This document shows positions 1-64,000 of a DNA stretch of 64,000 nt, in pieces (within the stretch, counting starts at the first letter, position 1; each line of letters starts with the position of its first letter). The notes beneath the pieces were generated by a model, which saw nothing but the letters and a program-made list of their open reading frames with translations, made no database searches and was not told the origin of the DNA. The stretch spans positions 2,319,403-2,383,402 of the forward strand of contig CP070696.1 of assembly GCA_020353535.1 (NCBI GenBank). Reading direction: 5' to 3'. The stretch comes from Spirochaetaceae bacterium. Its GTDB lineage: Bacteria; Spirochaetota; Spirochaetia; SZUA-6; DRHE01. The translations under genes and the position numbers were made by a program.

Positions 1-240
1 CTCTCCGGCCACGACGGTATATGTTTCGTGTCCTGCTGGCTCCACCAGAATGGGCTGAAGCACGCCCTTGCTCTCAATCGAGCGAGCCAGCTCCTCCAGT
101 GTTCCTGCAGGAAAATTCTTCCGTGGTTGATGACTACCGACCTTGACCGCCGTTATAGATACGTTGGTTACCGAGGCTGGAGCTTCCGCATCCGCAGACA
201 GCAGAGCATCTATACCTCTGCCAAGGGCTCGTTTAGACAT
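1..240 (-). CDS. parB: ParB chromosome-partitioning protein, N-terminal part (cut by window edge)
   Basis: The minus strand reads from ATG at 240 to the window edge without a stop. The first 80 residues begin MSKRALGRGIDALLS, the classic ParB/Spo0J opening, and continue with the HQPRKNF and ELARSI..GVLQPI segments of the ParB N-terminal (CTPase/nuclease-fold) domain. ParB binds parS sites and spreads on DNA to segregate the origin region with ParA. The start overlaps the end of parA by 8 bases, which implies translational coupling. The parS-binding HTH and dimerisation domains lie outside the window. The parA neighbour and the parS site at 1007 confirm the assignment. Confidence 0.93.
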   Translation of the reverse strand, partial: MSKRALGRGIDALLSADAEAPASVTNVSITAVKVGSHQPRKNFPAGTLEELARSIESKGVLQPILVEPAGHETYTVVAGE

Positions 241-988
241 GCTCCAGCACCTCCTGCGCCAAGCGCCTGTAGCTGCGAGCGCCGATACATTCCGGATCGT
301 ACTGATTGATTGGTCTGGCAAAGGATGGGGCCTCACTCAAACGTACATTTCGGGGAATGATTGTGGTGAATACATTTTCCTTGAAGTAACTGCTCACTTC
401 TTTCACCACCTCGTTGGCCAACCGGGTCCTCGAGTCAAACATGGTAAAGAGGATCCCTCCGATTTTCAAGCCGGGATTCAGCTTCTGCTGGACGCGCTGG
501 ATCGTTTTCAACAGCTTGCTCAGTCCCTCCATGGCGAAATACTCGCACTGCAGCGGGATGATCACCGCATCCGCCGCGACAAGTCCGTTCACGGTGAGCA
601 GTCCAAGAGAGGGAGGACAGTCGATGAACAGGTAGTCGAAATCCCCGCGAAGCTCTTCAATCGCCTTCTTCAACAAGTATTCTCGGCCCGGCATGTTTAT
701 CAGTTCCACGGTTGCACCGGTAAGATGAATGCTGGAGGCGATTATAAACAGCCCAGGTACTTTCGTCTCCTGGACAACGTCCCGGGGCTGAATGCTACCT
801 ATGAGAAGCTCGTAGATACCCCGTCCCCTGCCGTCAATGCCCAGGCTTGAAGAGGAGTTGGCCTGGGGATCGAAATCGATCAACAACACCCTCTTCGAGG
901 CCTCGGCTAAATAGGCGCCGAGATTCACAGCAGTGGTTGTCTTCCCCACTCCACCTTTTTGGTTCGCAAATACAACTATCTTGCCCAT
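233..988 (-). CDS. parA: ParA/Soj chromosome-partitioning ATPase
   Basis: A 251-residue Walker-type ATPase beginning MGKIVVFANQKGGVGKTTTA, with the deviant Walker A KGGVGKTT near residue 11, the switch DFDPQANSS and the Walker B-like DYLFIDCPPSLG. It forms the nucleoid-bound partner of ParB. An upstream in-frame start at 1027 would add 13 residues, but those codons lie within the parS palindrome and no ParA relative needs them, so ATG 988 is chosen. No strong ribosome binding site is visible at 988. It follows gyrA closely and overlaps parB by 8 bases, so gyrB-gyrA-parA-parB may be one transcription unit reading away from the origin. Confidence 0.95.
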   Translation of the reverse strand: MGKIVVFANQKGGVGKTTTAVNLGAYLAEASKRVLLIDFDPQANSSSSLGIDGRGRGIYELLIGSIQPRDVVQETKVPGLFIIASSIHLTGATVELINMPGREYLLKKAIEELRGDFDYLFIDCPPSLGLLTVNGLVAADAVIIPLQCEYFAMEGLSKLLKTIQRVQQKLNPGLKIGGILFTMFDSRTRLANEVVKEVSSYFKENVFTTIIPRNVRLSEAPSFARPINQYDPECIGARSYRRLAQEVLEHV

Positions 989-1006
989 GATCGCTCGGTT
1001 CGCCAA

Positions 1007-1022
1007 TGTTCCACGTGAAACA
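1007..1022. promoter_or_regulatory. parS centromere site
   Basis: The 16 bases TGTTCCACGTGAAACA match the bacterial parS consensus TGTTNCACGTGAAACA at every defined position. It lies between gyrA and the chosen parA start, about 5 kb from the likely oriC, which is the normal location. ParB is expected to load here. It may also let ParB repress the parA promoter or act on read-through from gyrA. I see no second parS in this window. Confidence 0.95.
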
Positions 1023-1039
1023 TGCACTACTACAGCAGC

Positions 1040-3469
1040 TCAGGCTTCTTTGGCCGCTCGGGCGACGGCAACCAATAGATCCGGTGCATCGATGTTCACA
1101 ATGTGTACGCCGATCGCCGCTCGTCCCAATACGGGGATTTCTCTCAGGCGCAGCTTGATTGTATTACCCTGGGAGGTGATACAAACCAGATCATCTTTTT
1201 TCCGAACCGCCAGTACACCAACCAATTCACCCGTCTTTTTTGATACTTTATAGCAGGTCTGTCCGCGCGTCCCTCGTCCGTGAGGACTGAAGTTGGCAAA
1301 CTCCGTTCGTTTGCCGTATCCGTGCTCCGTAATCAAAAACAGTTCCTCCTCCTTGCGTACGGCCACAACGCCGGCCACCTCATCTTCCGTGCTCAGCCGG
1401 ATGCCGATCACTCCCCGTGACGCTCTTCCCATAGGCCGAACGGAATCCTCACTGAAACGCAGGGCTAGGCCTTGGCGGGTGACCACGATCACATCATCTT
1501 TGCCTCCCGTCAGCATAGCCCCAATCAGTCTGTCTCCTTTATCCAACTTGATAGCCACGATGCCGCGGGTACGCGCGTTCGAGAAATCCGATGTCTGCAC
1601 CTTTTTTACGATCCCCTTAAGGGTCATCATAAAGAAATACTGTTTGTCGCTGAAATCTTTCAAGGAAACAACCGTGGCTATCTCTTCATTGTTGGAGATA
1701 GCCAGAAGCGTTTTGATGCTCTGCCCTCTGGAAGCTCTAGAAGCCTCCGGGATCTCGTGGACCTTCAGCCAGTAGGCCTTTCCTTCACTGGTAATGAACA
1801 TGATGTAATCGTGGGTGGAGGCGATAAACAAATGTTCGACAAAGTCCGTATCCGTAAGGCGGGTCGACGAGGAGCCCTTCCCGCCTCTTCCCTGTCTGCG
1901 GTAGGCCGAAACAGGAATCCTCTTGATCAGTCCCTTATTCGAGATCAGGATTACCATGTCTTCTTTGGCGATCAAGTCCTCTATGTTGATTTCCTGGACT
2001 TCCTCGGCAACGATCTCGGTACGTCGCTCATCCCCAAAGGTCTTGGCGAGTTCCTGGGTCTCCTCTTTTACGACACCCAGGATCTTCTTCTCGCTGGCTA
2101 GAAGGCTCTTGTAGTATTTGATCTTGTCCAGGACTTCCCGCAACTCATCCAGTATTTTTTTAGTTTCCAGACTGGTCAGCTTTTGCAGCCGCATGTCCAG
2201 TATAGCCTGGGCTTGGACCTCGGAAAGCTTGAAACGCTTCATGAGGTTTTGACGGGCGGTATCCACGGTCTGGGATTTCTTGATTATTGCGATGACCGCG
2301 TCGATGTTCTCCAGGGCAATCTTCAAACCTTCGAGGATGTGCGCCCGTTCCTCTGCTTTCCGCAGCTCGTACCTGGTGCGACGAATGACCACCTCTTTCC
2401 TGTGGTCTATGAACAGATCGATCATTTCCCGAAGAGAAAGTTCCTTCGGCCGTCCGTCCACTAAAGCCAGGTTGATCACTCCGAAATTCAACTGCAGCTG
2501 AGTGTGTGTAAACAGCTGGTTGAGTACAACCTTGGGAATCGCGCCACGCCGCAGTTCGATGACGACCCGCATCCCGTTTCGATCCGATTCATCCCTCAAA
2601 TCGCTGATCCCGTCTATCTTCCTGTCCTTGACAAGATCGGCGATCCGTACAATCAAGTTGGACTTGTTCACCTGATAGGGAATTTCGGTAACGATGAGGC
2701 ACTCCTTGCCCGACTTTGCCGTCTCCAGGGCGATCCGCGCCCGTACGACGATCTTGCCCCTGCCGGATTTAAAGGCATCGAGGATTCCCTGGGTTCCAAA
2801 GATCATTCCGCCGGTGGGGAAATCCGGTCCTTTGACGATGGCACACAGTTCCTTGAACGACAGCTTAGGCTTGTCTATGACCGCAACCACAGCGTCGGCG
2901 ATCTCCACCAGGTTATGGGGAGGCATGTTCGTGGCCATGCCGACGGCAATACCGCTGGCTCCGTTGACCAGCAGAAACGGAAGGGCGGCGGGAAGAACCA
3001 GGGGCTCCTGCATCGAGTCATCGTAGTTGGATCCGAAGTCAACGGTTTCCTTGTTGATGTCGCGGAGCATAACCTCGGCCAGCCGGGCCATTCTGGCTTC
3101 GGTGTACCGCATTGCTGCCGGTGGATCTCCGTCGATGGATCCGAAGTTTCCCTGGCCATCAACAGCCGGATAGCGCATGGAGAAATCCTGTGCCAAGCGC
3201 ACCAGCGCGTCGTATATCGATTGATCACCGTGGGGATGATACTTGCCCAGTACATCGCCGACGATTCTGCCAACCTTCTTGTAGGGTCGATCATGGCGCA
3301 GCCCCATCTCGTCCATGGCATAGAGGATACGTCGATGCACGGGTTTCAGCCCATCCCGCACATCCGGAAGGGCTCGGCTGACGATTACCGACATCGCGTA
3401 GTTTAGATAGGATTCCCGGACTTCATCCTCGATGGCGACAGGAATAACCTGAGCGGTGCTTTTAGCCAC
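1040..3469 (-). CDS. gyrA: DNA gyrase subunit A
   Basis: Breaks and reseals DNA as half of the A2B2 gyrase that introduces negative supercoils. The protein starts [20 protein letters not shown] and shows the winged-helix/tower region ([22 protein letters not shown]), the catalytic Tyr in RYTEARM, and a C-terminal beta-pinwheel domain with a GyrA box QGRGGKG. Length (809 residues) is normal. A TTG at 3475 would leave one base after the GGAG ribosome binding site. GTG at 3469 has AGAGGAG seven bases upstream and puts the catalytic Tyr at residue 122, as in E. coli, so I prefer it. gyrB lies 63 bases upstream on the same strand. Confidence 0.97.
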
Positions 3470-3532
3470 GTTCAAACTCCTCTACCTTTTTACGGTTCTT
3501 TCCGATCTGTGCTGCACAAGGATTCACCTTCA

Positions 3533-5470
<1,938 letters not shown>

Positions 5471-5692
5471 TTACACCGGCTCTCGTGCATTGCCTGCTTG
5501 ACCGCTTTAGCGTTGTGTCACAGCTCCAACCAGACCTTGGATACCATCTATCGATTCAGTGACCTGTGTTTTTCTTCAGGATGCTCAAAGTATACAGGGA
5601 ATTTTTGGAAAAAGTAAAGATAATGAGGCATGATCCCTTGCGTACGCACGAAATTTGCGTTAAAATAGTCATATGAGCACCTGTTATTAAGC

Positions 5693-5701
5693 TGTGGATA
5701 A
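5693..5701 (-). promoter_or_regulatory. DnaA box (perfect)
   Basis: TGTGGATAA on the plus strand is the exact complement of the high-affinity DnaA box TTATCCACA. It lies in the gyrB-dnaA gap, about 70 bases from the AT-rich tract. It may act in initiation or in autoregulation of dnaA. Confidence 0.8.
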
Positions 5702-5769
5702 CTTTTTGGTTTCCTTGTATTTCTACTTAACAAATATGAAATGATCGCACTGATATTATCATGCGCCAA

Positions 5770-5870
5770 TTCGTATTTTTTTTGCGTGCAACTTATTATA
5801 ATATATAGAAATATATCGTAATGGTCGACAATTTACGTCTACTTTTTTTCATTTCGCTAATTCGTTCTGC
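5770..5870. other. AT-rich tract, possible DNA unwinding element
   Basis: A run of about 100 bases dominated by A and T, including TATAATATATAG around 5797 and repeated T tracts. It sits between the perfect DnaA box and the dnaA start. TATAAT at 5797 could also be the -10 of the dnaA promoter, but no good -35 stands 16-18 bases upstream. Confidence 0.5.
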
Positions 5871-5900
5871 AATAAGCAAATCCAGTGTTTGTGGACAGAT

Positions 5901-5909
5901 TGTTGATAA
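5901..5909 (-). promoter_or_regulatory. Probable DnaA box (one mismatch)
   Basis: TGTTGATAA differs from TGTGGATAA at one base. It lies 24 bases upstream of the dnaA start, with a weaker match (TGTGGACAG) just before it. Boxes this close to dnaA usually allow DnaA to repress its own gene. Confidence 0.5.
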
Positions 5910-5932
5910 GTTGGGTATAAATTGGAGGATGT

Positions 5933-7306
5933 ATGAGCGGCGGTGACTCTGGCTACGAAGTGTTTTGGAAGGAGGCGGTCCATCAAATCGGGGAAAAAAT
6001 AAGCGAACAGGAGTTTCTGATGTGGTTCCGCAACATGGATTACCTCAATTCAGGAGATTCCAATATTCTCGTCGCCGTACCATCAAGCTTTTATAAAGAT
6101 CAGGTTACCCAAAGGTACCTACCCAGTTTGGAGAGCACACTCTTCGAACTGTCCGGACAGAAATTGCAGGTGACGTTCAAAGTACAGAAAACATCCGCCC
6201 AGATAGAGTCGGAAACCAAAAATGAAAAGGCAAAGAAAATTGACAAGGCCTCTTCAAAAAAGAAGAAACGACCGCACTCGCAACTCAAACAGGAGTATAA
6301 CTTCGAGCGTTTTGTCCGGGGAGACAACAACGACTTCGCCTATATGGCTTCATACGCGATCGCCAAAAATCCTGGAAAAGCCTACAACCCCTGCATGATT
6401 TACGGAGGCGTAGGACTTGGCAAGACCCACCTGCTGCAGGCAATCGGCAATCTTAGCTACCAGGAGTTCGACAACCTGAAAATCTCCTACGTAACGGCTG
6501 AGACATTTACAAATGAGTTTATTCTCTCGATCAAAGAAAACACGATTCATCGATTCAAAAACAAGTATCGTTCCGTTGACATGCTTCTCATCGATGATGT
6601 TCACTTTTTGCCTGGTAAGGTCGAAACCCAGGAGGAACTGTTCCACACCTTCAATGCCCTCTATGACGCCAACAAACAGATGGTCTTCACCAGCGATCGG
6701 CCCGTATCCGAGCTGAAAAAGCTATCCGACCGACTTCGGAGCAGATTTGAGAGAGGTCTCAACGTAGACCTCCAGCCCCCCAACTACGAGACTCGAATTG
6801 CGATTTTGAAGAAAAAAGTAGAGGAGAAAAACGTAGAGATACCCGATGCGGTGATCGAGCTGATCTGTCAGAATATCAAGACGAACGTACGTGATCTGGA
6901 GAAAGCCCTCACCAAGCTCATCGCCTACGCCGAGCTGGTCAACCGAACAATCAGCCTCGAGATAGCCGAACGCCAGCTGAAAGACTTTTTCACGGAAAAC
7001 GACTATCGAAATGTGACCATCGATCTGATCCAGCGTACCGTGGCGGAGTACTTCGCTCTGTCTCCGAACGATCTCAAAGGAAAGCGCCGCAGCAAGGCAA
7101 TCGCCTTCCCTAGACAGGTGGCTATGTACATCGTTCGGAATCTGACGGAGTACTCGACCACGGAAGTGGGTTTGGAGTTCGGTGGTAGAGACCATACCAC
7201 AGTCATGCACGCCTGCCAGAGGATCGAAGACCGTATGAAAACTGACGCGACGCTGTCCCCCACGATTCAATACCTGATTCGGTCCATCAAGGATTATCGC
7301 CCGTGA
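5933..7306 (+). CDS. dnaA: Chromosomal replication initiator DnaA
   Basis: AAA+ initiator that binds DnaA boxes and opens oriC. In its 457 residues: the N-terminal helicase-interaction domain (residues 1-80), a lysine-rich linker, Walker A YGGVGLGKT (157-165), Walker B LLIDDVHFL, sensor regions (TSDRPVSELKKLSDRLRSRF) and the C-terminal domain IV helix-turn-helix with the signature FGGRDHTTVMHACQRI. ATG 5933 follows a GGAGGA ribosome binding site. It is divergent from gyrB and followed by dnaN after 196 bases that hold another DnaA box. Confidence 0.99.
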   Translation: MSGGDSGYEVFWKEAVHQIGEKISEQEFLMWFRNMDYLNSGDSNILVAVPSSFYKDQVTQRYLPSLESTLFELSGQKLQVTFKVQKTSAQIESETKNEKAKKIDKASSKKKKRPHSQLKQEYNFERFVRGDNNDFAYMASYAIAKNPGKAYNPCMIYGGVGLGKTHLLQAIGNLSYQEFDNLKISYVTAETFTNEFILSIKENTIHRFKNKYRSVDMLLIDDVHFLPGKVETQEELFHTFNALYDANKQMVFTSDRPVSELKKLSDRLRSRFERGLNVDLQPPNYETRIAILKKKVEEKNVEIPDAVIELICQNIKTNVRDLEKALTKLIAYAELVNRTISLEIAERQLKDFFTENDYRNVTIDLIQRTVAEYFALSPNDLKGKRRSKAIAFPRQVAMYIVRNLTEYSTTEVGLEFGGRDHTTVMHACQRIEDRMKTDATLSPTIQYLIRSIKDYRP

Positions 7307-7442
7307 TGGGAATAATTTGTTGTATCTTTGTAGAAAAGCGGTGCATAATTGACGAACAACTTCTGTATTGTCGATAGGTTGTGGAAAAATCTGGTACTTC
7401 GTGCATAGATCTATCGTCATCGGAGTAAAAGAGTTAGATAGG

Positions 7443-7451
7443 TTATACACA
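7443..7451 (+). promoter_or_regulatory. DnaA box in dnaA-dnaN gap
   Basis: TTATACACA matches the relaxed consensus TTATNCACA exactly. Nearby are TGTGGAAAA (7380-7388, one mismatch on the other strand) and TTTCCACAG. The cluster shows that DnaA can bind on both sides of dnaA. Confidence 0.65.
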
Positions 7452-7502
7452 TTTCCACAGTGACTATTACTGCTACTACTATACTATATTAAGGAGAGTA
7501 CG

Positions 7503-8609
7503 ATGCATTTTGCCTGTGAAAGGGATGTTCTTCTTAAAGAAATAGCAATAGCTCAAGAAATCATATCTTCCCGCAATACCCTCTCGATCCTTTCCAATGT
7601 CCTTCTCAGCTGCCAGAACAATCTATTGATGATAAAAGCCACCGATCTCAAGGTCAGTTTCCAGACTCAGATTGAGGTAGATATCAAGACAGCGGGGAGT
7701 ATCACCGTCTTTTGCGATAAGCTCCTGGGAATTCTTCGTTCTCTGCCAGAGGGGGAATTGGAAATCAAACTTGACGACAATCTGATGGTATCTATTCGCC
7801 CTGTGTTTCAGAAGATCGACTTCAACCTGAAGAGTGTGCCGTCGGACAAATATCCGGAAATCAAGGAAATTTCCGATGAAGCATACTTCGAATTTCCCCA
7901 AAGCGACTTCCTCGATATGATATCCAAAACACTGTTCGCCGTCTCAAGCGATGAAACCCGCTACTTCATGAACGGCGTTTACCTCGAAAAGGCCGATAGC
8001 GAGTTGATTATGGTGGCCACCGACGGGAGACGGCTCAGTTACGTCAGCAAGAAGGTGGATGGGTCCATCCCTGAGTTCAATGGTGTGATCATACCTCCCA
8101 AAATATTGCATCTGATCAAGAAACTGGCCCCGGGAGAAGGAATTCTGTCCCTCGCCGTCGCTGACAACAATCTGTTTGTTCGCTTCAACCAGCACCGGGT
8201 ATCTTCGAATTTGATCGACGCCCAATTTCCGAACTATAAGAGGGTTATCCCCGAGAAACAGGAGCATCGCCTTCTGATCGAACGAGAGAGTCTGCAGGCC
8301 GCTCTGCGACGTGTATCCCTGCTGGTGGAGGAAAAATCCCGTCGTATTCAACTGGGAATCGGCCCCTCCAACCTTATCGTGAACTCCTCCGAAGGGGAGA
8401 TCGGCAGTGCTACCGAAGAAGTGCCCTGTGAGTACGACGGTCCGGAGATGACGATTGCGGCCAACTACATGTATCTGCTCGAGCCGCTTCGAGAGTCTAC
8501 GGAGGAGAAGATCGGAGTGGAGTTTACCGAACCGGATAAGGCGATCACCCTGCGACCGGTTCCCGAAAAGGACTATTTCCATATCGTGATGCCCATGCAG
8601 GTGGGTTGA
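7503..8609 (+). CDS. dnaN: DNA polymerase III beta sliding clamp
   Basis: The 368-residue protein starts MHFACERDVLLKEIAIAQEIISSRNTLSILSNVLL, the typical opening of the beta clamp, and ends with the conserved MPMQV tail (VMPMQVG). It has the three repeated clamp domains by length. The ring holds polymerase III on DNA and serves as a platform for repair proteins. ATG 7503 follows AAGGAGAG. It lies in the usual dnaA-dnaN-recF order. Confidence 0.98.
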   Translation: MHFACERDVLLKEIAIAQEIISSRNTLSILSNVLLSCQNNLLMIKATDLKVSFQTQIEVDIKTAGSITVFCDKLLGILRSLPEGELEIKLDDNLMVSIRPVFQKIDFNLKSVPSDKYPEIKEISDEAYFEFPQSDFLDMISKTLFAVSSDETRYFMNGVYLEKADSELIMVATDGRRLSYVSKKVDGSIPEFNGVIIPPKILHLIKKLAPGEGILSLAVADNNLFVRFNQHRVSSNLIDAQFPNYKRVIPEKQEHRLLIERESLQAALRRVSLLVEEKSRRIQLGIGPSNLIVNSSEGEIGSATEEVPCEYDGPEMTIAANYMYLLEPLRESTEEKIGVEFTEPDKAITLRPVPEKDYFHIVMPMQVG

Positions 8610-8649
8610 GGCATCTAAGGCTCCCTCGAGCTTGACGGGTACCCGACTC

Positions 8650-9744
8650 ATGGCATTTGTCTCAGTCACATACCACGACTTCCGCAATATTCGCGGTGCC
8701 ACGTTGGATATTGACGCGCCTGTTGTGTACCTGGTCGGGGAGAACGGTCAGGGAAAGACAAATTTTATCGAATCCATCTATCTTCTCTGCTACGGCTCAT
8801 CCTTTCGTACCCGAAAAGATGCAAGGCTTATTGCCTTTGGTCAGGATGCGGCGCAAGTGCGGGGAAGATCTCACAATGAAGGAGGTATCGATCGGGACAT
8901 AGCTGTCAAAATATTCAGGCAGGGTAAGAAGGAAATCCGGGTCGATGGTCGGTTGATCCTTGACCGCATGGACCTGATCGAGAATGTCCCCTGTATTGTT
9001 TTCTCCCACCAGGATCTCTCCTTTATCACCGGGTCCCCCGAGATGGGACGGCGTTTTTTCAATCAAACGTTGAGTCTGTTCGATCCCTTGTTTGTTGGAC
9101 TGTTGCGCAGCTACCGGAAGCTGTTGAAATCCCGCAATGTTCTTCTCAAAGAGAGAAATCGTAGTCTCCTCCCTGCCTATACCAGGAATCTCGTTGAGGT
9201 TGGACTCCAGATTCAGACCAGAAGAGGGAGGGTCATCGAGGGATTTAATGCCACCTTCTCACCCTTGTTCACGCGTATTTCAGGTCTGGGTGGGAAGACG
9301 TTCATTCGTTATCGATCCTCATGGCCCAACGGCGTTTCTGCGGAGGATGTCGTTGAGTTCATGCACGGTCGAGAGAATCGAGACTTTACCTTTGAAACCA
9401 CCACAGCGGGACCGCATCGTGACCGTTTCATTCTCATGCATCAAGGGAGAGAGTTTTCCCATATTGCCTCCACTGGACAGATCAGACTCTGCTCCCTGAT
9501 TCTGCGGGTTGCCCAGGCCAACTTCTTCTACGGCAATACGGGGAGACTACCTGTGCTTCTTTTGGATGACGTTCTCCTGGAACTTGATTCAGTCAAGCGG
9601 GAGAGGTTCATCCAGGAGCTGCCGCGCTCTGAGCAGGCCTTTTTTACATTTCTTCCCGATGAACCGTTCCGCAAGTACAGCAGCGATGATACAATGATCT
9701 ACCGTGTAGTAAGCGGAGAGTTCCAACGTGAGAAAAGCAGCTGA
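8650..9744 (+). CDS. recF: DNA replication/repair protein RecF
   Basis: An SMC-like ATPase of 364 residues that helps load RecA at gaps. Walker A is GENGQGKTNFIES near residue 32, the signature region is STGQIRLCSLIL, and Walker B is VLLLDDVLLELD. The N-terminus MAFVSVTYHDFRNIRGA aligns with normal RecF starts. A TTG at 8632 would add six residues without support. The end overlaps the following DciA-like gene by 17 bases, so the two are probably co-translated. Confidence 0.95.
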   Translation: MAFVSVTYHDFRNIRGATLDIDAPVVYLVGENGQGKTNFIESIYLLCYGSSFRTRKDARLIAFGQDAAQVRGRSHNEGGIDRDIAVKIFRQGKKEIRVDGRLILDRMDLIENVPCIVFSHQDLSFITGSPEMGRRFFNQTLSLFDPLFVGLLRSYRKLLKSRNVLLKERNRSLLPAYTRNLVEVGLQIQTRRGRVIEGFNATFSPLFTRISGLGGKTFIRYRSSWPNGVSAEDVVEFMHGRENRDFTFETTTAGPHRDRFILMHQGREFSHIASTGQIRLCSLILRVAQANFFYGNTGRLPVLLLDDVLLELDSVKRERFIQELPRSEQAFFTFLPDEPFRKYSSDDTMIYRVVSGEFQREKSS

Positions 9745-10195
9745 GATTTTGGCCCAAATTCTCGATGAAAAGAGCAGAAGACTCGGGCAAACCTATGATT
9801 CGGTGTTTGGAGCCTGGTCGCAGGTCGTTGGAGATTCGCTGTCCGAGCATTCACGCATCTATGAATTCACGGGCCGGAATGTTTTCATCGAAGTCGATCA
9901 CCCGGGATGGATGCAGCTGCTGCTCTTTAAAAAGCCACAGATTCTCAGATCCTTGAAACGAAAGTATCCGGCCTTGGATATAAGGGATCTCAGAATCAAG
10001 GTGAACCTGAACTATGCCAATACCATCTCGGAGGATTTAACTGTTGAAGCAGGGCAACGGAGCGATGAAGGCGAAACGGACAAGGCTCAGCAGGAGGAGC
10101 TTGATCGAGTTTTATCTGAGGTGCCTCACGAAGAGCTAAAACGGCGTCTGAAACGTCTGTTTCTCAAAAGCATCGAAAAGGAGGGCTCCGGCTGA
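9728..10195 (+). CDS. DUF721/DciA-family protein (probable helicase loader)
   Basis: A 155-residue basic protein from GTG 9728. Its first hundred residues show the DUF721 pattern (ILDEKSRRLG, W.QVVGDSLSEHSRI, NVFIEVDHPGWMQLLLFKKPQILRSLK). DUF721 proteins are known as DciA, which assists loading of the replicative helicase DnaB in bacteria without DnaC/DnaI. Position after recF in the oriC cluster agrees. The C-terminal third is charged and probably disordered, ending in a KRRLKRLFLK segment. Function here is inferred from family and place. Confidence 0.85.
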   Translation: MRKAAEILAQILDEKSRRLGQTYDSVFGAWSQVVGDSLSEHSRIYEFTGRNVFIEVDHPGWMQLLLFKKPQILRSLKRKYPALDIRDLRIKVNLNYANTISEDLTVEAGQRSDEGETDKAQQEELDRVLSEVPHEELKRRLKRLFLKSIEKEGSG

Positions 10196-10197
10196 GG

Positions 10198-10227
10198 TTG
10201 ACACCGCGGCTGGAAAATCAGTATAGT
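10198..10227 (+). promoter_or_regulatory. Sigma-70-type promoter of rpmH-rnpA
   Basis: TTGACA (10198-10203), an 18-base spacer and TATAGT (10222-10227). It stands just after the DciA-like stop and predicts a leader of about 170 bases before rpmH. The leader contains an inverted repeat (GAAGCTT at 10261, AAGCTTC at 10291). A strong promoter is expected for L34 and the RNase P protein. Confidence 0.7.
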
Positions 10228-10405
10228 ATTGCACTGTAGTAGCTTCTCGCACTCAACGAGGAAGCTTTTATGTATTACGACGACGGCCGGAAGCTTCACT
10301 GATTGATAATTGGCCGCAAGAGGACATCGCAATCATCCCTATCAGATTGAACGAAGATTGCGGTCTGCGAACGTTGCTGAATCAACGAAAGGATACTGAA
10401 AAACA

Positions 10406-10561
10406 ATGAAACGCACCTACCAGCCGAGTAGAACCAAGAGGAGGCGCAGTTTAGGTTTTCGTGCTCGTATGTCTACAAAAGGAGGGCGCCTGATACTCAA
10501 ACGGAGAAGAAGAAAAGGGCGCGTGAAACTGACCGTCGCGGATGAGAAGAAGCCTTACTAG
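10406..10561 (+). CDS. rpmH: 50S ribosomal protein L34
   Basis: A 51-residue, very basic protein read from ATG 10406: [18 protein letters not shown], then [21 protein letters not shown], which is the diagnostic L34 sequence. It is a component of the large ribosomal subunit. A short tail ([12 protein letters not shown]) extends beyond the usual end. Its last 20 bases overlap the start of rnpA, the normal rpmH-rnpA coupling. Confidence 0.98.
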
Positions 10562-10883
10562 CAAAGAGAGGTTGAAAGGGCGGTCCAATTTACGTAGGGT
10601 TTTTACAGAAGCAGCGAAGTGCGACAGAAAAGGAATACGGCTCTACTTTATAGGGAACAATCTGGATTGGAATCGAATCGCTGTTTGCCCGGTCCGGGGT
10701 TTTGCGAATGCGGTAGTGAGAAACCGAGAGAAGAGACTTTGTCGGGAAGCCTATCGTCAACTCAAACACAAACTGAAAAGCGGATACGATCTGGTTTTCG
10801 TTCTTTATCCTGGTAAAAGCAGCCTTTCCGATCGGGTTCGTCAGCTCGAGGCGTTATTCGTGCGAAGTGGTCTAATACCGTGA
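10542..10883 (+). CDS. rnpA: Ribonuclease P protein component
   Basis: The 113-residue protein starts [21 protein letters not shown] and has the RNR motif region [19 protein letters not shown] that contacts RNase P RNA. It matures the 5' end of tRNAs. It begins inside the last codons of rpmH and its stop overlaps the GTG start of yidD by four bases (GTGA), so rpmH-rnpA-yidD is one coupled unit. Confidence 0.96.
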
Positions 10884-11089
10884 AATATGCACTCATCTTC
10901 TTCATTACCTTGTATCAGAAACTGTTCTCCCCTTGGTTGCCGAAGAGCTGCCGTTTTACCCCCAGCTGCTCCCAGTATGCAAAGGAGGCTGTTGGTAAAT
11001 ACGGTGCCTTTCACGGTATTTTTCTCGCCGTAAAAAGACTGCTCAAGTGTCATCCCTTCCACGCGGGAGGCTACGATCCTGTTCCCTAA
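10880..11089 (+). CDS. yidD: Membrane protein insertion efficiency factor YidD
   Basis: A 69-residue protein from GTG 10880 with the YidD hallmarks LYQKLFSPWLPKSCRFTPSCSQYAKEAV, LLKCHPFHAGGYDPVP. YidD is a peripheral inner-membrane protein that aids YidC-dependent insertion. It sits in the standard rnpA-yidD-yidC order. A second, exported YidD-domain protein is encoded at 53951-54400. Confidence 0.95.
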   Translation: MKYALIFFITLYQKLFSPWLPKSCRFTPSCSQYAKEAVGKYGAFHGIFLAVKRLLKCHPFHAGGYDPVP

Positions 11090-11171
11090 TCCAGTTCGCG
11101 CAATCCGGACCGACACGCAGTTACAGGCGATAATCAGAGACAAAACCATTCAGGAGTAATTTGATAAAATT

Positions 11172-12980
11172 ATGGACAAAAGGACAGTAATTGCAGTCGT
11201 GCTTGCAGTCGTCGTGATCATCGGCAGCATGATCGTACAGCAGAGGTTCTTCGCCCCCGAGCAGCCGACAACGGTTGCAGAACCCGCGGATGGTGGCCCT
11301 CAGCCGGTCGTCGAAGAACAGCCCGCCGAGGCACAGACAGCGGAAGGTGCGGAACAACCGCCTGTAGCAGAGCAGCCGAGTGTTCCGGGCACAGCCACCG
11401 GTGAGATGGCCCTGGTGACCGACCAGCAGATCGAAGAGCAGACCTTCACTCTCGAAACCGAGGTGTTTCGAGTCGGATTTACAAATCGAGGTGGCCAAAT
11501 CACATCGATCGAGTTAAAGGATTTCTCCAACACCGACGGATCGCCCGTGGAGATGATTTTTTCCCAGGACTCCGGTATCAATCCCTTCAGTTTTCGCTTC
11601 GGTGGTGTCGATACTCCCCCGGTAGATGCCCTGTTCCAGGTGGAGCGCTCCCTGATCGGCGCGGGAGTTACCTTCTCCCGTACCTTCCGCTCCCAAACAG
11701 GCGTGCCCTTCACGCTGAAAAAGAGTTACCTGCTGCAACCACGGGATTACATGATCGAGCTACGGGTGAGCATCGAGAACAGCATCAACGAGTATCCGGC
11801 TCTAAACTACAACGGCTATGCTTACACCCTCGGCTTCGGACCGCAGATCGGACCGGAGTTCGAGAAGCTGGACCGGCGGAATGAGTTCCGGGAGTACTTG
11901 TACTATGCTGACGAGAAACGAGAAAACGTACGCATGAAACAGGAGTCCAAGCAGATCGACAGGCGGGTGACCTGGGCCGCCATCGCGGGAAAGTACTTCG
12001 CGGTCATCGCCGTGCCCGACACGACCCAGTACCTGATCACGTACGACACCAGACCGATCGAAGGATTGAACGAACAATCCAGTCTGTACTTCAGCCGCCC
12101 AGAGATCAAGAGCGCGAGGAGCACTGACCTGTTCCGCTTCTACGTTGGACCGAAGAAGCAGGATGTGCTGAAGAGCTACAACGATGCTGAAAAGAACGCC
12201 TATAAGCTGTCGAATATGCACTTCGAGGAAACATCAACCAGGCGTTTCTTTTTGACAAATTGGTTGGCGGAGGTGCTCAAGTTCTTCCTGGAGCTGTTCT
12301 ACCGGTTGATCCCGAACTACGGGGTGGCCATCATCCTGGTGACCGTACTGCTCAAAGTCCTGCTCTTTCCTCTGACCCGCAAAAGCTACGAATCCACCGC
12401 CAGGATGCAGACTCTACAGCCGAAGATCAACGAGCTGCGGGAGAAGTACAAGAACAACCCCCAAAAGCTTAACCAGGAAATGGCGCAGATGTACAAGAAG
12501 GAAGGTGTCAGTCCTCTGGGCGGCTGTCTTCCCATGCTGCTTCAGTTTCCTATTCTGATCGCCTTCTACAGCCTGTTGAACACCCATTTTGCTTTAAGGG
12601 GAGCGGTCTTCATTCCCGGTTGGATCAACGACCTGTCAGCGCCAGAATCTGTTATAAGTTTTACACCGATTCAAATTCTCAGCTTTGAATTCGGCGCCAT
12701 TCGGGCCCTGCCTTTCATCATGCTGGTGACCACCTTCCTCTCCTCAAAGCTGATGCAGTCGCCGAGCACCGATGCCTCCGGAAGAAACATGAAGATGATG
12801 ACCTACATGATGCCGATCATGTTTTTCTTCATCCTCTACAACATGCCCTCCGGATTGCTCCTGTACTGGACGATGCAGAACATATTCACAGTTGCTCAGC
12901 AGTGGTACATCAATTACCGGCGGCAGAAGAAAAATGCTGGAGGCGGAGCGGATCTAGGACCATTAAAACGAAAGAAGTAA
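11172..12980 (+). CDS. yidC: Membrane protein insertase YidC
   Basis: A 602-residue protein of the Gram-negative type. It has an N-terminal transmembrane helix (IAVVLAVVVIIGSMIVQQRFF), a low-complexity Ala/Glu/Pro/Gln linker, a large periplasmic beta-domain, and from about residue 360 the conserved insertase core (NYGVAIILVTVLLKVLLFPLTRKSYES, GGCLPMLLQFPILIAFYSLL) ending in basic residues. It inserts and folds inner-membrane proteins with or without Sec. The only AGGAG lies about 15 bases upstream of ATG 11172, an unusually long spacing, but no better in-frame start is visible. Confidence 0.97.
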   Translation: MDKRTVIAVVLAVVVIIGSMIVQQRFFAPEQPTTVAEPADGGPQPVVEEQPAEAQTAEGAEQPPVAEQPSVPGTATGEMALVTDQQIEEQTFTLETEVFRVGFTNRGGQITSIELKDFSNTDGSPVEMIFSQDSGINPFSFRFGGVDTPPVDALFQVERSLIGAGVTFSRTFRSQTGVPFTLKKSYLLQPRDYMIELRVSIENSINEYPALNYNGYAYTLGFGPQIGPEFEKLDRRNEFREYLYYADEKRENVRMKQESKQIDRRVTWAAIAGKYFAVIAVPDTTQYLITYDTRPIEGLNEQSSLYFSRPEIKSARSTDLFRFYVGPKKQDVLKSYNDAEKNAYKLSNMHFEETSTRRFFLTNWLAEVLKFFLELFYRLIPNYGVAIILVTVLLKVLLFPLTRKSYESTARMQTLQPKINELREKYKNNPQKLNQEMAQMYKKEGVSPLGGCLPMLLQFPILIAFYSLLNTHFALRGAVFIPGWINDLSAPESVISFTPIQILSFEFGAIRALPFIMLVTTFLSSKLMQSPSTDASGRNMKMMTYMMPIMFFFILYNMPSGLLLYWTMQNIFTVAQQWYINYRRQKKNAGGGADLGPLKRKK

Positions 12981-13005
12981 CGCTTCAACAAGGAGGAGCG
13001 ATTGG

Positions 13006-13677
13006 ATGGAAGTAAAAGAGTTCGAGGGAAAGAACGAAGAGGAGGCCATAAACAAGGCAATCGAATCATTAGGCCTTGATCGAGATGACATTGACGTAGA
13101 GATCGTAGAGGCGAAAAAGGCGCCGTTTCTGTTCGGCGGAGGCAAGGTCAAGATCCGGGTGCACCTGGAGGAAGATCGGGAGGACAGTTCCGGAACGCTG
13201 GAGCCAAGCGGAGATTTTGAAAAGCAGATAATCGAGTTTGTCAACGGCTTGATCGAACGAATCGGGATATCGGCACGGGTGTATATCTCCTTCCGTCAGG
13301 ACAACAAAATCGGGATCGATGTCGATTCATCTGATTCGGGAATCCTGATCGGAAAACGGGGACAAACACTCGAGGCGCTGCAGACGATCGTCAATGTGGC
13401 TGCCAGCCGTATTCAGGATAATCATCCCCGCATCATCGTTGACAGTCAGAATTATCGAAGCCGACGGGAACGCAGTCTGATTCGGCTGGCCTATCAGACT
13501 GCTGACGAGGTGCGTCGCACCAGGGATTCCAGGCTGCTGGAGGCGATGAATCCATTCGAACGCAGGCTGATTCACACCACCCTGAGTAAAGAGCGGGATG
13601 TGGATACCACCAGCGAGGGAGAGGGGCTGTACAAAAGGGTCCGGGTATACTACAAAGGTTCGAGAAACCGGGGCTGA
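13006..13677 (+). CDS. khpB: RNA-binding protein KhpB/Jag
   Basis: The 223-residue protein has three known parts. A Jag-N domain covers about residues 1-50 (MEVKEFEGKNEEEAINKAIESL, with KAPFLFGGGKVKIRV). A KH domain carries the GXXG loop IGKRGQTLEALQ. A C-terminal R3H domain has MNPFERRLIHTTLS. The family binds RNA and affects cell division and envelope growth. ATG 13006 follows AGGAGGAG. It closes the origin gene cluster right after yidC, the common arrangement. Confidence 0.95.
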   Translation: MEVKEFEGKNEEEAINKAIESLGLDRDDIDVEIVEAKKAPFLFGGGKVKIRVHLEEDREDSSGTLEPSGDFEKQIIEFVNGLIERIGISARVYISFRQDNKIGIDVDSSDSGILIGKRGQTLEALQTIVNVAASRIQDNHPRIIVDSQNYRSRRERSLIRLAYQTADEVRRTRDSRLLEAMNPFERRLIHTTLSKERDVDTTSEGEGLYKRVRVYYKGSRNRG

Positions 13678-13704
13678 AGTACGAGCTGGGGTGAAATTCC
13701 AGGA

Positions 13705-14013
13705 TCAGTCGTAGCGACGTCGTTTGCGGGCCGCACCGCCACCGCTACCACCGAAAACGATCATCATACCCAACAGGAAACCAAAATTATACCACCCACC
13801 GGTGTTGTGCACTTCGTACATGTCTACCTTGTCGGAGAAAAGCGAGATGATGAAGGTAACCGGGGCGATGATCCCATGCCAAATACCCAGCCAGAATCCG
13901 GCTACCTCCCCATCCTGATCGGGACTGTCCGTCAGGGTATTGGGTCCGGGCGCACAGCCGGCCAGAGTCATCACAAGCAGGACCACGGCCAACAGAACAA
14001 CTAGTCGTCTCAT
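13705..14013 (-). CDS. Small predicted lipoprotein of unknown function
   Basis: A 102-residue protein with a signal peptide MRRLVVLLAVVLLVMTLAGC ending in the lipobox LAGC, so Cys20 should be lipidated. After a short polar stretch come two hydrophobic segments (WLGIWHGIIAPVTFIISLF and FGFLLGMMIVFGG), a Gly-rich stretch and a basic end RKRRR. Small proteins of this pattern occur widely but I know no function. It is convergent with khpB and lies downstream of the M48 protease gene on the same strand. Confidence 0.75.
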   Translation of the reverse strand: MRRLVVLLAVVLLVMTLAGCAPGPNTLTDSPDQDGEVAGFWLGIWHGIIAPVTFIISLFSDKVDMYEVHNTGGWYNFGFLLGMMIVFGGSGGGAARKRRRYD

Positions 14014-14058
14014 GAAAAACCTCCCGATTCTTTGTTCTTATAGTGTCATGAAATCAAG

Positions 14059-15300
14059 TTACAGATCCAGTGCTCTGATTCGTTCGAGGATCGTAGGGTG
14101 AGAGTAGTGGTAGAAGCTGAACAGGGGGTGTGGCGAAGGATTGCTGAGATTATCCTTCCCGAGACGCTTCAAGGCGTGCTGGAATGCTTTGCCGTATTCG
14201 GTGTGGGTTTTTACGAAGCGATCGGCCTGATACTCATGCCTTCGGGACCACCAGGAAAAAAACGGTTTGAGATAGAAGGTAAAGGGTCCCGAAACGAACA
14301 TCACTAAAACCAACAAAGCCTGCGGGTTGGAATCTGAAAAACCAAATGCTTCGAAAAATGGCAAGTAGTTGAGGAGCAGACTTAGAATCCAAAATCCCAA
14401 CAAACCGGAAAGGATGGAGAACGCCAGGCGTTTGAGGATGTGCCTGAGTTTTTGGTGGCCAATTTCATGGGCCAGCACACCGGCCACCTCAGCTTCTCCA
14501 AGAGTTTGGATGAGGGTATCGAAAAGAACGACACGTTTTACTCTTCCCAATCCGCTGAAATAGGCGTTGCTGTGCTTGCTGCGCTTGCTGCCGTCCATTA
14601 GGAAAATCCCCCGTGTTTTAAAACCCATGTGTTTCGCCAGGGACAGTAGTTTCTCCTTCAGGGGACCCTCCTCAAGAGGGGTGAACTTATTGAATAGGGG
14701 AGCGATGACCTTGGGATAGAGCACGATCATCACCAGTTGAAAGGCGGTGAAAAGGAGGAAACCCCATAGCCACCACAACGAACCGGAGCGGATAAGAGTG
14801 AACAGTACGGCCAGAAGAGGCGTCACGAGAACGATAGATACCAGCAGACCCTTCAGCCCATCGAGGATAAACAGCTTCCAGGTCATGCGGTTGAATCCGT
14901 ATCGTTCCTCGATCACGAACTGGGAGTAGATGGTAACGGGCAGGGACACCAGGGAGAAGATCAGGGCGATGAGATACACGTAGAGGATACCCCGCAGTAT
15001 CGGTCCTACCGCAAGATCGGAAACCAAGTTCTCCAGAGCTCCCAGCCAACCGCATAGGATAAGAACAAGTACCAGAGCAGAGCTGAGCAGTGAAGAAACA
15101 ATAGCCAGGTAGGTCTTGCTCCTGCTGTACTCGATCGCTCGACGATAATCCTGGGCGCCCCAGATTTCCAGGGCTAGGGCCGAAGGTTTGGTTTTAGCGG
15201 ATCCAGCGCGGCGAAGATTTAGCCATAGAAGGGACTGTTCCCAAATGAGTTCGAGGAAGAATAGAGAAAGAAAGACAATGAGGATCGTCTGCGGTTTCAT
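14059..15300 (-). CDS. M48 family (Ste24/CAAX-like) membrane metalloprotease
   Basis: Zinc protease of the Ste24 type, about 413 residues. It has several hydrophobic helices and the active-site motif HEIGHQKLRH, with a downstream acidic zinc-ligand region (SRRHEYQADRFV). The NAYFSGLGRVKRVVLFDTLI segment is characteristic of Ste24-like enzymes. In bacteria these proteins process or degrade membrane proteins, and the true substrate here is unknown. The start at 15300 has GGAG eight bases upstream. An upstream in-frame extension of 17 residues is less likely. Confidence 0.9.
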   Translation of the reverse strand: MKPQTILIVFLSLFFLELIWEQSLLWLNLRRAGSAKTKPSALALEIWGAQDYRRAIEYSRSKTYLAIVSSLLSSALVLVLILCGWLGALENLVSDLAVGPILRGILYVYLIALIFSLVSLPVTIYSQFVIEERYGFNRMTWKLFILDGLKGLLVSIVLVTPLLAVLFTLIRSGSLWWLWGFLLFTAFQLVMIVLYPKVIAPLFNKFTPLEEGPLKEKLLSLAKHMGFKTRGIFLMDGSKRSKHSNAYFSGLGRVKRVVLFDTLIQTLGEAEVAGVLAHEIGHQKLRHILKRLAFSILSGLLGFWILSLLLNYLPFFEAFGFSDSNPQALLVLVMFVSGPFTFYLKPFFSWWSRRHEYQADRFVKTHTEYGKAFQHALKRLGKDNLSNPSPHPLFSFYHYSHPTILERIRALDL

Positions 15301-15411
15301 CAAGTGGTCTCCGCTCATGCTAATATAGTAACTGCGACAAGGGCACAGCAACGGGATGAGGAAATTTTATTGCACCGGCTTCGGCCTTTACCGTAGAATA
15401 GCCCGAAGCCT

Positions 15412-15930
15412 ATGAAGCTAAAGGTATTTTATCTCCCGCTGTTCTCGGCAGTCTTGGTGCTGCTCTCCTGTGCAAGCGGGCATCGCGAACTCTTGTCCGA
15501 AAACCATCCCGCGATAAGGGACATCGATTCCTTGGAAAAAGAACTCCAGGTTCTGTGCAGTGGTTTGGAGTTCCTGGAGCCGGGCGGCTTGTGGCGGTTG
15601 TCGGGGGCGTTCACGGCAACGGACCGGCAGGTAGTGTCTGGGTCGGCGATCTGATTGCCCTGATCACCAAAGAACCGCAGCCTTGGTTATCCGATCGAGC
15701 AGGATGTCCAAATGGTAATTCTTCGTACCCGGGACGGATTGATAAAAGCACCTCGTTGGGGACTTAGATACATGCGCCTGACCGCCCGTCTGAGTATAAC
15801 CAACTACCTGCGCCTGGAGCACTGTCGGGAGGTGTACACGGAGGAGACACCCACCTATCTTCCCATGGAAGAACGTTTGCGAATGCACCGCCGTGCCTTC
15901 GAGTTGATCTTCGACAAACTGCATTTGTAG
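15412..15930 (+). pseudogene. Broken lipoprotein gene, possibly remnant of an AstE/AspA-like zinc hydrolase
   Basis: The reading begins with a lipoprotein signal (MKLKVFYLPLFSAVLVLLSC) and continues to about 15570, where the same frame loses sense and stops at 15654. The coherent protein moves to another frame (RLVAVVGGVHGNGPAGSVWVGDLIALI), which resembles the metal-binding GGxHGNE region of succinylglutamate desuccinylase/aspartoacylase-like enzymes. Around 15690 the sense returns to the first frame and runs to the stop at 15930. Two frameshifts, and a total far shorter than an intact hydrolase, point to a decayed and partly deleted gene. The family assignment rests on one motif. Confidence 0.6.
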
Positions 15931-15939
15931 GCACAGGTC

Positions 15940-17292
15940 ATGTCGGATTCACCCACATCGGAACGCCGTCATTTAAAGCGAAACATCTCCTTGATCCATT
16001 TGATCGGGATCGAGGTGGGGCAGTCCATCGGTGCGGGGATCTTTGCCTTGACGGGCATCGCCCTGGCCGCTACAGGACCATCTCTATTTCTGGCCTTTCT
16101 GGCGGCAGCGTTTCCCGTAGCCCTGGCCATGGCCGTCCTGGCCATGTTGGCTACCGCTGAACCGATCTCCGGAGGTACGTACTACTACGGATCCCGCTTC
16201 TTCTCTCCAGTGGCTTCCTTTACCGGTGTATGGGCTTACATCCTGGGCGCGGTACTGGGCATGTTTCCCCTCTATGCCCTGACCGGAGCCACCTTTTTGA
16301 AGGCCGTGATCCCCGCTCTTCCTAAGATTCCCGTTGCCCTGCTGTTGCTTGCTGTTTTTTTCCTTACCAATCTGCTCGGTGCCAGAGTCGCCGTCTGGAT
16401 TCAAGCTGTGCTGGTGGCGATTCTGCTTCTGGCCTTGTTCCTGTTCATTGGTGCCGGGATGCCGGAGGTTTCGCTACAGCACTTTTCGCCTCTTTTTACC
16501 GGCGGAACTGGGGGTTTTCTGGTTGCCTCGGCCATCCTCACCTTCACCATTCTCGGAGCCAATGCCGCGGTGGAGCTGGGGGATGAGATTATCGATCCCC
16601 GCAAGAATATCCCTCGGTCGTTTCTCATTGCCATTCCCGTCGTCACCGCTGTCTACGTGGTGATTGGAATCGTCGCAGCCGGTGTAGCTCCCTGGAACAG
16701 CTGGAGCGATAGTTCCCTTTCCTCTGTTGCGGCCTTCTTCCTGCGGGGACCCCTGTTCGTGTTCTTCATCGTAGGCGGAGGTTTTTTAGCAGTCGTGACG
16801 ACACTGAATGCGACCTATTTATGGGGCACCAAGAGCCTGATTCTGATTACCGAGGATGGCTTATTTCCCAAATCTCTGGCTCGGATCAATCGCCGCTTCG
16901 GTACTCCCCATTGGTTTCTCATCATCATCTTTCTCATCTCCTCAGCCGCCCTTATAGTCGCGGGTGAGCGGGTGGAGACTTTCGCCGTGTTCGCCTCCCT
17001 CGGGGGAATCATCATCTTCATCCCGGTGATGGGTGCCGCTCTGCGACTGCGAAGGCATCATCCGCAGCTGTATGCCCGTTCGTCGCTTCAGTTGAGAGGT
17101 GTTATTTACTACCTTGCCCCAGCAGCGGGTCTTCTGCTCTGTGTGCTGGTTATTGCAATACTCCTGATCAACCTGAGCAGTCATCGGGGGGGATTCGTTT
17201 TTCTGGCGATCTTTGGGGTGTGGGTTGCTGCCGGCGTGGCGTATTCCGGCCTGCGGTTGCGGCGCAAAGTTGGGAGCAGGCGGCGAATCTAA
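15940..17292 (+). CDS. APC-family amino acid permease
   Basis: A 450-residue integral membrane protein with about twelve hydrophobic segments. The first carries the APC hallmark GIEVGQSIGAGIFALTGIAL, and the EPISGGTYYYGSRFF region is typical of the first cytoplasmic loop. Amino acid/polyamine transporters of this superfamily work with ion gradients or by exchange, and the substrate cannot be read from sequence. It starts nine bases after the broken gene upstream. No hairpin terminator follows it. Confidence 0.88.
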   Translation: MSDSPTSERRHLKRNISLIHLIGIEVGQSIGAGIFALTGIALAATGPSLFLAFLAAAFPVALAMAVLAMLATAEPISGGTYYYGSRFFSPVASFTGVWAYILGAVLGMFPLYALTGATFLKAVIPALPKIPVALLLLAVFFLTNLLGARVAVWIQAVLVAILLLALFLFIGAGMPEVSLQHFSPLFTGGTGGFLVASAILTFTILGANAAVELGDEIIDPRKNIPRSFLIAIPVVTAVYVVIGIVAAGVAPWNSWSDSSLSSVAAFFLRGPLFVFFIVGGGFLAVVTTLNATYLWGTKSLILITEDGLFPKSLARINRRFGTPHWFLIIIFLISSAALIVAGERVETFAVFASLGGIIIFIPVMGAALRLRRHHPQLYARSSLQLRGVIYYLAPAAGLLLCVLVIAILLINLSSHRGGFVFLAIFGVWVAAGVAYSGLRLRRKVGSRRRI

Positions 17293-17326
17293 TCCACTAG
17301 TCTATCGCTCCGGGTTATACACAACC

Positions 17327-18406
17327 TCAATTCATATCCCGCATATCCGGATAGTATGGGGTGTGCACCTCAGGAACACCACGCACAAACGGTTTATAGC
17401 CCAGCAGGTACTCGATCCTGTTCAATGAGCCTCTTTGGAAATGCAGCAGGAAGCTGTCTGATTGGTCAAAAGCGGATGTCAAAAGGGTAGCCCCCTCTTG
17501 ATAGGCAAGGTTGTTGGCATGGATCAGCAGCTGCCGCCAGAGCCGCAGCCCTTGAGGACCATCGGCAAGGTGGTTGAACACGTGACAGTAGCAGATACGG
17601 CCTCCCTGCTGCGGTAATCTGGGTAGGGGAAGGACAAACCGCAACCCGTCGAAGATCGGTTTCAACACCTTGTAGTAGCCGGGAAGGCGGATTACCCGGG
17701 TCCACATGGCCCGGCACACCCGGAAGAATCCTATCGACGCAAAGGAGGACCCTTGCTCGAGAACGAAGCAGGAAAACAGTCCCGAGTCGCTCATCGCCGG
17801 TGTAAGGTAGCGGTCCTTTAAGGCCGTGGGAAAGAACTGATAGTTCCCGTATCGATCCCACACCTTGCCGGTGAGGTACGTGTTCGCCTCCTCAGGCGTT
17901 AGTTCCTGAGGCTGAAGGCGAAGAGGTTTCAATTTGAAGACAGGACGGCTGAGCACGATCATCTTGCCTGTGAAGCGGTAGTTTTGCTTTTTTTTCTGAA
18001 AGCCGATCATGGTGGTGTTGTCACTCTTGACCAGTCCGTACAACAGAGCAGCTCCGCTCTCTTCCGCCCAACGGTCCATCAGATTCCAGACTCTCAGCAT
18101 GTGACGGCCCAGAATGGTCCGTCGGTAGTCCGGGTGCAGACGCAGATCGTAAAAAAAGGCTGCCCGGGTTGCTTTTCCCGAAAGGAACACATCTTTCAAG
18201 GTTCCCGCCATTACTCCGATAAGACGGTCGGCCTGGTTGTCCACGGCCACCAGGGTATGCTGGTTCCCGTATAGAGTCGAACGGAAGAAGTAGTCCTTGC
18301 GCTCCGAGTAGATCTTCAGTTTACTCCCCTGAGGACTGCTGCGTTCCAGCTCGATCAACCCGGGATTGTCTTCCGGTGTAGCGATCCGTACGGCGTTTGT
18401 GGACAT
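17327..18406 (-). CDS. GNAT-family N-acetyltransferase-like protein
   Basis: About 359 residues from ATG 18406 (MSTNAVRIATPEDNPGLIELERSSPQGSK). The N-terminal half has the GNAT pattern: beta strands followed by VAVDNQADRLIGVMAG and the acetyl-CoA loop region DLRLHPDYRRTILGRHML. The C-terminal half (LFSCFVLEQGSSFASIGFFRV onwards) looks like a second, degenerate GNAT-like fold. The open frame extends upstream to 18688, but that part overlaps the divergent Fpg/Nei-like gene and has no protein-like character. Substrate unknown. It is divergent from the DNA-repair pair at 18496. Confidence 0.75.
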   Translation of the reverse strand: MSTNAVRIATPEDNPGLIELERSSPQGSKLKIYSERKDYFFRSTLYGNQHTLVAVDNQADRLIGVMAGTLKDVFLSGKATRAAFFYDLRLHPDYRRTILGRHMLRVWNLMDRWAEESGAALLYGLVKSDNTTMIGFQKKKQNYRFTGKMIVLSRPVFKLKPLRLQPQELTPEEANTYLTGKVWDRYGNYQFFPTALKDRYLTPAMSDSGLFSCFVLEQGSSFASIGFFRVCRAMWTRVIRLPGYYKVLKPIFDGLRFVLPLPRLPQQGGRICYCHVFNHLADGPQGLRLWRQLLIHANNLAYQEGATLLTSAFDQSDSFLLHFQRGSLNRIEYLLGYKPFVRGVPEVHTPYYPDMRDMN

Positions 18407-18495
18407 ATCAGAAGTATAGAGTAAAAACCCGAGCAACGCCAGAATTGGATGGCTACCCAAGAGAAAGGAAAACGGAGTAGAATATTCTTCGCGCA

Positions 18496-19359
18496 ATGCC
18501 TGAGCTGCCAGATTTGGTTTATATCGAGAAAAAGCTCCGTCCCGGTGTAGTAGATCAGGAAATCCGGGAAGTGGCCGTATGGGAGCCGATCGTCCTGCGC
18601 ATGGGTGTACCCGGAAGTTTTTCGGATGTGCTGCGGGGAATGAGGATCCGGGACCTGCATCGACACGGTCCCTTTCTCGTGTTTGCACTGCCGCCGCTGG
18701 AGATAATCGTCCATTTTATGCTGGCCGGGTTCTTCCGACTCGAGGAGCGGCGATCCGTGAAGAGGCAAACCGGGAATCGGTTGAACAGGGACCACTGTTT
18801 CTCCCTGCTGCTCGGCAGCGGACGGAGCCTACACTACTTCGATTCCAGACGTATGGGTAAGATCTACGTGATCGAGGCGGGAGCCACCGCCGAGATTCCC
18901 GGCTACGATACTCAGGGCACCGATCCACTGTCACAGCGGTTCACGTTGCAGTCATTCAAAGAAAAAGTTCGTGGTCGTCGCCACCAGGTTCGGGTGTTTC
19001 TCATGGATCAGAGTCTCATGAGTGCCATCGGCAATGCCTATGCCGACGAAATCCTTTTCGATGCCTGTATTCATCCGAAAACTCGCTGTGATCAGTTGGA
19101 AAAACAGCAGGTTGAGAGGTTGTATCACAGCATCGTTTCGGTACTCCGCCGGGCCGTCCAAATAGTCGAGGAAGCGGACAGGGGTATCGATGTAAAAATG
19201 CGGGATCACTTGAAAGTGAGAAATAGAAGAGGATCGACCTGTCTGGTCTGCGGCACCACGATCCGACGAACTGGGGTGTTGGGCTACGACTCCTTCTTCT
19301 GCCCAAGATGTCAGCCTGAGCTGCGTAGCCGGCTGGTCTCCTGGGACAAGCTGTCATGA
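18496..19359 (+). CDS. Fpg/Nei-family DNA glycosylase-like protein
   Basis: The 287-residue protein begins MPELPD, giving the N-terminal Pro2 and Glu3 used for base excision and beta-elimination. The helix-two-turn-helix region LMDQSLMSAIGNAYADEILF and a C-terminal zinc finger C-x2-C-x16-C-x2-C (CLVCGTT...CPRC) complete the family. In place of the usual RRGK hairpin lysine (Lys57 of E. coli Fpg) the sequence reads RHGPFLVF, so that residue is Pro59. The stop overlaps the ATG of lhr (ATGA). An fpg/nei-like gene beside lhr also occurs in mycobacteria, supporting a joint repair role. Confidence 0.88.
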   Translation: MPELPDLVYIEKKLRPGVVDQEIREVAVWEPIVLRMGVPGSFSDVLRGMRIRDLHRHGPFLVFALPPLEIIVHFMLAGFFRLEERRSVKRQTGNRLNRDHCFSLLLGSGRSLHYFDSRRMGKIYVIEAGATAEIPGYDTQGTDPLSQRFTLQSFKEKVRGRRHQVRVFLMDQSLMSAIGNAYADEILFDACIHPKTRCDQLEKQQVERLYHSIVSVLRRAVQIVEEADRGIDVKMRDHLKVRNRRGSTCLVCGTTIRRTGVLGYDSFFCPRCQPELRSRLVSWDKLS

Positions 19360-22300
19360 GCCAGGGTGGTTCAGCCGGGGAGGCTCTGGTCCTCTTTCAT
19401 CCCGTTGTCCGACGGTGGTTCCAGCAAACCTACACCGCCCCGACCGATATCCAGCTCCGTTCCTGGCCCGTCATTGCCTCCGGGCGGCATGTCCTCCTGA
19501 CCGCTCCTACCGGCAGCGGAAAGACCCTCTGCGCATTTCTCTGGGCGATCAATCAGCTGGTTACAGGTACCTGGTCTTCCAAGAGCACCAGGGTGCTGTA
19601 CGTTTCACCCCTGAAAGCGCTGAACAACGACATCCGCCGCAATCTAGTGCGACCCCTCCGGGAGATCCGGGAGCACTTTGCCTTGGAAGCAATCACCTGT
19701 CCGGATATCCGAATCTTCACCCGCAGCGGAGATACCCCGCCCCGGGAACGCCAACAGATGCTCCGCCGTCCTCCGGAGATTCTGATCACCACCCCGGAAA
19801 GTCTGAATCTCCTGCTCAGTTCGCCGCGGGCCAGGGAAAATCTGCGGGAGATTCAAACGGTCATTCTCGATGAAATACACGCAATCGCGGCGAACAAGCG
19901 AGGGACCCATCTGATAACGGCAGTGGAACGCCTGGTGGGTCTTTCGGGGGAATTCCAGCGGCTGGCTCTTTCTGCTACAGTCAAGCCAGTCGAAGGCATC
20001 GCCCACTGGATCGGCGGTTACCAGTTGGTGCGAACGTCGGATTCTTCACCAACTGGTGGTGAGCGGGTGTACCGAAAACGGGAAGTGGTGGTCCTGCAGG
20101 CCGTGGACAGCCTCACTGCTGCTGGGTGGCATGAGGCAGATGGCAGTACTGCCGCCGAGCGGCATGAGGCGGATCGCAGCACCGCCCCCTACAAGCAGAT
20201 AGAACTTAAGGTGCATGCTGCCGCTGGGTGGCATGAGGCGGATGGCCGTACTGCCGCCGAGCGACATGAGGCGGATCGCAGCACCGCCGAAACGGCCACA
20301 CAATCCACATCCGCACGGGAAGCCTTTTGGAACGACCTGGTAGCAGAGATTAAAAGCCGAATCCGGGTGAATCGTTCGACCCTGATCTTTACAAATACCC
20401 GCAGGCACGCGGAAAAGCTGGCTCGTCTGATCAACGAGCAGGAAAATGTGCAGCTGGCCTACGCCCACCACGGATCGCTCTCCAAGGAAATCCGCCTCGT
20501 GGTTGAGCGGAAGCTGAAGGCCGGTGAGCTTTCGGCTATTGTGGCAACCAGCTCTCTGGAACTGGGCATCGACATCGGTGCCCTTGATGAGGTACTGCTG
20601 GTGCAGACCCCCTTTTCCGTTGCTTCCACGCTGCAGCGCATCGGGCGAGCCGGCCACGGGGTCGGTGAGGTGAGTCGGGGCCGATTGTACTGTACCCATG
20701 GCAGGGATTTGCTGAACGCAGCCCTGATGGCGCGGAGCATTGTTGATCAGGACATCGAGGAGATCCATCCTATAGAAGCTCCTTTGGATTTGCTGGCTCA
20801 AATAATCCTTTCCATGACCGCTGTACAGACCTGGCAGGTCGACGATCTGTTTGGCATCTTGAGAACCAGCAGTCCTTTCCACGATCTGCCGCGCAAACAC
20901 TTTGACTTAGTGCTCGAGATGCTGGCCGGTCGTTATGCCGATCAGTATCTTCGGGAACTGAAAGCTCGCGTGTCCTGGGACAGGCTGGAGAACACGGTTA
21001 GAGCGCGACGAGGAGCACTGCCACTGATCTATCGCTCTGGAGGAACAATACCGGATCGCGGATACTACGATCTCCGGCTCCAGCACAACGCTGCCAAGAT
21101 CGGAGAGTTGGATGAAGAGTTCGTATGGGAGCGCAAGGTCGGGGATACCTTCAACTTGGGCACCCAGAACTGGAAGATCGTCCGCATCGATTCAAAGAAC
21201 GTCGAGGTGATACCCTGGAGCGGCCCGATCAACATTACCCCGTTCTGGCGAGCCGAAAAAGCAGGCCGGGATTTCCACTTCACCGAAAAACTCGGCATGT
21301 TTCTCGAGGAGTGGAACGACAGACTCCAGCGTACCGAGGAGATAAAGGATGTGCTTATTTCTCGGTATTCTCTCGATGAAGTCTCGGCTGAAGGCTTAAT
21401 TGCCTTTCTCAAGCGGCAGAGAGCTGCTACGGACTGTGATCTTCCCCATCGCCATCACCTGCTCGTCGAGCAGGTGGAAGGACCGCTCGCTCAGGTGTCC
21501 TTCGGTAGAGTCATCCTTCATACCTTGTGGGGCAGCCGGGTTAACTATCCCTTCTCCCTTATCCTCGAAGCAGCCTGGCGAAAGAACCACCCGAAAAGCG
21601 GTATCGAGGCGCTGGCTGACGACGACTGTGTGCTGATCATCCCCTCGGATCCCGATGGCTTCTCAGTCGATGAGCTTCTTTCGTTTGTTCAACCGGCTGC
21701 GGTGCAAGCACTGCTTCAGGAGAGTCTGGAGGGAAGCGGCTTCTTCGGAGCCCGCTTCCGGGAAAATGCAGGAAGAGCTCTGCTACTACCCCGCTCGAAT
21801 CTGGACAGGCGGATTCCCCTGTGGCTGACCCGCATGCGAGCTAAAAAACTTCTCGAGAGTGTGGCGGGTTACGGGGAGTTCCCCATCCTGCTGGAGACCT
21901 GGAGAAGCTGCCTTCAAGATGAGTTCGATCTACCATCCCTCAAGATAGTGCTGGGCGAGTTATCTCGAGGGCAGATACGCCGCAGTGAAGTCCGAACCAC
22001 TGTACCTTCCCCCTTTGCGGCAAATATCAGCTGGATCCAAACCAATCAACACATGTACCAGGGTGATGGTGTGACCTCCAGCGGTGTCTCTGCCATTCAG
22101 AGTGAAGTGATTCGGGAGGTCCTCTACTCCACACAATTGCGACCCCGCATCGCTCCAGAGTTGGTGGAACAACTTCGATCGAAATTACAGCGGACCGCTC
22201 CGGATTACGCCCCGGCACCCGGACAGGAGCTTCTCGATTGGGTGAAGGAGCGGCTGCTGATTGAGGACAGCGAATGGGACGGATTGTGTGAAGCCGTTCG

Positions 22301-24053
22301 GCGGGACTACGACCTGGAAGAAGAGACCGAACAACACCTTATAGAGAAGCTGGTTCGCTATCGTCTGCCAGGTGCGGAGGCATGGGTCGTATCGGCCATC
22401 GAGCAGATGCCGAGAATTCTGCGCGCGGTTGGATTCGGCAGTGGTCGGAATCTTGATGAGCTGATCGGGATGGTGGAGGTGGACGGGGAACGCTTCTCTC
22501 AGGATTCTCTCGGTCGGATTCGGGAATTCGCCGTTACAGGTAGCTCCGCAGAAGGGGAAGAACAACAGCATCTCTCGGCCATGTTGGCCGAATGGCTGCG
22601 CTTCTATGGTCCAGTTCCTTTGCACTGGATCAGCCGCTGTTTTGGATTGACCCCCTCCAGACTCGAGACTGTCCTGGACGCACTGGTTGAGAATGGGACC
22701 GTGATCGTGGATCAGCTGACCAGGGAGGCTACCCTACCGCAGGTCTGCGATGCGGAAAATCTGGAGATTCTGCTCCGTCTCACTCGAAAAGGTGCTCAGG
22801 TCCCCTTCACGGCTCTGAGCCTGGATTATCTTTCACTGTTCCTGGCGGTTCAACAGGGACTGATCGGACGGCAGGGGCTTCGGCAGGGCGGCGGCCCGAA
22901 AGATCTGCGGCCGGTCCTGGAGAGCCTGTTCGGCTATCCAGCCCCGGTTCGACTTTGGGAGGAGGAAATTTTTCCTACGAGGCTCAAAACTTATCAGGGT
23001 TCCTGGCTGGATCAGCTGCTGCAGAGCAGCGAGCTGCAGTGGTGCGGCTGTGACGGACGGCGAATCGCCTTCTGCTTCTCCTCGGATCTCGAGCTCTTTC
23101 TTGAATCGGAGGATACGGACCAATCGCGGGATCTGGCCGGGTTGTTGCCCTCCCTCCGGGGCAAATTCAGCTTCTGGGATCTGGTGGAACATTCGGGCTT
23201 TCCGCCCTCCGACACCACGCGAACGATCTGGGAGCTGGTCTGGAAAGGAAAGCTGGCCGCGGATTCCTTCGACGTGTTGCGCAAGGCCGCAGCGGGAGGC
23301 TTTCGTATCCCCCTCGAATCGACCGGAGGTGCCCGGATGAAGCCAAGGTCCGGCCGAAGATCCGGTGGACGAAGTTACGACCGCTGGCGATCTTCCCACC
23401 CTCTTTCGGGAAGCTGGTTCGGCATCGGTGTTGAAGGCGAGCCAGACGCCCTGGAAGAGCAGGAGCTGGCCAGGGATCGAGTACGCCAACTCCTGCAGCG
23501 CTATGGGATACTGTTCCGAGAGCTATTGGCTCGCGAGCTGCCGCCGCTCCAGTGGTCACGGCTGTTCCGCACGCTGCGGATCATGGAGCTCTCCGGTGAG
23601 ATTCTCAGCGGCTACTTCTTCGAGGGTATTCAAGGATTGCAGTTTATAAGCCAGCGGGCGTTTCGTGTTCTTCAGAGGGGATTGCCCGAAGAGGTGATCT
23701 ATTGGATCTGTGCCGCCGATCCCGCCTCTCCCTGTGGATTGGGTCTACCGATAGCAGGACTTCCGGCCCGACTGGCTTCCACTCACCTCGTCTTCCACGG
23801 AAGCAGGCTGGGGGTGGTGTCGAAGAGGCGGGGTGCCGAGTTGGAGCTGCAGGTCTCTCCCGAGCATCCATCCCTGCCACGTTATCTGCGCTTATTCGAT
23901 GATCTGCTCAGCCGTGATAGCGGATCCAGAAAGAGTATCCGGGTTGAACAGATCAATGGTTCCCCGTCCCGGGAAAGTCCCTACAAGCGGGTATTTCTAG
24001 AGCACGGTTTCGTCGAAGAGTACAGGGGGCTGATCCTACGGGCCGGGTATTGA
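19356..24053 (+). CDS. lhr: Large ATP-dependent helicase Lhr (long form)
   Basis: A 1565-residue superfamily 2 helicase. Helicase motifs: the Q-like motif PTDIQLRSWPVI, Walker A TAPTGSGKT (about residue 49), PLKALNND, DEIHAIAANKRGTHL, SATVKP, then TNTRRHAEKLARLI, TSSLELGIDIG and QRIGRAGH. The Lhr-core winged helix and beta-barrel follow, then a C-terminal extension of roughly 700 residues as in E. coli Lhr. Lhr is a 3'-5' translocase in DNA repair, and the C-terminal part of the E. coli protein has been reported to have glycosylase activity. Between the two RecA lobes lies a repetitive insert (residues 255-311). The gene is coupled to the Fpg/Nei-like gene. Confidence 0.95.
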   Translation: MSQGGSAGEALVLFHPVVRRWFQQTYTAPTDIQLRSWPVIASGRHVLLTAPTGSGKTLCAFLWAINQLVTGTWSSKSTRVLYVSPLKALNNDIRRNLVRPLREIREHFALEAITCPDIRIFTRSGDTPPRERQQMLRRPPEILITTPESLNLLLSSPRARENLREIQTVILDEIHAIAANKRGTHLITAVERLVGLSGEFQRLALSATVKPVEGIAHWIGGYQLVRTSDSSPTGGERVYRKREVVVLQAVDSLTAAGWHEADGSTAAERHEADRSTAPYKQIELKVHAAAGWHEADGRTAAERHEADRSTAETATQSTSAREAFWNDLVAEIKSRIRVNRSTLIFTNTRRHAEKLARLINEQENVQLAYAHHGSLSKEIRLVVERKLKAGELSAIVATSSLELGIDIGALDEVLLVQTPFSVASTLQRIGRAGHGVGEVSRGRLYCTHGRDLLNAALMARSIVDQDIEEIHPIEAPLDLLAQIILSMTAVQTWQVDDLFGILRTSSPFHDLPRKHFDLVLEMLAGRYADQYLRELKARVSWDRLENTVRARRGALPLIYRSGGTIPDRGYYDLRLQHNAAKIGELDEEFVWERKVGDTFNLGTQNWKIVRIDSKNVEVIPWSGPINITPFWRAEKAGRDFHFTEKLGMFLEEWNDRLQRTEEIKDVLISRYSLDEVSAEGLIAFLKRQRAATDCDLPHRHHLLVEQVEGPLAQVSFGRVILHTLWGSRVNYPFSLILEAAWRKNHPKSGIEALADDDCVLIIPSDPDGFSVDELLSFVQPAAVQALLQESLEGSGFFGARFRENAGRALLLPRSNLDRRIPLWLTRMRAKKLLESVAGYGEFPILLETWRSCLQDEFDLPSLKIVLGELSRGQIRRSEVRTTVPSPFAANISWIQTNQHMYQGDGVTSSGVSAIQSEVIREVLYSTQLRPRIAPELVEQLRSKLQRTAPDYAPAPGQELLDWVKERLLIEDSEWDGLCEAVRRDYDLEEETEQHLIEKLVRYRLPGAEAWVVSAIEQMPRILRAVGFGSGRNLDELIGMVEVDGERFSQDSLGRIREFAVTGSSAEGEEQQHLSAMLAEWLRFYGPVPLHWISRCFGLTPSRLETVLDALVENGTVIVDQLTREATLPQVCDAENLEILLRLTRKGAQVPFTALSLDYLSLFLAVQQGLIGRQGLRQGGGPKDLRPVLESLFGYPAPVRLWEEEIFPTRLKTYQGSWLDQLLQSSELQWCGCDGRRIAFCFSSDLELFLESEDTDQSRDLAGLLPSLRGKFSFWDLVEHSGFPPSDTTRTIWELVWKGKLAADSFDVLRKAAAGGFRIPLESTGGARMKPRSGRRSGGRSYDRWRSSHPLSGSWFGIGVEGEPDALEEQELARDRVRQLLQRYGILFRELLARELPPLQWSRLFRTLRIMELSGEILSGYFFEGIQGLQFISQRAFRVLQRGLPEEVIYWICAADPASPCGLGLPIAGLPARLASTHLVFHGSRLGVVSKRRGAELELQVSPEHPSLPRYLRLFDDLLSRDSGSRKSIRVEQINGSPSRESPYKRVFLEHGFVEEYRGLILRAGY
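20118..20288 (+). repeat. In-frame repeat insert inside lhr
   Basis: Two near-identical 69-base units (20118-20186 and 20220-20288) are separated by 33 bases. Each unit contains two 33-base subunits around GCATGAGGC, so the motif HEADxxTA appears four times (histidines at residues 259, 270, 293 and 304 of the protein). The insert keeps the reading frame. It falls in the linker between the ATPase lobes and is hydrophilic, so it may be tolerated there. Confidence 0.9.
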
Positions 24054-24059
24054 GAAGAT

Positions 24060-24677
24060 TTATCGGGTCTCGTGGAACGTCTGTATCTCCCTCTTCCAAC
24101 GTCGGAAGACGAAAAAATCACGAAGCTTGAAGCGTTCCTTCGTGCCCATCGCCAGCCAAAGCTTGTCCCCCGGCTTCGGATCATTCGGGGTGAAGGCGAC
24201 CAGGTAGTAGGTACCGGATCGGGGTAGTCTCCGGGTTACCTCGATGTGGATCCAGGATTCCGTGTCCGTAAAGTGTTCGTGAAAGAATCGCGGCTCTTTA
24301 TGACTATAGTAGATCTCTCCTTCCAGATTGCTCGGAACCTGGAAAGGTAACTCCCCAGCCTCGATCCCAGGCCCCGGGAGACCGGGACCGATCAACGCTA
24401 TGTGGGGCCGGTAGTATTTGAGGCGATCGATCACCGGCACGCCGACACTGAAATAGATCTCCTGGTTCTCCTTTCCCTCAAAGCGAAACCAGACCTGAGG
24501 CCGTTCCACCTCCAGGGTTCCGTAATATACCTGGGAGACATCCGGTCTGTCTATGTTCAGGGCGCGGTCGTAACGGTCGGGTTGTTCTTCGGCTTCGATG
24601 GGCCGGTGGCCCCAGACCTGTACACAGGAAAAAACCGTCAGAATCGTGAAGGCTGAAACCACAGACTGATAGTTCAT
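24060..24677 (-). CDS. Exported protein of unknown function
   Basis: A 205-residue protein with an N-terminal signal-like segment (YQSVVSAFTILTVFSCVQVWG). The mature part starts with acidic residues and reads RALNIDRPDVSQVYYGTLEVERPQVWFRFEGKENQEIYFSVGVP, a beta-rich pattern, with later YYLVAFTPNDPKPGDKLWLAMGTKERF. The end is basic. I do not recognise the family. It is convergent with lhr, six bases apart. Confidence 0.65.
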   Translation of the reverse strand: MNYQSVVSAFTILTVFSCVQVWGHRPIEAEEQPDRYDRALNIDRPDVSQVYYGTLEVERPQVWFRFEGKENQEIYFSVGVPVIDRLKYYRPHIALIGPGLPGPGIEAGELPFQVPSNLEGEIYYSHKEPRFFHEHFTDTESWIHIEVTRRLPRSGTYYLVAFTPNDPKPGDKLWLAMGTKERFKLRDFFVFRRWKREIQTFHETR

Positions 24678-24868
24678 CCGTGGTCATCAGCATACACCGG
24701 CCACGACGGCCCCGTCTATGAAATCCGATTGAATAATCCCATACAACTCTTGGGCCGGTCACCACGATTCAAAGAAGGTTGACATTCGTGCTTCGGTTTG
24801 GCACGTGTCGACACGGGTAATTCGGGGGGTTGAAATTCTCGGGACAAATCGAAATAGTAGGAATCGCG

Positions 24869-25045
24869 ATGAAACAAGCAGAGTGTAAGGGTGATCATCA
24901 GGGACATCTATGTGTTCTGGCCAGCAACGACCAGTTTGACAAAATCAAGCAGCTGACTCAAAAACCGGAGTATATCTGCTTCAACTGCGGACGGGTTGCC
25001 GACTGCGACGACAACCTCTGCAATCCTATGTCCCTAAAGGACTAA
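24869..25045 (+). CDS. Small cysteine-rich protein of unknown function
   Basis: A 58-residue protein from ATG 24869, preceded by AGGA at a good distance. It carries six cysteines: one in KQAECKGDHQGHLC with a second at its end, then CFNCG and CDDNLC. The pattern could bind zinc or an iron-sulfur cluster. An earlier in-frame start at 24830 is possible but has no ribosome binding site. It stands alone between two minus-strand genes, and the hairpin after it may end it. Function unknown. Confidence 0.6.
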   Translation: MKQAECKGDHQGHLCVLASNDQFDKIKQLTQKPEYICFNCGRVADCDDNLCNPMSLKD

Positions 25046-25048
25046 AAA

Positions 25049-25079
25049 GGGGCTGTTGCCTAAGAAAGGCAGCAGCCCC
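25049..25079 (-). terminator. Hairpin terminator between the VWA gene and the small Cys protein
   Basis: A 12-base stem (GGGGCTGTTGCC with GGCAGCAGCCCC, one G-U pair) and a 7-base loop. On the minus strand it is followed by TTTTTAG, so it works best as the terminator of the VWA gene, whose stop lies 11 bases before it. It may also serve the plus-strand small gene. Confidence 0.8.
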
Positions 25080-25089
25080 ACAGGTGTTG

Positions 25090-26843
25090 TTACTTGGCAA
25101 CGATGACTTGAGCTGTAGATTCCACCTCCCCGCTGGCGATGTTCAGTAATCTGGAAAAGATGATATAGTTATTCGTCGTTTCCATCACCGTTCCGGTTAC
25201 AATGTAATCCGCGGCCAGAAAACGTCCCACCGTCATGGCGTTCAGCTTGTCCGTTAAATCGGCAATCGTATAGCCATGCTGCCTGATTGCAGAGTACAGT
25301 GCCTGTTCTCGAATCAAGGATATTGTATTGATTCGGGCGATCTCCGTGCACAAGTTTTTAATGTGGTTCCGAAAGGAACGCTGCGGTGTCAGGGATTGCG
25401 CTTCAACGTCGCTGATGAAGTCACGGATTCGAGCCTCAGCCAATTGCAACTCCCTTCCCAGTGTCTCCAGATAATTGTCGAGGATCCTTATCTCGTCTTC
25501 GAAGCCCCGATTGTCCAGTCGCATTCTGGCGTTGACCAGTTCTTTCTTGGTGTCCGAAGCCAGCTGCATCACCCGTGACAGATTCTGCTGGCTTTTGTTG
25601 GAATAATAGAGCTCCCCGATCGTTTTGAGATTCTGTGCGAGGTGTAACATTGTTCCCGATCGAAGTACCATGCCGTCGGAAAACCCGGTTACCGGAAAGG
25701 GAATGTCCACGAAGCTGGCCTGAATGATATGGGGCCCCGATTTGAGCTCGTTGCCATAGACATCCTGGTACTGAATCGTAAAACGAGCGAGGTCGAAGGT
25801 ACCGGTCATTCGTTGGGGCTGGATCCGCACATGAGCCAGGATGGTCTCATGGTCCCCGTGGTGGAAGGTTCGTTGGTAGTAGTGGACAGTGTCGCCGCTG
25901 CGACGGTTCTCGTATCCCCAAGTGTCGAGAATGTCTACGTCAACCAGAAACTCCAGTTTCATTACGAGGTTAAGCGCCAGAGGTACAGCCATCCTATCCA
26001 GCTCGCTGCCGAAGGTTTCCTCCATTTCTTTTCTGTCCGATATGAAACGTGAGCTCCCGCCACCCAGTCTGGCCATTTTGACCATGAGATCAAGATCAAA
26101 GGATTTCCCCACGCCGATCGTGGAAATCGTAACCCCTTGAGCACAGAATTGCTCTACTACATCCAGGATACTTCGGTGGTCATTGCCGCAGGTGTCCTAT
26201 CCGTCGGAGAGAAATAGGACCCGGTTGGTGTATTCCCGATTGAGGTTTTTCAGCACCTCCAGACAGCCGAGTTGCAGCCCATCGAGAATGTTGGTACTCC
26301 CCGCCGGCCGGATCGAGTGCACGGTTTGCTTGAACCGCAGTCGTTTCTCATTGGAGTCCATCTTTGCAGCAGGATACACGACTTCCGCCTGATTGTCGAA
26401 AATGACAAGAGAGACATAATCGACACTGCGTACCTGCTCGATGAAGATGTTGAAGGCGTCCTTCACCCAATTGAGTTTGTCCGCATCCGCCATAGAACCG
26501 CTGTGGTCGATGACAAAGGCCAGATTCATTGGCTGCAATTCCTCAAAGTCGATTTTTCGACCCTGAATCCCGATCTGAATCACCTCTTCCTGGCCGCCAA
26601 TTGAAATCTGATGGTGTCCGCTGTACATAGAAACGTCCAGAGTCGACGAAGATGGCAGCGGGCGTGGTCCACGCTGGCGATGTACGAATCGATATGCACT
26701 TCATCCGGCGGAATGATCAGACCGCGGGTAGCCAGATAGTTCCCTCGTGAGGAGGACCCGGCGGCACTTTCTGCCGCAGCCCCGGCCCAAACGCCGGAAG
26801 AGCTCAGACAAAGCAGAATCACCAAGTACAGTAATCGTTTCAT
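25090..26843 (-). pseudogene. Exported von Willebrand factor A-domain protein, disrupted
   Basis: From ATG 26843 the sequence has a signal peptide (MKRLLYLVILLCLSSSGVWA) and a spacer ending DEVHIDSYIASVDHA. Around 26665 the frame must change to read PLPSSSTLDVSMYSGHHQIS. The VWA domain then begins with the MIDAS motif DHSGSM and runs to FLSDG, where an in-frame TAG at 26199 interrupts. The same frame continues with DTCGNDH and about 370 further residues including a coiled-coil-like region. One frameshift plus one nonsense codon suggests a pseudogene, although the domains are otherwise well kept, so the decay is recent or one lesion is a sequencing error. Confidence 0.8.
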
Positions 26844-27086
26844 CACATTACTCCTTCCTGTGATAGTGTCAGAGAACCTGTACAGATTCTCGGGAATATA
26901 TCGACAAGAACCGTGGTAGTTTCTTACGTTATAGAGAGATATTAAGAACCATGTAGTAATGCATATTTTTTCCGATCCCGACTGCCGGCTTTTCATAGGG
27001 CACAGGCTGTACTATTATGACATGGAATTAAACCATCTTGGATTGTCAACAATCTAAGGGAACAGATGCACTGATGGGAGGCGCCG

Positions 27087-28121
27087 GTGAAAGCCGCAGT
27101 CCTTAGCGAGCCGGGGCAAGTCGAAATCAGAGAAATTCCAATCCCCGATATTCCCAATCCCGATTGGGTCCTGGTCAAGACTCAGGCCGTGGGGATCTGC
27201 GGCTCAGAGATCAGTGCCTTCGAAGGTACCCACCCCTTTCGCAAAGCGCCGGTGATTCTGGGCCATGAGATGTCCGGCACGGTGACTGATGTCGGTCGGA
27301 ATGTCGGCCGCGTGAAAGTCGGTGAGCGGGTGGTGGTCGATCCCCAGTGGGTCTGCGGAGAATGTCGCTACTGCAAATTGGGGGATCTGAACCTGTGTCC
27401 GTCCAAGAAATTCCTGGGTACCGCGGATTGGCCTGGTGGTTTTGGCGAGTATGTGGCTGTTCCTCAAACGACGCTGTTCCCTCTCCCCGATTCTCTCTCC
27501 TTTGCCCAGGGCGCAGCCATCGAATCCCTCTCGGTCGCCGTTCACATTGCAGGGCGGGCGGCCTTGAATGCCGGACATACTGCGGGTGTGTTAGGCTGCG
27601 GCTCCATCGGAGGGCTGTTTTCCGCGGTTTCCCGGCACATCGGTGCCGCTCCGATTGTCGCTGCGGATATTCACCAACATTGCCTCGATACCGGCTGTAA
27701 ACGCCTGGGTGCCAGCCACGGATTTCTCCTCCCGGACCCTACCTTCCGATCCAGGGTATCCGACATCACAGACGGAGAGGGTCTGGACGTCGTGGCGGTA
27801 TGTGCGGATGATGCAGCGCTTTTTAACCTAGCCCTAGATATCGTAAAGAAGAGAGGGATCGTCGTCATCGTCGCCCTGTTGACCGAACAGGAGCTGCAAT
27901 TCACGGCCTATTCGATCATCCATAAGGAAGCAAATATCATCGGTACCTATGCTGCCAACCTCAATGATTTCCGTCAGGCCATCCAATTGGCGGGCACGCA
28001 GCAGGTGGATGTTGCAGCCATTGTCACTCATGAGCTCCCAATAGAACGGGCGCAATTGGGATTCGAGCTTGCCAGCACAAAGCAGGACGGCGCCATCAAG
28101 GTGGTCATGACCTTTTCGTGA
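27087..28121 (+). CDS. Zinc-dependent alcohol/polyol dehydrogenase (MDR family)
   Basis: A 344-residue medium-chain dehydrogenase from GTG 27087, preceded by GGGAGG. The catalytic zinc site is seen in GICGSEISAFEG and ILGHEMSG, the structural zinc cysteines in CGECRYCKLGDLNLC, and the nucleotide-binding fold in GVLGCGSIGGLFSA. This arrangement is typical of sorbitol, threonine or sugar-acid dehydrogenases using NAD(P). A small MoaD-like gene follows 119 bases downstream. The substrate is probably a polyol or sugar derivative, inferred from nearby glycoside genes. Confidence 0.88.
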   Translation: MKAAVLSEPGQVEIREIPIPDIPNPDWVLVKTQAVGICGSEISAFEGTHPFRKAPVILGHEMSGTVTDVGRNVGRVKVGERVVVDPQWVCGECRYCKLGDLNLCPSKKFLGTADWPGGFGEYVAVPQTTLFPLPDSLSFAQGAAIESLSVAVHIAGRAALNAGHTAGVLGCGSIGGLFSAVSRHIGAAPIVAADIHQHCLDTGCKRLGASHGFLLPDPTFRSRVSDITDGEGLDVVAVCADDAALFNLALDIVKKRGIVVIVALLTEQELQFTAYSIIHKEANIIGTYAANLNDFRQAIQLAGTQQVDVAAIVTHELPIERAQLGFELASTKQDGAIKVVMTFS

Positions 28122-28239
28122 GGAGAGACATTTCGGGTTGCCGCTTAAGGTCCGGAACGGGTAGATTGAGGGATTGGTTGAGCAAACTGACCGTTGTCTG
28201 TGATCTCAGCCGTTTTGGGGAATTCCGGGAGAAGTTCAG

Positions 28240-28437
28240 GTGATTACCGTCAAGGGCAAGCAGATGGAGTGGCATAATAATCTTACCCTCCGGATTGTAT
28301 TGGAGCGGGTGGGAATGTACGGAAAGCTGGTTTACGTCCAGGTGAATGACAAGCGGATTAATATTTCGGATTGGGACATCTACGCGATTCCCGATGGTGC
28401 CAAGATCGATATCTTTCCCATGGTGTTGGGCGGCTGA
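28240..28437 (+). CDS. MoaD/ThiS-like small sulfur-carrier protein
   Basis: A 65-residue protein from GTG 28240 with GGGAGA upstream. It has a ubiquitin-like pattern (MITVKGKQMEWHNNLTLRIVLERVG, KLVYVQVNDKRIN, IPDGAKIDIFPMVLGG) and ends in Gly-Gly, the residue pair that is activated and thiocarboxylated in MoaD and ThiS. Such carriers donate sulfur to molybdopterin/tungstopterin or thiamine. A pterin-dependent oxidoreductase and an aldehyde ferredoxin oxidoreductase are encoded 9-12 kb downstream. No MoeB/ThiF-type activator is in the window. Confidence 0.75.
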   Translation: MITVKGKQMEWHNNLTLRIVLERVGMYGKLVYVQVNDKRINISDWDIYAIPDGAKIDIFPMVLGG

Positions 28438-28460
28438 AAACAGCGGGCTGCGCCTGATCT

Positions 28461-29654
28461 ATGGATTCACCCAGTAAGTTCGGGCGTTCCCACATACTGA
28501 CAAGGATTAAAGCCTTTTACTTCTTCTTCTATGCCGCCACCGGAGCTGTCGTTCCTTTTTTAAACCTTTATCTTGCCAGGGCCGGCCTGAGCGGTACGCA
28601 GATCGGGATTGTTACCGGTGTCTTCCCTGTGGTGCTGATCTTTGCCGCCCCATTTTGGGGCATACTCAGTGACATGACTCGATGGCACCACCGTATCCTC
28701 CACCTCGCGCTGGCTGCAACCATGCCCTTTTTAATCGGCATAGCCTTCAGCCGGAATGTCGCGACGCTTCTGTTTCTGATGATCGGCTTCGCCGTGTTCT
28801 ACGCACCGGTAATGCCCTTAATCGACAATCTAGCATTACAGATACTCGCTGACAAACCGCACGGCTACGGCCGCCTACGGGTCTGGGGAGCCATTGGCTG
28901 GGGTGTTTCTCCACCCCTTGTTGGTCTTCTGATAGATATTGCGGGGATCAGGATTCCGTTTCTGTTCTACCTTATCCTTATGTCTGTTTCTGTATTCATG
29001 GTCTTTACTATTCCTCGGCGCCAGGTCAGTCTTCGAAAACCATCACGTTCCGGGATCGGGGCTCTCCTCTCCAATACTTCGTGGCAGCTTTTTCTAGTTT
29101 GTGTGTTTCTAGTGGGGATCTGTTCTTATATCCTGGAGCACTACTTCGTTCTCTATCTGGACGGCCTGGGGGGGAGCGAGAGCAACTTTGGAATCTCTAT
29201 TACCATGGCCTCGGTCAGCGAGATTCCCATATACTTCGTGGCCGTTTTGCTCATTCGCCGTTTCGGCCCCCGTGGATTGCTGCTCTCAGCATTCGGCATC
29301 TATGCGGTCAGAGCCTTCCTCTATGCACAGATCAGTGTTCCCGTATGGGCGATACCGGCCCAGCTTCTTCATGGCCCCACCTTTAGCGCTCTCTGGGCCG
29401 GAGCAGTAGCCTATGCTTCTCAACACTCTGGAGAGGAACTGGGAGCGACCGCGCAGTCTCTGTTCAACAGTGTATTTATGGGAATATCAGCTTCCGCGGG
29501 AGCGCTAATAGGGGGAGTTCTCTATGAGCACCTGGGTCTGGTCCAAACCTTCAGAATTTGCGGGCTGCTTTCTCTTTTTGGATTCTTTGCGTTCCTCTTT
29601 CTGGGAGGTGGAGACAGTCGGAACGTCCGGCTCTTTCGAAAGCGCCCTCCGTGA
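28461..29654 (+). CDS. MFS transporter
   Basis: A 397-residue protein with about twelve membrane helices in two halves. Features include KAFYFFFYAATGAVVPFLNLYLARAGLSGTQIG and WGILSDMTRWHHRIL (loop 2-3 motif), then HGYGRLRVWGAIGWG, which resembles the nucleoside/sugar proton-symporter (LacY-like MFS_1) group. It begins 24 bases after the MoaD-like gene. Substrate unknown. A sugar or glycoside would fit the following GH4 gene, but this is only inference. Confidence 0.85.
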   Translation: MDSPSKFGRSHILTRIKAFYFFFYAATGAVVPFLNLYLARAGLSGTQIGIVTGVFPVVLIFAAPFWGILSDMTRWHHRILHLALAATMPFLIGIAFSRNVATLLFLMIGFAVFYAPVMPLIDNLALQILADKPHGYGRLRVWGAIGWGVSPPLVGLLIDIAGIRIPFLFYLILMSVSVFMVFTIPRRQVSLRKPSRSGIGALLSNTSWQLFLVCVFLVGICSYILEHYFVLYLDGLGGSESNFGISITMASVSEIPIYFVAVLLIRRFGPRGLLLSAFGIYAVRAFLYAQISVPVWAIPAQLLHGPTFSALWAGAVAYASQHSGEELGATAQSLFNSVFMGISASAGALIGGVLYEHLGLVQTFRICGLLSLFGFFAFLFLGGGDSRNVRLFRKRPP

Positions 29655-29689
29655 GCAGCTCGAGACATATTGGGCTGGCAGGGCGGAGT

Positions 29690-30181
29690 TCAATCCGAAC
29701 TTTTCAGAAAATAATGATGATCGCAGCAGGCATCGCCGTCCATCAGTTTTTGGGTAATCTCAAAATCCAATCTGTCGTTAAAGGCTTCGATCATCGGTTT
29801 GTCTGCCTCACAAAAGAAAGCCCCATTTCCGGCTTGCCAAGTTTGCGAAAAAAAAATGGCCCAGGGACAGGCAGTAAATCTAAAACGCACGCTTGTTTTG
29901 CTGGACTCTACGATTTCGTAGTGCGCTCCCTTGAGCACGATGGAAGTCAACCAGCGCACGTACGTTTCGAGGCTTCGGTCGGGTAATTTTTCGTACTCTT
30001 TTGTCCAGCCCTCGAGCATGGCATCCAAAAAAGCGGTTCGAGCCAGCTCGAATCCATCCTGGCCGTACTTTTTTTTCATTTCATCGATCGTTCGACTGTA
30101 AAGAGCGGCGAAAAGCTCCACAACCGCGGCTTCTCTCTCTTCGGCTTCGGACCGTGATTTTATAGGCGACGGATCGGTCAT
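29690..30181 (-). CDS. ATC-hydrolase-like protein
   Basis: A 163-residue protein whose C-terminal half (RFRFTACPWAIFF, AFCEAD-like acidic region, FEITQKLMDGDACCDHHY) matches the family named after L-2-amino-thiazoline-4-carboxylic acid hydrolase, with conserved Cys and the DGD..CDH motif. The family name comes from a bacterial cysteine-synthesis enzyme, but most members have no tested function. The N-terminal half is helical and charged. It is convergent with the MFS gene and lies downstream of the SDR gene on the same strand. Confidence 0.75.
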   Translation of the reverse strand: MTDPSPIKSRSEAEEREAAVVELFAALYSRTIDEMKKKYGQDGFELARTAFLDAMLEGWTKEYEKLPDRSLETYVRWLTSIVLKGAHYEIVESSKTSVRFRFTACPWAIFFSQTWQAGNGAFFCEADKPMIEAFNDRLDFEITQKLMDGDACCDHHYFLKSSD

Positions 30182-30247
30182 ATAGCGCCTCCCGCTTCTC
30201 TTTTTGAAAAGTGATTTTTATTATATACATGGCGGGTAGCGGCCGCC

Positions 30248-31012
30248 TCAGCCAAAGCTTATGCGGTGGATGCTTCGTCCCCCGTCCATACCGACCACTT
30301 GACCCGTTACGAAATCAAACCGTGAGGAACAGAGCAGACAGATCATCTGTGCTACTTCGTCCCTACGAACCAGTCGGCCGAGGGGAGTCGCGGCCACGGA
30401 CCGGCGGGCAAAGTCGGACGCTGGATCCAGATCTTCGTTGTCTGCCATTAGATCAGGGGCCACAGCGTTGATGCGTACCTCCGGAGCCAGTTCTAGCGCC
30501 AGGGCTTCTGTCAGGTAGAGCACTCCTTGCTTGGCCAGACCGTATACCGAGTGACTGCGGTGGTAGGCGTCGGAGGCTGCCACGTTGACGATACATCCCT
30601 GGCCCCGCTCCTTCATCCTCCGCCCGGCGGCGCGGGCAAGCAAGTAGGTTGCCCGAACGTTGGTGGACATAATGTCATCGAATACTTCGTGAGGCATGTT
30701 TAGGAATGGCTGGTCATCGTAGGTGCCGAGATTGTTAATCAGAAGGTCGATCGGCCCTAATCGCTCCCAGGCATCCTTGACCAGCTGCTCCGCCTGATCT
30801 GGATCGCGAAGGTCCGCCTGCAAGGCCACTGCCCGCAGACCCGCCGTCTCCAGCTCTGAAACCAATTCCTGAGCGGCTTCTGCCGAGCGATTGTAATTGA
30901 TCGCTACGTTCACCCCGAACCTCGCGAGCACACGGCAAATTGTCACTCCTAGCTTCCGCGAGGCTCCGCTGACCAGTGCACATTTCCCGCGCAATTCCGT
31001 CTCAACACTCAT
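30248..31012 (-). CDS. Short-chain dehydrogenase/reductase (FabG-like)
   Basis: A 254-residue Rossmann protein. The cofactor motif is ALVSGASRKLGVTICR (a variant of TGxxxGxG), followed by LLINNLGTY, the catalytic YGLAK (YxxxK) preceded by NVAAS, and the C-terminal TGQVVGMDGG. FabG-like SDRs reduce keto groups with NADPH or oxidise sugar alcohols. It is divergent from the GH4 gene across 153 bases that probably hold both promoters. This context favours sugar metabolism over fatty acid synthesis. Confidence 0.85.
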   Translation of the reverse strand: MSVETELRGKCALVSGASRKLGVTICRVLARFGVNVAINYNRSAEAAQELVSELETAGLRAVALQADLRDPDQAEQLVKDAWERLGPIDLLINNLGTYDDQPFLNMPHEVFDDIMSTNVRATYLLARAAGRRMKERGQGCIVNVAASDAYHRSHSVYGLAKQGVLYLTEALALELAPEVRINAVAPDLMADNEDLDPASDFARRSVAATPLGRLVRRDEVAQMICLLCSSRFDFVTGQVVGMDGGRSIHRISFG

Positions 31013-31165
31013 GCGAGGAGCCTATGCTTGTCTGTTGAAATGATCAAGGCCTTGACCATGCTAACCCCTGCCCTATAATCAAGGAGAAAAGCACCCTTAT
31101 ACGACCCGTGTACAACCGCTGTGTTTCGGGATCCCGTTGATTGGAAACGATGACCGGAGGTGGCA

Positions 31166-32539
31166 ATGTCAGTTAAGATCGCCTTTATCGGCGCGGGTAG
31201 CATCGTGTTTACGCGCAACCTTCTAAGCGACATCTATTTATACCCAGAGTTAAAGGATTCCACGATCGCCCTTATGGATGTGGATCAGGAACGTTTGGAT
31301 ATGGCCAAGATGGTTGCCGAGGAGCTCAAGGTCGAACGGGGCTGCGGCGCTGCAATCGAAGCGCATCTTCGGCTGGAGGAGGCGCTTCGGGGAGCGGACT
31401 ATGTGGTCAACGTGGTTCAGATCGGCGGCAAGGAGTCCACTCGCATCGATTTCGATATTCCGGAAAAGTACGGACTCAAACAGACCATCGCCGATACGCA
31501 TGGGATCTGCGGAATGATGCGCTTCTTGCGGACGGTACCCCACCTGGAAAATCTCTGCCGCTGTATGCAAGAGCTCTGTCCGAATGCATATCTGCTGAAC
31601 TTCACAAATCCCATGTCCATGTGCCAGTGGTATATCCACTCGATCTCTGATCTTCAGACCATAGGTCTGTGTCATTCGGTACCTGGCACGATCGAAGAGC
31701 TGGCTCGCTATGTCGAGGTTCCGGTCGAAGAGATTAACTTCCTGGTAGCTGGCATCAACCACATGGCTTGGGTACTGCGATTCGAGCGTAAGGGCAACGA
31801 TCTGTATCCCAAACTTTACCAGGCGATGGATGATCCCGAGATATGGAAATGGGACCCGGTACGCTTTGAGATAATGCGTCATTTTTCCTATTTCGTTACC
31901 GAATCTTCGGAGCACATGGCGGAATACGTTCCTTATTTCATCAAGGATGAAGAAACGATCCGAAGGCTGAATATTCCGATCCGAGAATACGTATCGCGGG
32001 TTGAGCTCAACGAACGGGCTTTCGAGGCCGAACGGGCCTACTACTTGAAGGGTAAGGAAGAGATGAAGGGGGTAGCAGGGAAGATGACCCGTGAGTATTA
32101 CCGAGCACAAGGAAAGCCGGATTTTGATGAGATAGATGAGGAGGAATCGGCGAGCCAATCACGGGAGTACGCGGTTCAGATCATTCATGCTTTGGAAAGC
32201 GGAATCCCTACCACGGTCTACGGAATAGGTCCCAATAAAGGCACTATTGCGAGCCTGCCGAACGACTGTATGGTTGACACTCCCCGTTATGTGGACCGAA
32301 GTGGCGTTCATCCTCTGGTTGTAGGGGAGCTTCCGCCTCAGCTGGCCGCGCTGATCCTGCCCCAGATCAACATGCAGCGTCTGGCTGTGAAAGCCGCACT
32401 GACTCGGGAAGCCAAATACATTCATTATGCCAGTCTGATCGATCCACTGGCATCCTCGGTTCTCGGCATGGATCAGATTCATGATCTGACAGAGGAGCTG
32501 ATGAACGCACATCGATCCTATCTACCTGATTTTCACTGA
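31166..32539 (+). CDS. Glycoside hydrolase family 4 (alpha-glycosidase, NAD and metal dependent)
   Basis: A 457-residue protein with the GH4 opening MSVKIAFIGAGSIVFTRNLLSDI (NAD-binding), LLNFTNPMSM, and the metal ligands Cys169 (GLCHSVPGT) and His199 (GINHMAW). GH4 enzymes cleave by an oxidation-elimination mechanism with NAD+, Mn2+ and reducing conditions, which suits an anaerobe. Members act on alpha-glucosides, alpha-galactosides or galacturonides, and the substrate is not decided by the visible motifs. ATG 31166 has CCGGAGG five bases upstream. It probably forms a unit with the small gene at 32565. Confidence 0.93.
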   Translation: MSVKIAFIGAGSIVFTRNLLSDIYLYPELKDSTIALMDVDQERLDMAKMVAEELKVERGCGAAIEAHLRLEEALRGADYVVNVVQIGGKESTRIDFDIPEKYGLKQTIADTHGICGMMRFLRTVPHLENLCRCMQELCPNAYLLNFTNPMSMCQWYIHSISDLQTIGLCHSVPGTIEELARYVEVPVEEINFLVAGINHMAWVLRFERKGNDLYPKLYQAMDDPEIWKWDPVRFEIMRHFSYFVTESSEHMAEYVPYFIKDEETIRRLNIPIREYVSRVELNERAFEAERAYYLKGKEEMKGVAGKMTREYYRAQGKPDFDEIDEEESASQSREYAVQIIHALESGIPTTVYGIGPNKGTIASLPNDCMVDTPRYVDRSGVHPLVVGELPPQLAALILPQINMQRLAVKAALTREAKYIHYASLIDPLASSVLGMDQIHDLTEELMNAHRSYLPDFH

Positions 32540-32564
32540 TCATAAAGAAAGGAATGAAACAGAT

Positions 32565-32912
32565 ATGAGCGAAGAGAAGCAGGGGATCTACAAGCTATTT
32601 CTAATGAAACCCAAAGATGCCTGGTATCGTCTGTCGAAAGAAGAGCAGCGGAAGCTGGTCAAGAAGGACACAGAGCTTTCCGAAAAAAGGATGAGGGAAC
32701 TCGGCGGACGAAATGTACTTATCTGCGATTGCTTTTGGTCAACCGAAGACTGGCTGTTGTTCGGAGTGGAGGAGTATCCGGATATCGAGAGTGTTCAGAA
32801 AAGCACCGCCTGGTTTCGGAAATCAGGGTGGTTCAAATACTTCGAATCCAGGATCATTTTAGGCACCGCTGAGATGCCTGCAGAGTTGAAGTTTGAAGGA
32901 GACGACCACTAG
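32565..32912 (+). CDS. Small conserved-looking protein, possibly ferredoxin-like fold
   Basis: A 115-residue soluble protein, 25 bases after the GH4 gene and preceded by AAAGGAATG. Sequence pattern: YKLFLMKPKDAWYRLSKEEQ, RNVLICDCFWSTEDWLLFGVEEYPDIESVQ, then WFKYFESRIILGT. Alternating strands and helices and the phrase FGVEEYPDIESVQ recall dimeric alpha-beta barrel (ABM/Dabb-like) proteins. I do not know its function. Pairing with GH4 suggests a role in the same sugar pathway. Confidence 0.7.
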   Translation: MSEEKQGIYKLFLMKPKDAWYRLSKEEQRKLVKKDTELSEKRMRELGGRNVLICDCFWSTEDWLLFGVEEYPDIESVQKSTAWFRKSGWFKYFESRIILGTAEMPAELKFEGDDH

Positions 32913-32932
32913 TTCTCGCTTTTCTTACAATC

Positions 32933-32953
32933 ACCGCTCGGGTATTGAGCGGT
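32933..32953 (+). terminator. Small hairpin between convergent genes
   Basis: A 7-base stem (ACCGCTC with GAGCGGT) and a 7-base loop, followed by a T-rich stretch (CTGGTATTTTAC). It lies between the plus-strand GH4 unit and the minus-strand iron alcohol dehydrogenase, where a terminator is expected. The T run is imperfect. Confidence 0.5.
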
Positions 32954-32961
32954 CTGGTATT

Positions 32962-34113
32962 TTACTCGCGGTAAAGATTCAGAATGGCGAGGGTATCTTC
33001 TCGATCGGGTCCTTCTTCATTGCGGTCAACACGGCTTGCGATTTCCGCGAAAAGGTTTGCACCGATTCCCAGAGCTTGCATGGTGACCGGACAGCCGATT
33101 CGCCGCAGCCATTTTCGGAAAGCGTCGATTCCTTTTAGAGCCATGTCGACCTCGGGCTCTTCCCGCACCAGGCCCAGCACTTCTGTGGCAAAACGCGCCG
33201 TGGTATAGGGAAAGCGATCTACGTAGTAGCGCATGACTGCGGGCAAGATCACGGCCAAGCCGGCTCCATGAGCGTGATCGGAAAACCCGGCCGCCTCCGT
33301 ATCAATGATATGTGCAGGAATATCGCTGGAAGACAGACCGGTGTCAAATATACTGCTGCAGGCCAGCGACCCGGCCCAGAGCAGAGTGCTTCGGGCGTCG
33401 TAATTCATCGGTGTCGCCTGCGCCTGTTCCACAGCCTCCATCACCGATCTCATCAGTGCTTCTTTGAAGCGCAGTTGGACAATAGAGGTGGGTTGCCCAT
33501 TTATATAACGCTCCAGAACATGGGAGATGATGTCCACTCCTCCATAGGCTGTGTACAGAGGTGATACGCTGAAGGTCAGCTCCGGATCGACCAGAGACAC
33601 CTTGGGGAAGAGGTTTTCGTTCCAGAGCCCAGCCTTGGCGTGCCGCTCCTCGTTCTTGATCACGGTGATACGGTTGTATTCCGAACCGGTGGCAGCCATG
33701 GTCACGATCGTCACCACCGGCAGCGCCCGCTTAATAACTGCTTTTTTCTCGAAGAAATCCCACAGGCTTCCGTTGTAGCAGGCGCCGGCGGCGATGGCCT
33801 TGGCAGAATCCAAAACACTTCCACCACCGATGCCCAGGACGACCTCAATCCCATTTTCTCTGCAGAGTTCTATACCCTCCAGACAGGTGGCCAAACGGGG
33901 ATTTGGCAGAACACCAGGTTGTTCCGTCACAGAGACATCTGCAGCCCTTAGGCTGCGCATTACATCGTTGTAAAGACCGGATTTTTTTGCACTGCTCTTG
34001 CCCGATACCAGCAATACCCGCTTCCCGTATCGAGCTGTTTCACGCCCTACCTGGTTCGCAACACCGCGTCCAAAGATCAGTTTTGTTGGATTGGTAAACA
34101 CGAATTCCTGCAT
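32962..34113 (-). CDS. Iron-containing alcohol dehydrogenase (butanol dehydrogenase/YqhD-like)
   Basis: A 383-residue group III dehydrogenase. The start MQEFVFTNPTKLIFGRGVANQVG and VVLGIGGGSVLDSAKAIAAGA (cofactor GGGSxxD) are diagnostic. Metal-binding residues are visible in DIPAHIIDTEAAGFSDHAHGAGLAV and related His/Asp positions. These enzymes reduce aldehydes to alcohols with NAD(P)H in fermentation or detoxification. ATG 34113 follows GGGGAG. It is divergent from the sugar ABC operon and could recycle NADH or remove aldehydes produced from sugar breakdown. Confidence 0.92.
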   Translation of the reverse strand: MQEFVFTNPTKLIFGRGVANQVGRETARYGKRVLLVSGKSSAKKSGLYNDVMRSLRAADVSVTEQPGVLPNPRLATCLEGIELCRENGIEVVLGIGGGSVLDSAKAIAAGACYNGSLWDFFEKKAVIKRALPVVTIVTMAATGSEYNRITVIKNEERHAKAGLWNENLFPKVSLVDPELTFSVSPLYTAYGGVDIISHVLERYINGQPTSIVQLRFKEALMRSVMEAVEQAQATPMNYDARSTLLWAGSLACSSIFDTGLSSSDIPAHIIDTEAAGFSDHAHGAGLAVILPAVMRYYVDRFPYTTARFATEVLGLVREEPEVDMALKGIDAFRKWLRRIGCPVTMQALGIGANLFAEIASRVDRNEEGPDREDTLAILNLYRE

Positions 34114-34228
34114 ATTCCAATACTCCCCATAGCATCATATCGGAATGGAACAATCGGGAACAGCATAAACACTCTCTGTCTTCAAGAATCACGATCGTAG
34201 GATTCGTATGTGAAGTTGGAGTAATTTG

Positions 34229-34257
34229 TTGACACGGTGAAATGTTGATAATAGAAT
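34229..34257 (+). promoter_or_regulatory. Promoter of the first sugar ABC operon
   Basis: TTGACA (34229-34234), a 17-base spacer and TAGAAT (34252-34257), an almost ideal sigma-70 promoter. The predicted start is about 34264, giving a leader of roughly 90 bases. An 8-base palindrome ACGATCGT lies at 34191, upstream of -35. The 242-base gap holds no gene. Confidence 0.75.
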
Positions 34258-34355
34258 TATTTTGATTTATGGTATTTGGCCGGGGAGAGCCGATCAGGTG
34301 TATCGGAATGAAAACCTCTTCGGATTACGGGATTATATAGAACAGGAGGGATACC

Positions 34356-35639
34356 ATGACAAAAAAATGGTTCTGGGTGCTGGCAGCAGTTCTGCTACTT
34401 GCAACCGTTGGTCTGAGTGCAGGCGGACAAAAGCCTGCCGCCGAAGCAGAGGGTGCTGCAGAGAAACAGGTTCTGATCTACAACTCCGACTGGAGTGATA
34501 CCGCCTATCAGAAGGCCGATAAAACCGTGGTGGCGATGTTTCAGGCCGAAAATCCCAACGTTAAGATCATTCACAGCATTATTCACATCGAGGATTTCAA
34601 AGCGGCCATCCGTGCCTATCTGGTTGCCTCACCACCTCCTGACGTACTGACCTGGTACGCCGGGAACCGAATGCGCTTCTTCGTCAACAAGGGCCAGATT
34701 CTGGACATCAGCGACGTGTTTGAACAGGAAGGCTGGCACAAGGACATGCCTCCGGGCTTCGTCTCCCTTAGCACCTTAAACGACAAGCAGTACTTCGTTC
34801 CCACTAACTGGTATTGGTGGGCTATCTACTACAAAAAATCTATCTTCGAGAACTTCGGGCTGGAACCGCCGAAGACTTGGGATGAGTTCATGGAAGTCTG
34901 TTCCACCATCAAGGGAGGCGGTATCTCTCCCATTACTATCGGCACCAAATGGCGCTGGACCACGGGGGGGTGGCTGGACTATCTGAACATGCGGGTTAAC
35001 GGACCCGACTTCCACATCAGACTCTGCGACGGTAACGAAAGTTACGCCGATCCCAAGGTTAAGAAGGTGTTCAACGATGTTTGGGCACCCATGTTGAAAA
35101 AGGGCTACTTTGTTCCTGACGCCTCGGCCTACACTTGGCAGGAGGCGGTTAACCTGATGGTTACTGACAAGGCGGCTATGTATCTGATCGGGCAGTTCAT
35201 TGAAACCGCCTGGCCTGAAGAGATGAAAGACGATCTGGATTTCTTCCAGGTTCCCATAATCGATCCCAGCGTTCCGATCGGTGAAGATGCACCTACCGAC
35301 GGGCTGTTCGCACCGGCCGGTACGGAAAATCCTGAGATGGCCAAGAAGTTCCTGGCCTTCTCCGGTTCCGTCAGGGGTCAGGAAGTCTGGGTAAAGCAAC
35401 TCGGTCGAATGGCCACACACCGAGGTGTGGATTCGTCGTTGTATACTCCTGTACAAAGGAAGGGAAACGAGCTGATCAACACGGCCGACTTTATCGCCCA
35501 ATTCTACGACCGAGATACGACACCGCCCATGGCCGATAAAGGCATGGACGCTTTCATGGAGTTTTGGGATAATCCGGACAACGCCAACGAGATCCTGGAG
35601 CGGCTGGACGAGCAGCGCAAGGATTTCTTCGCTCAATAA
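34356..35639 (+). CDS. ABC transporter sugar-binding protein
   Basis: A 427-residue extracellular solute-binding protein of family 1. The signal peptide MTKKWFWVLAAVLLLATVGLSA is followed by GGQKPAAEAEGAAEK, a leader end often seen in spirochaete binding proteins. The mature protein shows VAMFQAENPNVKI, PDVLTWYAGNRMRFFV, VPTNWYWWAIYYKKSIFENFGLEPPKTWDEF, all typical. It captures a sugar or oligosaccharide and delivers it to the two permeases downstream. ATG 34356 has AGGAGGG upstream. No ATPase gene accompanies the operon. Confidence 0.92.
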   Translation: MTKKWFWVLAAVLLLATVGLSAGGQKPAAEAEGAAEKQVLIYNSDWSDTAYQKADKTVVAMFQAENPNVKIIHSIIHIEDFKAAIRAYLVASPPPDVLTWYAGNRMRFFVNKGQILDISDVFEQEGWHKDMPPGFVSLSTLNDKQYFVPTNWYWWAIYYKKSIFENFGLEPPKTWDEFMEVCSTIKGGGISPITIGTKWRWTTGGWLDYLNMRVNGPDFHIRLCDGNESYADPKVKKVFNDVWAPMLKKGYFVPDASAYTWQEAVNLMVTDKAAMYLIGQFIETAWPEEMKDDLDFFQVPIIDPSVPIGEDAPTDGLFAPAGTENPEMAKKFLAFSGSVRGQEVWVKQLGRMATHRGVDSSLYTPVQRKGNELINTADFIAQFYDRDTTPPMADKGMDAFMEFWDNPDNANEILERLDEQRKDFFAQ

Positions 35640-35665
35640 ACCGGAAGACTATGTAGAACAATTCT

Positions 35666-35707
35666 AAAGCCGGGAGCCTCAAGCATTTCTCGAGGCTCCC
35701 GAGCTTT
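35666..35707 (+). terminator. Intercistronic hairpin after the binding-protein gene
   Basis: A perfect 10-base stem (CGGGAGCCTC with GAGGCTCCCG), extended by AAAGC/GCTTT with one bulged base, followed by only three T residues. It lies in the 101-base gap between the binding protein and the first permease. Such hairpins in ABC operons partly stop transcription and protect the upstream mRNA, so that binding protein exceeds permease. Confidence 0.75.
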
Positions 35708-35740
35708 CATGTCGTTGGATAATCGAATACAGTATCCCAG

Positions 35741-36625
35741 ATGATGCATAGAAAATCGCTGTATCACCTGACGCCGTATCTGTTTGTTGCCTTCCCCTTG
35801 CTCATCTATACGGTATGGGTGATCGGCCCCATGCTGTACACCTTTTATCTCAGCCTGACCGACTGGGACGGGATTTCGGACATGAACTTCGTCCGCATGG
35901 AGAACTACTCCCGTCTATTTCGCGACCGGGTTTTCTACACCGCCTTCCTCAACAACATCAAGTGGATCGCCTCGTTTATCACTTTCCCTGTCGTCTGCGG
36001 TCTGGCTCTGGCCATGGCCCTGAACCGCTCGATCCCGGGTGCCAAAGCTTTCAAGGCGATCTTCTTTTTCCCCATGGTCCTGTCCTTTGTGGTCATGGGG
36101 CTGATATGGTCCTGGATGTATAATCCGGACAGCGGGATTATAAACTCCTTTCTACGTCTGATCGGTATGGGCGTGCTGACCCAGGGCTGGCTGAGTGATT
36201 CCAAACTGGTCATCTGGTCCATCATCTTCACTGGGATCTGGCGTCAGGTTGGCTACGTGATGCTGCTCTATCTGGCCGGTCTGCAGTCGGTGAACACCGA
36301 TCTGGTGGATGCTTCAAGGGTGGATGGCGCCAACGCCTGGCAATCCTTTCGACAGGTGATCATTCCCCAGCTGGCACCGATTACGGTGGTCGTGGTGGTG
36401 ATCAGCATTATCGATTCGTTGCGGGCCTTTGATCTGGTTTATGTGATGACTAGAGGCGGACCGTACAATTCTTCCCAAGTGCTAGCGACTTTCATGTATA
36501 ACGAAGCCTTTTGGAACTACCGTATGGGGTACGGTGCTTCCATTTCGGTCGTTCTGTTTATGATCAGCCTGTTGTTCATATTCGTGTATCTGATTCGCGT
36601 GTTCCAAACCGAAACGAGGACCTAG
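35741..36625 (+). CDS. Sugar ABC transporter permease (MalF/UgpA type)
   Basis: A 294-residue protein with six membrane helices. It starts HLTPYLFVAFPLLIYTVWVIGPMLYTFYLSLTDWDG, the usual opening of the first sugar permease, and contains the EAA loop in the region VDASRVDGANAWQSFRQVIIPQLAP. It pairs with the next permease, six bases downstream, to form the pore. Substrate is set by the binding protein. The ATPase is probably a shared MsmK-like subunit encoded elsewhere. Confidence 0.93.
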   Translation: MMHRKSLYHLTPYLFVAFPLLIYTVWVIGPMLYTFYLSLTDWDGISDMNFVRMENYSRLFRDRVFYTAFLNNIKWIASFITFPVVCGLALAMALNRSIPGAKAFKAIFFFPMVLSFVVMGLIWSWMYNPDSGIINSFLRLIGMGVLTQGWLSDSKLVIWSIIFTGIWRQVGYVMLLYLAGLQSVNTDLVDASRVDGANAWQSFRQVIIPQLAPITVVVVVISIIDSLRAFDLVYVMTRGGPYNSSQVLATFMYNEAFWNYRMGYGASISVVLFMISLLFIFVYLIRVFQTETRT

Positions 36626-36631
36626 TGAGCT

Positions 36632-37474
36632 ATGGCAGCTGGTAGTCGTTTTTTCCGTTCACCTTCCCGTGTGATTCTTTTTGTCCTTCTTTTTATCGTC
36701 TCTGTGGTTTGGCTTGCACCAGTGTTGGCCTCACTGGTCACATCCGTACGAACCTACGATGATATTTTGATCAATGGATTTTTCGCGCTACCGCGAAAGA
36801 TCGTGTTCAGCAACTTCAAGGAGGCCTGGGTCTTAGGCAAAATCAATGTATATCTGGTCAACAGCTTCCGGATCACGATTCCGACGCTGATCCTGATGCT
36901 GTTCTTCTCTTCTCTAACCGCCTACGCCCTGGCGCGCTTCAATTTCAAGGGCAATCGACTCATCTATTTGATCTATGTCGGTGGTATGCTCCTGCCCTTT
37001 CAAGTACTCCTGCTACCGGTATTTCGATTAAACAGTGCCTTAGGTATCTACAACACACATTTCGGCCTGATCGCCTTCCACACCGCTTTTCAGTTGGGAT
37101 TCTGCACCTTTGTGCTGAGAAACTATATGATGACCGTACCCACAGAAATTTTGGAGGCGGCTCGGATAGACGGCTGCAGTGAGTTAAGAATCTACTGGCG
37201 GATTATGCTGCCCCTGACCCTGCCGGCCATGGCCGCGCTGGGCACCTTAGAGTTTACCTGGATCTTTAACGACTACCTTTGGGCTATCGTGTTGCTGCGA
37301 ACCAGTGACCTGTTTCCGGTCAATGCAGGATTGGCCGTGCTACAGGGAACTTGGACCATGGACTGGGCCGTGGTCGTAGCCGGAGCTCTCCTGGCGGCTA
37401 TTCCCACCATCATCGTATTCATCTTTCTTCAGCGCTACTTTATCGAGGGACTTACCCTCGGCTCCACAAAATAG
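36632..37474 (+). CDS. Sugar ABC transporter permease (MalG/UgpE type)
   Basis: A 280-residue, six-helix permease. The loop EILEAARIDGCSELRIYWRIMLPLTLPAMAA is the conserved EAA motif and the end QRYFIEGLTLGSTK matches the common QRYFVEGLTAGAVK tail. It is the partner of the previous permease. It ends 14 bases before the convergent aldehyde ferredoxin oxidoreductase gene, with no room for a separate terminator. Confidence 0.93.
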   Translation: MAAGSRFFRSPSRVILFVLLFIVSVVWLAPVLASLVTSVRTYDDILINGFFALPRKIVFSNFKEAWVLGKINVYLVNSFRITIPTLILMLFFSSLTAYALARFNFKGNRLIYLIYVGGMLLPFQVLLLPVFRLNSALGIYNTHFGLIAFHTAFQLGFCTFVLRNYMMTVPTEILEAARIDGCSELRIYWRIMLPLTLPAMAALGTLEFTWIFNDYLWAIVLLRTSDLFPVNAGLAVLQGTWTMDWAVVVAGALLAAIPTIIVFIFLQRYFIEGLTLGSTK

Positions 37475-37487
37475 CTGAGTTTCGGTA

Positions 37488-39326
37488 TTAAAGATCCGAC
37501 AGCCCAAGCTCAGAGAGGATTTCCTCGGTGGGATTCCCGCTGGCAGGATCCCATCCCCGCGCCTGGTAATAGTGGTCCAGCATCATGTCAAAAGCTTCCG
37601 GATTGATCAGGGCGCCCTTTCGCGGCCCCTCCGGAACCGGCTCATAGTGGAAGCGCCATGGTAATTTGTCGTCCCTACGTCCGAAACCTTCCCTGGCGTT
37701 GAACAGACGGGTCAACGTGTATATCCGTTCTCCGATCTTGGAGAGACCGTCTTCCGATAGATCCCAACCAATCACTGCGCGTAGAACCTGCGGCAGAGTC
37801 GGGTAGTAGTAGAAGTAGGCATCGTGTGTACAAAGCCCCGTACTGTTCAGCCAGGCCATGCGGTTTTGGGTGCTCGCCACCAGTTCGGCCCGCTCTTTCA
37901 ACTCGGCCTCGTCGTACTCTCCCTTGTCCAAGGAGTGGGTGAAGACCTCTTCGCTGATCCAGGCCCGAAGGTGACACGCTCCCCGATCAGCAGTTGCCAG
38001 AGCCAGAGCCATTGCAGGGAAGAGCTTGGGCATGTAGCCGGGATATTCCAGACCCTTGGTGTGGATGGCGTACTTCTCCGCACCATGGCCGATGTCTTCC
38101 GCAGCCCGCATCGTGCCCTCACCCAAAAGTCTGCCGATTCCCCTGCGTTCGCCGATCATCTCGATCAAGGCGATCAGCGCTTCACCGTTGCCGAAACGCA
38201 GGTCAATCCCATCGACATCGTTTTTGCTCAGGATTCCTTTCTCGTAGCACTCCATGGCGAAAGCCACGGTTGCGCCCGTGGATATGGTATCGATGCCATA
38301 GAGATTGCAGAGCAGGTTGGCCTTCAGGATGGTCGGGATGTCGGTGACATCACACACCGGTCCCAGACAGGAGAGGCTTTCGTATTCCGGACCGACCCCC
38401 TCAACACCAGCATAAGGTCCATCCGTAACGCCCCGCACGATCCAGCAGGTCTGGACGCATCCAGGACAGGCACGGCTCTTCACATAATGACTGTGAAGCG
38501 CTTCCTGCATGGGAATCTGTCGAACGGTTTGATAGTTCCGCCAGGGGGTCACACCGGTGTTGATCTCATCATCTAAAAACTCGTTGGTTCCTTCGAACAT
38601 CAGATTGTGTTTCATGCCCCAGCGGTTGATCTGGCTTTTCAGTCTGGCGTGTAGTTCCTGACGCAATCCTTTAAGAGTTGCCGGATCAGCAACGGGTACC
38701 TTACCCAGTGCACGCACCGCCACCGCTTTCAGGTTCTTGGAGCCCATGACAGCTCCGGTCCCACCCCTGGCCGCGTGTCGCCACTTGTCGTTGCAGATGT
38801 TGGCATAGCGGATCAGCTGTTCTCCGCCGGTACCTATTACTGCCACGCTGGCTCGTTCTTCACCGATCTCCTCTCTGACCGCATCATCTGTGTCGTGAGC
38901 GTTTTTACCCCAGAGATGCCCCGCAGGTTTGATCTGTACCGTGTCGTTGGTGATCCAGAGATAGACCGGTTTCTCCGCCCGACCCCTGACGATAAGGGCG
39001 TCATAGCCGGCCAACTTGAGCTGGGGGCCAAAAAAACCGCTGGCGCTGGAGTCGTTCCAGGTACCCGTGAGGGGTGAACGGGTGGCTACGGAGTACTTGA
39101 CTCCGCCGGCCAGAGGCGCCCCGGTCATCGGGCCGGTGGAGAACATCAGCACGTTGTCTGGTCCGAGCGGATCGGTACCCGGCTTGATTTCCTGGTACAG
39201 AATCCTGGCTGCCAGGCCCTTGGCCCCAAGAAAATCCCTGGGGATCTCAGGATCCAGACTCCTATGTTCAACTTTCCCCGAGCTCAGATCGATATAGAGC
39301 AGTTTCTGGACAAATCCGCCGATCAT
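37488..39326 (-). CDS. Aldehyde ferredoxin oxidoreductase (tungsten/molybdenum enzyme)
   Basis: A 612-residue AOR-family protein. It starts MIGGFVQKLLYIDLSSGKVEHRSL, with GAKGLAARILYQE and GPMTGAPLAGGVKYSVATRSPLTGTWNDSSASGFFGPQLK, the N-terminal AOR domain. The iron-sulfur cysteines appear as CPGCVQTC and, further on, the CHLRAW region. The enzyme oxidises aldehydes to acids and reduces ferredoxin, using a bis-pterin tungsten cofactor and one [4Fe-4S] cluster. It has a good ribosome binding site (GGGAGAAGG) and its own promoter at 39398-39369. No dedicated cofactor genes are adjacent, but a MoaD-like carrier lies 9 kb upstream. Confidence 0.95.
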   Translation of the reverse strand: MIGGFVQKLLYIDLSSGKVEHRSLDPEIPRDFLGAKGLAARILYQEIKPGTDPLGPDNVLMFSTGPMTGAPLAGGVKYSVATRSPLTGTWNDSSASGFFGPQLKLAGYDALIVRGRAEKPVYLWITNDTVQIKPAGHLWGKNAHDTDDAVREEIGEERASVAVIGTGGEQLIRYANICNDKWRHAARGGTGAVMGSKNLKAVAVRALGKVPVADPATLKGLRQELHARLKSQINRWGMKHNLMFEGTNEFLDDEINTGVTPWRNYQTVRQIPMQEALHSHYVKSRACPGCVQTCWIVRGVTDGPYAGVEGVGPEYESLSCLGPVCDVTDIPTILKANLLCNLYGIDTISTGATVAFAMECYEKGILSKNDVDGIDLRFGNGEALIALIEMIGERRGIGRLLGEGTMRAAEDIGHGAEKYAIHTKGLEYPGYMPKLFPAMALALATADRGACHLRAWISEEVFTHSLDKGEYDEAELKERAELVASTQNRMAWLNSTGLCTHDAYFYYYPTLPQVLRAVIGWDLSEDGLSKIGERIYTLTRLFNAREGFGRRDDKLPWRFHYEPVPEGPRKGALINPEAFDMMLDHYYQARGWDPASGNPTEEILSELGLSDL

Positions 39327-39368
39327 CGGTTACCTTCTCCCTTCGCTTTCCGTTACTGTGCCCTGCAA

Positions 39369-39398
39369 ATCATAGGCGATCCAAAAACAAGGTGTCAA
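39369..39398 (-). promoter_or_regulatory. Promoter of the AOR gene
   Basis: On the minus strand TTGACA (39398-39393), an 18-base spacer and TATGAT (39374-39369), five of six matches to TATAAT. The predicted start is about 36 bases before the AOR start codon. Confidence 0.65.
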
Positions 39399-39429
39399 CA
39401 ATTCCCACTGTATGGGCGGATGAAACTCG

Positions 39430-39459
39430 TTGTCCAGAACACAAGGGATCGACTATAAT
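39430..39459 (+). promoter_or_regulatory. Possible promoter of the PAP2-molybdoenzyme pair
   Basis: TTGTCC (39430-39435), an 18-base spacer and a perfect TATAAT (39454-39459). The predicted transcription start falls at about 39466, directly at the GTG codon 39467, which would make that start leaderless. Confidence 0.5.
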
Positions 39460-39466
39460 CGAGCCC

Positions 39467-39997
39467 GTGAGTCTGCGATCCTTCAAGCGGTTCGACAATA
39501 TAACCAGCCTGCGACTGCAGGAGTTCGCCCGGGGTCCTGCCAGCCGCAAGATTCTGGCGGTAATTGCCCATTCTGCGGACTCGGTCGTGCTCTTTCCCTG
39601 CCTGTTCGCCCTGTGGTGGTGGCACGATTTTTCCTGGCAGAGTATTGTCGTCCCCGTAGCCGTGGGCTTTGTGCTTTCCATTTTGGTCACCTCTGCGGTC
39701 AAGTTCATAGTGCGCCGGCGGAGGCCTAAGGGGGAGTGGGGCGCCTTCTACAGAAAAACCGATCCCCACTCCTTTCCGTCGGGTCATGCTTCCCGGACAA
39801 TCGCCATCACGCTAGTGGTAATGGCGGGGGGATGGTCGCTGTTCGGCGTTGCTCTGCTTCTCTGGTCCCTGTTGGTGGGTCTGTCCCGCGTCATTCTGGG
39901 AGTACACTATCTCTACGATGTGATGGCCGGCTATCTTCTGGGGTTGGGAATCGGCGCGGGGATGTGGCTGCTCATGGCTTTCGATATACTCTTTTAG
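39467..39997 (+). CDS. PAP2-superfamily membrane phosphatase
   Basis: About 176 residues with several membrane helices and the acid phosphatase signature in three parts: KFIVRRRRPKG, PSGHASRT, and SRVILGVHYLYDVMAG. It should hydrolyse a lipid phosphate or undecaprenyl-type pyrophosphate at the membrane. The frame is open back to 39392, but that would overlap the divergent AOR promoter, so GTG 39467 is preferred. It has no clear ribosome binding site. The molybdopterin enzyme gene starts 12 bases after its stop, probably by chance rather than function. Confidence 0.85.
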   Translation: MSLRSFKRFDNITSLRLQEFARGPASRKILAVIAHSADSVVLFPCLFALWWWHDFSWQSIVVPVAVGFVLSILVTSAVKFIVRRRRPKGEWGAFYRKTDPHSFPSGHASRTIAITLVVMAGGWSLFGVALLLWSLLVGLSRVILGVHYLYDVMAGYLLGLGIGAGMWLLMAFDILF

Positions 39998-40009
39998 AGG
40001 AACTTCATC

Positions 40010-42112
40010 GTGGGAGAGTCAATACACCTGCCCGTTAGCTGCAACAAAGACTGCGGCGCTGGCTGTCCCCTGATGGCCGATGTTGTCGAAGGGCGGCTGC
40101 TTCGAATCCGCGACAATCCTCTGCGCGCAACCCATATGAAAGGCTGTGTTCGGGGCTACCAGATGACCCGGGTCGTGTATCATCCGCAGCGATTGAGCTC
40201 CCCTCTGGTGCGCAGCGGTCCCCGCGGTTCCGGCAAGTTTAGGGAAGTCAACTGGGACGAAGCCCTGCAGATCGTGAGTGACGGGCTCCAGCGGATCCGC
40301 GCCACCTGGGGGCCGGAATCTGTTCTGAGGCTGGGGGGTTCGGGATCCTGTCGGGGAGCCCTCCACAACACGGCGCTGCTGACGCGGCGTTTTCTCTCGC
40401 GATTCGGTGGCTATACGGATATCACGGGAAGCTACAGCTCCGGAGCCGAGAGTTTTGTCGCCCCTTATCTGTTCGGTCCTGGCTACGTCCGACGCACCGG
40501 GATCGATGCGGCTACACTGAGCCACTCTCGCCTGATCGTTCTGTGGGGCGCCAATCTGGCGGATACCCGTTTCGGCTCCGAGCTGGCTCCGCGCATCCTT
40601 GAACAGCGGCGCAGAGGTGTTCCGGTGATTGCGATTGACCCCCGGCGTTCCCGTACGATAGAGGATCTGGCCGATCGCTGGATATCCGTGCTTCCGGGAA
40701 CCGATACCGCGCTCATGGCGGCGGTTCTGTATGTGCTTCTCTCAGATGACCTGGTAGACAGGTCCTTTATCAGTAAGTGCAGTGTGGGATTTGAGGTGTT
40801 GGAGCGCTATGTGCGAGGACTGGACGACGGACAGCCTAAGACACCCGCCTGGGCGAGGGGAATCTGCGCCACTCCGCAGGAAGCCATTGTGGAGCTGGCC
40901 CGCCGATACGGCAGAATCAAGCCAGCAGCTCTCATTCCGGGACTTTCCATCCAGAGAACGATCGGCGGGGAGGAGGCGATCCGCATGTCCGTTGCGCTTC
41001 AGCTCGCGACGGGCAACATCGGGATTCTCGGCGGATCTTCGGGTTCCAATGTATGGGGTCGTCTGCCCGAGCCACGATGCCCACAACTGCCGGTACCTTC
41101 GCTGCCACGACCGGCCCAGATTCCCGTGTACTGCTGGCCCGATGCCGTTCTCCAAGGGAAAGCGGGAAGCTACCCCACGGATATCAAAGCCATATACAGC
41201 GTCGGCGGGAACTACATCAGTACGGGAAGTGATGTACATAAAAATATACGGGCTTTCGAAAGCGTGGAGCTGGCGATTAGCCATGACTACTTCCTGACGC
41301 CAACAGCCTGCTACTGCGACGTGGTCCTGCCGGTGACCACTTATCTGGAACGAGGGGATATCGTATATCCGAATACCAATCACCTGCTCTATTCCCACAA
41401 GGTGATCGAGCCGGTGGGACAGGGGAGAAACGATTACGATATCTTCTGCCAGCTGGCTGACCGTCTGGGCTTCGGTCAAGCCTTCTCGGAAGGACGGAGC
41501 GCCGAGCAGTGGCTCGAACATTTTATGGCCGACTCCGAAATTCCGGATGTTGATGAGTTTCGCCGCATCGGGATCTATACGGGGGCGGAGCAGGAGCGCT
41601 GTGGCCTGTCCGAGTTCGTGTCTGATCCGCAAGCTCATCCTCTGGATACGCCGTCCGGAAAAATCGAAATTGCCTCGAAAGCCTATGCCGATCTTGGATT
41701 CACCGATATTCCGAGCTGGCGCGGTTATCAGCCGACTCTTGAGTATCCGCTGTATCTGATCACCCCCCACGCCCGCTTCCGTATCAACTCCCAGTACGCC
41801 AACGATCCCTGGTTTGTACTGCGGGAGAAGCAGCGGTTGTGGATGAATCCGCGGGACGCGGAGGCTCGCGGAATCGAAGATCAGCGGGTAGTAGAGGTGG
41901 AGAGTCCTCAGGGCAAGATGCGTATTCCGGTCCGGATCACAGAGGGCATCATGCCCGGCGTGGTGTGCCTGCTGGCTGGAATGTGGCCCCGGATCGGGGC
42001 GGATGGCATCGAGACGGCCGGAGCGGCGAACGTCCTTACCTCGACGGTTCCGACGCAACCCAGCCAGAGCTCCCGGACCCACTCGGTAGCGGTTCAAGTG
42101 CGGCCGGCTTAG
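40010..42112 (+). CDS. Molybdopterin oxidoreductase, DMSO-reductase family
   Basis: A 700-residue catalytic subunit from GTG 40010 (AGAGG upstream). The N-terminus CNKDCGAGC..(29).KGC gives four cysteines for a [4Fe-4S] cluster. Later come TDITGSYSSGAES near the metal ligand position, VLWGANLADTR, VPVIAIDPRRSRT, and the C-terminal pterin-binding domain (LYLITPHARFRINSQYANDPW). It lacks a Tat signal, so it is probably cytoplasmic. No electron-transfer subunit is encoded nearby. The closest activities could include acetylene hydratase or hydroxytransferase-like members, but the substrate is unknown. Confidence 0.9.
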   Translation: MGESIHLPVSCNKDCGAGCPLMADVVEGRLLRIRDNPLRATHMKGCVRGYQMTRVVYHPQRLSSPLVRSGPRGSGKFREVNWDEALQIVSDGLQRIRATWGPESVLRLGGSGSCRGALHNTALLTRRFLSRFGGYTDITGSYSSGAESFVAPYLFGPGYVRRTGIDAATLSHSRLIVLWGANLADTRFGSELAPRILEQRRRGVPVIAIDPRRSRTIEDLADRWISVLPGTDTALMAAVLYVLLSDDLVDRSFISKCSVGFEVLERYVRGLDDGQPKTPAWARGICATPQEAIVELARRYGRIKPAALIPGLSIQRTIGGEEAIRMSVALQLATGNIGILGGSSGSNVWGRLPEPRCPQLPVPSLPRPAQIPVYCWPDAVLQGKAGSYPTDIKAIYSVGGNYISTGSDVHKNIRAFESVELAISHDYFLTPTACYCDVVLPVTTYLERGDIVYPNTNHLLYSHKVIEPVGQGRNDYDIFCQLADRLGFGQAFSEGRSAEQWLEHFMADSEIPDVDEFRRIGIYTGAEQERCGLSEFVSDPQAHPLDTPSGKIEIASKAYADLGFTDIPSWRGYQPTLEYPLYLITPHARFRINSQYANDPWFVLREKQRLWMNPRDAEARGIEDQRVVEVESPQGKMRIPVRITEGIMPGVVCLLAGMWPRIGADGIETAGAANVLTSTVPTQPSQSSRTHSVAVQVRPA

Positions 42113-42178
42113 GTGCGGTCGGCCTATGTGTGGCCGGCAGAGGCGCGAACGTTGCAGTAAATCGGGAGGTTGGATCCC

Positions 42179-42961
42179 TCAGCCACGCAGCCAGCGGGGA
42201 ATGCGTAGCAACAGGACAATACCGATCGCAGCCATCGTTACCGCCAGGGTCACCAAGACGGCCCGGCTGGGTGGGGAATCCACGGCCAGGCGCTTGATCA
42301 GGATGCCGAGAAAAGCCCACAGGATCACCAGAGCGTAGAACAGATCATTGCGAGTGAACAGCACGGCTATCGTGATCAGGGTCGCTACGATCAATACGAC
42401 TACGGTCCACATGACCTCTGAGGCGCCGAAGCGGTTCCAGCCGATATGCACTAAAACCGCTGTAGCATTGGCTATGGTAGCCACGGTGATCCAGCCCAGA
42501 TACACGCTGAAAGGAAGCTGTACGAGCAGTCTCTCCCTCCATGAGATGGTTCGTGCTCCTATCCCGAGACGAAGATAGATGGCCAACAGGCTCGCCAGGA
42601 GGACCAGCATCACAATCAGAGAGGCTGAAACCCGCTGGTAGTGCCAGAGAAAGATCCAACCGATATTCGCCGCGGAGGCCAGGATAAATAGAGGTCCAAT
42701 TCTCTGCAGAAATTCGGTGGTGTTTCTACTCGGTGCGGCAATCTGATATACGGCGAAGATCGCCAGCAGAAGATAGATTACCCCCCAAATGGAGAAAGTC
42801 AGTCCGGCGGGCACAAACAGGTTTGGATACAAGTCGGAGAGCTCGCCGGTTGTTTTCCCGTTGATAGGCAGGGCGTTGGCCATTGCGTTAACCGCGATTG
42901 TAGCCAGGAAAGCGAGGAGATTGAGGGATTTTAAAATCCAGAGAGTGGTTGGCTTTGTCAT
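42179..42961 (-). CDS. TspO/MBR-like multi-helix membrane protein
   Basis: About 260 residues from ATG 42961, with GGAGG nine bases upstream. Seven to eight hydrophobic helices and a Trp-rich pattern (LFVPAGLTFSIWGVIYLLLA, ANIGWIFLWHYQRVS, LPFSVYLGWITVATIANA) resemble the long relatives of the tryptophan-rich sensory protein TspO. TspO proteins bind porphyrins and related tetrapyrroles. The open frame continues far upstream, antisense to the riboswitch and btuF, and that part is rejected. Its divergence from a B12-controlled operon is suggestive. Confidence 0.8.
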   Translation of the reverse strand: MTKPTTLWILKSLNLLAFLATIAVNAMANALPINGKTTGELSDLYPNLFVPAGLTFSIWGVIYLLLAIFAVYQIAAPSRNTTEFLQRIGPLFILASAANIGWIFLWHYQRVSASLIVMLVLLASLLAIYLRLGIGARTISWRERLLVQLPFSVYLGWITVATIANATAVLVHIGWNRFGASEVMWTVVVLIVATLITIAVLFTRNDLFYALVILWAFLGILIKRLAVDSPPSRAVLVTLAVTMAAIGIVLLLRIPRWLRG

Positions 42962-43066
42962 GGAAGGATTCCTCCTTGCGGTCGATAGGACTTCTCTCGA
43001 GTATAAATCTTCTGTGTAGAGCCTGGCAATGCGGATTTTCGGCTTGGCTGGACATTCGAGATTGCC

Positions 43067-43096
43067 TTGACAGTCCCGGAGCGACTCTGTTAGGGT
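43067..43096 (+). promoter_or_regulatory. Possible promoter of the cobalamin operon
   Basis: TTGACA (43067-43072), an 18-base spacer and TAGGGT (43091-43096), a weak -10. It would start transcription about 43103, just at the beginning of the riboswitch. Confidence 0.5.
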
Positions 43097-43099
43097 AGC

Positions 43100-43255
43100 T
43101 GTTGACCTTTCAGCGGAAGGCGGTGAGAGACCGCCGCGGACGCGCCACTGTAACCGGGGACGAACGCTCGTTGTTGCAGCCACTGGGAAACTGGGAAGGC
43201 TTGAGCGCAGAGGATAATCCGGAAGCCAGGAGACGTTGAGGCCTCGCTTCAAAGT
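43100..43255 (+). promoter_or_regulatory. Cobalamin (B12) riboswitch
   Basis: Conserved elements occur in order: GGTGAGAG with its flanking CGG/CCG stem near 43121, GCCACTG (about 43144) and the B12 box AAGCCAGGAGAC (43223-43234) followed by a closing GC-rich segment. The aptamer lies between the promoter and btuF. With cobalamin bound it should block expression. The 45-base stretch before the btuF start has a clear AGGAGGTG, so control may be on translation by hiding this site. Confidence 0.93.
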
Positions 43256-43300
43256 TAGCAGGGCTACGCCTGCACGCGAGAGACTTGCAGGAGGTGTTCC

Positions 43301-44338
43301 ATGAATATCCACGGAACTCGGATTTGTCTCCAGCGGACCTTTCGACGGCCCCTGTTTCTTGCTCTGAGTGTTTTTATGCTCGTCTGTGCACTGGGTCTTG
43401 CCGTCGGGCAGCGGGAGCCGGGCGGGCAAACCTCGTCCCCCGGGGGCAGCCCTACGGAAACGGCCTCCGGCTCCTACCCAGTGGAAATGGCGGATGACAC
43501 CGGGTATACAGTTCGACTGAATAGCAAGCCGGAGAGGATTATCTCCCTCACCTCCTTTACTGACGATATCCTCCTTGATCTGATCGAACATCGCCGTTTG
43601 ATCGGTGTGACAAACTACAGTAAAGATCCGGCGATCTCCAATGTCGTAGATAAAATCGCCGATGTTCCTCATAAGCTGACCATAAACGTAGAGGTGATCC
43701 TTTCCCTTCAGCCGGACTTAGTCTTTGTCGCCAACTGGAGTGAGGCCGACAAAGTAGCGCAACTGAGGGATGCGGGTATTCCCGTCTACCTGATCGCCAC
43801 GGGGCTGAGCGTGGAGGTGATCCAGAATAAAATCAGAACCATCGCCCGACTTGTGGATGCCGTGCATGAAGGCCAGGCCATGATCGAGGAGATGGACGGG
43901 AGGCTGGCTGAAATCCAGCGCAAGGTTTCGACGATACCAGAGCAGCAGCGGCTTACCGTTATGGATTTTGCCACCTGGGGTTCTGCTCAAGGAGCCGGTA
44001 GCTCCTGGGATGAGGTCATCAGGCGAGCCGGTCTGATCAACGCGGTTGGTCAGTTCGCTGCCGATGAATGGGGGCAGGTTCCCCTGTCCAAGGAGAAAAT
44101 TCTGGAACTCGATCCGGACCTGCTCATTCTTCCTGGTTGGGTTTACGGGGATCCCGGCGGAGCCGATGCATTTTACCAGCTAACATTGGAGGATCCCGCC
44201 CTGCAGGGCTTGTCGGCCATGCGCCAGGGCCGGGTATATCAGATGCCCGAAGGGCTGAAAGCGGCGACCTCCCAGTACATCGTCGATGCAGTCGCATATC
44301 TGGCTCGGCTGGCATATCCCCAGCTGTTTCCAGACTAG
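43301..44338 (+). CDS. btuF: Cobalamin/corrinoid-binding protein of ABC transporter (BtuF-like)
   Basis: A 345-residue periplasmic binding protein of the iron-siderophore/B12 class. It has a hydrophobic signal (PLFLALSVFMLVCALGLAVG), then TVRLNSKPERIISLTSFTDDILLDL, LSLQPDLVFVANW and VPLSKEKILELDPDLLILPGW, typical of class III binding proteins. A lipobox is not clear. Cys within MLVC is a weak candidate. The upstream cobalamin riboswitch makes a corrinoid the likely ligand rather than iron chelates. AGGAGGTG precedes ATG 43301. Confidence 0.9.
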   Translation: MNIHGTRICLQRTFRRPLFLALSVFMLVCALGLAVGQREPGGQTSSPGGSPTETASGSYPVEMADDTGYTVRLNSKPERIISLTSFTDDILLDLIEHRRLIGVTNYSKDPAISNVVDKIADVPHKLTINVEVILSLQPDLVFVANWSEADKVAQLRDAGIPVYLIATGLSVEVIQNKIRTIARLVDAVHEGQAMIEEMDGRLAEIQRKVSTIPEQQRLTVMDFATWGSAQGAGSSWDEVIRRAGLINAVGQFAADEWGQVPLSKEKILELDPDLLILPGWVYGDPGGADAFYQLTLEDPALQGLSAMRQGRVYQMPEGLKAATSQYIVDAVAYLARLAYPQLFPD

Positions 44339-44401
44339 ATAAATCCTCCCGGAAAGAAGTAGAACATGTTAGGTCCAAGCATGTCAGGCGGGTAGAGCTC
44401 T

Positions 44402-45442
44402 GTGAGAAGACGTAAAACTGCGGTTCTGTTGTTTCTCATCCTCTTGTTCGCAGTGGTGATTGTTCTTTCCATCGGCAGCGGAGCTGTTCGGGTACCGCCG
44501 CGGTCCATCCTGCGGTTTGTCCTCCGCGGCGTCGGCTTTGCTTCCATCCAAGCTCCCCCGCAGATGCAACGGGACATCCTCTTCTATATTCGTCTGCCCC
44601 GAATACTGGCTGCCGGGGTGGTGGGCTCAGCCCTGGCCATGGGGGGTGTGGCCATGCAGGGATTGTTTCGCAATCCCATGGCCAGTCCAGATATCCTGGG
44701 TGTGTCCACCGGGGCTAGTCTGGGTGCGGTCATCGCCGTCACCACGGGCCTGTTCGCCCTGAACGTGTTTTTCCTTCCCCTGCTGGCCGTTGTCGGCGCC
44801 CTGATCGCCTCCTCCCTCATCTATCTGATCTCAAGCTATAAGGGGAAAACCTCGCTGCTGTTTGTCGTGCTGGCTGGTTTGGCCATCTCCTCCCTGTTCA
44901 ATGGACTCGTCTCGGCGATCCTGCTTTTTTCCCAGGAGTATGAGGTTAGCCAGTTCATCTTCTGGACTATGGGCGGTCTGGAAGGTCGAATGTGGAGACA
45001 TGTGCTGCTTCCCCTGCCCGTACTGCTTCCGGGGATCGCGGCGCTGTTTCTGTTCACCCGGGAGCTGAATCTGTTTGCCCTGGGAGAGGAGAGCGCCCAC
45101 TCCTTGGGCATGCACGTGGAACGTACCAAACGGATTATCCTGGCCGTCACGGCAGTGGTCACCGGGATGGCCATCTCCATCAGCGGCCCGGTGGGTTTTG
45201 TCGGCCTGCTGATTCCCCATCTGTTCCGCATGCTGATCGGTCCGGACCATCGTCTGCTGCTCCCCATGTCCGCCGTCGGAGGCGCTTTGTTTCTTCTCAC
45301 TTCGGATCTTCTGGGGCGGATTTTGATTCCCCCCTTCGAGATCAGGGTGGGCATCATTACAGCCGTATTGGGAAGTCCCTATTTTCTCTATCTGATCGTC
45401 CGTTACCAGCGCAAAGGCTTGAGGGGATTCGGTTATGACTGA
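44402..45442 (+). CDS. btuC: Cobalamin ABC transporter permease (BtuC/FecCD family)
   Basis: A 346-residue membrane protein from GTG 44402. It has about ten helices, with the family markers RLPRILAAGVVGSALAMGGVAMQGLFRNPMASPDILGVSTGAS, LGMHVERTKR and ISGPVGFVGLLIPHLFRMLIGPDHR (the cytoplasmic coupling region). It forms the channel as a homodimer. The end overlaps btuD by eight bases. The riboswitch upstream of btuF controls the whole set by inference. Confidence 0.93.
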   Translation: MRRRKTAVLLFLILLFAVVIVLSIGSGAVRVPPRSILRFVLRGVGFASIQAPPQMQRDILFYIRLPRILAAGVVGSALAMGGVAMQGLFRNPMASPDILGVSTGASLGAVIAVTTGLFALNVFFLPLLAVVGALIASSLIYLISSYKGKTSLLFVVLAGLAISSLFNGLVSAILLFSQEYEVSQFIFWTMGGLEGRMWRHVLLPLPVLLPGIAALFLFTRELNLFALGEESAHSLGMHVERTKRIILAVTAVVTGMAISISGPVGFVGLLIPHLFRMLIGPDHRLLLPMSAVGGALFLLTSDLLGRILIPPFEIRVGIITAVLGSPYFLYLIVRYQRKGLRGFGYD

Positions 45443-46733
45443 GAATCTCATCGAGACGCGATCCGTCGGCTTTGTCACCGCCGAAAAGCGAATCATCGAC
45501 GGGATCAGCATCTCGGTAAAACGGGGAGAGTTTGTCGGTCTGGTCGGTCCCAACGGAGCTGGAAAAACCACGCTGCTTCGACTGATGATCGGGGTTCTGC
45601 CCCCAACCGCCGGCGAGGTCCTGCTTGAGGAGCGGCGACTTCAGGAGATCCGCCTTCGGGAACGAGCCCGTAAAATGTCCTATCTCAGTCAGGAAACCTC
45701 AACCGTCTTTCCCTATCCGGTTCTCGACATCCTGTTGATGGGCCGCTATCCCTTTCTGGGTCGTTTCAGGCGGGAGAGCGAATCGGATCTGGATAAAGCC
45801 CGCCGCGCCCTGGCTTACGTGGGGATGAGCGATTTTGAAGATCGTTACTTCAACGAGCTTTCCGGCGGGGAACGGCAGCTGATCCTGTTCGCCAAGATCC
45901 TGGTCCAGGAAACGGATCTGCTCCTCCTGGATGAGCCGACTTCCAACCTGGATATCAAACATCAGGATCAATTTTTCTCCATGGCCTGTGAGCTCACGAG
46001 AGAGAAGAAAGCCGTGGTGGCGGCGGTGCACAACCTGAATATCGCCTCTCAATACTGCAGCCGACTGATTCTCCTCCATCGGGGCAGGGTGGCCGCCGAG
46101 GGGAAGCCCGATGAGGTGCTTCGTAGTGAACAGCTGGACGGCGTCTACGAAACCAAAACCGTGGTGACCCGTAATACCTCCACGGGGGCTTTGGTGGTAA
46201 ATGTGGCGCCTCGGGCACAAGCCGGCCGCTATCCGATGCCCCGAATCCACGTGATCGGCGGGGCGGGAAGCGCGATCAACCTGACCCGAGAACTCGTGCG
46301 GCTGGGCTATCGGATTTCCGGAGGTGTCGCCCATGAATACGACGCGGACCAGAAATTGTGGCATACCCTCGAAGTTCCTTTCGTATCGATCGGAGCCTTC
46401 TCCCACATCACCGCGCAGGATCTGGATAAAGCCCGTTCGCTGGTCGAGGAGGCGGATCTGACGATTCTCTGCAGTTTTCCCGTCGGTCCGGGCAACGAGG
46501 GGAATCTCGCTTTGGCCGAGCGGGCAAGGCGGTTGGTTATCCTCGAGGCGGGTCCGCAGGAGGAGCCCCGAATTTTTTTCTCCCAGAATGCTCAAGCTGT
46601 CTTTTACTCGTTGCTTGAGAAAGCGGAACATATGGATTACTGGCAGCTATGCGAGGCGTTGGAATCCGGGACGATATTTTCAAGCAGCGGGGAGCAAAGA
46701 GGTGGATACAAAAATCAAAAGGGAACGCCTTAG
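45435..46733 (+). CDS. btuD: Cobalamin ABC transporter ATPase with extra C-terminal domain (BtuD-like)
   Basis: A 432-residue protein. The first 255 residues are an ABC ATPase: Walker A GPNGAGKT (38-45), Q-loop, signature LSGGERQ, Walker B LLLLDEPTSNLD and the H-loop AVHNLN. Ordinary BtuD/FecE proteins end near residue 260. Here an additional domain of about 160 residues begins with RIHVIGGAGSAINLTRELVRLGY (from residue 270), a Rossmann-like strand-Gly loop-helix, and continues with ADLTILCSFPVGPGNEGNLALAERARRLVIL. The domain is not CbiZ by motif. Its function is unknown to me. The 3' end overlaps the convergent HD-GYP gene by four bases. Confidence 0.9.
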   Translation: MTENLIETRSVGFVTAEKRIIDGISISVKRGEFVGLVGPNGAGKTTLLRLMIGVLPPTAGEVLLEERRLQEIRLRERARKMSYLSQETSTVFPYPVLDILLMGRYPFLGRFRRESESDLDKARRALAYVGMSDFEDRYFNELSGGERQLILFAKILVQETDLLLLDEPTSNLDIKHQDQFFSMACELTREKKAVVAAVHNLNIASQYCSRLILLHRGRVAAEGKPDEVLRSEQLDGVYETKTVVTRNTSTGALVVNVAPRAQAGRYPMPRIHVIGGAGSAINLTRELVRLGYRISGGVAHEYDADQKLWHTLEVPFVSIGAFSHITAQDLDKARSLVEEADLTILCSFPVGPGNEGNLALAERARRLVILEAGPQEEPRIFFSQNAQAVFYSLLEKAEHMDYWQLCEALESGTIFSSSGEQRGGYKNQKGTP

Positions 46734-47965
46734 ACGTAGCGTTTTCGGATCGCTCGAATCGTGTCGTAGTTTCTCTGAAACAGTCCCACCAGTTCCGGAT
46801 CGAACTGCCTGCCGGCTTGGACACGGATGTAGCGCATGGCCTGCTCTTCCTTCCAACTGTCCTTGTAGGAACGTTTGGACATCAGGGCGTCGTACACATC
46901 GGCCAGGGCAACGATTCGAGCAGCCAGAGGGATCTCTTTTTCCCGCTTGCCCGGGCCGAAGCGGATCTCCCTGGCAAAGATGTTGTCGATCTTTCCAGGA
47001 TAACCCCTGCCGTCCCATCGTTCATGGTGGTTGAGGGCGACCTCCGCAGCCATTCGATCCCACGGGGAGTGGACGTATTTAAACAAACGGGCGCCATGGA
47101 TGGTGTGGGATTTCATCTGGATAATTTCATCCTTCCCCAGCCCTCCTGGCTTTCTCAAGATAACATCGCTTAGAGCCACCTTACCCACGTCGTGGAGAAT
47201 CGCCGCATTGCGCAGGATCTCCTTCATGTGTTTGATTTTACGATCTTCGACCCGGTGTCGGAGGGCCCAGGCTTCATAGAGCTCGATCGAGTAGGCTCCA
47301 ACCCGTTTGGCGTGCTGGCTTGTCTCGTATGGATCGCGCAGCTCGGCCAGCTCCACCATACGCAACACCATCTCTCTGGAAAGCTTGGCCTTCTCGATGG
47401 CATTGGCCGCGTTGCGGGCGAACTCGGTAATGTACAGTCTGTCCTGCATGGAGAAGGGGATGATCAGCCCAGTCTCGTTTTTGGCATTGATGAGCTGAAG
47501 CACTCCGAGGATCAAGTGGTCCGTCGTCTCCAGCGGCACGACCAGAATGGAACCTGTTTTGTACGAGGTTTTTTTATCGAAATCCGGGTTGAAATGGTAG
47601 CTGACATTGCTGGAGATATCGTACACGTCATCAATCAGCAGGGAATCCCCCGTGGCTGCGACATAGCCGGCCAGGGAGTTCTTGTCTATTGCCAGCCGCT
47701 TGTTGGAATAGATGTATTTGTCTTTGGGTCGATCCTCTCGAAACAGGGCTTCGTTCTGAACGTAACTGAAGTACAGATACCGTCCCGCAGCCAGATAGAG
47801 GGTACCGGCTTCGGCCTTGACGAAATTCCTCGCCTCGAGGAGCACCTTCTCCAAAAGCGTGTCCAGATCCTTGATGTGATAGATCTCCTCGACGATCTGA
47901 AGCAGTCTGGTCGGATCGCGACTGATGATAGTCCGTGCTCTCGGAGCTGTGTCGAGTGCTGCCAT
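46730..47965 (-). CDS. GAF and HD-GYP domain protein (probable c-di-GMP phosphodiesterase)
   Basis: A 411-residue protein without membrane segments. A GAF sensor domain spans roughly residues 20-185 (LVVPLETTDHLILGVLQLIN). The HD-GYP domain follows: LAELRDPYETSQHAKRVG, the HD pair AAILHDVGK, then NHHERWDGRGYPG, with the GYP motif intact, and ALADVYDALMSKRSYK. HD-GYP enzymes degrade cyclic di-GMP to GMP. The GAF signal is unknown. It lies 166 bases after the histidine kinase gene on the same strand and may be co-regulated. Confidence 0.92.
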   Translation of the reverse strand: MAALDTAPRARTIISRDPTRLLQIVEEIYHIKDLDTLLEKVLLEARNFVKAEAGTLYLAAGRYLYFSYVQNEALFREDRPKDKYIYSNKRLAIDKNSLAGYVAATGDSLLIDDVYDISSNVSYHFNPDFDKKTSYKTGSILVVPLETTDHLILGVLQLINAKNETGLIIPFSMQDRLYITEFARNAANAIEKAKLSREMVLRMVELAELRDPYETSQHAKRVGAYSIELYEAWALRHRVEDRKIKHMKEILRNAAILHDVGKVALSDVILRKPGGLGKDEIIQMKSHTIHGARLFKYVHSPWDRMAAEVALNHHERWDGRGYPGKIDNIFAREIRFGPGKREKEIPLAARIVALADVYDALMSKRSYKDSWKEEQAMRYIRVQAGRQFDPELVGLFQRNYDTIRAIRKRYV

Positions 47966-48131
47966 AGTTTTTGGGCCCAGGTTGTGCTCTTCCCTCTCTA
48001 TATATTATTGGTAGCCCTTTTTTATAAAAAGACCACTTTTTTGCCTAGGCTTGTTGATGGCGTCTCTGATGCTGCAAATATACTGATGAATCGGTGTTAA
48101 GGTGAACTTCCAGGGCAATCTCAGCGCTGAA

Positions 48132-49802
48132 TTAGCCGCTGACCAAGGGCAGGTGCACCCTGAAACAGGCACCCTTCAACTGTCTGCCGGTTGCAGCGCC
48201 GTTAGCGGCCGTTACTCTGCCCCCGTAGCCCTCCACGATAGCCCTGACGATGGCCAGCCCGAGCCCGAGGTGATGTTCCGGGCGCTCGTTGGACTCCGCC
48301 GGTGCGCTATCGGGGCGGTAGCTGAAGAACCTGTGGAAGATCTTCTCCAGATGCTGTTCCGGGATTCCCGGTCCGTCATCCTGGACGGTAATCATTCCCT
48401 GATTGTGGTCCCGGGACAGCTCGATCCTTACTTCTGCGGAGGCGAAGCTCAGGGCATTTTCAAGTAGATTCTCGAGGACCTGGGTCAGCCGTTCGGGAGC
48501 CATGGAAACGGTCAGTGAACCGGCGTTTTCGATCAATCGTACAGGCAGCGAAGAGTTCCTCCGCAGCCTGTGCGCTTCGACCACCTGTCTGACAATTGGG
48601 GTGATCTCTATCGGAGTTCGTTGCTCGTCCTCCAGCTGGGCATCGATCAGGGAGATCTCCCGGACTGCGGCCAGCAGATGCTGCATCCTCTGCACCTCTT
48701 TCTGGATCAAGGCGAGGAAACGATTCCTGTCCTGTACGGATTTTGCCTGGTCGATCATCTCCGCAGCAGATCGGATCGATGCCAGGGGATTCATGAACTC
48801 GTGGGAGATATCCGAGGCAAAGGACTCGACGAACTCGATGTGCCTCTGGAGTTTGCGGGTCATCTCCTCCAGGGATCGCGACAGATCCCCGATCTCATCC
48901 CGGCGGCGGTTGTAGCGGATATGCCCGCGCAACCGGCCCCGATGATCGAGAATCTCTCTGGCCTGTCTGCGCAATTTGCGCACGGGGACCGCGATGGTCG
49001 TGGAGGCCAGCAGGCTCAAAGCCACGGCCACGCCCAGGGAGATGAGGAAGATCGTAAAGATCTCCAGGCGAAGCTCGTACAGGTCCCGCAGGATCCGGTA
49101 TGTGGATTGGGATACCAGTACCGCACCGACCACCGCCTCCCCGCTGCGAACGGGGATGGCGCTGTAGAGAGTGACCGATCGCTGCCCTCCCGTGGAAATC
49201 CGGGTCATGGCACCGTAGCGCCCCGCCAGGGCTTCACGGATTTCCGGACCGAGCAGGATTTCAGTGTTGACGTAGAACTCCGCCGACTCGAGAGGCGCCT
49301 CCGGCGGCCGAAACAGGCGGCGGTACAGCTGTATAGGATAGATGGCGAAGCGGTACAGCAGTCGCCGTTCGGCGGGAATTGGCTCACTGCCGTTTGTCTG
49401 AATTTCCGGGGGAACCTCGTTCGCTTGCCGAGGCGGGGAGATTTCGCTCCGACCCACCTCGGCTTCCTCCCCAACGATCGCCTCCCCGCGCGCTCCCAGG
49501 CGGCTGGAATCGGCCAGCAGCCTGCCTCGGTCATCGACGACCCGCATGCGAGCCTCGTGGCGCTGCTCCAGCTGCTGCAGAATTCTGCGAGCGCTGTCCG
49601 CCTCAAGGGGATCCCGGCCGGAGAGGGCTGAGGCCATGATGCGTCCCTGCTGAACCAGGGCGTGCTCCAGGGAGCGCAGCAGCTGCTTCTCGTAGGTATC
49701 GAGATACAGCAGAGCCGCGATGGGGAGGAACACGATGAGAACGTTGAAGGTGAGCAGCCGTACGGTTATACGGGAGAAGAAGCCGAGGATCTTGTCGATC
49801 AT
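48132..49802 (-). CDS. Sensor histidine kinase, CreC/ChvG-like
   Basis: A 556-residue membrane kinase. Two membrane helices (LLTFNVLIVFLPIAALLYL and IFTIFLISLGVAVALSLLA) flank a periplasmic domain of about 230 residues. A HAMP linker follows, then the phosphoacceptor His334 in ASDISHEFMNPLASI, and the ATPase boxes NALSFASAEV, DDGPGIPEQHLEKIFHRFF and GLGLAIV. Its start overlaps the response regulator stop by four bases. Overall arrangement recalls ChvG and CreC. The divergent creD gene favours a Cre-like envelope stress role. Confidence 0.9.
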   Translation of the reverse strand: MIDKILGFFSRITVRLLTFNVLIVFLPIAALLYLDTYEKQLLRSLEHALVQQGRIMASALSGRDPLEADSARRILQQLEQRHEARMRVVDDRGRLLADSSRLGARGEAIVGEEAEVGRSEISPPRQANEVPPEIQTNGSEPIPAERRLLYRFAIYPIQLYRRLFRPPEAPLESAEFYVNTEILLGPEIREALAGRYGAMTRISTGGQRSVTLYSAIPVRSGEAVVGAVLVSQSTYRILRDLYELRLEIFTIFLISLGVAVALSLLASTTIAVPVRKLRRQAREILDHRGRLRGHIRYNRRRDEIGDLSRSLEEMTRKLQRHIEFVESFASDISHEFMNPLASIRSAAEMIDQAKSVQDRNRFLALIQKEVQRMQHLLAAVREISLIDAQLEDEQRTPIEITPIVRQVVEAHRLRRNSSLPVRLIENAGSLTVSMAPERLTQVLENLLENALSFASAEVRIELSRDHNQGMITVQDDGPGIPEQHLEKIFHRFFSYRPDSAPAESNERPEHHLGLGLAIVRAIVEGYGGRVTAANGAATGRQLKGACFRVHLPLVSG

Positions 49803-50521
49803 ATCCCTGGGTCGGCTCGATAACGGTAGCCGAGACCGTAGATCGTCTCGATGTCGTCAAATCCTAGATCAAGCTGGGCGAGTTTCTTGCGTATGCGCTT
49901 GATGTGTCCATCTATGTTGCGGTCGCTGATGTAATCATCGTAAGGATAACCCTCTTTCAGGAGCTGCTCCCGGGTTTTAGCATAGCCGGGCTGCCGCACC
50001 AAAGCTTCGAGAATGCGGAACTCCGTAACCGTCAGCGGTACGTTCTCTCCGTTCCACCGTACCAGGTGGCGGAATCGATCCAGCTCCAGCGGCCCGCAGC
50101 GCAGGATCTTTCCCTCATCCCCGCTTCCGCCCGCATGATTGGATGCAGCGCGGCGGAACAGGACCTTCACCCGGGCCAGAAGTTCCCGGGTGGAGAAGGG
50201 CTTGCAGAGGTAGTCATCGGCTCCCAGCTCCAACCCCAGCACCCTGTCGAACTCCTCGTCTTTGGAGCTCAGGAAAATCAGGGGAAGGGTTTCCGAGAGG
50301 CTGCGGATCCTGCGACAGAGCTCCAGGCCGTCCATACGGGGCATGATGATATCCAAAATTACCAGATCGGGCAGGCTCTGACGAAAGGCGTTCCAGGCTT
50401 CCTCGCCGTCTTTATAGGCGAGAACCCGATAGCCCTCCTTTTTCAGGGCGTAGCCTACCACTTCCCGGATGTTCTGCTCGTCCTCGACCAGGGCGACCAG
50501 AGGCTCGTTCACAGGCTGCAT
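49799..50521 (-). CDS. OmpR-family response regulator, CreB/ChvI-like
   Basis: About 240 residues from ATG 50521 (MQPVNEPLVALVEDEQNIREVVGYAL). The receiver has the acidic pair ED, phosphoacceptor Asp57 in LVILDIIMPRMDGLEL, Ser/Thr and Lys105-region SSKDEEFDRVLGLELGADDYLCKPFS. The C-terminal winged helix (LTVTEFRILEALVRQPGYAKTREQLL, DRNIDGHIKRIRKKL) binds DNA. No good ribosome binding site precedes 50521, and the frame stays open to 50626 through the GC-rich repeat, but that extension has no domain character. It is divergent from creD, its probable target. Confidence 0.9.
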   Translation of the reverse strand: MQPVNEPLVALVEDEQNIREVVGYALKKEGYRVLAYKDGEEAWNAFRQSLPDLVILDIIMPRMDGLELCRRIRSLSETLPLIFLSSKDEEFDRVLGLELGADDYLCKPFSTRELLARVKVLFRRAASNHAGGSGDEGKILRCGPLELDRFRHLVRWNGENVPLTVTEFRILEALVRQPGYAKTREQLLKEGYPYDDYISDRNIDGHIKRIRKKLAQLDLGFDDIETIYGLGYRYRADPGI

Positions 50522-50560
50522 TTGTAGAATAGTACCACAGCCGGCGGCAGCCTTCCAGGA

Positions 50561-50616
50561 GTACGGTTGCCGGGGTACGGCCGCCGGGGTACGGCCGCCG
50601 GGGTACGGCCGCCACA
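50561..50616. repeat. 14-base tandem repeat, four copies, between the response regulator and creD
   Basis: The unit GTACGGCCGCCGGG starts at 50561, 50575, 50589 and 50603. The first copy has TT for CC and the last decays after GCC. The block lies 40 bases before the regulator start and 100 bases before creD. The unit contains the palindrome CGGCCG. It is either a slippage-made variable tract or a set of phased binding sites. Confidence 0.9.
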
Positions 50617-50717
50617 TTTCCGCCACAATTGTTCACACAATCTGCCAAAGATGGACGGGAAGGAAACCGTCAGTCGCGATAGCCTGGGAAGCGAAACTCA
50701 ACGTCTAGGAGGATCCG

Positions 50718-52154
50718 ATGAAGAAACTCAAGAGTTCGATTCAGGAGAGCAGGAATTGGAGCACCGTGCTCAAGATGGTTCTTATTGGCGTGTTGCTGCT
50801 CGTTTTCCTGATTCCCCTGCAGATGATCCGGGCGCTGGTGGAGGAGCGGAACATGACCCGTCTGGAGGCGGAGGGGGAAATCATCGGCATGTGGGGGGGA
50901 GAGCAGATCATCGCCGGTCCGATGCTGGTCGTACCCTATCTCAAACGGGTCAAGCTCGAGGATGGCAAGCTTGAGGAGTATGTCGAACAGGCCTACTTTC
51001 TTCCCGATACCGTCGGGATCAGCGGTTCCGTGGACACGGACAAGAGAAACCGGGGAATTTATGAGGTCACCGTGTACACTGCGGATCTGCAGGTTACGGG
51101 CATCTTTTCCCAGCCCGATCTCGGTGAATGGAGAATCGCCGAAGAGGATGTGTTTTGGCAGGACGCCGCCCTGATCGTGGAACTCCCGGACATGCGGGGT
51201 TTACAGGAACGGGTGACCCTGTGGTGGGATTCCCGGGACATCCCCTTCTCCGCGGGGCAGGGGGAAGTCGGACTGTACTCCGGAGAAATTCGAGCGCCCC
51301 TGGATTGGGAATCCGTACAGCAGAGTTCCGGGAGCGGGGCTTTCGGCGACGAGGTTTCTGAAACCCCGGGGATTTACGGCTTCTCCTTCAACCTGCATCT
51401 CCAGGGCGGTCGGTCCTTGAGCTTTATGCCTCTTGGGGAGGAAACCCGGGTGCGGCTGACCTCCCCATGGTCCAGTCCCAGTTTCAACGGTGCCTTTCTG
51501 CCGAGCGAGCGATCCTTGGGGGATGAGGGATTCGAGGCGGACTGGTACGTCCTGTCCTTGAATCGCGGCTACGGGCAGCAGTGGCTCCGCGGAGAGGTGG
51601 AAACTGACGCGTTATTGGATTCGGTTTTCGGAGTGGAGCTGATGATTCCGGTGGATACCTACCTGAAATCCCTGCGCTCCGTTAAGTACGGGATTCTCTT
51701 TGTGCTGCTGCCCTTCCTGATTTTTTTTCTCTTCGAGGTTGCCAGTGGTCGCAGGGTGCATCCCTTTCAGTACCTTCTGGCCGGACTGGCGGTATGTTTG
51801 TTCTACCTGCTGCTGGTGTCGGTATCCGAACACCTCAGCTTCGACTGGACCTACCTGCTGGCCAGTCTGGCAACGATCGCGCTGATCACCTTCTATTCCA
51901 GTGCCGTTCTTGCCGCCTGGCGCCGCGCCTGGGCGATGGCTCTGGTATTGGCGGCGAGCTACCTGTTTCTCTACGTCGCCCTCAAATCAGAGGACTTCGC
52001 CCTTTTGATCGGCTCTCTGGGACTGTTTGTAATTCTGACGGGGGTGATGGTGCTGACCCGTCGCATCGACTGGTACAGCGTGGGCCCGCGGCGTAACGGC
52101 GCATCGAAGGTCAACGGCGATCCTAGTATTGCCGGAGAAAAACCGAGTCCTTGA
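50718..52154 (+). CDS. creD: Inner membrane protein CreD
   Basis: A 478-residue protein with one N-terminal membrane helix (VLKMVLIGVLLLVFLIPLQMI), a periplasmic domain of about 290 residues, and a C-terminal cluster of five or six helices starting at SLRSVKYGILFVLLPFLIFFLFEV. The motifs RALVEERNMTRLEAEGEI and the LSFMPLG..TRVRLTSPW.SPSFNGAFLP region are typical of CreD/Cet. CreD belongs to the CreBC regulon and affects envelope integrity and peptide resistance in other bacteria, but its mechanism is unknown. AGGAGGATCC precedes the ATG. Confidence 0.93.
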   Translation: MKKLKSSIQESRNWSTVLKMVLIGVLLLVFLIPLQMIRALVEERNMTRLEAEGEIIGMWGGEQIIAGPMLVVPYLKRVKLEDGKLEEYVEQAYFLPDTVGISGSVDTDKRNRGIYEVTVYTADLQVTGIFSQPDLGEWRIAEEDVFWQDAALIVELPDMRGLQERVTLWWDSRDIPFSAGQGEVGLYSGEIRAPLDWESVQQSSGSGAFGDEVSETPGIYGFSFNLHLQGGRSLSFMPLGEETRVRLTSPWSSPSFNGAFLPSERSLGDEGFEADWYVLSLNRGYGQQWLRGEVETDALLDSVFGVELMIPVDTYLKSLRSVKYGILFVLLPFLIFFLFEVASGRRVHPFQYLLAGLAVCLFYLLLVSVSEHLSFDWTYLLASLATIALITFYSSAVLAAWRRAWAMALVLAASYLFLYVALKSEDFALLIGSLGLFVILTGVMVLTRRIDWYSVGPRRNGASKVNGDPSIAGEKPSP

Positions 52155-52174
52155 TGCAAAACCATGACTCGGGG

Positions 52175-52206
52175 AAGCCGGCTTTCCTGCGTGCACCAGC
52201 CGGTTT
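52175..52206. terminator. Possible bidirectional hairpin between creD and the exported-protein operon
   Basis: An 8-base stem (AAGCCGGC with GCCGGTTT, one G-U pair) and a 16-base loop, in the 50-base gap between convergent genes. The T stretch is short, so strength is uncertain. Confidence 0.4.
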
Positions 52207-53101
52207 ATTCGGCTTCCAGCAGAGACAATACCTCGTCCATGATCTGCGCCTGAAAGCGTTGATCCACGGCTCGGCTTTTCCTTTCCGCTGCGCGGCGGGC
52301 ATTGTCCCTGTTTCCCAGGTAGTAGCGACGGAAGGGATAGAGGAACAGCAATACCCCCTCCAGGTAGTATTCGTGCATTATGGCGGTGACGATCAGGGTG
52401 GCCAGGCCGGCGTTCAAGGCAAGGGCGTTGAGGGCGTCCCAGGGATCACCGGCGTACAACTGTCCGCTGCCGGGCAGAATCGTCGAGAGCACCACAGCGG
52501 TACCGGCTGACCGTCTCTTGGCGCTGCGGGCTTCCGAGAGAAGCTCTTTGAGCTTCTCGATCTTCGTCTGCGTTTGCGGATCCGCGACCTGCGCCTCGGG
52601 AAAGGCCCGCTCGAGTTCTTCCTCTGCCTGATTCCAGTGTCCTCGATACACGTAGGTGACACAGAGATACAGAGCCACCCGTTTTCCGTCGATCTCAGAA
52701 AAGTCCCGCAGACGAAGCAGATGGAGCTCTGCTTCGTTTTCGCGACCGCCGGCCAGCAGTGCGGTGATCAGTGCGAACTCCCTGTCCTCGATCTCGCTGA
52801 GGGAAGAGGCGGTTTGAATCGATTGCCGCAGATGAAAAAACGCCTCGGACCAACGCTCCTGAGCCTGGTAGCAGGAGGCGATTCTTACGTGAACGGAACT
52901 GGCCGATTGCCCCTTCGTGTCGAAAAACAAGACCCGTTTGTATTCAGCGATGGCCAGGTCAAAAGCCCCGGATTGGGCATACCTGTCTCCCATGGCCAGA
53001 GCCGGATCCGCGGCAGTATCTGTGCTATCCGCCTGGACTGCAGGGCAGATCGAAACAAGGGCCAAGGCTGCACTGAGGATGAGATTTGTGCTACGGAACA
53101 A
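52205..53101 (-). CDS. Exported TPR protein with TM2/DUF5683-like C-terminus (copy 1)
   Basis: A 298-residue protein from TTG 53101, which has CGGAG seven bases upstream. A signal peptide (LILSAALALVSICPAVQA) is followed by TPR-like helices (GDRYAQSGAFDLAIAEYKRVLFF, ASCYQAQERWSEAFFHLRQSI). A short basic stretch then leads to SAGTAVVLSTILPGSGQLYAGDPWDALNALALNAGL, the LPGxGQxYxG motif of small two-helix envelope proteins, and a positively charged tail. It is the last gene of the five-gene operon and a paralogue of the gene before it, which it overlaps by 11 bases. Confidence 0.8.
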   Translation of the reverse strand: MFRSTNLILSAALALVSICPAVQADSTDTAADPALAMGDRYAQSGAFDLAIAEYKRVLFFDTKGQSASSVHVRIASCYQAQERWSEAFFHLRQSIQTASSLSEIEDREFALITALLAGGRENEAELHLLRLRDFSEIDGKRVALYLCVTYVYRGHWNQAEEELERAFPEAQVADPQTQTKIEKLKELLSEARSAKRRSAGTAVVLSTILPGSGQLYAGDPWDALNALALNAGLATLIVTAIMHEYYLEGVLLFLYPFRRYYLGNRDNARRAAERKSRAVDQRFQAQIMDEVLSLLEAE

Positions 53102-53954
53102 GAAGAAACTCCGAGCAGGGAGGAATAGCCTCGACCACCTCCTGAAGGAGGGCCTCTTCCCGAAGTCGATTGTATCGTCGGGCCGATACGATTGAGCCGT
53201 AGATGTTTCCGATGTGCAGTATGCCCCCGGCGGAGGCGTAGACCCAGCCCCGAACCGATTCCACCCCTTCGGAGCGGAAGCTCAAAAAGGAGAGGGTTCC
53301 GAAGAGGCCGATAAACAGGAGGGATTGCATTCCATCCCCGTACTCCTCCGCGTAGAATTTCCCGAGGCCCGGGACAATCGAGGAGAGAATACCCGCCGCT
53401 GCCGGACTTTTTCGGCGCATGGTGGAGCCCTCTACGGCCAGTTTTCGTAAGGGCTCCATCTGAGGGATGGCGGGGGCGGCGAGCAGCGCCTCCGCCTGCT
53501 GCCACTGCCCCAGCATCATCAAATTCGCAGCGGTGAGTATGATCGGCTCGGGCGTTCCACTCCAGCTGTGATGGCTCTGCAGTAGCTCAAGAGACTCGGC
53601 GTACTGCTTCATTCTGAAGTAGGTCAGGCCTAGTTCATAGATCCCCCGTTCCTGGTCGATCCCAATTTTTGAGCTTCGCAGAAACGAATAGAACAGCTCC
53701 AGAGAGCGTTCATAGGCTGCCCCACACTGAAATGCCTTGGCGGAGCGGAACAGGATCTCCCGATGACTGGGATCCTCCCCACCCTGTAGGAACAGATACC
53801 GCTCATACTCGTAGGCGGCGCGCAAGTAATCCTGTTCCTGGAACAGGTGATCGGCAAAGAGCAGGACCGAGGCCGGGCTGTAGTAATCGGGGGCGTCCGG
53901 CCTGGCGGTCGCGGAACAGAGGATCGACACTACGATCGTTACCAAGATTCTCAC
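53091..53954 (-). CDS. Exported TPR protein with TM2/DUF5683-like C-terminus (copy 2)
   Basis: A 287-residue protein from GTG 53954, overlapping the previous stop by four bases (GTGA). A signal peptide is followed by TPR-like repeats (ADHLFQEQDYLRAAYEYERYLF, SAKAFQCGAAYERSLELFYSFL, GLTYFRMKQYAESLELLQ). Then comes SPAAAGILSSIVPGLGKFYAEEYGDGMQSLLFIG, the same Pro-Gly-x-Gly-x-x-Tyr motif as in its neighbour. The tail is weakly hydrophobic and ends PCSEFLLVP. The order and motif show that the two genes arose by duplication, though the proteins now differ strongly. Confidence 0.8.
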   Translation of the reverse strand: MRILVTIVVSILCSATARPDAPDYYSPASVLLFADHLFQEQDYLRAAYEYERYLFLQGGEDPSHREILFRSAKAFQCGAAYERSLELFYSFLRSSKIGIDQERGIYELGLTYFRMKQYAESLELLQSHHSWSGTPEPIILTAANLMMLGQWQQAEALLAAPAIPQMEPLRKLAVEGSTMRRKSPAAAGILSSIVPGLGKFYAEEYGDGMQSLLFIGLFGTLSFLSFRSEGVESVRGWVYASAGGILHIGNIYGSIVSARRYNRLREEALLQEVVEAIPPCSEFLLVP

Positions 53955-54400
53955 TGTGTTTCTGACCTGCCTGCCCTGTCCGGAACAGGATCGAGGAGTT
54001 TTCGCCGGATCGGGTCGTAGGGATACAGTTCCCGGTCGGACCCGTTGCAGCGCAGATAGCGGTCGATTGTCATAAGCGAACCGATGATTGCCCCGTGCTC
54101 CGAGAGTGCGAGCTTAGCGTATTCCGAACAGGAGGGGTGGAACATGCAGCGAGGTCCGTCCTGACTGGAAAGAACCACCTGATACAGGCGCAGAAAGGCC
54201 AGGCCGGCCATCTTCAATTCATTAGACTCATCTTTTAGATCGAGAGGCGATTTGGCGGACGGATCCGGCAGATCCTGTCCGCTGCGAATGCCTTGAACGA
54301 AGTAAAGGTTGCTCAAATCATCCGAGTGGACGATTGCAGCCGAGAGAATGAGCAGGCAAACCACTAGAGGCTGGAGCAGGGGCTTGTTCCATCTTACCAT
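53951..54400 (-). CDS. Exported YidD-domain protein
   Basis: A 149-residue protein. It starts with a signal peptide (MVRWNKPLLQPLVVCLLILSAAIVHS). After about 55 residues comes a YidD-like domain: FLRLYQVVLSSQDGPRCMFHPSCSEYAKLALSEHGAIIGSLMTIDRYLRCN and ...LDPVPD. The paired cysteines and the F.PSCS.YA core are the YidD signature, also seen in the cytosolic-face YidD at 10880. Ordinary YidD is about 70-90 residues without a signal, so this copy is re-targeted across the inner membrane. The start overlaps the LolA-like stop by seven bases. Role unknown. Confidence 0.85.
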   Translation of the reverse strand: MVRWNKPLLQPLVVCLLILSAAIVHSDDLSNLYFVQGIRSGQDLPDPSAKSPLDLKDESNELKMAGLAFLRLYQVVLSSQDGPRCMFHPSCSEYAKLALSEHGAIIGSLMTIDRYLRCNGSDRELYPYDPIRRKLLDPVPDRAGRSETQ

Positions 54401-55131
54401 TTCAGCTCTTCCACCGATACGTCTGCCGGCAATTCAAAATCGGTCACCTCCCGAGGCAGGCTTTCGTTGATGCGGTGATCGAAATAGCGGATCTCCTCCC
54501 GAATCTCCTTTTCCCCGTTCTTCTGCTGGATGAGGATCCTGGCGGGAAAACTCGGTTCGAGATCCTCGAGATAATCGAGATAGGTTACCCGGGTGAGCAT
54601 TTTGCCCCGAGGATCGTAGATCTCGAGATACAGAGGATGCACCTCCCGTATTCCTTTTTGCGTTCCAATGTGGGCTTCACCGATATAGGAGCGCAGAGCT
54701 CGGGGCGCTGACCAGACCGTTATCAGGATGTCTGCCCGTTTGCGGTTCTCCGTCAGGATGAATCCCGCATCGGACAAACCGAAATCGTCGCGCACCAGGC
54801 CGATGAACGATTGGGCGAAGGGGATCATCAGGCGGTTCCGGCTGATGAAACGGAAGGCTTTTCCCTCTCGCGGATAGTAGATCAGCAGATCCGTGCCTTC
54901 GAATACGGTCCACTGCAACACCGGCGACTTGACTTTGATCAACACATCTTCCGGAGCTTGAAAATAGAGGATTCCCTGTATTTGCTCCTCTCCATCGGCC
55001 GAGATGGTAGTTCTGCTGAAACCGATAGCAAGGGTTTCAACGGACTGGCAATAAAGGGGGGTTGAAGCCGGCAGCAGGATAAGAAAAAGCGCGGTAAAGA
55101 TCAGCAGTAGGATGGAGCGCTGAGTCGACAC
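54394..55131 (-). CDS. Exported LolA-like outer-membrane lipoprotein-sorting family protein
   Basis: About 245 residues from GTG 55131, seven bases after the previous stop. A hydrophobic leader (SILLLIFTALFLILLPASTPLYCQ) is followed by a beta-rich domain: EEQIQGILYFQAPEDVLIKVKSPVLQWTVFEGTDLLIYYPREGKAFRFISRN, the pattern of LolA/LppX-type lipid-binding half-barrels. The second part (EIYDPRGKMLTRVTYLDYLEDLEPSFPARILI) continues the sheet. Such proteins carry lipoproteins or lipids across the periplasm. The frame is open further upstream but overlaps the Cys-rich gene. Confidence 0.75.
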   Translation of the reverse strand: MSTQRSILLLIFTALFLILLPASTPLYCQSVETLAIGFSRTTISADGEEQIQGILYFQAPEDVLIKVKSPVLQWTVFEGTDLLIYYPREGKAFRFISRNRLMIPFAQSFIGLVRDDFGLSDAGFILTENRKRADILITVWSAPRALRSYIGEAHIGTQKGIREVHPLYLEIYDPRGKMLTRVTYLDYLEDLEPSFPARILIQQKNGEKEIREEIRYFDHRINESLPREVTDFELPADVSVEELKW

Positions 55132-55138
55132 GATGAGG

Positions 55139-55654
55139 TTACTGGGAACTGCAGCCCAAATCAGGAGAGCAGTTGAAGGTCTGGGAACAGCTGTCGGAAC
55201 AGTTCTGCCCAATTGTGGAACCACAGCTGTCGGCTGCGGATTCAGCAGCCCGCACCGCCAGCACACCGCCTATCACAACGGCTACTGCCCAGACGCCGAA
55301 ACCGATCAGGGAATAGTAGAAGTTCTTTGGTTTGGCCTTTTGTCTGTATCCGTCGGTGTATCCTTCAACATACGCTACTGATTTACCGATCAGACGCGTC
55401 CCCGGAACCTTGGGATTGATGACCCAGGGCAGGATGATCCCGATCGGTCCCAGCAATAGCCCCGACAAGACCCAAACGCCGTTTCCCTCCGCATCAGCCT
55501 GTCCGTCTATCCATCCTTGGTTGTACTCTTCAATAAAGCTGCCCGAATCGGCTGACTGCTGTTGGGCAACGACCGGAGCGATGTATAGGCACAGGATCAG
55601 AACCAGGAAGATACTTCTCTGGAAGGTTTTACGATGATCCAAAGTATTGATCAT
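55139..55654 (-). CDS. Exported membrane protein with cysteine-rich tail
   Basis: A 171-residue protein, first gene of the operon. It has a signal or anchor (RSIFLVLILCLYIAPVVAQ), a helix (GVWVLSGLLLGPIGIILPWVI), the segment AYVEGYTDGYRQKAKPKNFYYS, a second helix (IGFGVWAVAVVIGGVLAV) and a tail with five cysteines (DSCGSTIGQNCSDSCSQTFNCSPDLGC). The acidic Cys tail could form disulfides in the periplasm. I do not recognise the family. Confidence 0.7.
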   Translation of the reverse strand: MINTLDHRKTFQRSIFLVLILCLYIAPVVAQQQSADSGSFIEEYNQGWIDGQADAEGNGVWVLSGLLLGPIGIILPWVINPKVPGTRLIGKSVAYVEGYTDGYRQKAKPKNFYYSLIGFGVWAVAVVIGGVLAVRAAESAADSCGSTIGQNCSDSCSQTFNCSPDLGCSSQ

Positions 55655-55802
55655 TTCCGTCCCCCTTCCGCGCCGTTTGCGTGCTGGTACATCGCTTTAC
55701 TAAGTATAACCGATTTGTAGACCATAGCAAGGCATGGACCAGTTGAGGTGCTACGCTGATGTTACTTTGGAATCCGAGGACCGCACACTGCCGATTGCTG
55801 TT

Positions 55803-56816
55803 CTATTGTCCTTGCCGATCCCGGTAAGGGTCATATTCCCGATTTTGCGGATTTTCTCCCGCCTTGATTACATCGAACAGCATAGCGAGAGTGACCAGAT
55901 TGTTCCTTCCGGAGGTGGGCGCCTCCATACCTTCCTCGATCTCCCGTTTCACCGTGTCCAGGAGAAGTTCATCAGCACTGCGCTCGCCCTCCTGCGTTTC
56001 GTACAGACAATGTACTCCTTGCACTCCGACCTGCCAGAGCTTTCCCGACTGGTCAAGGACAATGTCGCCCTGCTCGAACTCCAGACGCCAGAGGCCGTTG
56101 TATGGAGTCTGCTCACCCCGACACTCGTAGCTGCCCCGGTAGCCCAGCAGGGCTCCATCGGCGCAGCGGAGAATTAGTTGGCACACGGAGGGACTATTCC
56201 ATGGACTTGCCGGCGGCAGGTAATGACGGCAGTGTATCTCCTCGATCGGGGAAGGAAGGAAGGAGATCAGCAGATCGAGGTGATGAATCCCCTGGAGGAA
56301 GAGAAGAGGGTAGCTCATAGCCCGCTCGTGCTCGAATCGGGGAGGCCGATGGCGATGAAAGCTTATCTCCCCGCCGATCAGCCGGCCGAGCCTGCCCTCC
56401 CGGATCACATCGGTGATCCGTATAAACGGCATTTTAAATCGATAGTTGTGGCCGATCACCAGGCTAAGAGATTTACGGTGAGCCAGACGGACGAGCTCCT
56501 CCGCTTGAGTCATTTTTTCTGCGAAGGGTTTTTCAAGAACACAGTGAATCCCCGCATCCAGAACGTCCTTGGCCATACGGTAGTGGAGGTGATTTGGAGT
56601 AACGACAATAACCACCTGATATCGCCCGCTGTCGAGGGCTTTGCGGTAGTCGAGGTATCGCCCCTCCTCGGGCAGCTTCAGCTCCCCCGATCGTTTCTGC
56701 AGAATCTCGGAGTCGATATCCGCCACTCCCGCCAGCTCGAAGTCGGGGTGAGCCTGAATAGCCTCGGCCCAGGCCATGCCCCGATTCCGAATACCGATGA
56801 TCAAGGTGGGATACAT
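55803..56816 (-). CDS. Gfo/Idh/MocA-family oxidoreductase
   Basis: A 337-residue sugar dehydrogenase-like protein. The N-terminal Rossmann fold is visible (LIIGIRNRGMAWAEAIQAHPDFELAGVADID) and the family signature is VLEKPFAEKM with the catalytic Lys, then GHNYRFKMPFIRI and the GIHHLDLLISFL stretch with the conserved His/Asp. It oxidises or reduces a sugar derivative with NAD(P). It follows the AraC regulator by 28 bases, has a GAGG ribosome binding site, and probably acts on the sugar brought in by the same operon. Confidence 0.9.
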   Translation of the reverse strand: MYPTLIIGIRNRGMAWAEAIQAHPDFELAGVADIDSEILQKRSGELKLPEEGRYLDYRKALDSGRYQVVIVVTPNHLHYRMAKDVLDAGIHCVLEKPFAEKMTQAEELVRLAHRKSLSLVIGHNYRFKMPFIRITDVIREGRLGRLIGGEISFHRHRPPRFEHERAMSYPLLFLQGIHHLDLLISFLPSPIEEIHCRHYLPPASPWNSPSVCQLILRCADGALLGYRGSYECRGEQTPYNGLWRLEFEQGDIVLDQSGKLWQVGVQGVHCLYETQEGERSADELLLDTVKREIEEGMEAPTSGRNNLVTLAMLFDVIKAGENPQNREYDPYRDRQGQ

Positions 56817-56844
56817 CCAATCCTCGATAGACGGTTCGCCAAGA

Positions 56845-58419
56845 TCAGGAAACCCGCTGGCAGCCTCGGCGGTACTCTGCCGGGGGTTGTCCTACACATT
56901 TGCGGAAAACCGTACAGAAGTAGCGGGCATTTTCTCCGAATCCTACACTCCTGGCCACTTCAGCCACGGGCAGGCCGGGAAACTGCTTCAGCAGATTCTT
57001 GGCCTCCTCCACCCGCATACGGGTCAAGTAGTGCTTGAAGTTTTCCCCGGTCTCGCGTTTGAACAGTTTGCTCAGATAATCAACATTGGCGTAGACGAGG
57101 GTCTGAGCCAGCCACTTCAAGGTGAGCTCCGGCCGGGTTAAATTTTCCCGTGTCTTGTCTTTTAATTTCTCGACCAGCCGGCTCTTCCTGCTGCTGAACT
57201 GTTCGAAGTTCCTTCTGACAACGGTGGAGCAGCACTCGTCGATCATCTTCTCCAAACCTTCGAGGGTGTCGGTTTCTTCGATCCTTTTGAGATAGTCGAT
57301 ATAGTAATTTAATCTCTCGTAACCGTCGTAACGGGCTGCTGTCAGCAGCAGGTCGATGACCGCGTCGCGGATGTTTCTCTGGGGTACCTTTTGTGTTTTC
57401 AACTCGGACCAGAAAGACTCGATAATGGCGCGATATTCGCGTTCGTGTCCGCATTGGATGGCCAGACAGGCCTCTTCGATGTAGTACTGCAGATCGCTTC
57501 GGTTGTAGCTTGCCGTTCCCCCCATCGCCTCCTGCCGGGTGATGACGCTGTCCTCGCCGTAGTAGAAGCTGTGCTTTAGAAGATTCCGAGCCTCCTTGTA
57601 CAGGTTGTGTATCGCCTCCAGTGCAGCGCTGCCACTCACCGCTACTGTAACAGGTTGGTCGTAAAAACGACCGAATCGGCTTTTTATTTCCTCGATTCTC
57701 TCCAGCAGCTCTTCGATTCTGGTATCCTTAACCACGGCCACGAGGGCTTCCTTGATGATGGTGCTGAGCACAAGCCCTGCAGCTTGTAGGCAGCGCTGGC
57801 ATATCAGCTGCAGGGAGAAGAGTTTCTCATAGCTCTGATCCCCGGATGGGCTGAACAACAGCAAGGTTACATTCTGTACAGACTTCGGAGTGATTCCCAA
57901 AAAAGAGAGGTAGGAGTTCATCTCTCGACTGGTATACATCTTGTGCATGATCAAATCGCGGAAAAACTGTTCTTTGATCAGGGGCAGGTTCCGCTCCATG
58001 TTTTGTTTGATCTTTGCGACGAAGCTTCGTTCCTCTTCCTGCCTGGCAAGATCCAGAGACACTTCTTTCAGGATTCTGTCTATCTCCTGCATCTTAGTGG
58101 GTTTGAGCAGATAGTGGCGAACCCCGTACTGCATCGCCGTCTGGGCAAACTCAAACTCATCGTATCCCGACAGTACGATGAAACGAACGTCCGGTTTGAT
58201 CTGCTGAGCCCTGCGGATGAGCTCCAGTCCATCGATGCCCGGCATCTTGATATCGGTAATGACGACATGGATCTCCTCTTGGTTGATCCTCTCCAACCCT
58301 TCCTCACCGTCGGCGGCCTGTCCGCACAGAGTCAGATCGTAGCGGCTCCAGGGGACCTTTTTGGCCAGACCTTCCCGGATGATCCGCTCGTCATCCACCA
58401 GCAGGACGTTGTACACCAC
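56845..58419 (-). CDS. AraC-type response regulator (YesN-like)
   Basis: About 524 residues from one of two adjacent GTG codons (58419 or 58416) after GGGAGG. The receiver domain shows LLVDDERIIREGL, phosphoacceptor Asp56 in VVITDIKMPGIDGLEL and YLLKPTKMQEI. A long middle domain follows. The C-terminus has two helix-turn-helix motifs (LKWLAQTLVYANVDYLSKLFKRETGENF and ARSVGFGENARYFCTVFRKCVGQPPAEYRR). Its GTG lies one base after the kinase stop. It probably activates the sugar ABC operon in which it is embedded. Confidence 0.92.
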   Translation of the reverse strand: MVYNVLLVDDERIIREGLAKKVPWSRYDLTLCGQAADGEEGLERINQEEIHVVITDIKMPGIDGLELIRRAQQIKPDVRFIVLSGYDEFEFAQTAMQYGVRHYLLKPTKMQEIDRILKEVSLDLARQEEERSFVAKIKQNMERNLPLIKEQFFRDLIMHKMYTSREMNSYLSFLGITPKSVQNVTLLLFSPSGDQSYEKLFSLQLICQRCLQAAGLVLSTIIKEALVAVVKDTRIEELLERIEEIKSRFGRFYDQPVTVAVSGSAALEAIHNLYKEARNLLKHSFYYGEDSVITRQEAMGGTASYNRSDLQYYIEEACLAIQCGHEREYRAIIESFWSELKTQKVPQRNIRDAVIDLLLTAARYDGYERLNYYIDYLKRIEETDTLEGLEKMIDECCSTVVRRNFEQFSSRKSRLVEKLKDKTRENLTRPELTLKWLAQTLVYANVDYLSKLFKRETGENFKHYLTRMRVEEAKNLLKQFPGLPVAEVARSVGFGENARYFCTVFRKCVGQPPAEYRRGCQRVS

Positions 58420-58420
58420 C

Positions 58421-60190
58421 CTACCTCCCCTCCGTGACAGCGTCGACACGTCTGCCGTCCGCCGCCTGCGCGGGCTCGAGCTTGGCCACCGTGATCGTAA
58501 CCGTGGTTCCCCGGCCGCGCCTCGCATCGATGTCCAGGCTGAACTCCTTCCCGTAGAACTGTTTCAGGCGCTCGTAAATGTTTTTGATCCCGATCCCCGA
58601 TCCCCTGGCCTCCACCTGTCCGGCCAGAATCCGCCGTACAAGGTCCTCGTCCATGCCGGGACCGTTGTCACCGATGTGGATGGCCACACGGTCGCCTCGA
58701 TCTTCGGTACGGATGTTTATGCGACATACGCCGTTAACGGCTTCCAGACCGTATTTGATTGAGTTCTCCACGAAGGGCTGGAGTGTCAGCTTGGGAATCA
58801 CATAGCCTTTAAGGGATTCCGTCAGATCGATTTCGACCTCCAGGCGTTCTTGGTAGCGAATCTTCTGGATCAGTACGTATTGTCTGAGCAGATCGGCTTC
58901 CTCCTGCATAGTAAGAAAGATCTTATTGGCGTTGATCGAAACACGAAGCAGATCTCCCAGGGCTTGCACCATGTCGGCGATCCGATCCTGGTTGTTCAGT
59001 TGGGCGATCCAGTTAATCGATTCAAGAGTGTTGTACAGGAAGTGCGGGTTGATTTGAGCCTGCAGGGTCTTGTACTGGGCATCTTTGATGAGCAGTTGCT
59101 TGCGGTAGTTGTCATTGATCAGATTTTCGATCTTGTCCAGCATGAGGGTGAACTCGTTGTAGAGGACGCCGATTTCATCCCTGCGGGTGTAGCCGTTCAG
59201 GCTGAGCTTGGCCTGGGTGAAATCTTCGGACTCTATGTTCTTCATCTCCTCCGCCAGGCGCACGATCGGTCTGGAGATGTTCCTGGTGAATCTCACGGTG
59301 ACGAACAGGAAGAGGAGGAAAATCCCGGCGCAGAACAGGGGAAAGACCGTGTTGAACAGTTCGATATCACGAAACAGGGATTGATAAGGAACGACGCACA
59401 GATACGTCAGGGAAGGGGAACCGATGAAAACGACAAAATACTGCTCGGTGTCGACGCGGAGGATGTCGAACCCTGATCCGGTAACGCCTCCGGCGGCTTG
59501 TGGAATCTGTTTCACGATTCCTTTGGATGCGTAGAGCAGCTGCTGTCTGCCGAACAGCCCGAACTCCAGCTGATAATCCACCGGATAGTCGAGGACCCAC
59601 TGTTTGAAGCGTTCCTTCCTGATCACGAAACAAAGCACGCCCATCTGCTCCAGGCTCAATCCGGCCACCTGGCGTATCCGGCGCAGGTAGTACAGGGTAT
59701 CGGTGTCGCTGTCAGTTTCTATCCATTCCCACGCGCGTTCCGATACGGAAAAATCTTCCAGCTGCTCAGAAGACACGAAGGTCTCAAGCTTCGGGTAATC
59801 ATTGCGTACGTTCACCACACGCCCATGGTTATCGATCGCATAGATGCACTCCACGTACGGCACTGTGAACGAATTGATGAGCTTGTTCTTCAGTTCTTCA
59901 CCGAGGCGAAACCAGACCACAGGATCGCTCTCCCCGTTCATCATGTTGATCCGGTCCTGCACGTACGGGTCGGTCGTGAGATTAGCGGAGAAGTCCTCGA
60001 ACTTGCCCAGCTCCGTTTCCACGCTTCTGGCCATGAGGCCGAGCGTCTCGGAGAATGCCTTGTACAGCAGCCGGTTGTTCCGATTCCTGAACACGAAGAA
60101 CATCAGGTAGCTGAAGGCCACTACAATTGCGATGATCAGGCAGAAGGTGATGAGCATCTTCACCCGAATGCTGAAGCCGTCGAATTTCAT
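58421..60190 (-). CDS. Sensor histidine kinase, YesM/LytS type
   Basis: A 589-residue membrane kinase. Two membrane helices (MLITFCLIIAIVVAFSYLMFFVF near the start and NTVFPLFCAGIFLLFLFVTV about residue 295) bound a large extracytoplasmic domain. A HAMP region precedes the HisK domain with the phosphoacceptor His383 in QAQINPHFLYNTLESINW. The ATPase domain reads LQPFVENSIKYGL, HIGDNGPGMDE and GSGIGIKNIYERL. Such kinases sense extracellular sugars, often with help from the binding protein. The gene is 43 bases downstream of the second permease. Confidence 0.93.
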   Translation of the reverse strand: MKFDGFSIRVKMLITFCLIIAIVVAFSYLMFFVFRNRNNRLLYKAFSETLGLMARSVETELGKFEDFSANLTTDPYVQDRINMMNGESDPVVWFRLGEELKNKLINSFTVPYVECIYAIDNHGRVVNVRNDYPKLETFVSSEQLEDFSVSERAWEWIETDSDTDTLYYLRRIRQVAGLSLEQMGVLCFVIRKERFKQWVLDYPVDYQLEFGLFGRQQLLYASKGIVKQIPQAAGGVTGSGFDILRVDTEQYFVVFIGSPSLTYLCVVPYQSLFRDIELFNTVFPLFCAGIFLLFLFVTVRFTRNISRPIVRLAEEMKNIESEDFTQAKLSLNGYTRRDEIGVLYNEFTLMLDKIENLINDNYRKQLLIKDAQYKTLQAQINPHFLYNTLESINWIAQLNNQDRIADMVQALGDLLRVSINANKIFLTMQEEADLLRQYVLIQKIRYQERLEVEIDLTESLKGYVIPKLTLQPFVENSIKYGLEAVNGVCRINIRTEDRGDRVAIHIGDNGPGMDEDLVRRILAGQVEARGSGIGIKNIYERLKQFYGKEFSLDIDARRGRGTTVTITVAKLEPAQAADGRRVDAVTEGR

Positions 60191-60233
60191 GATGCTTTGA
60201 TTATATCATAGTCGTCGGTGAGCTTGCCGCACT

Positions 60234-61082
60234 TCATCCCTTCAGGCCGGTTGTGCTGATGCCCTCCACGATGTATTTCTGCAGGATGAAGAAGACGGTC
60301 ATCACCGGCAGAATGGACAGGGAAGCCATGGCGAACATCGCTCCCCAATTGGTAACCGAGGTAGGATCGGCGAACAGGCGCAAGGCCACCGACACCGTGT
60401 AGAGTCTCGGTTTGCTCAAGTATATCACCGGTTGGATGAAGTCCTGCCAGCGCCAGTAGAATGAGAAGATAGCCACGGTCACCAAAGCCGGCTTACACAG
60501 CGGCAGAATGATCCGATAGAAGATTCCGAACTTTGTGCAGCCGTCGATCAGGGCCGACTCGTCCAGCTCGAAGGGGATCGTGCGCACGAACTGGATCATC
60601 AGGAAGATGAAGAAGGGATTACCCAGACTCCAGGGAACGATCATCGGCAGGAAGGTGTTGACCCACCCCAGGCGGTGCAGGATCAGGTACTGGGGGATCA
60701 TGATGATCTGGTAAGGCAGCATCAGGGTACCGATCATGCAGCCGAACAGGAACTTGGCGCCGGGAAAGCGTATCCGGGCGAAGCCGTAGGAAACCAGGGC
60801 AGCGGAGGTCATGGTGCCCAGGGTGGCGGTGATGGCGATGATGAAGGAGTTGGAGAAGAAGATCCCGAAGGTATTGTTTCCGAAACCCTGCCAGCCCTCC
60901 ACGTAGTTTGCGAAGCGCCACTCATCTGGAATCAGGGAGAGGTTTCCGCGGAATATGCCCGACTGGGTCTTGAAAGAGCTCATGATCATCCACAGCACCG
61001 GATAGATCATGATCACCACCAGTATCATGCAGATGAGGTGGTACACTGCAGCGTTCAGATACTTCCTGGAGCGTACCATCAT
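60234..61082 (-). CDS. Sugar ABC transporter permease (MalG type), second system
   Basis: A 282-residue, six-helix permease beginning MMVRSRKYLNAAVYHLICMIL. It has the EAA loop FELDESALIDGCTKFGIFYRIILPLCKPALVT and the tail QKYIVEGISTTGLKG. The frame stays open far upstream, but that part is antisense-like noise over the first permease. It starts two bases after the upstream stop, so the two are coupled. Confidence 0.92.
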   Translation of the reverse strand: MMVRSRKYLNAAVYHLICMILVVIMIYPVLWMIMSSFKTQSGIFRGNLSLIPDEWRFANYVEGWQGFGNNTFGIFFSNSFIIAITATLGTMTSAALVSYGFARIRFPGAKFLFGCMIGTLMLPYQIIMIPQYLILHRLGWVNTFLPMIVPWSLGNPFFIFLMIQFVRTIPFELDESALIDGCTKFGIFYRIILPLCKPALVTVAIFSFYWRWQDFIQPVIYLSKPRLYTVSVALRLFADPTSVTNWGAMFAMASLSILPVMTVFFILQKYIVEGISTTGLKG

Positions 61083-61084
61083 TA

Positions 61085-61990
61085 TCAAATCCCCACTTTG
61101 GTTTCGTAGTAGACCCAGCGCCGGGAGGTGGCGAAGATGAACATGGTGAAGAAACCGATGATGAGCAGCAGAACCCAGGCCATGGCCGAGGCGGCTCCCA
61201 TGTCGTAGAATTGGAACGCCCGGAGGAACATGTACACCACGTATACGAGGGTGGCGTCCATCGGACCGCCCCGGGTGATGATCCAGGCCTGGGTGAACAT
61301 CAGAAATCCGTGGATCGTCTGCATGATCAGGTTGAAAAGGATCACCGGGGACAGCAGGGGCAGGGTGATCCGGAAGAATTTGATCAAGGAGCCGGCACCG
61401 TCGACCACGGCTGCCTCGTAAAAGCTCTCGGGGATGTTCTTGAGTCCGGCCAGAAAGATGAGCATGGAGGAGCCGAACTGCCAGATATAGAGGGCAATGA
61501 TCGTTGCCAAGGCAGTCTTGGGATTGCCGATAAGCGAGATGGTTTTCTTGATCCCCAGGCTGGCCGCCGCCAGGCTGATAGGACCGCCGGAGCCGAAGAA
61601 CATCCTCCATACCAGGGCGACGGCCACGCTGCCACCGATGATCGAAGGCAGGTAGTAGACCAGACGGTAGAGTCCGAGCAGACGGCGCTTCTGACAGAGG
61701 ATCATGGCAATGAACAACGCGAATATCAGACGAAGGGGCACGGCCGTTGCCACGTAGAGGAAGGTGATGCTCAAAGATTTTCGATAACGGAGATCTTGGA
61801 AAAACAGGCGCTGGAAGTTCTTTATCCCCACCCACACCGGGGAGGAGAGCAGGTCGTACTTGGTGAAGGAGATGTACAGGGAGGCTAGGATCGGGATGAT
61901 CGTGAAGCAGAGAAAGCCGATCAGCCAGGGCGATATGAACAGATACCCTGCGATCGTGCTCTTGGGATTGTAGCCGCTTATCTTGCTCAT
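61085..61990 (-). CDS. Sugar ABC transporter permease (MalF type), second system
   Basis: A 301-residue permease: STIAGYLFISPWLIGFLCFTIIPILASLYISFTKYDLLSSPVWVGIKNF is the typical opening, with six membrane helices and the EAA loop in the region FYEAAVVDGAGSLIKFFRITLPLLSPVILF. It partners the next gene. Separated from the binding-protein gene by 145 bases that contain a large hairpin. Confidence 0.93.
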   Translation of the reverse strand: MSKISGYNPKSTIAGYLFISPWLIGFLCFTIIPILASLYISFTKYDLLSSPVWVGIKNFQRLFFQDLRYRKSLSITFLYVATAVPLRLIFALFIAMILCQKRRLLGLYRLVYYLPSIIGGSVAVALVWRMFFGSGGPISLAAASLGIKKTISLIGNPKTALATIIALYIWQFGSSMLIFLAGLKNIPESFYEAAVVDGAGSLIKFFRITLPLLSPVILFNLIMQTIHGFLMFTQAWIITRGGPMDATLVYVVYMFLRAFQFYDMGAASAMAWVLLLIIGFFTMFIFATSRRWVYYETKVGI

Positions 61991-62063
61991 ACCTGCATCC
62001 TGCCCCCTGGAGGCGATCCGTGTCCAGTGACGCTCCGCAACTCATGCCCGGCGTAAGAAAAGC

Positions 62064-62115
62064 AAGGGGCCGCTTCGGAGCTGCAGCTGCTCACCGCAAG
62101 ACCTGGCGACCCCTT
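62064..62115 (-). terminator. Intercistronic hairpin after the second binding-protein gene
   Basis: On the minus strand AAGGGGTCGC pairs with GCGGCCCCTT (one G-U), enclosing an inner palindrome around GAGCAGCTGCAGCTC, then a T-rich stretch GCTTTTCTT. It lies between binding protein and permease, just as in the first ABC operon. It should partly terminate transcription and stabilise the upstream message. Confidence 0.7.
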
Positions 62116-62135
62116 TTCTTCCTGTTGTCCCGGAA

Positions 62136-63410
62136 CTACTGATTGAGAATTATGGTCATCTGCTCCCTGAACTCTTTGACCGCCGCTTCCGGGGTCATCT
62201 GCTTGTACATGACTCGCTGGAAGTAGTTGTACTGGTACAGATCCCTGATCTCTTGTTCCGCTGTGGGGAAGCGGGTGGACATGTCGCTGGAGTGCTGTCC
62301 CGCGAAGGATATGTAGTCGTAGATCTCGGCGTTCTGAGGATCGGCTGTCTGCTTCAAGGTCTCCCGCACAGTCGGTACTACGGGAACGCCCCTATCCGCG
62401 GCCAGCACCTTGTTGGCCTCGATATCCTTGAGGAAGTAGTTGAGGAACTTGCCTGCCTGCTCTTTGAGCTGAGAGGTCTGAGCCACGGAAAAGAACATCG
62501 ACGGCCTCATGTACATCCCCTTCTCGTTGTTCGGCCCCGGAAGCACGGTAAGCTTGGTTACTGCCTGGCGTGTCTTGTAGACCGAGACCACCTTGTTCGA
62601 CCACATGATCTTCATGGCCGATTCATCCCTGGCAAAGGGGGTGTTCTCTTCGTTGGAGTAGAACTCGATCACCACTTCCACCGGCGGCACCAGCCCGTTG
62701 TCCTGGAAATCGAGGCAATTCTTCAGGAAATCGACCATGATCTTGTCGTTGCTCCAGCCGGGACCCTTGAGATCCGCGCTGAACCACTCGGCGCCCTGGG
62801 TACGCAGATAGTAGAGCATGTCATTGTCTGTGCCCAGGCCGTCCACACCGTATACACCGGCGGCGTTCTTGATCTTGACGCTGGCCGCTCTCATGTCGTC
62901 CCAGGTCCATTTGAGCCCGGGATAGGCGACTCCCGCCTGGTCGAAGATGCCGTCGTTGTAGCCCATGGTCAGGGCATTCACACCCAGGTTGATGCCCACG
63001 AGCCTGCCGCCGATCTTCCCGATGCTGACCGCCGTGTCGTCGATACCGGCGGTACTGAAACTCTGGATGGCCGACAGATCCGCCATGAGGTTCTTCTCGT
63101 CCAACTGGGGGAAACGGTTGATGACGTTCTGGAATATGTCGGGCAGATCTCCCGCCGCGGCATACACGGCTATCTTATCCCAATATTCCCCCCAGCCCAG
63201 ATAGGTGGGCTCTATCTTGACATCGGGATTGCTCTGCTGATACATGTCCAGCACTTTGAGGGTTTTGTCGTGTCTTGCCTGGCCCCCCCACCAGAGAATC
63301 CTCAGGGTTACCGGTCCCGTCGGCACAGAGGATTCCTCCTGCCCTTCGGCCAGCACAAAGTGGGTGGAAAGGGCGAGGATCAGGATACTGACTAACACAA
63401 TCTTTTTCAT
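62136..63410 (-). CDS. ABC transporter sugar-binding protein, second system
   Basis: A 424-residue family 1 solute-binding protein from ATG 63410, with AGGAGG upstream. Signal peptide MKKIVLVSILILALSTHFVLA, then EGQEESSVPTGPVTLRILWWGGQARHDKTLKVLDMYQQSNPDVKIEPTYLGWGEYWDKIAVYAAAGDLPDIFQ, typical of spirochaetal and firmicute sugar-binding proteins. It heads the operon with two permeases, the YesM/YesN-like pair and a Gfo/Idh/MocA enzyme. The sugar is unknown. The frame extends upstream to 63500 but without support. Confidence 0.93.
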   Translation of the reverse strand: MKKIVLVSILILALSTHFVLAEGQEESSVPTGPVTLRILWWGGQARHDKTLKVLDMYQQSNPDVKIEPTYLGWGEYWDKIAVYAAAGDLPDIFQNVINRFPQLDEKNLMADLSAIQSFSTAGIDDTAVSIGKIGGRLVGINLGVNALTMGYNDGIFDQAGVAYPGLKWTWDDMRAASVKIKNAAGVYGVDGLGTDNDMLYYLRTQGAEWFSADLKGPGWSNDKIMVDFLKNCLDFQDNGLVPPVEVVIEFYSNEENTPFARDESAMKIMWSNKVVSVYKTRQAVTKLTVLPGPNNEKGMYMRPSMFFSVAQTSQLKEQAGKFLNYFLKDIEANKVLAADRGVPVVPTVRETLKQTADPQNAEIYDYISFAGQHSSDMSTRFPTAEQEIRDLYQYNYFQRVMYKQMTPEAAVKEFREQMTIILNQ

Positions 63411-63550
63411 AAAACCTCCTAGTTTTTTCCTTTTCTCAGGATAGTTAGTGACCGGTCGTATGCCGATTATCCCACGATTTGCGAGAGATCGGGCAGACAA
63501 AAAAGCGATCTGCTATGTATAAAAAACCGGTGACCTGAGGCGGCTGTCTG

Positions 63551-63564
63551 ATCTACGTGTAGAT
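63551..63564. promoter_or_regulatory. Inverted repeat in the divergent promoter region
   Basis: ATCTAC-GT-GTAGAT, a perfect 6-base inverted repeat with a 2-base centre, lies between the second binding-protein gene and the divergent Gfo/Idh/MocA gene. It stands 32 bases before the start of the latter. It is a candidate operator for a dimeric regulator. Confidence 0.45.
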
Positions 63565-63595
63565 TTTCCTTTCCAGCAGCGGGTACTATGGAAGC

Positions 63596-64000
63596 ATGAA
63601 GAGCTATGCCATTGTCGGGATCGGTTCCCGATCTTACCTGTATTCCGATGCTCTCCTCGGGACCTTCAGAGACTGCGGCCGGCTGGCGGCGATCTGCGAT
63701 CTCAACCAGGTACGGATGGAGTATGCCAACCGCCGTTTTCGTGAGACCTACGGAATCGACGCCGTACCGGCCTACAAACCGGCCCGCTTCGAGGAGATGA
63801 TCGCTGAGTGCAACGTTGACACGGTCATCGTCACCACCATAGACCGTACCCACCATCAGTTCATCGTTCGAGCTCTGGAGGCCGGCTGCGACGTTATCAC
63901 CGAAAAACCCCTGACCGTGGATGAAGTGAAATGCCGGGCGATCTTCTCTGCCCTGGAGCGTACGGGCAAAAGCCTGAGGGTCACCTTCAACTACCGCTAC
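63596..64000 (+). CDS. Gfo/Idh/MocA-family oxidoreductase, N-terminal part (cut by window edge)
   Basis: Open from ATG 63596 to the window end, 135 residues. The start MKSYAIVGIGSRSYLYSDAL is a Rossmann opening with GxGSR, then LAAICDLNQVRMEYA, VIVTTIDRTHHQFIVRALEAG and the signature ITEKPLTVDEVKC with the catalytic Lys, VTFNYRY at the edge. It is divergent from the sugar ABC operon and probably handles the same or a related sugar. It is not a close copy of the enzyme at 55803. Confidence 0.88.
   Translation, partial: MKSYAIVGIGSRSYLYSDALLGTFRDCGRLAAICDLNQVRMEYANRRFRETYGIDAVPAYKPARFEEMIAECNVDTVIVTTIDRTHHQFIVRALEAGCDVITEKPLTVDEVKCRAIFSALERTGKSLRVTFNYRY

Follow-up and report, generated by a model that had tools for sequence, protein, structure and literature searches.

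Five open reading frames on the minus strand occupy positions 52205-55654 of the window (the whole stretch of 64,000 nucleotides analysed here), and their coordinates and junctions bear out the tightly joined group that had been described from the letters and reading frames alone (hereafter the sequence-only reading). The first gene (55139..55654) encodes a hairpin (HP) protein of 171 aa with a signal-like N-terminus, a hydrophobic hairpin and a Cys-rich tail. It is followed on the same strand by the genes of a LolA-like protein (LolAx; 54394..55131, with a GTG start read from the sequence), an exported YidD of 149 aa (YidDx; 53951..54400, ATG start) and two TPR proteins, TPR1 (53091..53954, GTG start) and TPR2 (52205..53101, TTG start), each of which has a signal-like N-terminus, a TPR region and a C-terminal hydrophobic module. 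A gap of 7 bases separates the stop of the hairpin gene (55139) from the LolA-like GTG (55131), and the other junctions are overlaps of 7 bases between the LolA-like stop (54394) and the YidDx ATG (54400), of 4 between the YidDx stop (53951) and the TPR1 GTG (53954), and of 11 between the TPR1 stop (53091) and the TPR2 TTG (53101). A sigma-70-like promoter match (TTGCTA-16-TATACT, 55703..55730, minus strand) lies upstream of the hairpin gene; the number of such matches in the region is no better than in shuffles.

Judged by homology, YidDx is a genuine YidD paralogue. It matches PF01809 at 64 bits (E = 1.1e-17, cut-off 27) and TIGR00278 at 67 bits (cut-off 40), which places it within the YidD family, with the domain at residues 65-123 (54032..54208, minus strand, from the match coordinates of the family models), and it shares with YidD the C-x-F-x-P-S/T-C-S core and, further along, the R-x-x-R/K-C region. 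A hydrophobic segment, VVCLLILSAAIV, stands near its start by hydropathy, the measure by which the signal peptides of the cassette proteins were judged here in place of a trained predictor. The two family models and the hydropathy thus confirm the YidD domain with a signal-like lead that had been read in the third gene. Canonical YidD works at the cytoplasmic face, beside YidC, and a copy of this cytoplasmic type is present in the same window at 10880..11089 on the plus strand (PF01809, 105 bits), separate from the cassette, as had also been recognised; this housekeeping paralogue and YidDx are the two YidD matches in the genome at E ≤ 0.001.

In a comparison of 51 exported with 28 canonical YidD copies, in which the domain was anchored on its first Cys, a hydrophobic core upstream of the domain was found by hydropathy in 51/51 exported versus 1/28 canonical copies, and an acidic residue ahead of the conserved Arg in 50/51 versus 0/28, giving D/E-R in place of the canonical K-R. 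The mean domain charge is near neutral in the exported copies (+1.5, sd 2.8) versus +6.8 (sd 1.5) in the canonical ones (P = 2.5e-11, Mann-Whitney test, on sequences that are not mutually independent). Of the 51 exported copies, 50 retain the second Cys, and the third is missing from some exported branches; the first Cys is the anchor, so its conservation is not independent. YidDx also differs from canonical YidD in its long N-terminal signal-like extension, its extra C-terminal tail and its TPR partner or TPR fusion. In a tree built on 60 columns, a single branch (support 61) divides the exported from the canonical YidDs, which allows but does not prove a single origin of the exported copies. 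The core of an AF2 model of YidDx is confident (blocks near 90), yet the fold comparison gave nothing in the PDB at E below 3, and sequence searches of the PDB with both YidDs gave no matches.

Gene location also sets the two kinds of YidD apart. The canonical copies in three loci (L040, L046 and L047) are flanked by rnpA-like and yidC-like ORFs, whereas the cassette YidDs are not beside rnpA or yidC in the loci examined; this location and the signal segment speak against YidDx as a part of the canonical YidC insertion system. A different proposal is that YidDx serves as a periplasmic-side accessory of the Sec/YidC insertase, aiding the folding or insertion of inner-membrane proteins from the outer face while the TPR proteins recruit clients. 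Its homology to YidD is in keeping with such a role, and a canonical YidD (88-111 bits) is also present in 10/12 non-spirochaete cassette genomes checked, so that a division of labour is possible. However, in addition to the lack of rnpA/yidC neighbours, the recurrent partners of the cassette are of outer-membrane or periplasmic types and not insertase parts, and the shift in charge and the change from K-R to D-R suggest other contacts. We consider an insertase accessory unlikely.

TPR-type matches were found in both TPR1 and TPR2, and both proteins carry a PG-x-G-x-x-Y motif that is invariant within each aligned family. In TPR1 it is PGLGKFY (residues 195-201; 53352..53372, minus strand), in which P195, G196, G198, K199 and Y201 are invariant, and in TPR2 it is PGSGQLY (residues 210-216; 52454..52474, minus strand), in which P210, G211, G213, Q214 and Y216 are invariant. 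The sequence-only reading had ended each TPR protein in a two-helix module of this motif; the module holds for both, but its two-helix form and its membrane topology are uncertain, as TPR1 has three weakly hydrophobic segments, and the flank past the last of them is rich in Lys/Arg as well as in acidic residues. DUF5683 and TM2 modules likewise combine a PG-x-G-x-x-Y start with hydrophobic segments; however, the TPR proteins stay under the curated cut-offs of these families (19.7 bits against 26.7, and 18.8 against 27.9), and their module is joined to a signal-led TPR region. YidD and TPR1 are fused in one ORF of 422-446 aa in five genomes (L139, L140, L141, L143 and L144), with YidD matches of 43-52 bits. 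Such natural fusion is strong evidence that YidD and TPR1 would act together and on the same membrane face.

The sequence-only reading had called the second protein LolA-like. By sequence the call is weak (18.7 bits to PF03548, under the cut-off of 23.6, and 15.9 bits to TIGR00547 against a cut-off of 112), but the predicted structure upholds it. An AF2 model built from 11 homologues has a mean pLDDT of 84.7, its best PDB matches in Foldseek belong to the LolA superfamily, led by Pseudomonas aeruginosa LolA (E = 4e-11), and the best TM values (about 0.58-0.60, query-normalised) are to NE2245, 3bk5, P. gingivalis LolA3 and LolB. A profile search of the PDB with the LolA-like family, which its alignment shows to be conserved, returned 6/6 matches in the LolA family. 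On these models the protein has a LolA-superfamily fold, which it has in common with LolA/LolB carriers including the LolA3 of Bacteroidota. Unlike LolA proper, members tested fall under the PF03548 cut-off, and the gene is coded with YidDx, lying directly upstream of it in the fetched loci that hold both. The loop Arg before Pro is not conserved, but H. pylori LolA too has Ala in the same alignment. LolA3 itself is without the LolA Arg and the LolB Leu (PMC13103446). Another LolA, above the cut-off, is encoded in the same genome (C1:178623, 45.8 bits), and the LolA-like protein is therefore a paralogue; most cassette genomes likewise hold another LolA over the cut-off elsewhere. Its own score and this separate copy rule it out as the housekeeping LolA.

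LolA-fold paralogues have been proposed for flexirubin transport (PMC11885536). This proposal, together with the distinctness of the LolA-like protein from the housekeeping LolA, favours transport or modification of lipid rather than protein, for example by a specialised outer-membrane lipid route. However, many cassettes are without LolA, and no lipid-biosynthesis gene recurs beside the cassettes; we consider a lipid route quite improbable.

The hairpin protein has no convincing match in family libraries. Its alignment across phyla shows conserved G..G, P..P and LIGKS/Y..Y.D.Y motifs, and although the Cys tail by which it had been characterised is present, the tail is lineage-specific and kept in close relatives only, so that the hairpin is the part conserved across phyla. 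A radical-SAM-type Cys-repeat peptide was ruled out for the tail, which gave only a weak match and is not conserved. Further partners occur at other loci. A hairpin-like domain lies within proteins that have a CsgG/LpoB-like domain in L064, L070 and L081; CsgG/TolB_N-like proteins are encoded upstream in L137 and L138, the latter with a weak C-terminal match to an OMP barrel; and a divergent Omp85-like protein is a neighbour in three genera of one spirochaete family. All of these could be explained by a system for secretion or for a surface structure, with YidDx-TPR as its platform in the inner membrane and the CsgG/LpoB-like and beta-barrel partners as its exit through the outer membrane. However, the CsgG-like partner occurs in a minority of loci, the similarity to CsgG spans part of the domain only, and clustering of neighbours revealed no conserved substrate gene and nothing recurrent beyond the partners named. 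A secretion system also seems unlikely to us. The five cassette proteins of the window include no CsgG homologue, and no curli genes were noticed beside the CsgG-like partners at other loci. PADLOC models of anti-phage defence gave no match, and searches for plasmid carriage gave none.

To see the five genes in one order is not peculiar to the window. Among relatives, two genomes (G005 and G013) have all five in order and a third (G034) has them in pieces, and the order is kept for four genes in G042 and for three in G007, G010 and G015. The order hairpin–LolA-like–YidDx–TPR1–TPR2 is seen again in Spirochaetota, Ignavibacteria/Kapaibacteria, Zixibacteria and Cloacimonadota; in the Poribacteria-labelled phylum (that of L072) the cassette is mostly without TPR2 alongside. 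A scan of named species genomes for exported YidD gave 16 loci, labelled besides Spirochaetes as Ignavibacteria, Kapaibacterium, Zixibacteria, Electryonea, Cloacimonadota, Poribacteria, Cyanobacteria UBA8530, one unclassified bacterium and one 'Actinomycetota' MAG; most are in the five-gene order, and in some flanking genes are missing or a contig end cuts in. The cassette is also present in single-contig genomes of the class Ignavibacteria. The conservation of the order across several phyla supports the sequence-only reading and takes the grouping beyond chance.

The TPR1 profile was sampled at E ≤ 1e-12, where weak matches may be unrelated TPR proteins, and it matched 31/149 genomes in the class of L061, 20/118 in the phylum of L069, 12/118 in the phylum of L062, 1/18 in the class of L073, and 77/79 sampled genomes in the phylum of L072, of which the cassette apparently belongs to the core genes, judging from these matches. 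YidDx lies immediately ahead of TPR1 in most fetched loci, often without LolA; of the primary loci fetched for the phylum of L072, most hold LolA-like, YidDx and TPR1. The LolA-like profile is rare (3/296 in the spirochaete sample and 4/247 in the phylum of L061). Its rarity among spirochaetes would suit a chance grouping of ordinary exported genes, in which the YidD domain is a non-functional relic; such a grouping is contradicted by the order across phyla, the fusions, the conserved residues and the near-universality in one phylum, and we regard it as scarcely credible. The five families have correlated pairwise distances (r = 0.59-0.80, Mantel P = 0.0005, with no control gene), which shows co-inheritance and not co-adaptation, since shared descent alone would yield the same.

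From these gene neighbourhoods the core of the cassette is YidDx with TPR1 and often TPR2, around which LolA-like, hairpin, CsgG/LpoB-like and beta-barrel partners come and go, the LolA-like and hairpin proteins being frequent but dispensable. The five-gene unit of the sequence-only reading is real and its order is kept, but the unit varies, being one form of a broader system. Because the LolA-like and hairpin genes are absent at many loci, the carriage of lipid or lipoprotein would not be the core function everywhere.

The reading that we prefer, at somewhat less than even confidence, is that the products form a membrane complex that faces the periplasm and serves envelope assembly or the trafficking of acylated cargo, with the five-gene locus as one variant of a widespread system. 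YidDx and TPR1, often with TPR2, would leave the cytoplasm by their signal peptides, and the YidDx-TPR proteins would form a complex anchored in the inner membrane and facing the periplasm. TPR1 and TPR2 may anchor this complex through their PG-x-G-x-x-Y hydrophobic modules and bind partners through their TPRs, while YidDx, which lacks the strongly positive charge that its cytoplasmic relative carries, could work at the periplasmic surface of the membrane. In the five-gene variant, the LolA-fold carrier would collect from this complex a cargo that is hydrophobic or acylated, such as a lipid or a lipoprotein, and carry it toward the outer membrane; the hairpin protein, or the form of it that is fused to a CsgG/LpoB-like domain, may be a further membrane or outer-membrane element. 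A periplasmic or outer-membrane assembly machine had been suggested for the locus, and the recurrent partners (LolA-like, CsgG/LpoB-like, OMP barrel and Omp85-like) are of such a type and fit it, although we only infer the assembly function and the lipoprotein cargo. More tentatively, and with rather more doubt than belief, the cassette may represent a new class of diderm envelope machine, in which a YidD relocated to the far side of the inner membrane would form with TPR proteins a periplasm-facing device for insertion or hand-off; this device would build the outer membrane together with a dedicated LolA-type carrier, and in at least one phylum it would be among the core genes.

The sequence-only reading knew of no described system of this make-up, and no description of an exported YidD, of YidD-TPR fusions or of the cassette was found in the open-access literature; one may exist in a subscription journal or a preprint. 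YidD does not occur in the papers on Bacteroidota LolA/LolB paralogues (PMC11885536, PMC13103446). The parts have known folds, and the whole matches no known kind of system tested. The exported proteins are probably misdescribed by the standard name 'membrane protein insertion efficiency factor YidD', because TIGR00278 labels them equivalogs. To our knowledge, the mechanism of YidD, a widespread protein, is unsolved, and an exported branch that has a fixed partner, to which it is in places naturally fused, offers a handle on how the YidD domain acts and on what. The presence of the cassette in many uncultured two-membrane bacteria apparently points to an envelope machine, and the cassette may mark an overlooked part of the building or supply of the outer envelope in some bacteria.

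The cassette in the window is adjoined by a gene for a CreD-like membrane protein on the plus strand (50718-52154) and lies beside a minus-strand response-regulator ORF (49799-50626), both read by eye; in relatives, neither was seen adjoining the cassette. Three genera belonging to a single spirochaete family encode, in the vicinity of the exported YidD, an outer-membrane protein of ~375 aa with distant similarity to an Omp85 family (L034:5090-6253, L036:6100-7224 and L037:2995-4125). Two of these three proteins match the family at 40-44 bits, against a cut-off of 200, and the LolA-like and hairpin genes are absent at all three loci.

In a number of genomes from the phyla Zixibacteria and Cloacimonadota, the TPR1 gene is followed by a gene for a signal-led protein of ~170-190 aa (L139:3634-4173, L143:4109-4648, L133:6291-6797 and L142:3421-3984), which shows the pattern 'PAGT...DG...I.AGA...VDG' and has no match in Pfam at these four loci. 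At two other loci, three hairpin-protein copies precede the LolA-like gene upstream (L170:1233-4252 and L172:1559-4789).

The proteins of the cassette contig JAACEJ010000061.1 (locus L063), labelled Actinomycetota, group with those of FCB-type loci, and this contig is possibly misbinned. In the relative G034, the cassette (L011) lies on a contig of 3.1 kb and reads as a series of broken LolA-like fragments, a state attributable to assembly errors or decay.

TPR1-like genes also occur without an adjoining YidD (L134:4965-5777 and L135:4662-5516), where a MerR-like gene and an apparent apolipoprotein N-acyltransferase gene, both read by eye, are the neighbours. A second TPR1/TPR2-like pair without YidD is present in the Poribacteria-labelled phylum, at L175 (4948-6863), L176, L181 and L182, and fmt-, def- and lspA-looking ORFs were read by eye near the pair at L175.
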